From Mya arenaria (Eukaryota > Mollusca > Bivalvia > Myida > Myidae): a stretch of DNA of 64,000 nucleotides. Below, one piece after another: positions 1 through 64,000 of the stretch. The first letter of the stretch is position 1, and every line of letters starts with the position of its first letter. The notes beneath the pieces are model-generated. The model did not search any database. It saw nothing but the letters and a program-made list of their open reading frames with translations, and was not told the origin of the DNA. The stretch spans positions 36,025,725 through 36,089,724 of the forward strand of contig NC_069126.1 in NCBI RefSeq assembly GCF_026914265.1, in the 5' to 3' direction. The position numbers were made by a program, and so were the translations under genes.

Positions 1-119
1 TTCTATAATTTTACCTTAAATCTGTATTTTCATGGCTTAATGATTTGTTATATAAAAAAATCTATTCAGGTATGCATTAATCTGGTTTTATATTAAAAAC
101 ACGAGAACGCAGTCCCTAC

Positions 120-193
120 CGACATAATCATTTGAACCCCAGTAACCATGGAGAGAAACTGTCGGTGGGTCGTCATTACTCCCTTTGGGTTTC
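120..193 (-). CDS. ACSL: ACSL coding exon 9 (P-loop, second half)
   Basis: 74 nt, completes TSGTT-GNPKGVM, then TTHRQFLSMVTG to MIMS; acceptor TTTTCAG, donor TCG|GTAGGG. Last exon inside the window. Confidence 0.92.
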
Positions 194-3100
194 CTGAAAA
201 TGTACCCGGGCTTGTCAGGGTTATTTAGATTTTACATATTTGGACAATCTTAATAACAATCATACAACATAATACAATCTTAATAACAAGCATACAACAT
301 AATACAATCTTAATAACAATCATACAACATAATACAATCTTAATAACAATCATACAACATAATACAATCTTAATAACAATCATACAACATAATACAATCT
401 TAATAACAATCATACAACATAATACAATCTTAATAACAAGCATACAACATAATACAATCAAGATTTTCCGTTAAATATAATGTCCATGCTGGGACTAATA
501 AGAACTACACATGTACAAACACTCATAAAACCTTTTCATAGAATAATTTGTTTTTATTTCTATAAGATGTATTAGTGAATTGGTTGATAACAGTAAAATG
601 ACTCTTTCAGTCTATGCAGAGTACATATTTAAGCACATTATATACAGTACATACATTATTTTTCTTGAATGCTGTCTGTTAATGACATTATGTTGCTTAA
701 AGAAAGGGACAGATCAAGACATAGTTCAATTTTTGGGGGTTGACAGAATGTTGGGCTGTGAGGTATGTCCCCTTCCTTTTTAGAACATGTTGTATATTGT
801 CTATGAAATGGTGCAAATTCTGGCAAGATCAAAGTCTCACTTAATTTCTTTCAAATAAAAGGAAAAGTTTGATTATTGCTTTAGAATTAATTTCAACCTG
901 CATTTAATAAACAACATTTTCAAAATATTTTGGTGACATATTTTGCTATTAATTCCAAATAGTACAAATTATAAAATGTAATTGATCAAGAAAGAACCTG
1001 TAGTTCCGCTTGTGTAGCAAATAATGGCGACATCATCAGGGGAGGGAGGCTACAATGTTAGAAATAAGACACATTAAAGAATAAAATATCAAAATTAAAA
1101 GATATAGTTCTTAAATTAATGTATGAAACAAACAAAAACTTTCATGCAATATTATAATTTTAATGAAGAAAAATTAATAAACTAATTTAGAACTTCATAC
1201 AAATATTGGAAAATAGTGCGTAACATTAAATAAGACAACATTATTACTTATTACCATGGAAAGTGTTATTTAATCAATAACAAGAGCATGTTAAATAGAC
1301 TTACAGCCTCTGGTTTCAAGTTGGCTTTTCCCTTTTCCTGCAAATAAGATCAAGAGGTACATCATTGTACATTCAAATATTAAGAACTTACATTCTGATA
1401 TTTATGTTGTTGATGTTATTAGTCAATGGACCGATTGTTCGAAACTTTGTTGAAGTTAACAACGTTGTTAACATCATCGTTGTTAACTTTCAGATTTTAA
1501 CTGCTCTTGAAGTCTGATGAATACGCTCGTGTTCTGCAGTGTTACTGCAAGATTTAAAACAACTGTTTCAGCTGCTTTCGCTTCATTTAAATAAACTTAT
1601 CATCAAAAAGTTCAAGATTAAAAGTTAACAACAATGTCATTAATCACGATGTTAACTTTAACAAGGTTCTCAACAGTTGGCCCAATATTTTCATGGCGCA
1701 ATGTGATACGCTGCCACATATCACTATTTGATTCCATCTTTGTGACATTACAACAAGCTTAACATTTAAATGTCAAAACATTTATGAGAACTTTTAATCG
1801 GTTATTTTTTTTATTGATTTTCATTGAAAACTGATTTATGCAAATGTGTGTATTACATATCTTTAAGTTTGCTTAATAATATCATAGTAAATATTTTGCA
1901 TTAAATTTTGTATTGCATGTCAGAGAGTGTTGAAGATTTGTTAATAAACTCTCTGCACTTTTACTTTTCATAACATATATCTACATTGAACAAATTTTGT
2001 CGTAGAGAATAATTTAAATCAAGGCACTCAATTTATACCAGTGCATCCTGGAAGGTGACAATGTTTATGCCCAGTTTGGTTGCCAGGGCGCTGTTGACAT
2101 CAGCATTGTTATCCATGACAACGAGTGTTTTCACATGCTTGATCCCGGCCTCCTCTACCAGGGAGAGTATTTTATTCACTTTCTCCGCTGAATCGCAAAC
2201 GAGCAAAGGCATTTGGGCTGGAACAATGTTAAAAGATAAAGCACTTAAATAACGATTTACACCTTGGTTACACTAATATTATCATCGAAAGTATGTACAT
2301 ATACTCACAGTAATGCTACACATCATTTTTACAATATAGAAAGTGATTTTTAAAAAAAGTGACAGAATATATAATAATTAACAGATTTACTGGCAGTAAG
2401 AGTCATTTTTTACATCTATTTAATATTTTCAAAGCATGTTGAGAAAGTAAAATCAAGAGCAACTGACAGGAACATAAAAAATGCCCCAAATTTGGCTTTG
2501 ACCTCTAACTTTGACCTAGTCCTTTGAGGTGAGAGCACAAATGCTATGGCAACACTCATTCCCATTCTATTGTACATTTCTGTGGAAGTTGATCAAAATT
2601 AAGAAAGTTATAGCTAAGACATGACAGTAAAAGACAGATTCACAGACAGATGGATGGACAATGCAACAACTATATGTCTCTCTTCAGCATCATTAAAAGT
2701 TTGTTTCCTAAACATTCTAAAATGATTCCTTTATACCTAACACAAGAATGACCTGATTGTATCTATGATAAAGGAAAAAGGCTATGACCTAGGGGCCAGT
2801 TTCAATAAACGATTTTAGAGGTAACTTCAATTATCTTAATTTTCTTGATCTATGATTCAACATTTAACAAGAGCACCGCGAAACGGAGCATTATACGCCC
2901 GAAGAAGATTCGGCTTGAGGTCTTTAATAAACATTTAGGTTATGCTAGTATACTGCTTACTAGGTGTGAAGTGTTTACAACAAAGGCTTAAACTTCCAAT
3001 ATTGAAACTTTAATGATACTTAAGTTAGCAGTGCTAATAAAAACCTTTGTTCAACAGTATTGTTTTACAACATACAATAATTGTAAAACAACATACATAC

Positions 3101-6100
3101 TGGTAAGTAGTGCAATGAAGGATGTACTTATATGGAATCAGATTTTATGAAATGAAATATTTTTATAAAAAAAATAGAATATCTGAAACTTCCTTAGAAA
3201 ATCTGAGAATACAAGTTTAAAAGTAGCAGGACTTGGAAAGTGCTCACAACACATCCTTTTAATGTAGCAATAATTTGTATAAATTTATCTAAAAATTGCT
3301 TTATTGGTTACAAAGTTGTGGCTAGGACACGTTTTCTAAAAATTCCTTTATTAGTAGTAACACAAAGTTGTGGCCTGGACACGGAATTGCTAACGGAATT
3401 GCTAACGCCCCCCAATGAAATTAGCCTTTGAGGTACGGACCTGGAAAGCATGCTGGACAAATCCATTTAATGTAGAGATGATTTGTATAAAGTTATTTGA
3501 AAATTGCTTTAGTAGTAACCCAGTTATGGCCTGGACATGGAATTGCTAACGTCCCCCCCCCCCATGGTGATTCTAGTGTTTGAGGTATGGACCTGGAAAT
3601 TGCGCGCAACACATCCTTTTAATGTAATGATGCTTTGTATAAAGTTATTTGAAAATGACTTAATTAGTGACCAAGTTGTGGCCCGGACACGGATTTGCTA
3701 ACGCACCCCCATGGTGATTCTAGTCTTTGAGGTATGGACCTGGAAATTGCGCGCGACACATCCTTTTAATGTAGTGATGATTTGTATAAAGTTATTTGAA
3801 AATCGCTTTATTAGTTACCAAGTTATGGCCCGGACACGGAATTGCTAACGCCCCCCAATGAAATTAGCCTTTGAAGTACGGACCTGGAAAGCATGCTCGA
3901 CAAATCCTTTTAATGTAGAGATGATTTGTATAAAGTTATTTGAAAATTGCTTTAGTAGTAACCCAGTTATGGCCTGGACATGGAATTGCTAACGTCCCCC
4001 CCATGGTGATTCTAGTGTTTGAGGTATGGACCTGGAAATTGCGCGCGACACATCCTTTTAATGTAATGATGCTTTGTATAAAGTTATTTGAAAATGACTT
4101 TATTAGTGACCAAGTTGTGGCCCGGACACGGATTTGCTAACGCACCCCCATGGTGATTCTAGTCTTTGAGGTATGGACCTGGAAATTGCGCGTGACACAT
4201 CCTTTTAATGTAGTGATGATTTGTATAAAGTTATTTGAAAATCGCTTTATTAGTTACCAAGTTATGGCCCGGGCACGGAATCGCTAACGCCCCCAAGTGA
4301 AATTAGCCTTTGAGGTACGGACCTGGAAAGCATGCTTGACAAATCCATTTAAGGTAGAGATGATTTGTATAAAGTTATTTGAAAATTGCTTTAGTAGTAA
4401 CCCAGTTATGGCCTGGAAATGGAATTGCTAACGTCCCCCCCCATGGTGATTCTAGTGTTTGAGGTATGGACCTGGAAATTGCGGCGACACATCCTTTTAA
4501 TGTAATGATGCTTTGTATAAAGTTATTTGAAAATGACTTTATTAGTGACCAAGTTGTGGCCCAGACAGGGATTTGCTAACGCACCCCCATGGTGGAAATT
4601 GCGCGCGACACAACATACCAAGTTATGGCCCGGACACGGAATTGCTAACAGACGGACGGACGGACGGACAGACAGACGGACAGACGATGGAGGCCATAAC
4701 ATAATACGACCCTTCGGGCGTATAAAAAATGTAACAATTAGAAACACATTGACTTTTTTATTTCTTCAACTTTGAGGTCATTTTTAATACAGGCTAAAGT
4801 TTAACTCACACAAATCTGTTGCAAAATAATGAAACTATGAAAATTAACAACTTAAATGGACTAGAATCTTTTTAAAACAGCCACCAGAGTTTCGATGTGT
4901 GCCACAAACATGGAGGGTAAAACTTGATACAGCTCTCTGGCACTTTGCACCAAGTATAAATTATAGTATAATACCTACTTTGATTAATAACAAAGATGAT
5001 GGCGTCATGTCCCAGTGTTTCGTACAACGCCACAACCAGCAGGTTGTAACAGCGACAGCCCAAATCAGAGATGATCCACTAAAAATAAATTAAAATTTCT
5101 AAGCATGTTTTTCGATTTTTACACCATTCAGACATTTACCAGTAACTAAGTAATATGACAGATTTGAGATGATTTTATCTTCGAACATTTAATTAATTGA
5201 TATGATGTTTTAGTCGAATAACGACCAACTAGATAATAATCTACTTTGTGTAATGCACCAGTCAATTGTAACCACAGTCCCCCATCCAGGTGGCCCCGCA
5301 GTGCCGGGTCAAAGGCGGATGCAAATGCTCGCCCGATTTTTTTTACAATTGGTAAAAAGGGATACAACTCCTAAAATATCCGACAACATCACCACCAACG
5401 GCGACTCAATGATATGACAATAGAATGACTTTATTCCCTTCGATAATACGTCAAACTTATGCAGAAAACTTGTAAGAATAGTTTTAGGATCTCTGCACAA
5501 ATATAAGTTTTTCTGTGTGTTTTGTTTTAATGAAAATATTCATGAATGGGGGTTATGCACCAGTCAATTGTAACCACGCCCCCCCCCCCCCCCAGGTCTG
5601 GGGGTATACCGGGGAAGCCGGGGAAATGGGCCGTATTTTTACCTTCCAGTGAATGCGGTGGTTTTGTCTTCGCGCCAAAAATAGCAGGGAATGGGCGTTA
5701 CCTAGGGTCCCTGGGGTGCGGGGGCATTTGGCGGGGGTTTTACCAGCAGTTCATCCCCGCAGTGCAGGGATTTTACCCGGGCTTGGCTGGACTGAAAGTC
5801 AAAGTCCCCGCTATTCCCCGGACCTGGGGGCTGTGGTTACAATTGACTGGTGCATAACAAAAGAAAATATGGAATACAAGTACAAGTGCATTTGTTTGTT
5901 CCGGAGTATTATGTGGCTATTGGTTTCACAGTTATAAATATGTATTTCAGGTTGATCAATATATTAATGTTTTGATTTGGAATGTTACTGCATCAAGCAA
6001 AATGAACAAACAATGAGCTTTAGCTTTGATTCAAGGTATCCAATCAACAATTATGTTTTTTTTTATTATTGGTGACCCCATAATAATTTTAATTTTATTT

Positions 6101-9100
6101 TAATGGGTGATGATATATGTACATTTTATATGGATACTTTTATTATATACCTGATATTTAGGCCTTCAGAATGGGCAAAATTGGTCATTTAAAAAAGGTT
6201 GTCCAGTTAGTGCAATGGTAAGAGAACATGCTTCTTCAGCTTCTTGATTCGATTCCTGGCTTGGGGACATGCGAGTTGGTGGTCACCAAGTAGGTCAAGT
6301 TGGTTTTCTCCGGGTTCTCTGATTTCCCCCACAACACAAGACCACACTCTTGCGCAACATCGTGCCAACGAGAGTGATTAAATATATATTAAGTTAATAT
6401 AACTTTCCTTTGAATTGTTGTAATATAAATATGATCAGAGTTGAAATAAAGACCAAGAATGCAATAACTTTATCTATAATGTACTTTCAGTCATTCATTC
6501 GGCATATTATCTACCAATACTCTTTCAAATTATACAAACGTCAAATAGGGTCACCAAAAATCAAAATCTAACATGGCTAATGGAGCGACAAAACTAGCTA
6601 ATTTGCAGGTCAGATTCCTTAAAGTTTTACCAATACACAGAGATAATGTATCTACATCATGGATCTGATCATGGCTATGAGTTTTCTATCTCACAAAATA
6701 ATTGTTTATTAACATCCAGAAAGAAAAGCCTACAGAACAATCTTTACATTGCCAAAGTCTTTTCTTTGGCGTTGTTGATTTCATTGCTGCAAACTGATAA
6801 GCCAGCACAATGTCATTTGACCAACATTTTGTGTATCTGCCATTCATTTTCACAAACTTCAAATGCCAATTACAGTCTTTGCCTTAAAAAAAATTCAGCA
6901 CTTGTCCTTTCGGGCAAGAAATTGATGAAAACCACTTGCCCAAAAACAGTTTTAATTGCCTCCCCCCCCCAAAATAAAATAAACTAGAAGCGCCGCAATG
7001 CGACGAAACCAGGTTTTTGTTATGGGGAATCAGAAATTAAGCCAATTAATTTGTTGTATGAGCAAGTTCAATCTGCAGCTTCATATAAGCTATATTCACA
7101 CTAAGATTCATCACTATCCATCAATTCTAACTAAGTTGTTGGGCAGAAAAACATTTTTCTATTTTTAGGAACAGTGACCTTGACCCCACCTCCCAAGCTA
7201 GCTCTTCACATAAGCTACCTTCGCTCTAAGTTTCATCAATATCTATCAATGCTAACTAAAGTTATTGGGCAGAAACCTATTTTCCATTTTTAGCAACAGT
7301 GACCTTTACCCCACCCCCCTCAAAAGAAATTCCAAGCTAGCTCTTCACATAAGCTACTAGTACCTACACACAAAATTTCGTCAATATCTATCAATCCTAA
7401 CTAAAGTTATTGGGCAGAAACCATTTTTCTATTTTTAGTAACAGTGACCTTGACCATAGCCCCTCCCCACTCAAAAGCAATCCCAAGCTAGCTCTTCACA
7501 TAAGCAACTTACACACAAAGTTTCGTCAATATCTATCAATGCTAACTAAAGTTATTGGGCAGAAACCATTTTTCTATTTTTAGTAACAGTGACCTTGACC
7601 TTAGCCCCACCCCCCTCAAAAGCAATCCCAATCTGGCTCTTCCCATAAGCTACCTACACACCAAGTTTCATCAATATCTATCAATGCTAACTAAAGTTAT
7701 TAAACAGAAACTAATGTTTGACGCCCGCCCGCCTGTCCGTCCGCCCGCCCAACGACAACCTCATTCTAATAACCCGGTTTTCGTTGAAAACCTGGTTAAA
7801 AACACGAACAAGAGAGATATTTTATTAATAAGTTTCCAAGTGTGGGGCAGACGCTTAGATGCTTATAAATTGAATGCTACAAATGCTGAGCACATGGCAT
7901 TGAGGTGTGACATCACCAATTCATGCGTAAATATGCGAAAGCCACTATTTAAAATGTTCATTTACGATTTGTGAATTGTTGCTGAAGAAATTATGAATAC
8001 TGAGGGATTTAAATTTCAGAAAAATGCACTTGCCTGTTCGGGCAACCACCTGGGAATTTTGACTTGTCCGAAACAGTATTTACTTGTCACGGGCTTCGGG
8101 CAAACCAGTTACGACTAAGACTGCAATAACATAATTCTCACCTATGGATTTGCATATTGCTTGAATGCACGAAAACTATGAATAGATAGTTAAGAATACA
8201 TTTCAGTTGTTCTGTATTCATTTCAGTTGTTCTGTAACCTTGTTGTTCTGTAACAATTCATGTTAATCTGTAACCATTTATGTTGTTCTGTAACCTTGTT
8301 GTTCTGTAACCATTTCTGTTGTTCTGTAACGTTGTTGTTCTGTAACCATTTCTGTTGTTCAGTCACCATTGTTTGTCATACAAGAAAGCTCTTTTTTACC
8401 TCCTGTCTATTCTGGGCAAAGACCCCGATGATGTTATTGTCCTTCCCACTCTCCAGCCCCTGATCCAACAGCCAGGAACCAAACCAGCGGGCCTGGTCAT
8501 AACTCTGCGGAAACAGTGAAAGGTTACACACAACTTTTACTTAGTCAAATTAATGTCATCTATCAAGTATTTCCTGAGATTGTCTAAAATATATGTCTTC
8601 TATAATTGTATTTTTTTCTTTTAATTACTTTTACCACAACTTTTCTCACAAACAACATAAAAAATAACTGATATAAGATAAAACCTTTGATAAATTAGAA
8701 CGTTTTAAAAAAGCTCACAACTGTTGGGTAAACCACCATGTTAACCTTATAATTACTAAGCATTAAAAATCATATGTTAAAAATAGTAGCGTAGGAAGAC
8801 ACTTAGTGGGCCAGTAATGTAAAGATTGTTAGTATGTACTTCAATAAAAAAATGGATTGATGCGGTACAGCCACGTTACCATTCATTTCTATAAGTACAT
8901 TCCAGTGGTCTACATTATATTGTGCAAACTACCCACTAACTTGGCCCAGCCACTGTTAATATCTACTTCATTGAATAAAATCAATAATGGCTGACTGCTG
9001 ATTTATTGGACTTAAGTTATTGGAAAACTTGAGAAATACCTCATTCTGATTGGACAAAATATTATGTTGACCACTAAGCTCAGTTGGTAGAGCACTTTTA

Positions 9101-12100
9101 CTAAACAAAAAAAAGTTCATTTATACTAAGTTTTAATTCTGAATGACAAGTGATTTTTTCTAAAACTATTACGGTATTTCCTTAAAAAGGTATAACCTAT
9201 AGATTTAAAAAAAACACACATTTAACATACAATGTACTAGTACGAATTATAAAGTGTTACAAACACTGACCTATTTAACAAAAAATGTGGCTTATTTTAT
9301 AGTTTGTAACACAGATAGACTGGTGCTTCATGTTTAAACCTGAGTATCAAGTATCTGAAACCTGCGTGCATTATCGTATAATTGAGACCCAGTACATAAT
9401 CATGCAGGCAACTAATTATACGCAATAACAATATAACAATATTTTAATTCATCTTTAATGTCCTATGATTAGACACTCTGAATTCAACGGTTCTCAATTG
9501 TAATGCAATACAAATCATTTAATCATAAAATTAGAATGGAAGGAAGGAAGTTTGTTATTACAGTATAAGTTTATCATAAAATCAATTGAAACTTTCACTT
9601 GAAAATACAAATTAGCCTTTCCTTATTCATTTATTCTAGAATTGATTTCGACATATATTTCCTTATTTCTTAGGGATATACGTAAGTCATCTTAACAATG
9701 ACCAAATCACAAAAGTATTGTTAGATACATTGGTCCCGTATTCATAAAACATCTTAAGTCATTTCTCACATATAACTTGAGTCAGTTTTCTAAAATATTC
9801 ATAGTCAAATTAAAAGATGAAAGTATTGGTGTTTCTTACATAAAAGTATGTACTTTCAATCAAATTAATGAGAACTATGTATTTCAAATATCATCAAATT
9901 ACGAGCGAGATACTTGATTTAAGAAAATTACTTAAGTTAGGAAATGACTTAAGATGCTTTCTAAATACCAGCCCTGGAAATTAGGTTAAATAGTCTTAGA
10001 AATCAAATAAAAATTTTAACTTGCACATTAACATTTTAATAGTGTTATGTTTCCGCATTACATTCAAGAATTAAAGATTTAAAAAATTGATGTGATAAAC
10101 ACATTGATAAGATAGCTCCATTGATTTGGAAAAGGGCTGATACAATATGTTCCTTGAAAGATGAGACTATATCTGCTTTATAAAACTGGAGTTTTTACAG
10201 CCTATCATGTTACCTCCTGGTATGTAATCCATTCATACTCCCTGTTCGGGCCTGACCTCGTACCCAAGAAAGGACTGTCAGCTGAAACAACAACATAAAC
10301 AATATCAGCGTATATGTTATAATAGAGGTTCCCTGCATACATGTACATCCTTTTTGTTTCATATTCCATGCCCTATAGCCTCAATATTTTTTTTTTATTT
10401 ATTGTTAGATTGCTTCACAGGGTCATTCTCGTTCACCAGAGTGATGATGCTATGCGTACCAGATTTATCACGATCAAACCTCTGATGAGTGAGAATGCAC
10501 AGGGTGTGCCGTTGAATTATCATTTTACGTTGAACTATTCTTTTTTTTATGTGTTGAATCAGGAAAAAGGCATTCTTCAGGTCTTAGAATCAGTTAAAAT
10601 GCCAAGAGAAAGACTCACTGCATTTTTTTTTATAGAACTTGTGGTATTTCAACGGACGAAAATGGTGAGGCATAAAACAAATAAATTCTTGTTTCCTGTA
10701 ACCCGACCAACCCTATTTTTTCCAAATTGTGAATTCTCGTAATTTCCTAAAAAAATGTGAATTTTTACCAGCAGGTGGGTAAAAAAAAATCATCAGTTAA
10801 TTGATCAAGGAAGTTCATACTACAAAGTCAAACAGTTTAAAGATATTTGATAAATGATGTTACATTGAATTTATGTTCAAGCAGTTGTTTTTCTCTGTCA
10901 TTTTTGTTTTGTACCAAAGCAAATGTCCGAACATTCAGCTTTAAATTTAAGAAAATGTTTGAAAAAAAAGGATAACCCTATTTTTAATAAACAGTATTAA
11001 AGTTATGTTTATTTACAAAAATACCTTTATTTAAACATATGCAACCTTTTTTAATATCAATCTTTTTTTTTTTTTTGCAGCATTTACTGGTTCAAAAGTG
11101 ATGAGTTTAGTTTTAATCAAGGGGAAGTAAATACCCTTGATTTTAAAGTAGTTCTTAAAGTTGATATTTAAGCTCCTTGGTATGCAGTTAATATATCAAA
11201 TTGATATTTTCACTGTTGATATTTTACTGCATAAACTCCATATGTTATCGAAAAGCATGACAGAAACCCTGACAAAGATCAGTTTGGTACAGAATTCCAA
11301 AGCACAAAAATAAAAATTGGACATGAAAGTTTTGCCTACCTACCCTCTGTTTTTTGAGATGTTAGTGGAAATAAAGAACTTGTTTATTTGGCCTGCAAGT
11401 AAAGCTGCACTCTCACAGATTGAATGTTTTGACAACTTTAAAAAAAAACCCATCTTGGAATGAGCATATTTATGCGAAAATGCATGGAAACCTGCGATAC
11501 AAGACTGCTGACAAAAAAATCAGGTCGCAGGTTTTCATACTGGTGTTAAAAAAATGATGTTAAATAAGCATTTTTCTTAAACCGTTAGTTACGCTTTTAG
11601 CCATAAAACATTAAATCTTTGAGCTGATCTTTTGTCAGCAGTGTTATTTATATCACTAGTTTGCAGATATTTTCACAAAAATTGGCTCATTTGAAGACAA
11701 AAAATAAAAATGTGGTCAAAATGGTAAATCAGTGAGAGTGCAGCTTTAAACTACATCTCAATAGATGTTTATATTTCGCTGACTTCACAGCCAACATGTT
11801 TCTGATACTTGATACCTGGGTTTAAAAATGAACTATGAAATAAACTACCATTAATTGTTTGGTATCATATTTCCCTTGACTGATATACAAAAAGTCATGT
11901 GGATTTGTTGCACTGTAATAGTAGAGTAAGTTTGTCCTCACACATGAACAAGCAACTGAGTTTATTTTGTATCATTTTAAGATAAAAAACATGAAAACCA
12001 ACAATTATATTTTCAAAACATACAAGCTTATTAAATGTTTTTTTTTATCCTTAAAATCACAACCAAATTAAGTCACTATTTTACACATTCTTACAAGTCA

Positions 12101-14898
12101 AATTATTTTTTAACTGATTCTATCAATCTTATTAGGAGAATTAAGAGATTATCCAAAAAGATGAAATGAATGTTCACTATATAGGGTAGATAATTGAAAT
12201 GATTAATTAACAAGAGCTGTCACAGATGTGACGAATGCCCCCGAATGTGACATTGACCTATGAAAAAGGTCAGTACATGAAAAGTTGATGTTGCCTTTAC
12301 ATGTCAAATACATAAGGCAAGTTATTTTAAATTGCCTCTGACCATAAAAAAATACCACCCATATTTGACAACCTACACTCTTATGACCATATATGACGCG
12401 ACACGTCATCTTGGTATGTCGAACACATGTGGCAAGTTATTTTTAAATCTGTACATACAAGAGAAAGTGACAGCCTAAACAAGACAACCTATACTCTATG
12501 TCCATATACCCAGCATTTCATTGTGAATAAACACCTAAGTGTGAGCTTGACCTTAGAGGGAGGGACACAGGTCTTGCACGGGACACGTCGTCTTGGTATG
12601 TGGAACACATGTGGCAAGTTATTTTAAAATCTGTTCTTACAAGAGAAAATTACAGCCCGGACATGACAACCTATACTCCATATCCTTATATGCAGCATTC
12701 CATTGTGAATAAACACCTAAGTGTGACCTTGACCTTAGAGGTAGGGACACAGGTCTTGCACATGACACATCGTCTTGGCATGTGGAACACATGTGGCAAG
12801 TTATTTTAAAATCTGTCCGTACAAGGGAAAGTTACAGCCCTGACACGACAACTTATACTCTATGTCCTTATATGCTGCACTCCATTGTGAATAAACACTA
12901 AGTGTGACCTTGACCTTAGAGGTAGGGACACGGGTCTTGCATACGACGCGTCGTCTTGGTATGGGGAACACATGTGGCAAGTTATTTTAAAATCTGTCCA
13001 TACAAGGGAAAGTTACAGCCCGGACACGACAACCTATGCTCAATGTCCTTATATGCAGCATTCCATTGTGAATCAACACTAAGTGTGACTTTGACCTTAG
13101 AGGTAGGAACAAGGGTCTTGCACGCGACACGTCGTCTTGGTATGTGGAACGCATGTGGCAAGTTATTTTAAAATCTGTCCATACAAGGAAAAGTTACAGC
13201 CCGGACACGAGTGATTGAGCCGGACACACGGACGGACGGACAGACGGTGCGATTTTAATATGCCCTCCTTCGGGGGCATAAAAAATGAAACCACATAACT
13301 CAATAACGAACTGTGTAAAACATGCATTAAAAACATGTACATGTAATAACATCAAACAATTTGGCAGGAAACCATTATCCAATACTTCCTTTAAAAAACA
13401 AAGAAATCTTTATGAAACACATGGCCATTTGTTATGATTTTTGTTCCTCAACACTTGTTAAAGTAAATACAACTCTCATTCAAAACATAAATAGTTCCGG
13501 TATTTCAATATATCTCAGGAAACTCAATTGTTTATAATGCCCCAAGCATGAGAATTTACAATAAAACTACTTGAGAAGTGAATTATTTTCATTTTTTTCC
13601 TTCCTTGTATAAGAAAGCATCAATAACCAAACCTATTAATGAATTGTTCTTTCTAAGAATAAGGAAACTATCAATTTCAAATTTCAGAAGATAATGGAAA
13701 TGTAAATAGCCAGTATTTACCAGCTGTCTTTACGCCCTGCTTAAACACATCCAAAAGTGTACAGACATCTTTGTGAGGCTTATAGTCCAGCAGCTCTCCC
13801 TTAGGCATAAGTTTACTGCACCTTGACCCATCCTACAAGGTTATGAAATAAATAGTTTACTGCACCTTGACCCATCCTACAAGGTCATGAAATAAACGGT
13901 TTTCTGCACATTGACCCATCCTGCACGGTTAAGAAATAGATAGTTTACTGCACCGTGACCAATCCTACAAGGTTATGAAATAAACGGTTTTCTGCACATT
14001 GACCCATCCTACAAGGTAAGGCAATAAATGGTTTACTGCACCTTGACCAATCCTACAAGGTTTAAAGCAATAAATGGTTTACTCCACCTTGACCCAACCT
14101 ACAAGGTTAGGAAATAAATGGTTTACTGCACCTTGACCCATCCTTCAAGGTTAAAAAATAAATGGTTTACTGCACATTGACTCGTCCTACAAGGTTAGAA
14201 AATAAATGGTTTACTGCACCTTGACCAATCCTACAAGGTTAGGAAATAAATGGTTTACTGCATATTGACCAACAAAGCAAATAACTTGAATTATAAAAGA
14301 TCAAGTTTTAACAATTATCACTTATAATCACAATAATTTCATGTTACTAACCAAGAGCTTATATCATGAAAAGTTATTTTTGTTCATAAATTATAGCACC
14401 CAAAAATGCTTAAAAAAAGTAATGTTAAGCAATAGCACAGTTGAAGAATAAAATAATAGACAATGCTTGCCTCTTGTTTTTCAGTCAAAAAGGGGCATAA
14501 CTAAAATATGACTTTTTAAACCTGAGTTATCGACCCTGCTACACATATATATGCATATCATCACTGCTACTATTCACATGTGTACAAAGTTTCTTGATAT
14601 TATTTTAAATGCTTTTTGTGTTGTAGTCAAGGTTAAAGTTTTTGCACAAAGTTGACGCCAACGAGACCATCAAAACACCAAGGCTATCACATTATACATC
14701 AACTTTTTGTTCTTCAAAAACAGACAAGATATTATTACAAACCTCCAAAACATATGATTGGTCATTGAGGTCTATGGGCGGGATACACGTCGGGTCAGGC
14801 ATCTTGGACATGTAGTACACTGCCGCTGCACCTGCTATAGCCGTCAATGCTCCGGCAGACGCACACATCATTCCAACACTGTCTCCTAGCACGTCCAT
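120..14898 (-). CDS. ACSL: Long-chain acyl-CoA synthetase, N-terminal 293 codons (partial)
   Basis: Activates long-chain fatty acids to acyl-CoA using ATP, at the ER or outer mitochondrial membrane (family knowledge). Nine coding exons on the minus strand: 14743-14898, 13721-13832, 10214-10281, 8400-8504, 4979-5078, 2039-2217, 1305-1337, 998-1049 and 120-193. All have GT/AG borders and compatible phases, summing to 879 nt with no stop. Residues about 8-30 form a hydrophobic anchor. The order of conserved blocks matches ACSL1/5/6: YEWITYQE, GVFAQNRQE, LYETLG, PLLVCDSAEKV, then the AMP-binding P-loop TSGTTGNPKG at residues 265-273. The C-terminal half (YGxTE and ACS signature) lies beyond the left edge. 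A splice acceptor 11 bases before the ATG shows that an untranslated 5' exon lies further right; I could not place it. Not ACSL3/4 on the N-terminal pattern, but the subfamily is inference. Confidence 0.93.
244..459. repeat. 30-bp minisatellite, about 7 units
   Basis: Unit starts every 30 bases from 244; core aataacaatcatacaacata. It lies in the ACSL intron between coding exons 8 and 9. Because 30 is divisible by 3 it gives a spurious minus-strand reading frame of repeated CCMIVIKIVL. Confidence 0.9.
998..1049 (-). CDS. ACSL: ACSL coding exon 8 (P-loop, first half)
   Basis: 52 nt, PPSPDDVAIICYTSGTT plus one base; acceptor TTGTAG, donor ACAG|GTTCTT. Carries the first half of the AMP-binding motif. 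Confidence 0.93.
1305..1337 (-). CDS. ACSL: ACSL coding exon 7 (33-nt short exon)
   Basis: Only 11 codons, EKGKANLKPEA, with perfect TTTGCAG acceptor and GCT|GTAAGT donor, phase 0 on both sides. Corresponds to the variable linker ahead of the P-loop in the family, so exon skipping would keep frame. Confidence 0.85.
1428..1683. mobile_element. MITE-like element with diverged long inverted repeats
   Basis: The left end ggaccgattgttcgaaactt and the reverse complement of the right end (gggccaactgttgagaacct) align over more than 40 bases. Interior is AT-rich and rich in gttaac. Sits in the ACSL intron between exons 6 and 7. Confidence 0.6.
2039..2217 (-). CDS. ACSL: ACSL coding exon 6
   Basis: 179 nt, QMPLLVCDSAEKV to NIVTFQDAL; acceptor TTCCAG, donor CTG|GTATAA. 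A plus-strand reading of the same bases is a shadow. Confidence 0.92.
2867..4729. mobile_element. Pearl/Helentron-associated-type element with higher-order core repeats
   Basis: Left end acaagagcaccgcgaaacgg, subterminal atacgcccgaag inverted as cttcgggcgtat near the right end, then a tataaaaaat terminus. The inside is a tandem array of about 147-bp cores (3428, 3580, 3726, 3870, 4018, 4167, 4311, 4460, last partial at 4591). An (ACGG)n microsatellite at 4651-4683 sits before the right end. This layout is known for bivalve pearl elements and for HINEs of the Helentron group. No protein coding. Confidence 0.75.
4979..5078 (-). CDS. ACSL: ACSL coding exon 5
   Basis: 100 nt, WIISDLGCRC to IIFVINQ plus one base; acceptor TTTTTAG, donor AAA|GTAGGT. 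Contains ALYETLG, equivalent to the family PLYDTLG. Joining to the next exon gives INQTQMPLLVCD, as expected for the family. Confidence 0.9.
5249..5345 (+). mobile_element. Solo left end of the 5553-5857 MITE
   Basis: Repeats the sequence taatgcaccagtcaattgta then accacagtccccc, as in the left end of the neighbouring complete element, and then diverges. No matching right end is seen nearby. Confidence 0.6.
5553..5857. mobile_element. 305-bp MITE with perfect 25-bp terminal inverted repeats
   Basis: 5553-5577 (ttatgcaccagtcaattgta...) is the exact reverse complement of 5833-5857. The interior is G/C-rich against AT-rich surroundings and has a C15 run. No clear target duplication. Non-autonomous DNA element; superfamily not assignable. 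Lies in the ACSL intron between exons 4 and 5. Confidence 0.85.
6190..6480 (+). mobile_element. tRNA-derived SINE with conserved central domain
   Basis: A-box-like tagtgcaatggtaagag (about 6210) and B-box-like gattcgattcctg (about 6246). These are followed by ttctccgggttctctgattt, resembling the conserved domain shared by Meta-type SINEs of invertebrates (from memory), then ctcttgcgcaacatcgtgcc and an AT-rich tail. Confidence 0.6.
6983..7803. mobile_element. Pearl/HINE-type element, second family
   Basis: Begins actagaagcgccgcaatgcg; subterminal aaccaggtttttg is inverted as gaaaacctggtt at the right end. Inside are about five cores of 110-148 bp, each with a ttattgggcagaaacc-like stretch (7143, 7263, 7411, 7558, 7689) and tgaccttgacc. 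A gcccgcc-rich microsatellite lies at 7722-7754. The plus-strand reading frame 7555-7974 is core-repeat translation. Confidence 0.7.
8203..8372. repeat. Minisatellite of gttgttctgtaacc units
   Basis: About eight imperfect tandem copies of 19-25 bases, ending about 28 bases from the donor of ACSL coding exon 4 on the intron side. Confidence 0.75.
8400..8504 (-). CDS. ACSL: ACSL coding exon 4
   Basis: 105 nt, 35 codons from SYDQARWFGSW to GVFAQNRQE; donor GAG|GTAAAA, acceptor TCCGCAG. The GVFAQNRxE block is a strong ACSL hallmark. Confidence 0.92.
9731..9977. mobile_element. MITE-like inverted-repeat element
   Basis: Left ggtcccgtattcataaaaca and the reverse complement of the right end (agggctggtatttagaaagc) align through catcttaagtcatttc. 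Ends diverged; AT-rich centre. A lone tRNA A-box-like taagctcagttggtagagc at 9077 is a separate SINE scrap. Confidence 0.6.
10214..10281 (-). CDS. ACSL: ACSL coding exon 3
   Basis: 68 nt, reads ADSPFLGTRSG then PNREYEWITYQE; donor GAG|GTAACA, acceptor TTTCAG. Matches the family block that precedes the first helix of the adenylation domain. Confidence 0.9.
11401..11747. mobile_element. MITE family M1, copy 1 (about 350 bp)
   Basis: Terminal inverted repeats aaagctgcactctcacagat and the complement of gagagtgcagcttt; interior gacaagactgctgacaaaa-like. Two further copies lie at 28040-28362 and 38085-38440. Confidence 0.8.
12210..13286. mobile_element. Pearl/HINE-type element, third family
   Basis: Begins acaagagctgtcacagatgt; subterminal atgcccccgaa is inverted as ttcgggggcat, then cataaaaaatg. 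Five tandem cores of about 180 bp start near 12410, 12591, 12770, 12951 and 13132, with ttggtatgtggaacacatgt; ACGG-rich block at 13220-13245. Three short plus-strand reading frames here are core translations, not genes. Confidence 0.75.
13721..13832 (-). CDS. ACSL: ACSL coding exon 2
   Basis: 112 nt, DGSRCSKLMPKGELL to FKQGVKTA plus one base. The acceptor TTGTAG|GAT and the first 20-odd bases of the exon are the terminal unit of a minisatellite that fills the neighbouring intron (13833-14275). Confidence 0.9.
13815..14275. repeat. 44-bp minisatellite derived from the ACSL exon 2 acceptor
   Basis: About 10.5 units, each with actgcaccttgacccatcct then acaaggttatgaaataaa. The first unit covers the 3' splice site and first codons of ACSL exon 2; the others repeat that boundary in the intron. 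On the minus strand most units keep CTTGTAG|GATGGG, so each is a potential decoy acceptor. Confidence 0.88.
14743..14898 (-). CDS. ACSL: ACSL coding exon 1 (start and membrane anchor)
   Basis: 52 codons from MDVLGDSVGMM to SYVLE, phase 0 at the donor (GAG|GTTTGT). Contains the hydrophobic stretch GALTAIAGAAAVYYM followed by the family-like PPIDLNDQS. The start is the first ATG after the acceptor at 14909/14910; an upstream in-frame ATG at 14922 lies across that acceptor and is intronic. Confidence 0.9.
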
Positions 14899-15375
14899 CT
14901 TTTTGTCTTCTGTAAGACACAAGGTTTAAAGAAATAGTTAAACAGAAGAGAAGAAACTGATTAGATCCAGCATGGATCGTGTCATCCCCAAAGTAATTTA
15001 AAAAGAGGGCACAGCTAGCAGATGCAAACACATGTCTCAATAGTATAGGGAAAAAAATTAAAAAAATTAAAGGCACATACTCTATTTTGACCAGTGTATT
15101 TGTTTATACTTATGAAAAATGAAATGAATTACTTGTTGCATTATAAGGCCATTTATACACTTTTCATAAACCTTCTGATTTATAGCAAAACATGTCGACA
15201 AAGAAGAACTTTGTTCAAAAGTATATTCTACTAACCTACAGAACATAAACATTAATATTTGAAAGTAAACAACTTTGGCTACAATGTTTACAAATATTCC
15301 CAAAATAACAAATTATATTTATATGTTTCATAAGATCTCCTGCATTCATCTGTCAATGTGGTGTGATGGTAACCA

Positions 15376-15651
15376 CTAGCATATTAAGAGGGGGAGGCGC
15401 AACCCTAGCGTGCCCCCTCTAAAATCATCCAAGTTTACTTTAAATGTTAATATCGGAGAAAAATAAAATAAAACACGCTTATAATGCACCATTTCCAACT
15501 TCAAATTGTTAAAATTTTCTTGACGGAGTAACCCCAAATCCCCATACAAACAGTTCATGCTATATACTTTCGGTTCTGAGGGAGGGGCGCATGTCAAAAG
15601 GTCGTGCCCCTAAGTTACGCCCATACTTACGCCAATTCCTGAAGCCGCTCC
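15376..15651 (-). mobile_element. Short retroposon-like repeat with 9-bp target duplication
   Basis: Flanked by identical tggtaacca at 15367-15375 and 15652-15660. No terminal inverted repeats; on the minus strand it begins ggagcggcttcaggaattgg. A 9-bp duplication without inverted ends suits a retroposed SINE or LINE fragment; the family is unknown to me. Confidence 0.6.
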
Positions 15652-15660
15652 TGGTAACCA

Positions 15661-17129
15661 AGCCATAAAATACCTTCATTCTTTTTTTCAAAACAAACAA
15701 GCTAATAAAACAAAATTTCTTTGCATAATTACCAGCCAATAAAGAGAGTATTTGAAAAAAATTGGACAATATAAAAAGCTTGGCACTTAAATCTATGTTG
15801 GGCCATATAAGCTTATCTATACATTTATAATCCAAACCAATTGAATTATAGACTAGACTTCAGAATAGCTGTAAAGTTATAAAAACAGCATAAAATAACT
15901 AACAGTAAAAGCCAACAGCAGCAAATCGCATAAAACTGTTTAGTGTTTACCGTAATTATTTTGTCGGGACAAAGTAAGGCAAAATGTTTATCGATTGGTC
16001 AATGTTTATTAATTCCAAAGTACAAAAGTTGTTTGAAGGACCAAAACAAAAACTGTTCAATAAATTCAGTTTTCATTTAGTTTTCAGGTTAAATATTTAG
16101 CAAGCATAATACATGCATCTGTTGAAACATGTGTATCAGTGAGCAAATTTTACGAATTAACAATTAACAATACTATCAGTAATTATATTTGCAATTTCTC
16201 CATGCCAATTTTTGAGCGAGTCAGACCCTTTAAATCATGCTCATAAGTGAAAACTGAAACATACATTGTACATGATAAGACTGCTGTAAGATTTGACCCA
16301 CTTGCTCTGCAGACAACTAGTCTGCAGTGTCAATAACTGCATTGCTTTTAAAGTATTAGATTGCAATACATTTTAAAACTCTGTCAATAAAAAGAACTAC
16401 AAAGCTTGTTCGAAGAGTATCAAACTTTTAACATTAAAGAACAGATCTTGTTGAACAAAATTGTAAATTGGTGCAAAATGAGTTCAATGCAATCTGAAAG
16501 TGCCAAAAATTCGGGGGAAAAATGCATACATGTTACACTGAGTATTAATTTCAATATGGTGTTATCTGCCCTATATAAACTGTATCTGTGAAATGTGACT
16601 TATTTTGTTTTGAAATGTCAATTTTTTTTTATATGTTTGTATCATATTTCATTGAAATTTAAATTGACAAGTTGGTCATTGCATCGGTGCTTTTTTGCAA
16701 AATGACAGCTTCTTGGAATCTTGTAACAACAGTATTTTTTCCATTTTCTAATTAAGAAAGATGTGTGCTCACTGAGACAAATGGGAGAAGAACCCCAAGC
16801 TCCCCTTCCCCCAACCCTGTCCCCTTAGATTTTGCGTGGACAGTGGAAAGGGATAAAAGTTTGTAATTGAAACCCTTGTTGCATCAAATCCTGAATCAGC
16901 CGCTGTTATTCAAATTATCAGCAGAAGTAAAGCCTGCACAATACACTGTGTAAACAGGCATTTTTTTCAGCTATTTTTATATCTGATATATACTAGTGGT
17001 GTTCCAAATACCCCCACCCCCCTCCCAAATGTTAATTTATTTATTTTTGAAGAAGTTCTGTTGGAAAAGCTGTCTTTTTATGTTGAAGTTATAAAACCCC
17101 AAAAATAAATTGTTACGGGTACTTTGAGT
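15661..17129. other. No gene recognised
   Basis: AT-rich non-coding sequence upstream of the ACSL start. The untranslated 5' exon and promoter of ACSL may be here or further right, but I see no decisive TATA or donor signal. Confidence 0.5.
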
Positions 17130-17313
17130 CACAGGCATCTGGATCATTGTTTGTCACTTAAATGTTGTTTAAAACCATTTTGGGTACATACAATGAGATA
17201 AACAACACATCTGAAGATATTTAGTGTCTTTCATATACAAAAAAGAAAAGAAAGTGTACCCAAAATGGTTTTAAACAACATTTAAGTGACAAACAATGAT
17301 CCAGATGCCTGTG
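17130..17313. mobile_element. 184-bp hAT-type MITE with perfect 59-bp inverted repeats
   Basis: 17130-17188 and 17255-17313 are exact reverse complements (starts cacaggcatctggatcattg). Flanked by the 8-bp direct repeat ctttgagt at 17122-17129 and 17314-17321. An 8-bp target duplication is typical of hAT elements. Perfect arms and duplication indicate a young insertion. Confidence 0.88.
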
Positions 17314-17321
17314 CTTTGAGT

Positions 17322-18600
17322 ATATTATATTACATAATTATTTCTCAAAATTTCAAATTTTGTAAAAAATGGCATGAAAATTCCCAATTCCAAAGTCCAA
17401 GGGAAAAGGTCATTTTCCCAAATTTGTAAATACATGTGTACATTTATATTGGGGCAAAAAATAACATAAATATCATGAAAATAAAATGTTTAACACAGCC
17501 CAATGGATCAAAAATACAAAAATTAATCATAATTTTGTTTAAAAAAATAATCATATTTGGAATACAAATAAAGTTTTAAAGTAGTTGAAATATTGATATG
17601 TTAATTTTGCAGGTCATTTCGATAATGTACTTTCATAATAAGTCATGTGTGTGATGACAAAATAGTATTCAAAATGGCAATACATCGTCTCACTTATATA
17701 CACATATCCTAACCAATTATAACAAGTGATATGATTTTGTTTTCAGATGTTTTCAGTATTACTTCCTGAAATGTCATTTAATTTAAATACCCAAAAAATA
17801 ATAAAAGCAAATTTACGTCCAAAGGCCCAAAATCGCAAATGATTGTAGGATTTTTTATTTGTCCGAGATTTTAAAGCTACAGGTATCAGGTAACCAATTT
17901 TATATTGCATAATTAATAAATATTTTTTAGATGGAATGACGAACAATATGACTTACGCATGGTCACGACATAGTCCTCCTAAATGGCTGTCAACGATTTT
18001 TTTTACTATTTTTTAACTACTGTATGGCAGGCTTGAGATAAACAGGGATACATAAAAAATGTCAAAATAATAAAAAAGTAACCATGAGCACATATTATTG
18101 TAGCTACGTCACTATTTAATAATAGATGTTTAATATGGGATTCTTCCTAATTAATGATTAATTTAATCCCTACGGATTTGCCATATATACAAAAGTCGTA
18201 AAAAATCCATCAACGTACAATTATGTGGATTTAATACTAGGTCATATCACATTTACTGTCATATAAAACATTTCTTTTCCAAAATTCGCCACTGTGGTAA
18301 AAATTGATGTTCAAAACGGGATTCTTCTAAATTTAAAAACTCGAAAAAAATATCCGTCCACCCACTACAATTATTTGGACAAGTATGGTATTGCTTTTAC
18401 GTTGCAAACCTAATTTTTCACAAAGCAAATTCCACAAGCTGATATATCCACTGTAAATATGTTTTTATTTTAAACAATTAAAAATGCAAACCTTTAAATG
18501 AAACAGCACTTATAAAATTCCAAATTTGTTTCAACAGTCCGAATAGGTCAGATTGATTAATAATAAATGGGAACTTTGGTTCTAAGGGAGGAAACAACAC
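17322..18600. other. No gene recognised
   Basis: AT-rich sequence without coding signal, clear repeat ends or RNA gene signals. Confidence 0.5.
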
Positions 18601-18610
18601 GACAGAACCG

Positions 18611-18678
18611 CATTCGGAGCTCCTCGGCCATTTAATCGAAAAGTTGTTTTCGATTAAATGGCCGAGGAGTTCCGAATG
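18611..18678. mobile_element. 68-bp foldback micro-element with 10-bp target duplication
   Basis: Two 32-base arms (cattcggagctcctcggcca...), one mismatch, around a 4-base centre. Flanked by gacagaaccg at 18601-18610 and again at 18679-18688. A 9-11-bp duplication is typical of Mutator-like elements. A related terminus (cattcggagcacctcggcca) occurs at 44585. Confidence 0.8.
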
Positions 18679-18734
18679 GACAGAACCGCGGATCTACAGT
18701 ATACTGTACTGTAAACCAATAGGTCCGTGACACA

Positions 18735-20790
18735 TCAGGGTCGGTATGAAATGCATACAACATAGAGATACAGTCGAGTTACGCATACAACATAGGCGAA
18801 GAAGGGTTTTAAGCTTTGCGCACAACATACACGAAAAGGTGTTGAGAAACGAATACAAGGTAGAATAAGAACAAAAACATTAACATTTAAGTTTAATTGT
18901 TTGTAGGCAATGCATATAGTTAAACTTAATTATCAAATTTTAACATCTGAAGGTTAAACTACCCATTTAAAAAAAGTTTTAATCACTTATTTATATTTCT
19001 CGGTTCGGAAAGTCCATGTTAATTAAAATATGTTTAAATTAGTTATATTTCTCAGTAAGTTTGTAAAAAAGATCCTATTTTCCCCTAAAAATATTAACAA
19101 AAAAATCTTCATCAATTAAGTACACCATAAACAAACAAGTGTTTTTCTCGATATAAGACATAAAAATAGTAAGATAAGATAAGATAAGAAAATTGTTTAT
19201 TATAGTGACATGTGTAATGGACAATATACATAATATCATGCACTATAGACAAAATATTTTACACCCGGCCCAGTGGACCTATAAGTCACCTTACAACATA
19301 AATGGTAATACTTATAGCAAGGTCAATTAATATACATTATTACAAAACAGTAATGGCAGATAATACAAATTAAATAAACATGGTAATACATGTTGTTAGC
19401 GAGAAATATGAAAATATGTTGGTTTTAAGAATACAACAAACTTCTTCTTAATAAATACGCCTTAGTTACAAATTTGGCAATCTTTCTGGGATCTAAATGC
19501 ATAAGTGAACATAATTTATCAGATAATGGTAGGCTAACGTCGTTTAAAACATCAGTGGTATTAAGTAAACTATTTCTAATGTTTGTATATGTATCACATT
19601 GTAAAAGGAAATGAATTTCACTTTCAACTTGGTTACTGTTGCAAAGTCTACATAGTCTATTTTCGGGGGGTTCACCAACAAAGCGTCCAGTTTCGATTCG
19701 TATTGGTAAAATTCCGAAACGGAATTGGCACAACAGAGAGCGTTCATATTTTGGTACATTCAGTAATAAATAGTCTTCCTTTTTAAACGTGGATTTAAAC
19801 TGTCTGTAAGTGCGAAGTTTTCTCACATTCTGCACGTCATTTGTCCACTGTTCACTGTATAAGTCTCTAATGAGATCATTTACATTTGAGAGCTCAACAC
19901 AAGATCTTACATAAAAATGTTGCTCAAGATTTAGACTGATTAATATAGATTTAACATCACTAGACCAGTTATTATTACATCTATTATAATCGTACATAAA
20001 CACTTTCTTTGTTAGCCTTTCATTGTCCATTAGTAATAGTCTGTTCCAAAACCGTAATATTGACAGTTTACGTTTAAACACACTGGGAACCCAGCCAGAG
20101 TATAAAGCTAACAGTGGCGCAAATCGATGTACTCCGAAAAAGTATCTTAGAGCACGATGACAGACATTGTCAATACTTTGGAAAGACTTGTATCCCCAGG
20201 TTGCAGCACCATATTCAAGAATAGGAGATACACAATGCGACAAAGTGCAGCCCTGTTTTAAACCGGAAGTACACTCAAACCAATCTGTAGTGGCGTTGTT
20301 TGCGAGCCCACTGTTGTTAATACGCACACACGCAGATGAGCTTGCATAAATGTTCTTTATGGACTGGTATACTTTCCCATCAATATTGTGGAGCAACAAT
20401 TTATATAGGAGCAACTTCCGGTCCACATAATCGAAACACTTCTTAAGGTCAATGAAAGCGGTGTATACGTTCTTGTTGTTGCGAATAATACTGTTAAGTG
20501 TAAATATGTGGTCCTCGCACGATCTACCCTTCCGAAACCCGTTTTGTTCATCAGCCAAAAGGTCATTAGATTCTAAAAATGAAGGCACTAGTATTTCAAT
20601 CACTTCATACACTTAAACTTCAACGTCAATGTTGTTGCTCTTATTCTATACTGTTTGCGTTTCTCGACACCTTCTTTGTGGTACAGTACTGTATGGTGTA
20701 TGCAGAGTTGCTGAAAACCCTTCTTCGCCTCTGTTGTATGCGTTTCTATATCTATATGTCGTATGCGTTTAAGTCCGTACCGAAACAACA
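18735..20790. repeat. Inverted arms bracketing a LINE
   Basis: 18735-18893 aligns with the reverse complement of 20603-20790 (shared ggcgaagaagggtttt, cgcatacaaca and gaataagaacaa-like stretches, moderately diverged). The LINE at 19140-20612 lies between the arms. Either an older foldback element received the LINE, or the arms are two opposite insertions. Confidence 0.55.
19145..20612 (-). mobile_element. LINE, 5'-truncated and lacking the RT catalytic centre
   Basis: A 395-codon open frame (19425-20612) reads RT blocks NGFRKGRSCEDH, AFIDLKKCFDYVDR and SGLKQGC. It then jumps straight to LEYGAATWGY, the RT-distal region, with no YADD palm motif. It ends in a C-terminal zinc-knuckle-like CRLCNSN then EIHFLLQCDTY. 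The 3' end carries ttatc pentamers (19165-19190, minus sense). The same C-terminal design as the LINE at 48 kb suggests the same clade (CR1/L2/I-type group; exact clade not assigned). Confidence 0.8.
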
Positions 20791-20810
20791 TACGCTGAAT
20801 GCACTTTAAA

Positions 20811-21300
20811 AGGGACTGTACTCCTTATGATGAAATAGCGGGAAAAAATGTCGAAAAATGACATAAACTTGGAATCGATGTGTATAATGAGTTGAAACTT
20901 ACCTACTGAAGTACCACACAGTTTACAATTAATTTATTTTTCGCAGTTTTTTCGTATTTTTCCATTAAAAAAAATATTACTAGGTATGTCTACCTAGTAG
21001 AATTCATTCCTTCTGCGTGATTGGCTAGTCGATGTTATAACGAGATATTACCAAGTTAGGTATATAGCTTAAATATTCCAACTGTTTAGGGTAAGCCTTC
21101 GCAGCACAGTGGATACAACACTGGACTGCTATTTTGGCGACACGGGTTCGAACCCGGTCTCCGACTCATTTCTTTTTACATTTTGGTATATTTTTTTACA
21201 TTTATGATATCAAAGAGTAGAACATTTTATTAAATAATTGTCCTGAGATTCGTTACAGAAAAAAACTTTCTTAGGTGCCAATCTGGTGTACAGTCCCTTT
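20811..21300. mobile_element. Inverted-repeat element with tRNA-like insert
   Basis: 13-bp ends aaagggactgtac (20811) and gtacagtcccttt (21288-21300) are exact complements. Inside, 21095-21170 has A-box-like cagcacagtggatacaa and B-box gggttcgaacccg, but no full cloverleaf with paired acceptor ends, so it is SINE-like rather than a tRNA gene. Confidence 0.6.
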
Positions 21301-21679
21301 AGCTAACGAAAGTAACACAAATTTTATACCGGTTAATTAACACTAGAGTAATTTATTTAAATCAAAGCGCTGTGGGCACTGGAGTTTGTGCGGTAAACTC
21401 GGTGTTCTAGTAAAATAATACATTGATCTTTTAAGAAAATAAAACAGTAAACTTTTGGTTCAAACACTGATGTAAGATCATTTCGTTTGTGGTCAACTGC
21501 ACAATAAAACTTCCTTTGGGTAAATCCAGTTCCCCCATGTGATTGTACATTTGTATATACATAGTTAAACGAGTATGTAACTTTCCATCCTCTACGTTTA
21601 TTTTGCATGAGCAGCTAGAGTTTCAGTTTTGCGAAAGTTGCCTTTCAGTCGTTTCTTCGTACCATCTCAGAGCATTACA

Positions 21680-21780
21680 ATCAATGTGATGATATTGTAA
21701 GTTCCGCTGTAGGCGGCAGTGGGTTCATAGTATATCGTTCCGCTGTAGGCGGATGGGCCTTCATAGTACGTTGATGTACT
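21680..21780. repeat. Short tandem repeat of ttccgctgtaggcgg units
   Basis: Two close copies (21702 and 21739) of ttccgctgtaggcgg, each followed by a ttcatagta-like stretch; a truncated third ttccgctgta occurs at 22041. Confidence 0.6.
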
Positions 21781-21786
21781 TGTTGA

Positions 21787-21930
21787 AATGCAAATTGGCA
21801 TAAACAGTTTTTTGTGTGGACGGAGAAGACACTGTTTATAAGACCTGTCGACCCCTTCAAGGTCGAGCATGCTTTTCTCTGAAGGGATCTGTTGGCCTTG
21901 TTGGCATCTCTTTGGCCTCGGACGTTGCAA
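21787..21930. repeat. Direct repeat R, copy next to the LINE 3' side
   Basis: Shares atgcaaattggcataaacag, ctgtttataagacc, gtcgaccccttca and tctgaagggatctgttg with 25888-26010. Both copies keep two stem-loops: aaacagt...actgttt and tcgacc...ggtcga. Confidence 0.7.
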
Positions 21931-22429
21931 ATGGTGGCAGCGGCTGGATGAAGACAACTGCCGGATCGGAGTTGCCTTACACAGGAGTTTCACAGGCTAA
22001 GACTTGGGACGAATCTTCTCGGAGGGGAAAGTAATGTTACGTTCCGCTGTATATATACTCTTTATTTCCACTTTTCAGTGATTGTACATATTAAGTTATT
22101 GACATGTTAACTGCAAAGAATAATGATATATAAATATGTGAACAAGCAAAGATAGTATGGTGTGCGATAAAACATGTAAACACAATAGCAAGAAATAACA
22201 TGAAATAAGTTTCTGTAACAGCAATTTCCTTATGAGTTACAAAGCCCCTAATTCACCCATCGTCAACGCTTATCGAAATTCGAAATATAAACCATAAACC
22301 AGGTTGGGATGTTTTAGATGCAACTTCTTGTGATTACATCATGTTTTATAGAGAACATTATAATAAGGAGTAATGCATTTTATAGTCGGTTGTACTTATT
22401 GACCGTGTCATAAATGAATTTGAGCGTCT

Positions 22430-25400
22430 TATTCAGAAATGTTTTCTGCAATTTTGAGTCAAAATGAAACGCAGTGATAGTCTCTGCTTGAAAAAGTATG
22501 CGAAAAACATTTCATATTCAGCTATTTTAAGAAAGCTTACAAAGTTAGAGTCTAACACAGAACAGAGATCACTAAACAGTTTTTCTCTTAGCCAAGCTGT
22601 GCCATAACAGCTTACAATAAGGTGTCTGACCAGTTCAGAGACATGAGCGTTATATATTTTACACGTGTAGGGTTTTAAGTACCGTACTATTAAAACATTC
22701 ACTGTACTGATTTCATGTATTAGTTCATATCTTCTGCAAGTAACCATAGGTTTGAAGGTACAATGCTATCACGAATAGCAAGAAATCGTGCAAAATCTTC
22801 ATCATCTTCTCATGCATTAGTATAATAATTTTTAAGGTTAAAATGAACGATTTTCTTCCAGCTATATTTACAAGGGGATGTAATTATGCGGATATAAACC
22901 AGTAAGTAGTTGAATATATCATATTGAATAAGCAAACGCATAACGCTTGGTATGAATCCTCGTTGGTGCTTGAATCCTTTTAACACATACAGATTAAGTC
23001 TGTAATTAAATATTCTTCGAGTTAAGTGTTCACTATGAAGGGTACATAACTTATGTGGAAACGTTAGTTTGCGCTTATCTACCCCCAGCTCTAACGGGAA
23101 CCATCCTAGCAGACTCAATGCCATAACAGTTCTTGTCCACGTTGGTAGATGTTGTATACGTTTAACAGCTAATCTGATGTATTGTTCAAGCTTCAGGCGA
23201 GCATGCCCTGATATGCCATGCCAGAGATCGGCACCGTACAAGACTGTAGTTATACATACTTTCTGGACTAATTGGCTATGTGTTAGAGGGTTATCGTCAC
23301 CGGTGGTCTTTTCCATCGCGAGGATTGAAAACAGAGACGCCCGTCCTTATCTGACTCGTTCAATTGCTTTGGTGCATTTCCGAGTACTTTCAAGCATGAT
23401 TCCAACGTGCTTTGCTGTCCTGTGCTGATTATTTGTTCAGTGCCGAATTTAATATTTGTTGCATTAATATCTTTGTTAGTACTAAAAATTATGGCTTTGC
23501 TTTTTTTAACATTGAAGTCATATCCCCATGTATTAGCATATTTTTTCCACAACATCCAATTGCTTTCCTAATGTTGTTTTCTTTCCACATGACAGTGTCA
23601 AGTCGTCTGCAAGCGTATGATTACCGGAATGAAATGAATACTGTTATTTAGGGTAAGATCGTTTCCGGTAGTTTCGAGTTTGTTCAGGAGACCGTCTATA
23701 AAGAGGAGATAACTCCACGTGGAAAGTACTCCCCCTTGTCGGATGCCTTGCTTTACATCGAAGTGGTTCGAAGCAATTCCATTTACCAAAACGTATCCTT
23801 TATGGGCACTGAACATATTCGCAATTAAGCGTAGAAACGTTCCTTTTATCTCAATTTCTTTCATTTTGATGATTATTGCACTTTGTGGAACATTGTTAAA
23901 AGCTCCGACTCAAGTAGGGCAGCATAGACGTTGGACCAAAGTTCGAATGACTCGTAGATCGATTCTTGTAGGTTGATTGATCCGAGGTGTTTCTAGTAGG
24001 CGTTTTGTTGTTTATTTGGGAGCTGCACATTATGTATAGAACGTCAGTGAGTCAATCGTTTGTGTAACATGTGCTCAAACAGTTTGTATATAACTGGTAG
24101 TAGTGTTATGGGCATATACCTACTAGGATTTGTCTTAGGTTTTCCTTCTTTGTGTATTGGAATTATATTTCCCATTTTACAACTTTCAGGCACATAATAA
24201 CAGTTTATCATCATTGTAAATAATTGAGCTATGTATCTGTATAAAACGTTGCCACCATGTTGTAAGTGTTCTGATCAGCTGATTGTACTTCCTTCGTTAG
24301 ATCAGGATCATGGCTTCGATTCTAAGATGCTATGAAATCGTCAACATTACTATCTAAGGTATCAAGAAACTCATTGTTATAATGTGTTTTTTGATTTGGA
24401 GAAAATATATTTTCAAAGTACCTGCCAAACTCACACGCTATAACGTGAGTTTAATTCGTCAAAATGTTCTTAGTTTTGTCTAAATATTGCATGTTTCTGT
24501 TTGTTGTTAAACGTTCGTTTTGCTGTTTTGTACTGCCTGAAGTAAACATTTTCATTACCTCTTGTTCTGCCCTCCGATATCCTCTTCAAGCGGCTGGTAC
24601 GCTGTGCTTTATGCGCTTCTTCGTTCCAATATGGTTTAGAATGCTTATTGTATTTACTCAAGCGAAGGCAATTCTCAGCAGCGCTTATAATGCTGTTCAC
24701 TACATGGCTATATAGTGTTTCTATACTGCGTGTATCATGACATATATCATCAAGATCTATAGCACAAAGGAGAGTTTTGAGTTTCTCCCTATACATATCA
24801 AACTGGTCATCTGAGCTTTTGTTCCATGCGATATATGGCTTTTCAGACAATGCATACACAAACAATGGTATAATACAATGAGCCAGAATAGACAAATGAT
24901 CAGATACACATGCACAATCATCATCTATAACAGTATTATAAAGTACTTAATCTGATTGTGTTTGGCTTACAATGATATAGTCAAGAGTTTTTTGTCTGGG
25001 TTTAAAGGTATACGGTAGTCCAGTGGTTTTACAGTTGGTTAAGGTGTTTTTACTCAAAAAGTCAAGGAACAATGCAATCTTCTGTCACAATTATTTCCAT
25101 TAAGTTGCACGTTAATATCACAACAAATAATTACGAACCCTTCAGACGAATATATGTCATATAAGCTTTGAAGTTCATCGACACACTCTTCGAAAGCGTC
25201 ATAATCATAATTCATCGACGGTAAGTATACACTAAATATGAATTTTGAGTTATGCGGGTGGATTTTATATTAAGCAATGTATTAACAGATAATGCTTATG
25301 TATTTGTGTATACAATACTAACAGCGCCTTTACCATAAGGAGTATCTATACCTACATATTCACAAACAGTTATTGCCCTATATGAGGAATGCAACGTTTT

Positions 25401-25670
25401 AAGAAATCCATCACAGTTCGGCTTCAGTTTATGTTCGCTTATACAAGCAATGTCAATGCTGTATGTTTTTAGTAAATGGCTAAGGGATCCCGCTGTAGAC
25501 ATAACGCCACGGACGTTCCAGGTGAGGATACTGCACTGTGGAGATGCCGGTGTGTCTATATATTGTTGTCTCCACTGAATACGTTCTGCCACACCGTCCG
25601 CGAATACCACTTCCGGCAATGCATTTTACGTGGCCAAAAGCGTCTATTTTCAATCGTTTCGAAGTCACTT
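22430..25670 (-). mobile_element. LINE with AP endonuclease and RT, decayed
   Basis: On the minus strand, in order: endonuclease start ILTWNVRGVMST and ISEHKLKPN (25296-25619); a pre-RT domain (24470-24895, PYWNEEAHKAQR); RT blocks NHFDVKQGIRQGGVLS (23598-23864) and NVKKSKAIIFS (23283-23555); a post-RT region (22810-23316, TTVLYGADLW); and a short tail frame (22433-22747). At least four frame breaks separate the pieces. It lacks the CxxC...H...C ending of the other two LINEs, so it is a different lineage. Confidence 0.75.
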
Positions 25671-25887
25671 TTATGAACAGTTAGTTTTGCAGCTAGGCCC
25701 CCGCGATGTGTGTCAATAATTTAACTGAATCAGGGGTTATTCCGTTGTCATTTAAGAATTTAAGGATACCGCCTCTGTTTGACTTCCTTTTTCGAGTCTG
25801 CAATTGTTGGTTCACTTCTGACGATGTTTTCCACGTTCGCGTATTCCGATGATCGTTGTACGCCAGTGGAGTTACTCACAGGTATGT

Positions 25888-26010
25888 TTAATGCAAATTG
25901 TCATAAACAGTTCTCTGTGTTGACGGAGAATATACTGTTTATAAGACCAGTCGACCCCTTCAGGGTCGAGCATGCTATTATCTGAAGGGATCTGTTGCGT
26001 CGTTGGCCTC
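25888..26010. repeat. Direct repeat R, copy next to the LINE 5' side
   Basis: Counterpart of 21787-21930, same orientation, about 80-85% alike by eye, with both stem-loops kept (stem tcgacc/ggtcga around ccttcag). Confidence 0.7.
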
Positions 26011-26345
26011 GCAGGTTTCAATATCTAAATGATTTTATTTTTTAGTAAATTCGTGGATAAAATTACCCCTCTTAAGTGGTACAATTTCTAAATTGCCATT
26101 TTCAATTGCCTTGATTTCTAGTACTTAATTTATGTATAAAATAATTTTAAGGATTAATGTTTCTTAACTTTTGTAATTTCTTATTACTTTCGTGATCGCT
26201 GGGGTCCGGTAGTCACTATTTCATTATTGTATATGCATAATGTCAGTTAAACTTTCAGCATTTACCACTAAACTAATGGTGGCCGTATCAAAACGTTAAG
26301 ATTTCCATACTTTATCCAATCTTGTTTTTTTTTAAAATGGTAACA

Positions 26346-26420
26346 CTACAAGGGGTGTTCGGAAAGTTTCGGGACAAATTCTGACATATTTTCATTTCTT
26401 GACATTTGCGTGTAATTTCT
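26346..26420. mobile_element. Possible mariner-like terminus (scrap)
   Basis: caaggggtgttcggaaagtt then tcgggacaaat resembles a mariner-type terminal repeat. No partner end or transposase coding is visible. Low confidence. Confidence 0.25.
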
Positions 26421-27293
26421 TCTGTATTTGTTACTACAGGTTTCATTTATGTATTGCTACTGAATAAGGAGGGGCTGGCCATGACAAGTTCAACCAAATG
26501 GGAGACGTGATTAATAAATTACAGTGAGTGAAAAGGACATTTATTCAATGTCAAAATTAAATAATAAATACGAGTTTGACATCCTCGTAACATATTATTC
26601 ACGACTAGCATGTTGGGCGTCTAAACTACCGCCCAATAAACGTGCAACAATAAAACTCCGATGTCCGGTGGACTTTGTCTCATCCGATGTCCGACGGACT
26701 TTATCTCTTCCAGTGTACGAATGACTTCCACTCAGCTGGACTTGCAACAACATTATTTCGCTTTACCCTGTACGAGCATGGATTGTGAAATTGAATAAAC
26801 AGCAAAATACTGTATCACATATGTTTAGTGTAATTTATTGTACATATTTTATCAGAGAAAAATATGTTAAATAAATAATGCAGTAAACAGCTTGAACAAC
26901 TCGACCACTATTTAATGCCTCTTAGCCACAGAGCAGATGTAGTCTGGATTACCTGCCGCTCTCATTTGCAAACGGTTATGGAGGGATCTGCATACAAGGA
27001 ATCAATCGTAACAACTCGGCCATCTCCGGCGAGCTTCAGTTCTGTTGGATAATCACCGAGGTGTTCCGATTGACACGAAATGGACGTAACGGAGCAGGAC
27101 AGAACGAGATAAAACAGGACGGAATGGAACATAAACAGACAAGAAACGAACAGTCTGGACAGAAATGGTGTTCGAACTTCGAAACACAATTGCTCTGAAA
27201 ATGAAAATTGAATGTTTTGTTTTTTGTTTTTTATTACAGTCAGCATGAGCAGCTGTTTAAACCGATGTTGAACTTTAATGGAGAGCACTATAT

Positions 27294-27814
27294 TTAGTAC
27301 GATGCGGCTGCAGGTGCGCCTCCGTGGGGCTGTTGGGGCACCGGGACTGCACTGGTGTATTGGAACCCTGCCGCCTGACACTGTTGCATCTGCTGCTCAA
27401 TCTCATTCTGCTGTTGTAGCAGCTCCTGGAGTTTTTGGGGATCCTTCTCTTCTGCTTGCTGCTTTAATATCTCATTAAGCAAGTTTTGTTGATCTTCTTG
27501 TAGTTCACGCATTTGTTGAGCCATGACATCCTGGTTCCCGGGCCCCGGAGCGAATCCGGACAGTTGAGGTGTGCATAAGTGTTGCTGTTGTTGCGGTTGA
27601 GGTGCGCCAACTATAAACGTTGTCTGTCCTGGTGGGGGAAACTGTCCAATTTGACCTTGAGCTTGAGGAGAAAAATCCATTTGTCCTTGACCTTGAGGGA
27701 ACTGGGCCATTTGACCTTGAGCTTGCTGAGCTTGAAATATGGCTAGCATTTGCATCTGGTGTTGTTGTAATTCCATAATGTCTCTTTGGTTCTGTTGATA
27801 TGGATCCCTCATTC
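27294..27814 (-). CDS. Exon 2 of the Arg/Gln-rich gene
   Basis: 172 codons plus stop after a clean TTACAG acceptor. Repeats of GQMAQFPQGQGQMDFSP type around residues 85-115. Gln codons are mixed CAA and CAG, so the tract is protein-level rather than a fresh triplet expansion. Confidence 0.8.
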
Positions 27815-29634
27815 CTGTAATACAAGACAATGTAATAGAAATTAGTGCGTAGCACGATTCGCATATATATTATCACGTGAGTGGCACAGTGGTTAGGGCG
27901 TCCGCCAACGAAGCGGGAGGTCGAAGGTTCGAGCCCCAAATAGGGTTTTTTCCTGATCCATCAGGTATTTTAATTTATGGGTTCCAATTTCAACATGATG
28001 ATCAATCAAGTTGTCTCATAAATCAATTGGACAAGCCTTAAAGCTGCACTCTCACAGATTGAACGTTTTGACAACTTTTTTTATTTTTTGCCTTGAAACG
28101 AGCCAATTGATACAAGACTGCTCACAAAAATTAGATCGCAGATTTTTATATCTAAGTTCAAAAATTGATTTTTTATGCAGTTTTCTTAAACCAAGCCATA
28201 AAACATTAATTTTCGGACGGAAATATGAAAATCTAGGACCTGATTTTTTTGTCAACAATCTTATATCATTGGTTTGCATATATTTACGCAAAAATTTGCT
28301 CTTTCCAAGACAAAAATAAAAAAAACAGTTGTAAAAATGGTCAATCTTAGAGAGTGCAGCTTTAAACGAGAAGGGTGACTACTATTATTAACAAACAATA
28401 TACTCTACTTTTTTAAATATTCTCACCTTTGCTGCACAAAATAATACAACTAGAATATTAGACTTTACATTCAACGCGAGATTTGTAGGCTCCAAGTCCG
28501 TATTGAGGAATGTAGTATATGATTTCTTTATTACATTTAAATATAAAGCTTCAGTGCCAATTAGAGAAAAAAATAAGAGTGAATGTATTACTATAACAGA
28601 GTCTTTTATAAGGTCTGATAAATTCACGAGGTCCACACAATGCTTTATTAAAAAGGAATTTATGGGAAATACCAACGAAATTCCAAACTGGTCCAATGAC
28701 TGACTATATGCTAATGAGGCCGATAAGTGGGCGGAGCATAGCATCAATGTTTTTAGTGAAAGGGAGGTTCTCGACTTTACCGGCCTGGGTTCGCACCCCA
28801 CTAAAACAGAATTATTGTTTTAACTGTATTTTTCTGTCATTTCGATATCATGGAGTATAACATTGAGTGTTTTCAGATGCATTACCGGAAAAACTTTTGA
28901 AACCGAAAATTTCTCAGTTAAAAAAATGGTAATCTTAAGTACATAAAGCAACATAGAATATAAGGTTTTCAGACAGTTACGTGATATGCAAATTTTGTAA
29001 TGACGTTGTGCGTGCTAAATTCAGATTATACTTAGATTAAACTTTCGGTTTTGTTGTATTTTGTTATTGCATTTTGTAACATTCTAAGGGTAAAAAGGTA
29101 AAAAAGGTTAAGAGAAGCAGTTTTGATATACATACAAAAAAGACATAATGTGACTTTATACTTGTTTCTTAAAGGGGCTGCACTTGACATAATTTAGAAA
29201 ATGTGACTTTAAACTTGTTTCTTTAATTGAATGACTTGACACACTTTTATATAAAAACTGAAAGTTCAACTTTGTCTCATCAATGTAATTGTTTACAAAC
29301 AAACGTATGAGGACCACGCAAATTACTGATTACTGATGCCTGTGACTAGTATATTACTAAAGTAATTCCAATTTAGCGGTCCCGTTTGTAACAAGTTAAC
29401 AAAAAACTATATTGTGAAGAAAAAAAGCTCAGTTTAGTGTTGGATTTTTAAATTCTATTATAAGGAGCAATGCATTTTATACTGCAGTCACTTACCAAAA
29501 CAGCAAAGAAGCAGACCAAGGCCTCCTCGTCCACGCCGCCGACGCCCAAACCTGGTACGTCGTCGTCGTCGTCCGATGCCGACCCTGTTCCGTCGCCTTC
29601 CACCCCGGCGACCGCGCCGCAGTCCCATCCCCAT
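27294..29634 (-). CDS. Arg/Gly-rich then Gln-rich protein, 219 residues, unrecognised
   Basis: Two exons: 29496-29634 (46 codons plus one base, donor TTTTG|GTAAGT) and 27294-27814 (acceptor TTACAG, stop TAA). Phases match and create the Gly at residue 47. Residues 1-37 are almost all Arg and Gly (MGMGLRRGRRGG...), then GGLGLLLCCFG, a short hydrophobic run with adjacent cysteines. Residues 48-219 are Gln/Pro/Gly-rich, with a predicted coiled-coil-like segment around MAQQMRELQEDQQNLLNEIL and the C-terminus APAAASY. There is no signal peptide by eye. The basic start suggests nucleic-acid or membrane-lipid binding, and the Cys pair could be palmitoylated; both are guesses. A further 5' exon cannot be excluded. 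Confidence 0.7.
27878..27945 (+). mobile_element. tRNA-derived SINE head
   Basis: A-box gtggcacagtggttagggcg and B-box ggttcgagcccc about 35 bases apart. Lies in the intron of the Arg/Gln-rich gene. No paired acceptor stem, so not a tRNA gene. Confidence 0.6.
28040..28362. mobile_element. MITE family M1, copy 2
   Basis: Ends aaagctgcactctcacagat and agagagtgcagcttt; same family as 11401-11747. Intronic. Confidence 0.8.
28745..28920 (+). mobile_element. SINE family S1, copy 1
   Basis: B-box-like gggttcgcaccccactaaaa, then taactgtatttttctg, ttcgatatcatgg and the tail gtgttttcagatgcattacc. Shared with 60369-60560, with 55525-55760 (opposite strand), and tail only at 36867-36925. Confidence 0.6.
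29496..29634 (-). CDS. Exon 1 of the Arg/Gln-rich gene
   Basis: G/C-rich island in AT-rich DNA, 46 codons ending LLLCCF plus one base. The first ATG (29634) is followed by a second at 29628; either could start. A plus-strand frame over the same bases (29470-29655) is its shadow. Confidence 0.65.
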
Positions 29635-29734
29635 AGTTACCGAACTGTCCCGTAGGGGTGTTAGATCAACTTACTGGCTTACAAAATAAACAACCAATAC
29701 AACCTAAAAATAATATCTTGTATAAATGATGGAC

Positions 29735-29880
29735 TATAAGTATCTTCCATGGCCGAGAATGTAAGATTCCGACCCGAGCGTAGGGTGTTTTGCGGAAACG
29801 AGGTTTACCGAGTTTCCGCAAAACACCCTGCGCGAGGGTCGGGATGAACCTATCTTATACGAGCGGCTATGGTAGATGCT
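29735..29880. mobile_element. Foldback element with long imperfect arms
   Basis: The centre gtgttttgcggaaac...gtttccgcaaaacac is a 15-base perfect inversion. The arms extend outward through ccatggccg/cggctatgg with mismatches. Confidence 0.65.
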
Positions 29881-29883
29881 TTT

Positions 29884-30319
29884 TCTCCCACCTCAGTTAA
29901 ACAAAATTAAGTAAATATGTATTTTTTGCTGGAACTCTTTTTTGCTTAGTGAAAAAAATGCGTATGGATATGCGATAGCACGTGGTTGTCATGGATATAC
30001 GCGCAGTGATCCAGTTAATGTTAATAGTCAAATCGGTCATTTTAAATAGTTCTAAGGAGAATGAAGCATTTTTTCATGAATGGTGCCTGAAAACTGTTTT
30101 ATGGTGACATTTGAAGCGAGAAATAAGTAATTAGCGTTCTAAATATTACCATAAGACAATATTTCCTTGATGCTACTGACGACAGTCTTCAACAAGGGAG
30201 GTAATTACAATGTGGTAAAAGGAGTTCCATACGGGCATTTTATCTTCGCCCGTGGGCAAGATAAGAATATCTAGCATGGTTAAATTATTGGATCTACTTA
30301 TCTGAGGTGGGAGAAACTT
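29884..30319. mobile_element. Inverted-repeat element with palindromic core
   Basis: tttctcccacctcag (29884) is inverted as ctgaggtgggagaaa (30303-30318). The interior holds the palindrome tatcttcgcccgtgggcaag at 30240-30262. Directly abuts the previous foldback element. Confidence 0.55.
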
Positions 30320-30348
30320 TCCTTGCTTCGTTTTAGTTCATAATACGT

Positions 30349-30640
<292 letters not shown>

Positions 30641-31259
30641 CCTCGGTTATAAAGTGCTCGTTGTCATGAAGTGCATATGGAGTGTATTTATTAAGTTTCT
30701 TAAAACTAACAAGGGTACATTATACAACCGTTGTGAATCATTTTGAAATCACAAAAAGTACAGCGTTTCAATGCGAATGGTTTCTTCAATACTTTTAGAT
30801 TGCTTTATAATAAATATACGAAGTGAGTTGCTTACAAAGCAAATATGAGACTATTATATGGTAATTTAAAGATTTTTAAACCTCAATTTTCTTGACATAT
30901 TATCAGATGATTTAAAATAAGTATATTTACCTTTGAAACACTATTCGAAAATATTACATACTTAAAAACATCCAATCATAGCACTATACTTTAGAATAAT
31001 AGGTCTACAAATGGAACCAACATGGATTTCAAAATACCCGATACATGTTTATAGCTAGTGTATATTGATTTTGATGTAGAACTATAATGAAAAGTATGTT
31101 TTGAAATATATTAAGGTAATGGGCGGCTAGGACATTGCTAGCATTTTTCGTTGTTGTAAAAATTGTAAATTTGGTTTGGTATATCCTTGATAAGCGTATT
31201 TTGACCCCGATGATGGAAATGACAAGGTGTGGTTGAACATGGTGACAAGGTGACAGCCT

Positions 31260-31345
31260 ATTTCAGTTGCTAGCGCACTTAGTGAATTAGTTAATAAACC
31301 GGAGGTCGTTGGTTCAAGACTTAAACTAGACGCAATTTTTCCTTA
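31260..31345 (+). mobile_element. Decayed tRNA-type SINE
   Basis: A-box-like gttgctagcgcacttagtga and B-box-like gtcgttggttcaagac. No paired ends. Confidence 0.4.
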
Positions 31346-32836
31346 CACGTTAACTGATATAATCTAATACACAAGTTGTATTTTCATGAGCTGTAACAAG
31401 AACTAGTTCAGAGCAGAGACCCTTTAAGACGAATTATACTCCTTTTTCTAAAAATATAATCGCAGGTTTCTCATGGTTTATCGTTACATATCTTGGGAAA
31501 ATATATTGCCCTTTAGTCCTTAGAAATTTGTACTTGATTTTTTTTAAATAATGATTCTTTTTCAAATTAAACTCTTACATTTTTTTAAATGTCATATTAT
31601 TACTTTTTAAACATTAGCAAAGGACTGAAGAACCATATTATAGTGTCCAAGCTATGTGACGGCCACCTGTGCTGAATACCTCAAAACACGAATGCTTTGA
31701 AAACAAACCAGGAAAGGCTTTATAATTCCTCCTAAATATATTATAAAGATAATCATTCACAACTAGATTTCTAAGTAGCGAGCTACCTTAAATCAAATCC
31801 TGTGAAATGGATTAACAGAAATCCACGCTCTATTGAACTTAAGAGCAGTCTCTATGGACTATTTGCAAGTGAGATCAAATAATTTATTTAACGACTTAAA
31901 TATGCTTAGTAACGATACTTCACAGTGGATTTAAACTCACAAAGTCTATTTGGATCTCATTTGAAATGTATGGTTTCCGTTGCTTCTATCTCCAACAGAT
32001 ATTATGGATCCACTGTTTAGCCGAATTGTTCCTTTGATAAAGGACGATCTGTCAACTGATCTGAGACAATGAACCTTATTTGTAATTCATGAAGCGAAAT
32101 CGAACCTAATACCTCTGAAACCACAGTGGTTAGATTTGAATAAGCTCCTGCTTATGGTGTCATATGACCTGTAAACATCTAGTGATATTTAACCTAAAAT
32201 ATTTTGTTTCTTTAGGTCTATCAAAGGGGTCACCCCTACCAACAATCTAGCATAAAGTAACTTTGAATAACCGCAGTTTTACAATGTCAGAAAATCTCGA
32301 AATGCCTAAATATATGAAAGTAAAACAACTTATATCTCAACACAGCGATCCGGGTCACTGACCAACACTACAGTCATTGGAAGGGAATGTACTCCCTTTT
32401 AACTATACAAACCCCTTTGATAAATCTTGAGAATAAAAAATTAGGTTAAATATCACGAGATTCAGAAGAACCTTGTTATAAAACGTTATCTATAATAATT
32501 ATGATAATTATGCATTATCATTTGTAATGAAAATCGTATGCTTTTATTAGATGGGTTATTAAAACAATAGACTAAGTTTACTGCAAGTGACCGAATATTT
32601 TCAATTGAACATTAAGAAAAGGAGAAGCTTGTTGAAATGTCTTCATGATGTTTTTATAGATGAATCCATTTTTTTTATCTTAAATTCAACATTGGCTTCG
32701 TTGTAAAATATTTTGTAATAGGTGTATTATATCAAGAGACATGCTGGTGCAAGCAGGGTGGGGTGGGGGGCTGTATGTGGGGGGGGGGTAATTTAACGGG
32801 AGCTTCAATTGACGCAAAACGCCCTTCATGTTTTAA
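31346..32836. other. No gene recognised
   Basis: AT-rich. About 31980-32110 is similar to 37020-37140, so it belongs to the duplicated block that carries the secreted paralogues. A G-rich run (32755-32791) is noted under findings. Confidence 0.5.
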
Positions 32837-33485
32837 TCACACGAAGTTTGGTCGTACGTTAGCCAAAATTAGAGAGCGGATACTGTAAATACAGTTTCTG
32901 CGTATTCTATGATCTTAACTCTGAGGTTACTCGGACAACGTGGCTGGTTGTCGAGCCGCTGACCGAGACATACCGCCCATACACGTCTTGTCTAAAGTGG
33001 ATGATGATCGGAAATAAGCTTATTACGATATTGATTGAACTGGATCGATTTAAGGTAATTCATATAATTAAAGGGCGATAACTATCGAGTTTATCGAACT
33101 TGATCAATATACTATTCTCATAAACATTCTGACCAGGTCTGGTAATTATTGGACTTAGGCGTCTTATCAAGTCATTGATCGGACAATACCAATTTTAGGT
33201 CATTTCTATAATTAAAAGGCGATTATTCTCGGATGACTCAAGCGATATTGCTGTTTATCGAATGGTCCACGATCTTATGCTCAAATGCATTCTGACTAAA
33301 TATGGTGATGATTAGACAAGGGCTTCTAAAGTTATTAATTGAACAAAATCGGGTTAAGGTAAGTTCTACAATTAAAGGGCGATAACTCTCGTGTGACTCA
33401 ATCGATATGTCTGGTAATCAAAAAGATATGATGCCCATACACATACTGTACATCTGATCAACGCGTTCAAACATTACCAGAAAAT
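32837..33485. repeat. Decayed tandem cores of about 150 bp
   Basis: attaaagggcgataactatc and close variants recur at 33068, 33212 and 33371, with an earlier weaker unit. Resembles the cores of bivalve pearl-like elements; ends not defined. Confidence 0.5.
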
Positions 33486-33815
33486 TATATTGAGGCATAG
33501 TGTGTAAGTTTTTAAAAAAATATACCAACGGCAGACAACTCTGACGCTTTTAGATACATGATGGTAGGAGTACATGAATTTTTATATATTGTTGGTAAGG
33601 TTAACAACACTAAACAAATAATGTTTCATGTTTGGTATGTGTGTTGTTTACAATTTAACACGACTTATTGAAAGACCCTCGTATGTGTGCAAAACATGAA
33701 CCAAGGCGACGCCGAAATTGCCTAGGGTGACTATAACAACATTTCTGATTTGATATCTAAGCGAAAATTTCAGGTAAAACATAATGTAACGAGAAGCCGT
33801 TCTCAAATAACATAA

Positions 33816-33821
33816 TTTATT
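33816..33821 (-). terminator. Polyadenylation signal of paralogue A
   Basis: aataaa in minus sense, 118 bases after the stop, within gtgaataaattatg that is conserved in paralogue B. Confidence 0.65.
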
Positions 33822-33938
33822 CACAAAAATAAACAACCGTCCAATTTAAAAGTCTAGTAAGTCTTGTGAGTCAAGTAAGGTTGCACTGGTATCTAGAAGC
33901 CCCCCATTATCCATTTCAGATACTTAGAGAGAATACTT

Positions 33939-33999
33939 TTAATTCCATATTCCAAGACGACCCGTTTTAAGGCATCCGGCCACGAGTGGAAGGCCTTGT
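33939..33999 (-). CDS. Paralogue A exon 3 and stop
   Basis: 61 nt, acceptor ATTTTCAG, reads QGLPLVAGCLKTGRLGIWN and TAA. The equivalent exon of B ends at the same codon. Confidence 0.75.
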
Positions 34000-35590
34000 C
34001 TGAAAATTATAAAAGAGGAAACATATTGAGGTTTAACTCAGTGAATTTATTGAAGAATTATGTCAATATTTTTTTTTATGTTAGTACTCGTAGACTTTTT
34101 TGACTATTTTTCTTTGACATGTTTTCGTTCATAATTGAACTTATGTACAAACTCTCATTATAATATGTCTACGACTAATGGAGCTGTGTATTGGTAATTG
34201 ATCAAACTGTTTGTAGAACAAACTAGAATGGAGAACCATCATTTCTAGGTCACCAGCGCATTGTTATGTTTTGATAAGTTATCATATACCTGACTTGAAA
34301 TAAAGAGTTTTGTATATTGTATCTTGTAAAATGAAAGTAACGTTACCACAGAAATAAATAATGACACGAAATATATACCACACAGTAGGATAGGCCGACC
34401 AAACTGTATGTGCTAGCTTGAACTTGTCTTATTTGCTTGACTCTTTGCAATTTTGTTTTTGTACATAGACGGGTTTTTGGTGCAAGACATGGTTCGTGTA
34501 GTTCCCCTTACCATAACCTGTTATCGTTGTATAGTTTTCAAGGATAATAGGTGGCAGATCTATTAACTAGATAGCTAGATAATTATCGCGAAACTTAAGT
34601 GGTTAACACGGAACAATTCGCGAACGCTATCTGGTAATCTCACGGCAGTAATATGCCACCGTACAATCGAATTACGTGAGACAAAACTGTGTTACCTTGT
34701 GATAAATTAGTTTTACACCGCAACATAATTTACATATATTGGTTAAACTAGGTAAGACTGTAAACAAAATAACGTTAACTCACCGTTTGAGCAACAAACA
34801 CAATTCATCTGGTACTGAAAAGGAACAATAAGATTTCTTGAAATACTACGTAACTTAAAAAAATAAAAAAACTACGAAATGTGATTGTGATGTGTCGATC
34901 CCTAGACGTGCCTTTAGAAAAAACAATTATGAAATATAGTTTCACGTACAGGAACCGATATCTAGAATAATGTACAACTATCATGGTTTAATAAAATTTA
35001 AAACTAGTATTATTTATTTACCAACATATCCGGTTATTAAACTTATGATTCTACTTAATATAAACATATTTCAAACCTGGCTGTGCAGATGTTGTTTTCG
35101 TTAACTGCGGTTCTTTCGATTGTTGCGCTGACTCGGTGCTTCTTTCCGAAACTACTTTTAAGGCCATTGGTTGTTCCACAGCGATTGCGTCGATTCTCAA
35201 ACTATTTTCATTTCCAAAAGTACTGTCGGTTTTATGCATAGCCATCTTCTCATTGTTTAAAGAGTTTGCAGAAGTGTTACTTATATTCATTTGTTTTGGC
35301 TCCAGCGTTTCACTCAAAAACATTATTGAATCAACATCACTTCTTGTAATGTCATCGACGGCATAGCTGTCATTGCCAACTTCAGTTTGATGTTTTGCCA
35401 AAGATGCCATTTGGTCATTACTGGCGTCAGTTTTTGCTTTTCCAGCCGATTCTATAACGTTTTCAAGTGCAGTTTTAAGGTTCAAATTCGGCTGATCCAG
35501 CTTGTGTTGACCTATATTGATATGTCTGCTGTTTATTTCAACACAAACACTTAATAATACTACGCACACATATTTCGTATTGAAACACAT
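33939..35590 (-). CDS. Secreted protein with Cys-bearing tail, paralogue A (201 aa)
   Basis: Three exons: 35077-35590, 34784-34814 (31 nt) and 33939-33999; GT/AG borders, phases 1 and 0, stop TAA. Residues 1-23 look like a signal peptide (YVCVVLLSVCVEINS). The middle, residues 24-170, is hydrophilic and Ser/Thr/Asn-rich with no cysteine. The tail VPDELCLLLKRQG then PLVAGCLKTGRLGIWN has two cysteines. The start at 35590 is chosen because paralogue B starts there; an ATG 57 bases upstream is not conserved. A polyadenylation signal AATAAA (minus) lies at 33816-33821. No known family recognised; likely extracellular. Confidence 0.78.
34784..34814 (-). CDS. Paralogue A exon 2 (31-nt)
   Basis: Acceptor TTTTCAG, donor CG|GTGAGT. 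Adds PDELCLLLK with split codons at both ends; same size and borders in B. Confidence 0.75.
35077..35590 (-). CDS. Paralogue A exon 1
   Basis: 171 codons plus one base, donor CCAG|GTTTGA. Encodes the signal peptide and hydrophilic region, ending TKTTSAQP where paralogue B has the Thr tract. Confidence 0.78.
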
Positions 35591-35694
35591 AATTTCCTCA
35601 CAATATACCTTCAACTTGAACAATAAAAAACACACGTTTGTAAACACAAATCTACTGCAGCAAAACCACTATTCCTTTTCAAACTGTTACAATC

Positions 35695-35715
35695 TCAAAA
35701 TATCTTATATCAATC
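35695..35715 (-). promoter_or_regulatory. Possible TATA-like box of paralogue A
   Basis: gatataaga in minus sense, about 115 bases upstream of the start codon. Paralogue B has tttaaaaagg at the matching place (about 43420). Upstream sequence is conserved between the two. Weak. Confidence 0.3.
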
Positions 35716-36424
35716 TGCCAAGGACTACTTGTTTATTACATACTTTGAACCAAGTGTGATTCATTTTGGTAGGCTTCAGGGATTTTGTATCATCTGGTGT
35801 CCTACTCCTTAAAGCATTTGAAGGCGTTACTTTGTTTAAAGGCAAAGCATTAATCACTTGCTTTGACGCCCACGTAAAAATAGAGTGTAAATATATTTTA
35901 TAGGGCAAGATGTTGCCAACATGAACATGTCGAAAACACTCGATCATTTTATGCACGTTACAGACACTTCAGGCAATAGGACAATTTTGATAGATGAATT
36001 CGGTGAGCAAGTCTTAGATGCGTCAATACGTTTTGCGGTTAATAGGAAATGAACAAACAGTACGTCTTAAATGTGTCGTGTGTTATATACCTAATGCTCA
36101 TCTCGTTCTGTTCTCTTGAGTGAAGTTTGGTTTATTATAATATTTGGACACACATGAGCTCCGCTTTGTTGTTTTTTTTTTTATATTGTTTATGTATGAC
36201 TTTTCTATTTTAAAGTGCTCATAATAAACTGTCGCATCGTCAATTAGCAATCCGCCTTCTTCTGTCCTATTAAACACATTTTGAGCGGGATTCTTTCGTT
36301 TTCATATTTTTCTACTGAAAATTAACAAGGCTTGGAATTAAAGGCAGACCAAGGTCTCAATTCAATATAACATATAAGGCAATATGCTTTTTGAATTTGC
36401 ATTTTGTTTTGTTATTCTTAATTT

Positions 36425-36585
36425 ATTTTACGCTTTTTGCGTTTGTCTCTCTCGGATTACCATTGCAGTATGAAATCAAGAAAACCTTGCGTTGATATAG
36501 TCAAACTGGAGACTTCAAAATATATGATTTTTAATTATTTGATTTAGGGTAATAAGGTACATAACTGTTTTATGCTTAAAGCTTT
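36425..36585. repeat. Duplicated block R3, copy 1 (partial)
   Basis: cgctttttgcgtttgtctct and following sequence align with 44140-44280 and 57965-58100. Marks the upstream edge of the block carrying paralogue A. Confidence 0.5.
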
Positions 36586-37634
36586 TTCTAAAAGCAGCCT
36601 GGGAAACAAACTATTTGATGTATACTACAATTTCTTTATCAACTCATTATACCATAAAACATCATAACATGACTTAACATTTTGTATGTTTTGCTTTTTT
36701 TAAAAGCGCACTCTTTCATGGATTGTTTTGATTAAAAATAAATAGTTTGTCAATATTTTATAGAAAAAAATATAGGGCATAAATTGTACTTGAGTCAAAC
36801 TTATTATTTTTGAGTACGTTTTGTGCTTTATATATTTTTCGGTAACAAAGAGATAAATAAATATAAGTGTTTTCAGATGCATTACCAGGAAAACTTGTTT
36901 TTGGTTTCAAAACATGTGCGAGTCCCTTGTAAAACATTTGTAATTTTGAACAGTGTCATGCTGTATGGAAAAAATGAGTATAGCTTGAGATTGAAAAAAT
37001 GACTTGAGTATTATCGTGCTTTGGGGCCCAGGTCTAATAGATCCAATGTTTAGCTGTATTGTTCCTATAATAAAGGATGATTTGTCAACTGCTCTTAAAC
37101 AATGAGTCTTATTAATAAATGATAAAAAGAAAACGAATTGTATACCTTCGAAAGGATTTGTTATATATAAAATAAAATAAGATAATACGAGACTAATTAT
37201 ATGAACATTTGATGAACCCCTCACCTTCAGGTTGACCATGGACGTTGCCTATCATTTTTATGAAACGTTTTTTTTTCATGTGTTCTTTAAAATTCGAAGT
37301 AGCATGTGAAATTTACTAATAAAGTTTGTTTTTTATTTGATTTTTTATAAAATTTAATTTAACATTGAAAATTAATACTCAGTTATACATTAAAATCTGG
37401 GTAAATGTTAACGCTGCTTATCAACACAAGTGAAAATAGCCTGAGTAACATGGAAATATCACTAAAACAATTATATTACATTTTATGTGATACAACAGTT
37501 CTAATGATATTTGCTTACTTTTTGATATGTCAATGACTTGAACAGATACCAAGGGCAGATCACGTTGAAGCTTGTAGGAGTACAACATGAGTTTGCGTGC
37601 AGGGCGGGGTTAACAACAAAACGATCTCGTGTGT

Positions 37635-37678
37635 GTGTGTGGGGGGGGGGGGGGTGCGCGCGTCTCTATGCGTGTGTG

Positions 37679-37723
<45 letters not shown>
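37635..37723. repeat. Microsatellite (GT)n with G12 run
   Basis: gtgtgtgtgtg, then g-run at 37641-37652, then about 23 GT pairs to 37723. Yields spurious CVCVCVC and THTHTHT reading frames. Confidence 0.95.
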
Positions 37724-37725
<2 letters not shown>

Positions 37726-37901
37726 TAAACAAGGCTCTTTGAAAGATCCAGTTGTAAATGCAAAACATTAATCAAGCTAAAACAATGTTGGCGACACCGA
37801 AACCGACTAGTATGACTGTAACATCCCTTCTGAGTTGATACTTATTCGAAAAGACCTGCTAAAACATAACGTAAGCGAAACAGCCTTCTCAAATAACATA
37901 A

Positions 37902-37907
37902 TTTATT
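37902..37907 (-). terminator. Polyadenylation signal of paralogue B
   Basis: aataaa in minus sense, 72 bases after the stop of paralogue B, in sequence conserved with paralogue A. Confidence 0.65.
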
Positions 37908-37978
37908 CACAAAAACAAGAAATTTTCACATTCAAAAGTCTTTAGATGCCCATTCCAGAATTCTTAGAGAGAATACTT

Positions 37979-38039
37979 TTAATTCCATATTCCAAGACGA
38001 CCTGATTTATTGCATCCGGACACGAGTGGGAAGCCCTGT
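37979..38039 (-). CDS. Paralogue B exon 3 and stop
   Basis: 61 nt, acceptor GTTTCAG, reads QGFPLVSGCNKSGRLGIWN and TAA. Confidence 0.75.
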
Positions 38040-41000
38040 CTGAAACATATGGAAGAGGAAACATATAAGCGTTTTACACTGTGGATTCATTTTTCACATA
38101 TTTACCGTGTTGATAACTTCTTTTTTAGTGTTAATCTTGGAATGAGCAAATTTCGAATAAATGCCTGAACACCAGTTATATAAGACTGCTGACAAAAGAT
38201 CAGATAGCAGTTTTTCATATGTACGTTCGAAAATTGATGAATTATGGCTAAAAGCGTTACTAACCCTTTAAGTAAAAATGAAATGTTTGGTAGTTTTCGG
38301 AATTATTGAGATCTGCTCTATTGTGAGATTTCCCATATGACTGAATTGAAGGCATTGACGTCAAAATCAGCTGATTCAAAGACAATAATAAAAACATGTC
38401 AAAATTGTCAAGCTTTGAAAGTGAAGCTTTAAAGATTGAAGTTAATGCTTTATTACAGTATTTTGATGTAAGGTCTCATGGATTTGTTTGTATCTTTTTT
38501 TGCTATGATTTGGCTTAATATTTGAGCCAGTGTAAAAACAGGCATTATTTAATGTTAGTTTATTTTGGCAATCTACAGAAAATGAAGCGAGCGCAAGTTG
38601 AAACTCTAAAAATTAGCTGTTGGGAAAGTGGGAACACACCGTTAGTCTTATTAAATTAGTGTCGGGCAATGGTAAATTGTCACGGCTTTATGCATATGTT
38701 ATAAAAGCAAATAAAATGGTTTGATGTTTGTACAAAAAAATGGAAAAGCAGCGAACCATGACTGTTTTTGGTGTTTTTCGTTTAAAAATCAACGAATTGT
38801 TGATATTAAGATTGTTAGAAATACCGAGGTATGTATGCACAAAACTTTAAAGGAATGACCTCGTTAAGTTTTTTTTTAAATTCATGATCGGTCAACCAAA
38901 GACATTTTGGGTCTCAATTTGCTTGATTGGTTGTAAATCATAAAGAGCATATAAAAGGAAGAAACGATTTTTGAATATTGTCACATACATATTTTAATTG
39001 TGTACTGAATTGTCGCCAATAAGATTTGACAGCTTAAATATTTACATATCTATTTTTAATTCTGGTTAATGACGTAAGCTCAAACAGCCTCTTAATCGTC
39101 AATTGTATTTACTTTGCCATGCGCAGAGGGAAGACCGATCTATGAAAATAGACGACTGTACAAAGTCACGTAGACCAACGAATATGCTCTACGAAAATAA
39201 ATGTTTGTGAATCTACTCTACTACGGAATGCCGTTCGGGCCATCGCCTATGAATGGCGACATTCATAGGCGATGGCCCTAACGGCATTCCGTACTCTACG
39301 TATATATGTTAGAGTTCAATTTGGCGATCTAAAGAAATGGAGCAAGCGCAGCGAAGCCGCAGGCCGAGAAAGCGCGTTATTTGGTGTTCGCACTAAGTTG
39401 ACACACTAGCTCTGCCCTTTGTGTAGTCACGTGGTACTTTGCCGCGAAAGTTTTGCCACCCAGACGTTAGATTCATTAAATGAGTGTTGGGCAATGGTAA
39501 ATTGTCGCAACTTTGTGAATATGTTATAAAATCAAATAAAATTGATTGATGTTTGTACAAAAAATGGAAAAGCACCAAAAACATGAACTTTTATAACACT
39601 TTTCGTTTAAAAGTAGCAAAATGTTGATATTAAAATTATTAGAATTACATTGGTATGTTTTCATAGTACAGAACTTTACTGGGATGTCCTCGTTAAGTTT
39701 TTTTATTCATCATGATCAATAAAAGATTGCACATTTTGGTTCTGAATTTGTTTAAGTGGTTGTATATTAAAAAGAGCGTTTTAAAGGAAGACACCAAAAT
39801 AATATGAAGCTACAGTAAATGGGTAAATCTTTGATTTTGGTCCACAAATATGTGCGAACACCAAACTATGTTTACGACTTCTGGAGCTGTGCGTTGGTGA
39901 ACTAGAATCAAGAACCTATGGTGGCACTTTACTGCTGTAAGATAACCTGATAACATTCACGATTTGTTTCGTGTTAACCACTTAATCTTCGCGATAATTT
40001 TTAGCTATATAGTTGATCTTTGCGAAAGTTTTTCGGTAAGAGATATAACATAAGACTAAAAACAAGCTTGAAAGTACCCAGCACTCCCACGTGTTACCTT
40101 TTCATGTTGCACAGCACTAACATGTTATCTAGTTATGATGATATGCGAGTTCCACTGAATAACTAGATAAGATTCGTGTTACCACTTATCCCTTTGCTGT
40201 ATTTTCATTCGCTGTATATATTACATGCTGAGTTAAAGAACTAAACAGTAGCCAATTGTATAAAACTGTTCAAATTTCTGGTTTGGCCATAATTAGTCCA
40301 ACAATTTATTGATTAGTCCAAACAGTACTACTAACAAATCAAATCATTTAAATACTGGTATGCAAACTAGCCTAAAATAGCAGGTGGATGCAAATTATAT
40401 GTTGCTTTTGTTGAAATTCAAAAAGGTTTTGATTCCATTGATAGAAACCCCCTATGGCATGTTTTAAGTCGGAAAGGAGTTGAAGGAAAATGATTTAGGT
40501 CTTTACTTAGTATGTATAATGAAAATCATGAATATGATGTAATGGATGTAGAAGTAACTATATACAAAGTTTTGTTGTTTAAAACAGGGTTGTTGAACAA
40601 GTGCAATATTATTTTCCCTTTTAATTGACGAATGTCCGTGGAATACAGTTGTATCCAGGTACTGTTAGTTTTTCTTTACTTATGTCTGCCAATAATATAG
40701 CGTTATTGTCAGACACTGCGTTTGCAAAAACAGATTTAGGTTTATGTGTGCTAAGTTACACACAACAAATACTACTGTTTTAGGGGATTCTGGCAGTTAC
40801 CCAATGTATATAAAATCTTTAAAAACACATTTATTACAATTGTTTTAATCTACCGAAAAGGATGAACAAATGTCGAAAACAATGTTTCTTATAAAGGATA
40901 CCCAGTTTAATGTAAAAGAAATGTGCAGAAAAGACGGTATTGGTACCTTTTAAAACCATAGTCAATCGCAGTAAATCTTTTAGCATTCACCAATCATTTA

Positions 41001-43291
41001 ATATTTTTGCGTTTTCATCTATTAAATACAAAGTTATAATATTGTTAAAAGTAATTAATATTTTCGATAAATGCATTATTTAGTAGTTGAGGCTGTATCA
41101 CTCAAATTTTTTGTTTCTTTTACATATGTGTGTATTAATTTTGACTAAGAGTGTCACTTTAAAATACTCAAAATGCCTGATCATAGATTTGTTAAAAAAT
41201 GCCATATTATGATGTTTAATGTTGACTAGATTGATTGACTTGATTTTTTGTTAAAAATACGTTTGTGTCTACAATCCATAGGTTTTGGTTACATTTGGGA
41301 TAGTCAAAACGTTCTGAAATGTTTTTTTATAAAGTCGTTTACAAAAAGATGTATAAACAAGACTGCTAAGTCAAGTTAGAATTAGTAGAAAATTATGCTC
41401 ATATTACGCTTTCAAGTCATATTTCGGCTACGAAAAATATGTAGATGTATCAAATATCCGAAGATTTAGATTTATATATGTATGTTTTACAACTAGTTCG
41501 TATGATTTGGAAATTGAAAAGAGTCGTTATACTAATATCCCAAGAGAACGAAGAAACTGTAAAGTATGCCAATTTGAATGTTTTGAAGATGAATACCACT
41601 TTCTTTTTGTTTGTGACTTCTACGAGGATCTGCGAACCCAATATACCACACAGAAATATTATATAAATTGTTAAACAAGTATAGAATACATACATAGAAT
41701 ATATGTCATCATCTAATGTTGCTATAATTAAAGGCGTACTATGTACATAGTTGTACCATGCATTTAATAAAAGAAAAGTTCGATTTGAAGAATGAAATTC
41801 TTAAATCACGATGCATATAATAAAATATTGCTGTATATTTGTTTTATGGTGTTTCATTGAACTGTTGCACAAAATTGAAACTTCATACTGTATATTTATA
41901 TTTTGAAATGGGCCGGTGGCCTAAGGGTAAATAAACTTTGTCATTTTCATTGTCATGGTCATTGAGTGTTTATACTAACCAAACAAAGCAGCGTCATAGA
42001 ACAATAGTGATATTTATAGTTTTAATAAAATTGGGAGTCCGGACTTAAATGTCAGAAAAAATGTTCGAATTATGTTTTAATTCGTTTGCGATTTTCTGTA
42101 CCTGTACAGTCTTCTGAGAAATTAAATCATTACAAAGCAAACATACTGAAGCCATCGAACTACATCCGTACAAATGAGACTAAATCAATCGTGTTACCTT
42201 GTGACAAATTAGTTTTCCACCGCAACATAAATTACATGTATTGGTTAAACTAGGTAAGAAACAAAATAACAAAACAACTCACCGTTCGAGCAACGAACAC
42301 AATTCATCTGGCACTGAAAGGGAACAATAAGATTTCTTGAAATACTACGTAACTTCAAAAATACATGAACTACAAAATACAATTGTGATGTGTCGTTTGT
42401 TAGACCGGAATTTCAAAAAAAAAAAAATCTAGCATAACGTACCGTTATCTTGAATAATGATTATCGGGTTTGTACAACTATCCCGTTTCAAGAAATAAAA
42501 ATAAGTAATTGTAATATACCGAAATATCAAACTTCTTATAATTATACACAAAATAAATATTCTATGTTACCTGGCTGAACAGATTTTGTTGTTGGCGTTG
42601 TTGTTGTTGCTGCTGTTGTATTTGTTGTTGTTGGCGTTATTGTTGTTGTTGCTGCTTCTGTAGTTGTTGTTGTAGATGTTGTTGTTGGCGTAGTTGTTGT
42701 TGCTGCTGCTATAGTTGTTGTTGTTGGCGTTGTTGTTGTTATTGCTGCTGTTGTTGTTGTTATTGCTGCTGTTGTTGTTGTTGATGATGATGTTAAGGTT
42801 GTCGTTAACTGTGGTTCTTGAGATTGCTGCGTTGACTCGGTGCTTCTCTCGGACACTATCTTTAAAGCCATTGGTTGTTCCACAGCCAGTGCATCGAATG
42901 TCAAACTATTTTCATCGCCCAAAGTGCTGTCGGTTTTAGGCACATTCGACTTCTCATTGTTCGTAATTGCAGAAGTCTTCTTCTGAGGCAACGGTTCCCC
43001 GCCGTTTTTATCAGTTTGGCTGGAAAAATGTATACTCCCTGTATTGGCATCTAAATCAGTTAGATTTCTGCCATTGCCAGCTTCTGTTTGATATATTGCC
43101 AAAGATGACGTTTGGTCACTACTGGCGTCAGATTTTGCTTTTTCAGCCGATTCTATACCGTTTTCAACTGCAGTTTTAAGGTTGGAATTCGGCTGATCCA
43201 ACTTCTCTTGACCTATGTTGATATGTCTGCTGTTTATTTCAACACAAACACTTAATAATACTACGCAGAAATATTTTGTTTTGAAACACAT
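37979..43291 (-). CDS. Secreted mucin-like paralogue B (270 aa)
   Basis: Three exons: 42571-43291, 42283-42313 and 37979-38039, with the same splice phases as paralogue A. Signal peptide MCFKTKYFCVVLLSVCVEIN, then a Ser/Thr/Asn-rich region about two-thirds identical to A. Next comes a Thr-rich tract at residues about 163-235 (runs of TTTT with Ala, Ile, Pro), absent from A and typical of O-glycosylated mucin domains. The conserved tail VPDELCSLLERQG then FPLVSGCNKSGRLGIWN follows. Between exons 2 and 3 the intron is 4.2 kb and has collected an M1 MITE, a foldback micro-element and a LINE relic; A's intron is 0.8 kb. Function unknown; a mucus, shell-matrix or haemocyte product would fit but is not shown. 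Confidence 0.78.
38085..38440. mobile_element. MITE family M1, copy 3 (decayed)
   Basis: cttggaatgagcaaatttcg, taagactgctgacaaaagat and tgaagctttaaag match the interior and end of copies 1 and 2; the left terminus is lost. Confidence 0.5.
38560..39800. repeat. Diverged intronic tandem duplication
   Basis: 38645-38890 and 39470-39715 align (gggcaatggtaaattgtc, gatgtttgtacaaaaaa, cctcgttaagttttttt). Lies in paralogue B intron 2. Confidence 0.6.
39222..39291. mobile_element. 70-bp foldback micro-element with 8-bp target duplication
   Basis: Two about 34-base arms (tacggaatgccgttcgggcc...) with one mismatch around gcga. Flanked by tactctac at 39214-39221 and 39292-39299. It sits inside one arm of the intronic duplication and is absent from the other. 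Confidence 0.78.
39910..40205. mobile_element. Inverted-repeat element family M2, copy
   Basis: ctatggtggcactttactgc at the left, then cttcgcgataattttta and taactagataagattcgtgt. Related sequence at 34540-34670 (gctagataattatcgcgaaa) and 47400-47970. Confidence 0.5.
40380..41965 (+). mobile_element. LINE relic in paralogue B intron 2
   Basis: 40395-40490 reads AFVEIQKGFDSIDRNPLWHV, an RT block. 41545-41665 reads NCKVCQFECFEDEYHFLFVC, the C-terminal CxxC...H...C motif shared with the 19-kb and 48-kb LINEs. The 3' part gggccggtggcctaagggta, then aataaac and tcattttcattg repeats, looks like a LINE tail. Many frame breaks. Confidence 0.6.
42283..42313 (-). CDS. Paralogue B exon 2 (31-nt)
   Basis: Acceptor CTTTCAG, donor CG|GTGAGT. 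PDELCSLLE with split codons. Confidence 0.75.
42571..43291 (-). CDS. Paralogue B exon 1 with Thr-rich tract
   Basis: 240 codons plus one base, donor CCAG|GTAACA. The Thr tract is coded by a GTT/GTTGCT-like triplet repeat in plus sense (42585-42785), so it can change length by slippage. A plus-strand poly-Leu frame here is a shadow. Confidence 0.8.
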
Positions 43292-44109
43292 TTTCTTTAT
43301 AAAATAAATGTTAACTTTTCAATTTGAACACAAACTCAATCTTTTGCACACACTGATCTATATCTATATCAAAACCACTGTTCTTTTTCAAACTTTATCT
43401 TACATTCTCAAAATTTTCATCCTTTTTAAATCTGCCAAGTATTTCATACTTTGAACCAAGTGTAATTCGTTTCAGTAGGCTTCAGGGATTTTGTATCATC
43501 TGTTGTCCTACTAAACAACACCTCAAAGCATTTGAAGGCGTTACTTTGTTTAAAGGCAAAGCATTAATCACTTGTTTGACACTCACGTTTCGATTAGAAA
43601 TAAAATGTAGATTTGTACGACAAGATGGTGCACACATGGAAATGTCGAAAACACTCGATCATTTTGATGAATGCTACAGACACTTAAGGCAATATGACGA
43701 TTTATAAATGTAATAATTCGGTGAGCAAGCCCTATATGCGTCAATAAGTTGCGCGGCGAATAGAAAATAAACAACCAGTACGTCCTAAATGTGTCGTGTG
43801 TTATATACCGTATGATCATTTCGTTCTGTTTTTTTTTTCAGTGGAATGTGGTTGGTTATGAGGTTTGGACACACATGAGCTCCGCTTTGTTGTTTTCTAC
43901 ATTGTTTATGTATATCATTTCTACTTTAAAGTGCTCTTGGTATCAGTCTACAATTCGCGATCTTGTGTCCAAATTTTACCATTTACATCGAGATTCTTTA
44001 TTTTCATATATTCTTGCTGAAAAATAACAGAGCTTGGATTTCTAGACGGACCTACGTCACTTTAATTCGATTAAAGAGTATATAGAGTTGCAATTGATTG
44101 AGTGAATAG

Positions 44110-44545
44110 TATAGAGTGATTCGTTTTGTTTGTCTGTTTCGCTTTTTGCGTTAGCCATTCTCGGATTTCCATTGCATTAAGAAATCACATAATAGTAAAA
44201 CTGGAGCATCGCTCCAAAAGATATGATTCTGAATTACTTTAGTATTTGATTTAATGTCACAAAGTACAAAACTGTTATATGATTTAAGCGATTTCCCAAA
44301 ACTACCCGACTGCATAGGACTACACCACACCAACACATATAACATATGCACATGGGCTACAGCCTTTTTCCTGCTAAACTGATTGGTCTTGGGTTGGGAC
44401 TTTTATGTATTTCGATCTTTTTAGTACTTACACTAATCAACTTTCTTCATATTCTTATTCCTACTTACTAGTGTAAAAACTTCGGTTCTGTTCAATCCAA
44501 TTGTTGTTCGTGTTCATGTTACCTCAAATAAACTCTTGATAGTTG
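44110..44545. repeat. Duplicated block R3, copy 2
   Basis: Aligns along its length with 57955-58345 (gtaaaactggagcatcgctc, taaactgattggtcttgg, caaataaactcttgata) and partly with 36425-36585. Confidence 0.65.
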
Positions 44546-44584
44546 ACGCGACGGTAGTTGCTTAGTAGGTCACTGGAATGTCCC

Positions 44585-44650
44585 ATTCGGAGCACCTCGG
44601 CCATTTTTATCGAAAATAACCTCGGATGTATGCCGGTACATTAGTAAAAA
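44585..44650 (+). mobile_element. Terminus of the element related to 18611-18678
   Basis: cattcggagcacctcggcca then tttttatcgaaaataacctc; matches one arm of the foldback micro-element. No second arm seen close by. Confidence 0.5.
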
Positions 44651-44865
44651 TAGTTCGTATTTTTCAAATTATATCATTAGTTAAATGTAGTGTTTAGCTT
44701 GTATTTATTGATTTAAGTTTAAATTGATTGCAAGAGGAGTGTATTGTTGCAAACATAATTAAGATTCCCAAGAGTTAAGTCTTATTACAATTAACCGCTA
44801 AATTAAATTATTACGCGATCTACTACACGATCTTTATTGGATTAATGGGCTTGTTCACGTATTTC

Positions 44866-45270
44866 GCATTGTTTTATTGGATTTCTGGTCTTGTTCCCAT
44901 GTTTCGCATTGTATTATGGGGTTTCGGGGCCTGTTCCCGTATTTTAGATTGAATTATTGGATGCCAGGGCTTTTTCCCGTATTTCGCCTTGTATTATTGG
45001 GTGTCAGGGCTTGTTCCCATTTTTCGCATGGTATTATTGGATTTCTGGGCTTGTCCCAGCATTTCACATTGCATTATTGGGTTTCTTGGCTTGTTCCCAT
45101 AGTTCGCATTGTTTTATTGGGTGTCATGGCTTGTTCCCGTATTTTGCATTGTATTATTGGGTGCCAGGGCTTGTTCCCGTATTTTGCATTGTATTATTGG
45201 GTGCCAGGGCTTGTTCCCGTATTTTGCATTGAATTATTGGGCGCCAGGGCTTGTTCCCGTAGTTTACCAT
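44866..45270. repeat. About 41-bp minisatellite, about 10 units
   Basis: Unit gcattgtattattgggtgcc, then agggcttgttcccgtatttt. Lies about 0.6 kb past the stop of tetraspan copy 1 on its transcribed side. The homologous array at 60727-61616 has about 22 units. Confidence 0.9.
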
Positions 45271-45893
45271 GTGAATTTTTGAATAGATATAAAATAGTTT
45301 TACTTTATGTCTCTCAAACAACATGCAAACATCATTTGAATTTATGTTCATGGTTGCAACATCAGTTTTGCACCAGTTTCACCCAAACAATGGCCAGTAA
45401 ACGCTTAATTACTTATCAGGGTCTTTTTCGATTATGGTATACGTCGTGAAATATCATAGCATCGTAATTGTAACTTAAACACATAGCTTAAACAATTACG
45501 GCCCATATTAGTTGTATTGAAAGAGAAACAAAATATTGAACATACAATTATAAGCGAATGCCGCTATATGTTCGTAAGCCAAGCACACCGGTACTACCAT
45601 ACACAGACAAATGTATAGCATAAATATAAATACAAAAGCATCATCTCCACGCCAAGCTTCGAACGTAATATACAAGGGCAGGCAAGCAACTACTCCGTAA
45701 ATTGTCCTTCTGGTAATGCATATGATGAGTTAATAGGTGTGGCTAAAACCCTTCCCTCGACATTTGGCATTATTCGGTACCCGAGACTCTTCAATTCGTA
45801 TAATAGTATGTGTGACACAGCATTCGGGTAGAAAATGAAATAGTTCCCGGAGCGCAAGAGGGAAGGGGTATAACACCCTCTGAAGTCATTTGT

Positions 45894-46051
45894 TTATTTC
45901 CCTTTGCCCATCCAGTCCAAGAGTCCGAGGATTCCTGCGACCAGCATCACGATACTACATATGATGGCCAGAGCAAAGCTGCCCGAGTATTCGTCGTATG
46001 GATAGAAAGCCTCTGCTCCCCATATAATCACACCCAGAAGAATGCATCCAC
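45894..46051 (-). CDS. Tetraspan copy 1, last exon (helix 4)
   Basis: 158 nt, GCILLGVIIWGAEAF, YPYDEYSGS, helix FALAIICSIVMLVAGILGLL, DWMGKGK and TAA. Acceptor TCTTCCAG. Confidence 0.88.
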
Positions 46052-46831
46052 CTGGAAGACATAATTATTTGAATTTATGGAAATGAGTCAAATACCCTGC
46101 ATTTCCTTTGAATCATGAAGTTTTCATTAAAAGCTGTATATATTCAACTCAGTTTTCCAATACAATAAAAGACACCGGGTACACAAGAACTTACAATCAA
46201 ATAATCGTTAATAATGACAAACTGGAAATAAATCGTTGACGAATACAAAACGCAAATTAATCAACACTTCAGTTGCGATTTAGTTCAATTGAAGTATTAT
46301 TCTCGTACAACCAGCCCGGCAATGCAGCATTGTATGTTTTATTAACAAAACCACAATGCATGCACATACATGACATAGGAAAGCCACATTCTCAATGGAG
46401 AATCGACCGCGTACTACTCAATGTTTCTCATAGTCAGTGTGAATCAATGTAGCTGAGTTTTATCTACTACTGGTAATTGTTGATAACAGATAAGTCTATT
46501 TTCATAATAATACAGGCTAATAATTTTTACTTTGTCATCTACAAAACAACTCCGTAATTATTCAAATGTTTCATTGACATGGAACGAGTCAACATTATTT
46601 ACATAAGGCGTAAAAAAGGTTTCTCGGCCTACCCTATTTTTTGCCCAGACACTTGACATTTTTATTGCACTGAGATCAATCGCTTATCACTTATTGATTT
46701 TTTTTCTTATGCATATAATTTATAGTTTCTGGTTAAAGAGATATCTATATTAAATAAAAATGGTTTTTTCCGACCTACCATGGGGGTATGAAACCGGAAA
46801 CAAACATATGATAATTCACTCTACTACTTAC

Positions 46832-46972
46832 ATGCACAGAAGCTCAAGATGAAGGCGATGAGTTTAAGAACTTTCATGTCCTTGACAAAGATGACAACGA
46901 TGACCAGAATTAAGGCTGCGATAATAAGCAGGATTCCAATCACTTCAAAGGCTTGTGTTGCCTCCCACCAGC
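46832..46972 (-). CDS. Tetraspan copy 1, exon 2 (helices 2 and 3)
   Basis: 141 nt, WWEATQAFEVIGILL through VKDMKVLKLIAF to LSFCA; acceptor TTTTCAG, donor CAT|GTAAGT. Confidence 0.88.
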
Positions 46973-47397
46973 CTGAAAAGTGCACGCATACCTTCAATTG
47001 GACATGCTTATGTTTTAATATTAGTATTAGTTATGGCCACTCAAACCTACACGGACCTAAAAGCCGAGATTAATTGTGGAAAACACATTATTGAACAGAA
47101 GAAATATAAAATCGAGAGTGATGCCGGGATCTCATACACCAGTTTAAGGGATCCGACCCACAATAATGTGATTTTTGGGGTACCTGGGGACCCCATACTA
47201 ATAAGGTATCGTATAAAAGGGTCACAAAGTTATGTGTCGAGCCAGATTACATAAAATGAATGCCACATATATTGCATGTGATTACAGCGTTCAATAACTA
47301 GCATGTGGTATAGTCGAATGGCGATGCAAATATCCGCACACAAATTACTGACAGGTTAACCTCCGCCTAATTGTTACGTTCCGAAATGGGAGTTAAT

Positions 47398-47975
47398 GTG
47401 TTAACAACTTAATTTTAGCCATTAATATACGCGAACTCTTTTTCGGTAAGATTAATAACATAAGACTTAAAATAGGTTTGAAAATACCCCAAAAAATGAC
47501 ACCTCTAGTTAACTAGATAAGATTCGTGTAACCACATACTAAGTGAAATTCGCAATTTCTAAGTAGATAAACAGTTGTATAAATAGATTTAAAGATGATT
47601 AGTTACACGAAATCTTATCTAGTTTACAAGTAAGTAAGTTACTTATTAAGTGGAATTGGCAAATCATAACTAGAAAAAAAGTTACTGCTAGAAGCCATAA
47701 GTGCATTTATAGATAAGTGGTATCTTATCTAGTAATTAATAACTATTATGGACTTAATTAAGTGTAATTCGCAAACCATAACTAATTAACCTGTTAGTGT
47801 TATATAACTAAAACTGGTAATAGGTGGTAGTTCTGGTCACTTTCAAGCCAATTTTAATCTTGTGATATTTTTTTTGCCGAAAAAGTATCGAGAATATTAA
47901 CTAGACAGCTAGATAATTATCGCGAAAATTAAGCGAACTCCATCATGTTATTTTACGAGAGTAAAATGCCATCAT
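47398..47975. mobile_element. Inverted-repeat element family M2, insertion in tetraspan intron
   Basis: Starts where copy 1 departs from copy 2 (after gggagttaatgt). The left part tttttcggtaagattaataa and the right part reading ttgccgaaaaagt are in inverse orientation; gctagataattatcgcgaaa at 47908 is shared with 34580. Confidence 0.5.
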
Positions 47976-50900
47976 AAGTTTTTAACCTAATACTGCGTTT
48001 GTTTGAAATTCTTGAAAGGGACATTTGTAAATATCAAGATTTAGGGGTCGTTTTTGCTGTTGGTGATATGAACGCACGAGTTGGCCAAAAGATAGATTAT
48101 ATCGAATCGGACTGTTTCAATGAATACATAGATAGTGACGATTATGTTCCAGATAGGCGGCTACTGCGCACCAGTATGGACATGGTTCATAATAGACAAG
48201 GATTGCAATTACTTGATCTATGTAAATCAACGGAAATGCGAATATGCAACGAACGTATTGAAAATGATGGCAAACATACGTACTTTTGTAATGCGGGATG
48301 TTCGGTCATTGATTATCTTTTGTGTAAAGAGTCTGCTTTTAAATGTATTAACAATTTTGAAGTACTAGATTTTAATCCGTTTTCGGACCACGCGCCGCTA
48401 GGGATAAGCTTAAAGGGGCAACCTCAAAGGACCAGTGATGCGGGCACAGAAAAGTCGAACTATATTAAGTGGGACTCTGATAAGAAAGAATTATATAGAC
48501 GAAATATGATATCGAAATTGCCAATTTTTAATAATATCATAAATGATTGTTCAATTCAAAGTAGTGACGATATGGACAATGTTTTAAACCGTTTTGTAAA
48601 TGTAATGAACGAGGTTACGCAACCATTATTCTGCAAAGAGCGAAACACGGTTAAACGTACCCGTCTAGCAAAAACGCAGGTTATGTATACAAATGAATGG
48701 TTTGATGGTAATTGCCGAGTTGCAAAACGTTCATATGAGAATGCATTACGGGACTTTAATAATCTTAGAAATAATGATAATAGAGTACGACTGGTCGGTG
48801 CTAAAAAGGCCTTCAAGAGCATTACGAAGAGGACCAAAACGACGTTACAGGCATGCAAAGATTAAAGAAATTGAACGATTGAAAGGCAAACAGCCGAAAG
48901 AGTTTTGGAAATATTTTGCTAAGAAATAGCAAATGAAAGAACAAAATGTAGACGTTAATGAGTTCAAAGAACATTTTGAAAATTTAGCGAGCCAAATCGG
49001 ACCACAGTATGAGAGAGATTCGGAGAATTTTTGTTCTACGGAGCACCCGACTGACACACCGGCATTTCCTGAGCTAGATAGGGAAATAAGTGTTGACGAG
49101 GTTAGACGGGCTATTAAGGGACTGAAACGGGGAAAGGCTTATGGGACCGACCTTTTGATTAATGAGTTTTTCATCGAAGCAGGGGACATAATCATTGCAC
49201 ACTTAACGGACATTTTAATATGATTTTCAATACAGGTTATTTCCCTTCGTTATGGATGCAGGGCATTGTTGTACCTATCTTTAAAAAGGGCGATGATAGC
49301 AATGTGAATAATTACAGAGGAATTGCCCTATGCAGCTGCCTGTCCAAACTTTTCACATCGGTTTTAAATAATAGGCTGAAGAGTTGGGCCGAAAAAAATA
49401 GCAACATATCAGACGCACAGTTTGGATTTCGTCAGGGATTATCAACTACGGATGCTGTCTTCTGTTTGAATAGCATCATACAACACATATTCTTTAAAGG
49501 AAAACGCCTATATGCGGCATTTATTGATATGTCCAAATGTTTTGACAGTGTATATAGAAATGGTCTGTGGTACAAAATTTATAAACAACTTGGTTTACGG
49601 GGCAAAATGTTTAGAATTATTAAGAACATGTATGAAAATGTACGAGTACAGGTACGGCACTGCAATAGTTACTCCGATTTCTTTGATATAGCTACCGGCT
49701 TGAAGCAGGGAGAAATATGCTCACCTTTGTTATGGGCCATGTTTATCGAAGATCTAGAATTATTTTTACAATCTAATCCAGACAGTGGAATCACGTTGAA
49801 ACAGATAACTTTGATATTATTCCTTTATGCCGACGACATGGTAATATTAGCGGAAACGACCGAAGATCTACAACGAAGTTTGAACAGTCTATCCGGTTAT
49901 TGCAAGCGTTGGGGTCTGCAAGTCAATGTTGATAAAAGTAAAATCATGGTTTTTAGAAAACGAGGAAGGCTGAAACGTGGTGAAAGTTGGATCTATAACG
50001 ATAAAGTAGTAGAAATAGTTGACCAATTCACGTACCTAGGAACGATATTTAGTAGTAACGGCCAATTCAACAATAACCAGCAAATGCTAGCGGGAAAAGC
50101 TTTAAAAGCTATGTATACTTTAAGTGGAAATTAAAAGGGCTTTGATTTGAGCCCAAAGACACAGTGTGACCTTTTTGACGCGTTTGTTGGTTCGATATTG
50201 GGCTATGGGTGTGAAATATGGGGATATTTCAATGCAAAAGAATTGGGAAGAGTGCATCTGAAGTTTTGCAAGCGTATGCTAGGTGTAAAACTTTCAACAA
50301 GTAATGTAGGTGTTTATGGTGAATTAGGACGCTACCCATTACATATTATAAGACAGACTCGAATGGTGAAATATTGGAATATTAAAGTCATCAATACTAA
50401 CAACTGTGTAATTAAGGCACTTTATGACGAATTAGTTGCTGACAACAATATTAGACATTTAGATAACTGGTCGTCAACGATAAAGGACCTACTTTATAGA
50501 CACGGTTTCGGGAATGTATGGGAAAATCCATCCACTACAAATCCTGACTGTTTTGCTCAATTGTTTAAGCAGCGGCCTATTGATCACTTCCGCCAAGAAT
50601 GGCACACTTCCCTCCAAAATAATAACGTACTTACTCTTTATAAATATGTAAAACCAAAGATTGAATATGAACAGTATCTTGACGTTATGAACTCAACGCG
50701 TTATCGACATGTGTTAAGTCAACTGCGACTATCATCACATAAACTCAGAATTGAGACTGGTCGTTACGGGAGAAACCGAGAAGAGAGACATGCTCGACTA
50801 TGTGTTCTTTGTGATAGCAGGGACATTGAAGATGAGTTTCACTTCATGTTCAAGTGTGATATATATAAAAGCATAAGAAAAAGATACATAAGTCGTTATT

Positions 50901-51300
50901 ACTGGCAGAATCCAAGTATGTTTAAGCTTATAGGACTGTTACAAAGTAAAAATAAGAATGTATTAAACAATCTTTCTTGTTATATAAATTGTGCGATTAA
51001 AATTAGAAATAACTTAAACAATGCCTAAAGTAAGACTGTTTCTGTTTTATGCTTATTGATACATATGCTATAAAAAATATAGTAACATAATAATAAATGG
51101 TTTTCTGAACTTTTTATTACTACCCTCCACATTGTTATCTTTGTATTATTATATGTTTTGTTTTATTTTTAAATGTATTATTTGTATGTGTATGTGTTTG
51201 TTTTTGTATGTATGTACATTTCTGTGATTGTTTGTATGATGAGAGACTATGAAGTCTAAATCAAAATAAACTTCTGTTCTGTTCTGTTCTGTTCTGTTAT
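47976..51300 (+). mobile_element. LINE, 5'-truncated, nearly complete coding
   Basis: Endonuclease C-terminal half (47999-48865: GDMNARVG, SDHAPLG), then a linker, RT (49220-50134) with FGFRQGLSTTDA, AFIDMSKCFDS, GLKQGEICSP and the catalytic YADDM at about 49825. The C-terminal domain (50147-51028) has RRLGKL-type ELGRYPL and CVLCDSRDIEDEFHFMFKC. Roughly three frame interruptions lie between the pieces. The 3' end is (ttctg)n at 51272-51297. 5' truncation and a short tandem tail are normal for target-primed insertion. It sits in tetraspan copy 1 intron, same clade as 19.1-20.6 kb. Confidence 0.88.
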
Positions 51301-51418
51301 AATAAATATTACTACATAAAAAGGAAAAGATAGAATTAAAAAGCAAACGAATGATAAGTTTAAGACTTATTGGTAAAACAAACAAATAAAGATATATTCA
51401 TTTATTAAGAATACTTAC

Positions 51419-51503
51419 TTGTAAGATTTTTAAACTTTCCACAGCTTTTATACGAGTTGGAATTTGCGTTGACCTTACTACAGCCCCTAAAGAGGGACCC
51501 ATA
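51419..51503 (-). CDS. Tetraspan copy 1, exon 1 second part
   Basis: YGSLFRGCSKVNANSN to CGKFKNLT plus one base; donor ACAA|GTAAGT. Holds both loop cysteines. Confidence 0.75.
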
Positions 51504-51507
51504 GGTC

Positions 51508-53058
51508 AGCGTTCGACACTAACGGGAGTCCGGTAGTCCGAGACTCCTAAAATTCGGCTCGGACTACCGGATTTTCCGTCTAGGCAGTCCGTCGGACTCC
51601 TTCATTTCAAAATCCAATTGTACACAAATCGTATCCGAAGGGTAAAAGTATCCGAAAGCTCGTATGGTTATTTTGCGACTCGTCAAATCGTTATCATTTA
51701 GACGCTCTTTAAAGTAGTAAGTGACGTCATAGACTGGTATTCATGTATCTTTTAAAGTTTGTAATATGGTAACTAAATCGATAAAACGCGTCAAACGGTG
51801 TTTACAAAAAATATTCCTCGTTGATTTTAGATGTAAACAATGTTTATGTCAACGGTAAAATGGATTTCGCCACCGGCAGCGAAAATAAAAGAACTGAAAA
51901 AGAAAAAATCATAAAGAGTTTGTAATTTATACATAAAGGATATTTAGCAAGCATGATTAAAACAATTGTCTTGGCTGATGTTTGAACTGACATCTGTATG
52001 AGTACCTGACTGTAGGTAGCTTTGTCACTGTGCGCTCTAACGTGCGATTGAAAGCCATCAAAAATCTTTTAAGGGCCATGATAATATTATAAGCTAAGAA
52101 AATGCAAAAAAGGGAAAAATAATTAAGTTAATCACCAGCTGACTGCTTGTTAATTCAGCTGAACAAAGCTATCTTTGACAGGTAGTGCATTCTGTTTATG
52201 GATGCTGAACATTATTCAGAAATAAGGACAGTCCTACACAGACTATGTCACAACGTACCAAGCTTATATTGCAAAGTCTGTTAGCATTGACACAACATAT
52301 AAGGCATGTCAGTGTCTCATTGCACTGATTGCAGATGAATGTTCCAATTAAACAAAATTCAGTATTTGATAATGCCCCCGTTCAATTCCCTTATATCTGA
52401 TGGCTCCACAGCCGCTTCACAAGAGGCCAAGGTTCTATATGCTAGATCGTCAGTTCATGGCAATTTTTTCAAGTCATATTAGAATCTATAAGATAAATAG
52501 TTTCAGTCATGTTCATGTTATTTGAATAAAACAATTAAAATATAACTTAAATGTGCTCTCAGAATACAAATCTCTAGTTTGCCTTTCAGAAATGAAATAC
52601 CAAAGGCTCTGTGAAATCATTGAACAAATAGTCATCAGTGCTCCAGCCAAATGACAATTTTGATGTGAATTAAATTAGCCTTTATGGGACACTTGCAAGG
52701 GCCAGTACTCAACTTTTTATGTAATTTGATGTTACTTCTTTCAATACGGTACTTAGACTTTGTTACCTCAGCTGTTAACTTTAAGTCAGTGTCAAAAGTA
52801 TGTACATTTATAACTCATTTCTGGACATTGACTGGCAAACAAAAGGGCACAGCAGGGTGTAGTAAAATGGGAACCGGGTACTTGAAAAGGGCAGCGGGTG
52901 TCCCAACCTGTTATTTAGGGCTAGCTGGAGCATTGAGTCAATAAATTTGAATAAATGTTCTAATTATCCTGGACTCCTTAATTTTATGCCGGACTCCTTG
53001 ATTTTGGAATTAAGGAGTCCGGTGGACTCCTTCTCTAAAAGTCTTAGTGTCAAACACT
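51508..53058. mobile_element. 1551-bp inverted-repeat element (hAT-like) inside a coding exon
   Basis: Ends agcgttcgacactaa and ttagtgtcaaacact are inverted with 13 of 15 matching. Flanks cataggtc (51500-51507) and gttaggtc (53059-53066) agree at 6 of 8 positions, as an ageing 8-bp duplication. Subterminal blocks of ggactcc/ggagtcc cluster at both ends. No transposase coding; non-autonomous. Confidence 0.75.
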
Positions 53059-53062
53059 GTTA

Positions 53063-53191
53063 GGTCTCGACTCCCGAATTGTCAGCACTGAACCAATAAG
53101 GAATAGCCAGAGCTAGAAGCTGTATTACGAAGGCAACTACCAGTAAAACGAACGTTATCTTCAAAAACAAAGAACTATTTCCAAAACCCAT
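53063..53191 (-). CDS. Tetraspan copy 1, exon 1 first part
   Basis: ATG then GFGNSSLFLKITF, first helix VLLVVAFVIQLLALAI, PYWFSADNSGVET. Stops in TAA at 53060-53062 because of the insertion. Confidence 0.75.
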
Positions 53192-54133
53192 TTTCTATTT
53201 TGTAATTAAGCCCCGATATAAAATGAATGCTAGATCGCCGAAGTCACACATGCAACTGAATCAAACGTCACACCTGAGTCTGTACACAGACGGTTACTGT
53301 GTTTTTGTTTATTCCAACCCATGGTTACTGAATTTCTGATATCGTTCGTGCCCAGGCAAATTTACCCGGGCGAAATAATTTCCCTTTCATGCGCAGAGAT
53401 GTCCCGCAAACCCGTAATGTAAAATTGATTGATTTGCTGATTTCGTATTACTATCACCTTATGGCGTGAGGGCGTCATATATAAGTAGGTGAGATGGGTT
53501 ATTGATCAAAAACCCTTTATCATCATTGATGCCAAATATTTCAAGTAGCATTTAAAATGGGCGTGGCGTGATTTTCAGCTTTAAGTAACGAATAAGGCCA
53601 CTTATTTTGTGGTAGTAGTTGCCTTGTGTGTTTATCGTTGTTGTGTTGTTTTTTTTTGCCTGATCGTCCTCCAATATTTTGATCTTTGTGACATTTGCAA
53701 ATACCTTGAACTTAGTAGTACGTCTGGCAAATCTCTCTTGCCTTTAGATTATTTGTTTTATAGTATTTGATTTATAGATATACGTATATGTAACTCACAA
53801 ATATACAATCGGCTCATTTGATATTGTAAGAGTATTCAGTTTACCCCGTTTATGAAATGCAAGATATTATTTCGCTAGAGTGACCCCTTTTTAGTCGTTA
53901 GTCTGTGAAGGTTAATTATTGTTGAACGAGAATAAAAAGACGAAAATATGTTTAAATGTTACTTATTTTATTTGTTATAATTTACCAACAATGAAGCAAT
54001 ATAGTTACATTTGCGACGCCATCCGTAGTAGTCTTAAGTTATGTAAGTTACTGTTAGTTATGTTAGTGTAAATTTTGATGTTGTCAGGCCTAAAGAAATG
54101 CAAAAAGAGATCCCTGTTCTTCTGCGCGTTCCA

Positions 54134-54140
54134 TTTTATA
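54134..54140 (-). promoter_or_regulatory. TATA box with upstream CCAAT-type motifs
   Basis: Minus sense gctgggtataaaatggaac, preceded by gattggctgag (about 54232-54242) and tcattggcggg (about 54194-54204). Points toward tetraspan copy 1, whose ATG is 0.94 kb downstream, so an untranslated first exon and intron would be needed. Plausible, unproven. Confidence 0.4.
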
Positions 54141-54349
54141 CCCAGCTCCTTGATACATCTTCAACAGCCACCGTAGTAGTACTTCGTCAGCTCCCGCCAA
54201 TGAAAATGCTGCATTCGCCAATTTCCCTCTTCTCAGCCAATCGAAAAGACGCGACAAAAGTCTTCTACCTTGTGTCAGTCCGCGGTCCAAGAAATAGTTA
54301 TAGGCCGAACATTAAAGTTATTGCTAATTTCAATAACTAATATACTAAA

Positions 54350-55510
54350 ACTGTTCTGCTATATTAATACATCCATATAAAAAAATATAATCATAGTGTA
54401 AATTAACCTTACATGATTTGCTGTGTTACTTCGCAAATCTCACGAACCAATATTTCGTAAACAGACAAGTTCAGATGGCGCCACATATACATGTGATACA
54501 AAAGTTACTTTCCAGTGGAATTATGACGTTACCAATGAGATACGAATAGTGTAAGATATACTCTTTCACAAGTGACAATATATTTTATAGTGATATATGC
54601 ATGAAACCTTCTTCAATGGTTATTTACATGCAAATGTCATATATTTCCGCGACCTGTCAAAACTGTCAGAAACTTGGCACATTGATATCTATAGAAATCG
54701 TGGTAAATATGTAAGTATGGTTAAAGTTATTGTTCATCGTTGTTGCCAATCCATGTCAAGAAGCAGTCCCAGTCCCTCACATTATAATATAGAAGCATAT
54801 TTCATTGTGACACAAGTTTACGGAAGGAAAACGAAAATGGTTTCATTATAATGATAATGATAATAATTATAATGCGTTGTCATATATCGCAAAGGGTTTC
54901 ATCCAATATATGTCACATTTTTATCCTTCTACGGTGATTTACAATTCTTTAAGGTAACGAATTACTGGTTACTGGTATTAAACTACTTGAAAAACATTTT
55001 ATTTATGCATATTTTATGTAAAGTTTGTTTCACCTGCGAAAGTCAACATAATTTTCAAAAAATAGAAGCTGGATATTTGATAACGTGATGAAGGTCTTCT
55101 GCTCCATTTACGATTTCTCTTACGAATTGCTCAATTGATGAATAGTATCCCCCGTTTTAAGTAAACGCCAAACAACTTCTATACGTGCATCCTTTGCTTA
55201 GTACCTTAAACTGAAATTTCGTTGATGGAATACCAGTACATGTATTATGAAGCATATATTTACGCTCTGCCTCATTGCTATTCATCAATAACTAGGACCT
55301 TTTCGAGCGTTTGAAAGCCAAACAAATTTTAAATGGTTATTATTTGCTAATCTTGCATACCGAATTTTGCGATTGAATGCAGCTTTCAATATAAAAATAT
55401 GATTGAAATATTAATAAATATCAACGCCAACAACAGTGCGTAATACATGTCCGACTGAGGCTGCACATTTGCGTCAAGTTGCTTACTGTGAGCAACAAAT
55501 TATAATCGGT
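54350..55510. other. No gene recognised
   Basis: AT-rich, no coding signal and no clear element ends. Confidence 0.5.
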
Positions 55511-55514
55511 ACAC

Positions 55515-55935
55515 ATTCAGATCTTTAAAGGGACTCGCCTTTGTATTCAGACCAAAATATTTTAGTCCCGGTAATGCATATGAAAACACCAATATTAAAC
55601 TTATTTTACCCTTTGATTACAGAAAAAAACCCATACAATATAAGAATAAAACTGTTCTATGGCGGGGAGCGAACTTACGGCAGTACAGTCATGAAAACTT
55701 CTCGCCCACGAGGACTCAAACATAAACTTAAACTTTTTGCTAATGAGCTTGTTTCTGTAGCTTTTCGCATAAATATTAGGCCTTTTGGCCGTAACTAACG
55801 CTATTCATAATCGTGGACTTCGAAGACAATAGTACAGCATATATCAACATTTTTTTAAAAGGTTCTAGCTGTCAGCTTCGTAATCCTTATGATTTGCCAC
55901 ACTTTATTACGTCATAAAAAGTGCGTTTTTCAAAA
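55515..55935 (-). mobile_element. SINE family S1 with 5' extension, opposite-strand copy
   Basis: Minus sense: aaagtgtggcaaatcataag, gaagtccacgattatgaata, B-box-like gtaagttcgctcccc, gtgttttcatatgcattacc, gcgagtcccttta. Aligns with 60135-60560 in plus sense. Confidence 0.55.
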
Positions 55936-56559
55936 CATGAGCGATTTCCTAAGTCATGTAGTGCGAAACATTTTCACTATCGTCCAGAAAATATTTGTTT
56001 CTTAGAAAAGCCAAATGCAACTACAGGTGTGTGGTCTTATGTCATTGTATGTGAATTCAGCCCGTAATTCCTATTTGTATGCAATCCCTGCTATTTTCAA
56101 TTCAAAGGGATATGATTTTTAAATTAAATTTACATGTGGCTTGTTGTTTCGTTGGTATTAAAATTTTCAATACATGTATAACCTGTCAAAAGTCTTCACA
56201 CTAAGATTTTAAGTGCATTCGTCAAAACATTTGAAAAATCCTCGATTGTCATTGGACCACATAAAGTGCAAATTCCAAGTGTATGCTATACTTATAATAA
56301 AATTAACAATAATACTATTAATAACTTTGTTTTATGAAGATAATACATTAAGGCACATCGGGATCTATCTTGAAATGAGGCTTTTATTATGAAAAAATAG
56401 AGATCATACAAATAATGGATTTAACAATTATACCGAAATAATCATCAATCATTACACATATACGCAATATCATGCACAAGATAATCAGCAATTGGTATAA
56501 TGCAACAGACATTCATAAGATAATTACGAGTTTATTATTCTATTATTGATATTCCTTAA

Positions 56560-57000
56560 GGTATGTTTTACACAAAGCTGTTTAAGTATTTAATGTAGAG
56601 GCTTGTCGAATAAGAACTGGAAGAGTGTTTCATACATCTTTGAATTCGTAAGAAAAGAAATTACTACCATAATTGTTTTTGTTGCAAAGTGAACTGTTAT
56701 TTGTGTAGGTGGTTGACCTTAATGAGTACTTTGTATCGTTCGTAAATGGAATTACTTCACTTAAATATGTGTTCAAGATCCCGAACAAATATTTAAAGAT
56801 AATAAGACTAACATAAAATTAACATATGTTATCAAAATATGACAATCAAAATTCTTTGCATAATTGACCAATCACGGAGTCAGAAGAGGTTTTTGCTTCT
56901 AAATTGTGGATATTTCAATGGTGTAAGATTGTTTTCCTCTGCTTCATATTGTACAGCAAAAGTCCATCGTAGATAAAGTATAAGCGTTGTTAAAAAGCCT
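56560..57000 (-). mobile_element. LINE C-terminal relic
   Basis: Minus sense reads KYSLRSTTYTNNSS, NYGSNFFSYEFKDV then a stop in place of the usual Trp, and NTLPVLIRQASTLNT. This is the LR...YG..SF.Y.....WN.LP pattern ending jockey/CR1-type LINE proteins. Different clade from the other LINEs here. Confidence 0.5.
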
Positions 57001-57954
57001 TTATGTTATCGTTTAAGAAAATAACTAATAATTGCAAGTGCATTTCTAGAGTTCACTTTACGAGATACTTGTTTTCAATTTGATCCCTCGAGTTTAATTG
57101 ATCATCAATAATTACAAGGCAAATCATATGGTTCAAACCTTATATTATTCATTTCCAACGACAATGTAACGATTTGTTTAACTTTGTAACAACTAGAAAC
57201 AACCATGCATTTAGATTTCCCAGGGTGGATTAACGTATTGTTGTCAGAGCAACAAGAAGGAACTATGTTGTTCTGCTCCTGGCACCATAGTTCGCAATAT
57301 ATTGAAACGAACTCAAAACCAACATGTAATAACGTGTTCTAATACTGTATTATATTTTCTGATTTTTGAAATATATACGTTTAATAAAATTGTTAAATAA
57401 AATATTAATCTTAATCACGAGTGAAGAAGTAAACATAAGACACAGCTGCAACACGGATGTGTCGACAACTCATTTTCTTTGCAGCCCGATAAGTGGTATA
57501 TCTGGCGTTTAGTGGCCGTGTAAATCCAAATGCATGCAAACTTGAATCGTCAGCAAATCGTGCAATGCAGGATTTAAACGTCTACCCAAAGGAGTTTGCT
57601 TGTGCATGCAATTGGAATGAAATTGCGGAAAGCGTTAAAAGGCTTTAGGCGCGACACGCCTGATTCTACTTTTTATTTGCGCTCTCACATCCGGAGTTTA
57701 TTTATGGGACAAAAATACTAACGGCCAGTTGGACTGAAAAGGACTGATGCATATTGCATCAGCCGGAACTTATTTTGAAAAGGACTGGTGAACTTGCACC
57801 CCAGTCCGAATAAATTGTAAGATTACATTATAATGTAAGTAAAAGTCACATGCAGTTGGACGTAAAAGAAAGTCCCAAACAAGTTTTTTTAAAGGGACAA
57901 GACACCAGATGATACAACTGCAAGAAAAAGAAAGAAGAAAATTGTCAAAAACTT

Positions 57955-58345
57955 ATAAACTTGATTCTGTTTCGCCTCTTGCGTTTGTCATTCTGGATTT
58001 TCCATTGCATTAAGAATTCACGTAATAGTAAAAGTGGAGCATCGCTCCAAAACGTATGATTCTGAATTATTTGATTTAATGTCACAAAGTTCAAAGCCGT
58101 TCTATTATTAAAGCGATTTCTCAAAGCCACCCAAATTGCATAGGACCACACCTCACCAACACATATAACATATCCACATGTATTACAGCTTATTCCCCTC
58201 TAAACTGATTGGTCTTGGTTTGGGACATTTATGTATGTAAACCTTTTTAGTACTTTTCATATTCCTCACTAATGTAAATGCTCCAGTCCTTTTCAATGGC
58301 TGTTCGTGTTCATGTAAATCTCAAATAAACTCTTGATATTTGAGA
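57955..58345. repeat. Duplicated block R3, copy 3
   Basis: See 44110-44545. Marks the left end of the duplication that carries tetraspan copy 2; 2.4 kb of inserted sequence separates it from the minisatellite. Confidence 0.65.
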
Positions 58346-58633
58346 GTGCAATCTTAAAATCATAATTTATAAGACGAAGTAATTAACATGTATTTTTTTA
58401 TGAAGCACTTCGAAACGTATTACCCGCCAGGGCAACTAAAGGCGTTGACCACCGTAGAGCATGTTCTCCATTGAATTTGTTTAGTTTAACGTAACTTTTT
58501 ATCCGAAACGCAGAAGTTGCTCAGTTGACCATTGGAATGTCCAGGCCAATGTAGTACACTTTAAAGCGGCATAGCTGTCGTTCTTTTCCACTAACCAATA
58601 CTACTCATTTTGACAAGCGGCCACGTGAATTAA

Positions 58634-59466
58634 GGAATCCGGTTAGGGCCACATTCAATGTCATGTGTCTCACTTGGACCACAACGCACGACATTCACAG
58701 CGACACACGGAACGGCAGACGACATTTAAACGCGACATTCAATACGACAAACGTGACACGATATGATGACACACGACATTTGATGCGACGAAAAACAATT
58801 AATCACATGAATGTCGAGTTGCAGCACTGTCATGTAGCACAAAATGTACATATCGTGTGTCACTCTGAAAGTCGCTCGTCATATCATACGTTGCGTTGGA
58901 ATGTCTTGTTGCGTTCTATTGTCGCTTTGAATGTCATGTGTTGCGTTCCAAGGACGACACAAGATATCCGGCGTAAAATACGACACGACACACGACAGGC
59001 GAAGCGACAAACGCCACTATGTCGTGCAAGTGTCGTGGTTTCGCGTGTGTCGTGTTACGCATTGGTCTTAACAAAAACGCGTCACACGGCAAACGCAGCG
59101 ACACTCGATACGACGCACGACATGCGACGCCATACACGACAAAATATCGTGGAATTTCCGTGTGTATACCGGTGTCATTAACGGTGAAACGGTAATCGAG
59201 GAGCCGTGTATACACGCGCTCAGGCAGCAGACAATTGTTTTGGCGGTAGGTGAAATTACCGAATAAATCGGGAAGTCGAATTACCAGAAAACATTTAATA
59301 CATACAATATTGCATGCAAGTTTTGGTCGCATGTTGTGTGTTATATCGTGTTTCATATCGAGTACTGCTTTGAAATGTCGATTGTCGTGTCGTGTGTCGC
59401 TTTAAACGTCGTGCGTTGCGGTTCAAGTGTGCCGCACGACATACAATGTGGCCCTAGCCGGATTCC
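58634..59466. mobile_element. 833-bp element with long inverted repeats and CGACA-rich interior
   Basis: ggaatccggttagggccaca at the left is inverted at the right end (tgtggccctagccggattcc) with one mismatch. The inversion continues inward, imperfectly, for over 100 bases. The interior is dense in cgacac, cacgaca and tgtcgtg. Two opposite-strand reading frames here are products of the repeat. Confidence 0.75.
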
Positions 59467-59479
59467 GTAGCTTACGGAG

Positions 59480-60130
59480 TATTAAGCGGGGGTGGAGGTT
59501 GGGCGCGGAACCCCCCGTAATGACGTCATTAGTTCATACTTTTGGGAATCGCTTTACTGATTGAGTTCAATTTTATAAATAACTTATCTATGTGCAACTT
59601 TCTTAACTTTGGACATTTATGTAAGGACCATAGTGTCAAAAAGAACTTTGATGTACGTCCAAGTTTATGGGACAGCTTATACTACTTAACTAAGCTCATA
59701 TAATGATAAAATGAGTACTGAATAGTGTAGGGAATAGTCCTTTTCAGTTCGTGTTTCATATCCCATAAATAACATCCGGATATGTAAGATGCAAATATAA
59801 ACTATACTACAATTTCTGTCAACCTGGACTGCTTGATTTTGATAATTGTATTAAAAGGAAAAAGAGCATAATGAATACCTTTTCAAAGCCGAGATAAACT
59901 GCCGAAATTCGGCGTTTTTCAAATAAATGTACGGGAAAGTCGTATATATGGCTTAATAGCATGTACATGTATGAAGCAAATGAAATAATTTATCATGATG
60001 CAGTACTTCGTTGCGGGAAACTATTGCATGCATTGTCATCACATACATACGAGAATAGAACATGCAAACATAAACACATCATTTAGGAAACCTTTAAAGT
60101 AACTCGTTCAAGTTTGTAAAATGCAATTTT
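59480..60130. other. No gene recognised
   Basis: AT-rich insertion in the tetraspan duplication, absent from copy 1; no coding signal. Confidence 0.45.
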
Positions 60131-60134
60131 TTTA

Positions 60135-60560
60135 ATTACGAAATAAAGTGTGGCAAATCATAAGGAGTGTTAAAACAAAAATACCAAACGCTGAAACCCT
60201 TCAGCAAATGTTAATATTTGCTCAAATATCGTCTTTGAAGACCACAATTATCATCAGCGTTAATAACGCTATTGAAAATTAATTACGGCTGTGGTGTTGC
60301 GTGATTGGTTGATTGACATTATCACGTGATGTTATCAATGATCGTTAACAGCAGTTTTGTTAGAGTTCCGGTGGCCGTGTGGCTGTTTTCTACTTTTTTA
60401 TTGACTTAACCGGTGTGGGTTCGAACCCCACTAAAACCAAAATACTTTTTATGCTATAACTGTATTTTTTCTGCAATTTCGATATCATGGTGTAAATTAA
60501 TGATGAAATACCGTGAAAATTTATTTTCGGTCCAAAAACATGAGCGAGTCCCTTTAAACG
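60135..60560 (+). mobile_element. SINE family S1 with 5' extension, copy 2
   Basis: aaagtgtggcaaatcataag, B-box gtgggttcgaaccccactaa, taactgtattttttctgc, ttcgatatcatggtg, aaacatgagcgagtccct. Most complete S1 copy in the window. Confidence 0.6.
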
Positions 60561-60726
60561 ACATACCCACGATAACTACAACAAAAAGTGTCAATCTGTC
60601 TTGGCTGCTTTTTTTTTGGCATTTCACTTTGGGTTCCACGGTTTTGAACAATTGTGTTTAAACTTGTAATGTGTTTTTTTTATGCGATTTCTTGCTTCGT
60701 TGATTAAGGCTACTTAGATTCTTTGT

Positions 60727-61616
60727 TTTTCGCATTGTGTTATTGGGTTTCTGGGCTTGCCCCCGTATTTGCATTGTATTATTGGGTTTCTGGGCTTGCC
60801 CCCGTATTTGCATTGTATTATTGGGTTTCTGGGCTTGTCCCCGTATTTGCATTGTATTATTGGGTTTCTGGGCTTGTCCCCGTATTTCGCATTGTATTAT
60901 TGGGTTAATGGGCTTGTCCCCGTATTCCCATTGTATTATTGGGTTTCTGGGCTTGTCCCCGTATTTGCATTGTATTATTGGGTTTCTGTTCTTGCCCCCG
61001 TATTTGCATTGTATTATTGGGTTTGTGGGCTTGTTCCCGTATTTGCATTGTATTATTGGGTTTCTGGGCTTGTCCCCGTATTTGCATTGTATTATTGGGT
61101 TTCTGGGCTTGTCCCCGTATTTGCATTGTATTATTGGGTTTCTGTTCTTGCCCCCGTATTTGCATTGTATTATTGGGTTTGTGGGCTTGTCCCCGTATTT
61201 CCATTGTATTATTGGGTTTCTGGGCTTGTCCCCGTATTTGCATTGTATTATTGGGTTTCTGGGCTTGTTCCCGTATTTCGCATTGTATTATTGAATGTTT
61301 GGGCTTGTTCCCGTATTTCTCATTGTATTTTTGGGTTTCTGGGCTTGTTCCCGTATTTCGCATTGTATTATTGGATGTTTGGGCTTGTTACCGTATTTCT
61401 CATTGTATTTTTGGGTCTCTGGGCTTGTTCCTGTATTTCGCCTTGTATTATTGGGTTTCTGGGCTCGTATTTTGCATTGTATTATTGGGTTTCTGGGCTT
61501 GTTCCCGCATTTCGCCTTGTATTATTGGGTTTCTGGGCTCGTATTTTGCATTGTATTATTGGGTTTCTGGGCTCGTATTTTGCATTGTATTATTGGGTTT
61601 CTGGGCTTGTTCCCAT
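60727..61616. repeat. About 39-bp minisatellite, about 22 units
   Basis: Unit gcattgtattattgggtttc then tgggcttgtccccgtattt; 39 bases equals 13 codons, so several frames stay open on both strands. Last units slightly longer or truncated. Homologous to 44866-45270 and at the same distance from the tetraspan stop. Confidence 0.95.
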
Positions 61617-62242
61617 AGTTTTCCTTGTGAATACATATAAAACAGTTTTAATTTATGTCTCTCAAACCTCATACAAATCATATGACTTATTGTTCATGGT
61701 CGCAACATCACTTTTGCACATAGTTTCATCCAAACAATGGCCAGTAGACGCTTAATTACTTAACCGGGTCTTTTTCCGTTATGGAATCCATCGTGAAATA
61801 TCATAGCATCGTAATTGTAACTTACACACATAAGCTGAACTAATTATGGTCCATATTAGTTGGGAAGACAGAGAAACAGAACTTTCAGCATACAACTATA
61901 AGCGAATGCCGCTATATCTTTGTAAGCCAGGCACACCGGGACTAGTAATACACAGACAAATGTATAGCATAAATATATATACAAAAGCATCAACTCCACG
62001 CCAAGCTTCGAACGTAATATACAAGGGCAGGCAAGCAACTACTCCGTAAATTGTCTTTGTGGTTATGCATATGATGAGTTAATAGGTATGGCTAAAACCC
62101 TTCCCTCGACATTTGGCATTATTCGGTACCCGAGACTCTTCAATTCGTATAATAGTATGTGTGACACAGCATTCGGGTAGAAAATGAAATAGTTCCCGGA
62201 GCGCAAGATGGAAGGGGAATAACACCCTCTGAAGTCATTTGT

Positions 62243-62400
62243 TTATTTCCCTTTGCCCATCCAGTCCAAGAGTCCGAGGATTCCTGCGACCAGCATCACG
62301 ATACTACATATGATGGCCAAAGCAAAGCTGCCCGAGTATTCGTCGTATGGATAGAAAGCCTCTGCTCCCCATATAATCACACCCAGAAGAATGCATCCAC
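62243..62400 (-). CDS. Tetraspan copy 2, last exon
   Basis: Acceptor TCTTCCAG. Same 51 residues and stop as copy 1, one silent base change in 158. Confidence 0.9.
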
Positions 62401-63415
62401 CTGGAAGATACAATTATTTGAATTAATGGAAATGAGTCAAATACCCTGCATTTCTTTTGAATCATAAGGTTTTCATTAAAATCTGTATATATATTCAACT
62501 CAGTTTTCCAATACAATTAAAAAAACCGGGTACACAAGAACTTACAATAAAATAATCGTTAATAATGACAAACTGGCAATAAATCGTTGACGCATACAAA
62601 ACACAAATTATTCAACACTTCAATTGCGATTCAGTTCAATTAAAGTATTATTCTCGTACGACCAGTCCGGCAATACAGCATTGTATGTTTTATTAACAAA
62701 ACCACATGGCATGCACATACATGACATAGGAAAGCCACATTCACGATGGAGAATCGACCGCGTACTTTTCAATGTAGCCAGTGTGAATCAATGTATTGGA
62801 GTTTTATCCACCACTGGTAATTGTTGATAACAAATAAGTCTATTTTTATATTTATACAGGTTAATAAGTATTTTCACTTTGTCGTCTGCAAAAACACTCC
62901 GTGGTTATTCAAATGTTTTATTGGCATGGTACGATCCCACATTATTTACATAATTAAGGCGTAAAAATGCTTTCAGGACCTAGCCTGTTTTTGCCCCGAC
63001 AATAAACATAGTTATTGCCCTGAGCGATATCGCTTATCATTTGTTTGATTTTCGCTCTTATAAAAGTTAAAAATGAAGTGTTTTGGGCTTTTAACAATAC
63101 CAGTAATGTTAATACTGGTTGTAAAGTTGTTCTTAAGCATATAATTTATAGTTTTATGGTTACAGAAATGTCTATCATAAATAAAAAGGTTTTCCGACTA
63201 TTCTGCAGTATTTTTTGGGGTTATGAAGCGGAAACGAACATATGCTTTTACCCATAATTCACTCTATTACTTACATGCGCAGAAGCTCAAGATGAAGGCG
63301 ACGAGTTTAAGTACTTTCATGTCCTTGACAAAGATGACCACGATGACAAGAATTAAGGCCGCTATGATGAGCAGGATGCCAATCACCTCAAAGGCTTGTG
63401 TCGCCTCCCACCAGC
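62243..63415 (-). CDS. PMP22/claudin-like tetraspan gene, copy 2 (3' two exons)
   Basis: Exons 63275-63415 (141 nt) and 62243-62400 (158 nt) match copy 1 in borders, phases and length. The protein differs from copy 1 by one residue (Ile to Val in LKLVAF) across both exons: 11 of 12 base changes in the first are silent, and the single change in the last is silent. That indicates selection to keep the protein. The 5' exon with helix 1 and the Cys loop should lie past 64000. The intron between is 0.87 kb. This is probably the working copy. Confidence 0.88.
63275..63415 (-). CDS. Tetraspan copy 2, exon with helices 2 and 3
   Basis: Acceptor TTTTACAG, donor CAT|GTAAGT. WWEATQAFEVIG to LSFCA. Confidence 0.88.
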
Positions 63416-63804
63416 CTGTAAAATACACGCATTTCATCCATTGGACATGTTTATGTTTTAGTATTAGTATTTGGTATGGCCACTGAAAAAAACTTAATGG
63501 ACCTAAAAGCCGAGATTAATTGTGAAAAACATATTATTGAATAGAAGAAGAAATATAAAATCGAGAGTGATGCCGGGATCTCTTACACCGCTTTAAGGGA
63601 TTCGACCCACACCCATGTGTAATTTGTCTGGGTACCTGGGGACTCTATTCTATGAAGGTATCGTAAAAAAGGGTCACAAAGTTATGTGTCGAGCCAGATT
63701 ACATAAAATGAATGCCACATATATTGCATGTGATTACAGCGTTCAATAACTAGCATGTGGTATAGTGGAATGGCGTTGCAAATATCCGCACGCAAATCAC
63801 TGAC

Positions 63805-63975
63805 AGGTTAATCTCCGCCTACTTGTTACCGTTCCGAAATGGGAGTTAATGTAAAGACGGAAACAAACGAAACAATCTCAGACATTATTGAATGGTTAAG
63901 CTCCGCCTACTTGTTACCGTTCCGACATGGGAGTTAATGTATAGACAAAAACAAAGGAAACAATATCAGACATGG
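63805..63975. repeat. Two-unit tandem repeat of about 87 bp
   Basis: ctccgcctacttgttaccgt, then ttccgaaatgggagttaatg and aaacaatctcagacat, repeated once. Copy 1 has one unit start (47360-47397) and is then cut by the M2 element. Confidence 0.75.
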
Positions 63976-64000
63976 TACAACTACATGGATGTAAACATGA

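Follow-up and report, generated by a model that had tools for sequence, protein, structure and literature searches.

A non-autonomous DNA transposon interrupting coding exon 1 in one member of a tandem pair of PMP22/claudin-family genes of Mya arenaria

Pseudogenes that arise when a transposon enters one of two duplicates leave one broken and one intact copy, and terminal inverted repeats starting CAG or TAG are a habit of hAT elements. Classic hATs (the Ac, hobo, Tol2, and Buster types) are defined by 8-bp target site duplications and have short inverted repeats and non-autonomous derivatives. CAG ends are described for many hATs, Mar being one example (PMC3517528), and hAT5 is presented as unusual among them in making 5-bp duplications where the others make 8 (PMC9004415). 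ProtoRAG and Transib, as described in PMC8289069, have CAC ends and GC-biased target duplications. The published Mya arenaria assembly is given as 1.22 Gb in 17 phased scaffolds (PMC10663159). The locus considered here lies in a window of 64,000 bases of this genome (C5:36025725-36089724), and our genome searches covered 1,216,080,610 bases in 18 contigs. The broken and the intact copy found at this locus appear to differ in no way in kind from the pseudogenes described above, the break here being recent and perhaps still polymorphic.

The interrupted gene and its second copy

Copy 1 of the gene lies on the minus strand in three coding exons running from 53191 to 45894, the first of which is split by an insert at 51507-53059. 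The exons of copy 2 were located by tblastn of exon pieces against the window plus 40 kb of neighbouring sequence, the hits running over 70966-70751 for exon 1, 63416-63276 for exon 2, and 62401-62246 for exon 3. On the window's scale, the exons are as follows.

53063..53191, minus strand: first section of copy 1 exon 1, from the start codon through codon 43 (MGFG...GVET), then TAA at the junction
51419..51503, minus strand: second section of copy 1 exon 1 (YGSLFRGC...NLT), with a GTAAGT donor next
46832..46972, minus strand: copy 1 exon 2, open, with a TTTTCAG acceptor and a GTAAGT donor
45894..46051, minus strand: copy 1 exon 3, including the stop codon
70753-70966 (C5:36096477-36096690, outside the window), minus strand: copy 2 exon 1, uninterrupted, 214 bases up to a GTAAGT donor
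63275..63415, minus strand: copy 2 exon 2, in the window
62243..62400, minus strand: copy 2 exon 3, in the window, including the stop codon

Read as an empty site, with the insert taken out, copy 1 translates to a protein of 170 residues, which bears out the in-frame rejoining of the two exon halves claimed in the preliminary description of this DNA; the stop that it had placed at the junction is also there, a TAA standing directly after residue 43. In a protein with the layout of a claudin, this point would fall in the first extracellular segment. The coding exons of copy 1 hold no disabling change beyond the insert, as would be expected if the insertion were very young and equally if copy 1 works in another allele.

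Copy 2 is whole, as had been proposed, with exons 3 and 2 in the window and exon 1 beyond it. Both halves of exon 1 are contiguous in copy 2 (70838/70837, tblastn edges) and match copy 1 at 100% over the 29 residues past the site and at 97.7% over the 43 preceding it, also by tblastn. At the site, the plus strand of copy 2 reads ...CCCATAGGTCTCGAC..., which is the flanks of copy 1 minus the insert and minus one flank copy. Because copy 2 exon 1 is uninterrupted there, no intron belongs at the insertion point. A copy 2 intron at exactly this place had been named beforehand as one finding that would refute the proposed reading; the exon is continuous by tblastn, and such an intron was rejected.

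Spliced, copy 2 encodes a protein of 170 residues, which differs from that of the empty-site copy 1 at two of them (residues 18 and 110). It matched Pfam PMP22_Claudin (PF00822) at 38.6 bits (cut-off 26.7, E 1.4e-9), covering positions 3-160 of the 161 in this PMP-22/EMP/MP20/claudin profile, while weaker Pfam matches all fell below their cut-offs (Amastin, for example, at 19.9 bits versus 27.2). A search of the PDB by sequence gave 0 matches at E<=1, and Rfam gave 0 matches over the window at the gathering threshold. The profile match and the second copy support the original suggestion that a tetraspan gene in the PMP22/claudin family has been duplicated.

Coding changes between the copies comprise 16 synonymous and 2 non-synonymous ones, unevenly spread (3 and 2 in the two parts of exon 1, 12 in exon 2, and 1 in exon 3), and with dN at 0.005 versus dS at 0.152 both copies have therefore been under constraint for most of their history. 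Matching blocks between the copies lie at offsets of about 16.3-18.1 kb and are 72-94% alike, the 94% block containing the second part of exon 1; a further block at an offset of 22.6 kb (86%) carries the match on across a LINE. Stretches adjoining exons 3 and 1 (45600-46099 and 53060-53559) are 94.9-99% alike, apart from one 100-bp step at 94.0%, and other stretches 74-90%, a pattern that would fit constraint near the exons and perhaps gene conversion between the copies; part of the similarity between the copies may be allelic or gene-converted in origin. A genome search with the 501 bases from 53060 on gave two candidates, both of which were scored and which are the query itself and copy 2, and the protein of exons 2-3 has only weak matches besides the pair, the best on C10 (E 0.0017). 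Based on these sequence comparisons, the gene pair is most likely a true tandem duplication.

The LINE lies on the plus strand at 48000..51298 in intron 1 of copy 1 (left edge approximate) and has a TTCTG tail; its reverse transcriptase matches RVT_1 at 49166-50134 (E 1e-36), with the frame split at 50134/50135. The matching place in copy 2 is without it, and copy 1 has therefore received two insertions since the duplication. A minisatellite of 39-40 bp is found 3' of exon 3 in both copies (44834-45272, about 11 units, and 60725-61628, about 23 units).

The insert, its repeat family, and its age

The features of the insert are given below.

51507..53059, plus strand (orientation arbitrary): non-autonomous DNA transposon, 1,553 bp, CAG...CTG, delimited by whole-length genomic relatives with differing flanks
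51507..51522, plus strand: left terminal inverted repeat CAGCGTTCGACACTAA, from end comparison and a genome-wide pattern count
53044..53059, minus strand: right terminal inverted repeat CAGTGTTTGACACTAA, 14/16 as the left end
51502..51506, plus strand: left 5-bp target site duplication TAGGT, by the family rule of 5 bp
53061..53065, plus strand: right 5-bp target site duplication TAGGT, an extra T at 53060 standing between element and duplication

A DNA search of the genome with the insert gave 45 matches from the 40 scored among 802 candidates, 24 of which, the window's own included, span 1-1553; there are thus at least 23 other whole-length matches, at 92-98% identity. The relatives that were fetched show the same terminal letters and then different sequence outside. 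The insert is a member of a repeat family, which upholds the original claim of a transposable element within a coding exon, here exon 1 of the PMP22/claudin-family gene. Both ends begin CAG (CAGCGTTCG / CAGTGTTTG). Counted genome-wide, the 16-base pattern of the ends, CAGYGTTYGACACTAA, gave 365 occurrences versus 3 for its reversed control, and the insert is itself a repeat, so the inverted ends exceed what chance would give. Such ends had been reported already, and they are present, but the edges needed correction, the element beginning one base earlier and stopping one base later (51507-53059), with the terminal 16 bases agreeing at 14.

The flanks had been described as near-identical over 8 bases. 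Six of the eight letters do agree, but the target duplication is really an intact 5-bp TAGGT with one extra T, and the 8-base register came about because the first C of the element equals the next base of the gene. Another way to read the flanks of this copy is as a 6-bp duplication carrying a single change (ATAGGT/TTAGGT). A 6/8 flank match can thus mislead: once the wider repeat family is read, what looked like a worn hAT footprint of 8 bp proves to be one of 5 bp that is still intact.

For the target duplications, the flanks of 40 copies, the window's included, were tallied; 10 were dropped with one or both ends not locatable, leaving 30, among which L017 and L018 have common flanks and represent one insertion counted twice. 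Exact duplications were of 5 bp in 23 of these members, 6 bp in 2, and 7 bp in 1, with none in 4; exact 8-bp duplications were found in 0/30. When the flanks were re-paired at random, exact 5-bp matches averaged 0.80 and never exceeded 5, versus the 23 observed. The four members without a perfect duplication were the window copy, which scored 0 owing to the extra T that puts its duplication out of exact register, L006, whose ends were wrongly located, L025, whose 5-bp match is shifted by two bases, and L035, with no duplication.

A sister family with elements of about 1.2 kb is more numerous and has nearly the same ends (CAGTGTTCGACACTAA / CAGGGGTCGACACTAA); genome-wide, its partner end pattern was counted 239 times versus 0 for the reversed control, and the four members examined have duplications of 5 bp (L081, L083, and L085) or 6 bp (L084).

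The insertion had been called ageing, a description at odds with its intact 5-bp duplication and with private substitutions at only 9 of its 1,553 bases. The window copy has a terminal branch of 0.0072 in a 25-member tree, with L002 as its sister at a distance of 1.68%, whereas half of the silent divergence between the gene copies is about 0.076. By this comparison the duplication long predates the insertion, which would fall within about the final tenth of the time elapsed since the duplication if rates are alike. The C5 members, namely the window copy, L002, and L003, lie within 1.5 Mb, the near neighbours being 0.18 and 0.97 Mb from the window copy and on the same branch. These three are closer to each other than random sets (permutation 0.009; 24 members, 3 pairs, the set being chosen after seeing the tree), which is a hint of local transposition.

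Superfamily of the element

The preliminary description had taken the insert for an 8-bp hAT-like element. With 23/30 exact 5-bp and 0/30 exact 8-bp duplications, a classic 8-bp hAT was rejected, and the element is therefore not of that kind, though it likewise has CAG ends and short inverted repeats and is non-autonomous; it is at best of hAT5 type. With hAT5 and its deletion derivatives the insert family has both the 5-bp duplications and the CAG ends in common, and hAT5 would be the best fit, as a guess. Unlike hAT5, the insert has no transposase or coding remnant and no autonomous partner was found, and membership is a guess for that reason also. Ten of the longer open frames of the insert gave 0 Pfam matches at E<=1, and no transposase coding was seen in the insert family or in the sister family. 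An autonomous hAT partner was sought at 30 places, taken from 150 scored PF05699 places (793 further candidates being unscored), and none has insert-type ends around the domain; L056 and L080 merely carry a neighbouring piece of related elements, and L086 has only its last 30 bases in common with the insert. Similarly, five longer end-pairs (L087, 3.8 kb; L088, 3.0 kb of a 3.9-kb pair; L089; L090; and L091) included no autonomous copy, being interrupted members of both families or a piece of one, with a longest stop-to-stop frame of 109 residues. With no transposase at the 30 hAT places or in the five longer end-pairs, the superfamily is therefore a guess. Unrelated sequence, in stretches from about 0.6 to at least 2.3 kb, lies inside L087, L088, L089, L090, and L091, as if from nested elements.

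The 5-bp duplications, and the failure to find a hAT partner among the 30 PF05699 places, are also what one would expect of an element from another 5-bp superfamily, such as Transib/ProtoRAG, or from an undescribed one. We consider this unlikely; Transib and ProtoRAG need CAC ends, and both ends of the insert start CAG, and their duplications are GC-biased, whereas 184/270 letters here are A or T (a strand-doubled tally in which most loci are counted twice). Still less probability is given to the proposal that the insert and its sister family form a clan moved by a non-hAT transposase of an undescribed 5-bp superfamily that is still locally mobile.

Fate of the interrupted copy

Based on these data, we consider it very probable that a tandem duplication was followed by the recent insertion of a 1,553-bp non-autonomous transposon into copy 1 exon 1, giving a null allele while copy 2 stayed whole, the transposase being supplied in trans and most likely of hAT5 type. 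Under this reading, the duplication produced two copies of a PMP22/claudin-family gene with three coding exons, and a cut-and-paste element later entered exon 1 of copy 1, duplicating TAGGT and placing an in-frame TAA right after codon 43. Copy 1 as assembled would then yield just a 43-residue stub or a decayed transcript, which would make this allele null, and copy 2 would continue to make nearly the same 170-residue protein and cover the loss. The transposase that mobilised the insert would be encoded at another place and would most likely belong to hAT5. The silencing of copy 1, which had been asserted earlier, may fairly be inferred from the stop at codon 44. The event is of an ordinary kind and well preserved, and, in this haplotype at least, the allele would be null.

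Three other explanations bear on this reading. The two copies could be alleles of one gene set side by side by the assembly, the insert then being simply heterozygous; bivalve genomes are very heterozygous, the two proteins are 168/170 alike, and several exon-adjoining 100-bp stretches are 94-98% identical. This is nonetheless very improbable given the dS of 0.152, the ordered blocks over about 13 kb (44.8-57.7 kb) that are just 72-94% alike with large unshared stretches between the copies, and minisatellites and introns that differ in length. Alternatively, the insert might be spliced out as a new intron, leaving a near-normal copy 1 protein. DNA transposons have given rise to introns elsewhere, and when all single GT-AG introns whose donor lies no further than 120 bases into the insert were listed and scored with splice-site matrices, 24 removals kept the frame to the end of the gene. 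The TAA comes before any donor within the element, however, and a splice donor must therefore be in the exon. The best in-frame pair sums to -1.7 and gives 134 residues, a loss of 36, and the only near-full-length option listed (172 residues) has a donor of -9.7 and a sum of -12.7, versus donors of 5.3 and 5.1 and acceptors of 3.6 and 5.0 for the gene's own sites under the same matrices. These low scores make a rescue by splicing unlikely, copy 2 has no intron at the site, and the spliced-insert alternative offered at the outset is, for single GT-AG schemes, scarcely credible.

The insertion may, in contrast, be a segregating or heterozygous allele, a polymorphism likewise offered at the outset, with an intact copy 1 in the other haplotype and in other animals, and here we regard the chances as evenly balanced. 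The assembly is described as one phased haplotype of one wild, heterozygous Mya arenaria (PMC10663159), and the 9/1,553 private changes, the intact 5-bp duplication, and the otherwise open exons of copy 1 are all in keeping with such an allele. This possibility is compatible with the preferred reading of a recent insertion giving a null allele, which concerns this allele. The locus is useful in that a transposon broke one member of a young, constrained duplicate pair in a way that is clean and can be dated, and the insertion is a ready presence/absence marker.

A second tandem pair is present in the window, consisting of related open frames at 35051-35668 and 42542-43318 (minus strand), both with CVVLLSVCVEINSRHINIGQ near the start. 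The two gave 0 Pfam matches at E<=0.01, their DNA is about 75% alike over about 1.5 kb, and one of the frames contains a long TTG-repeat stretch, mostly coding T.
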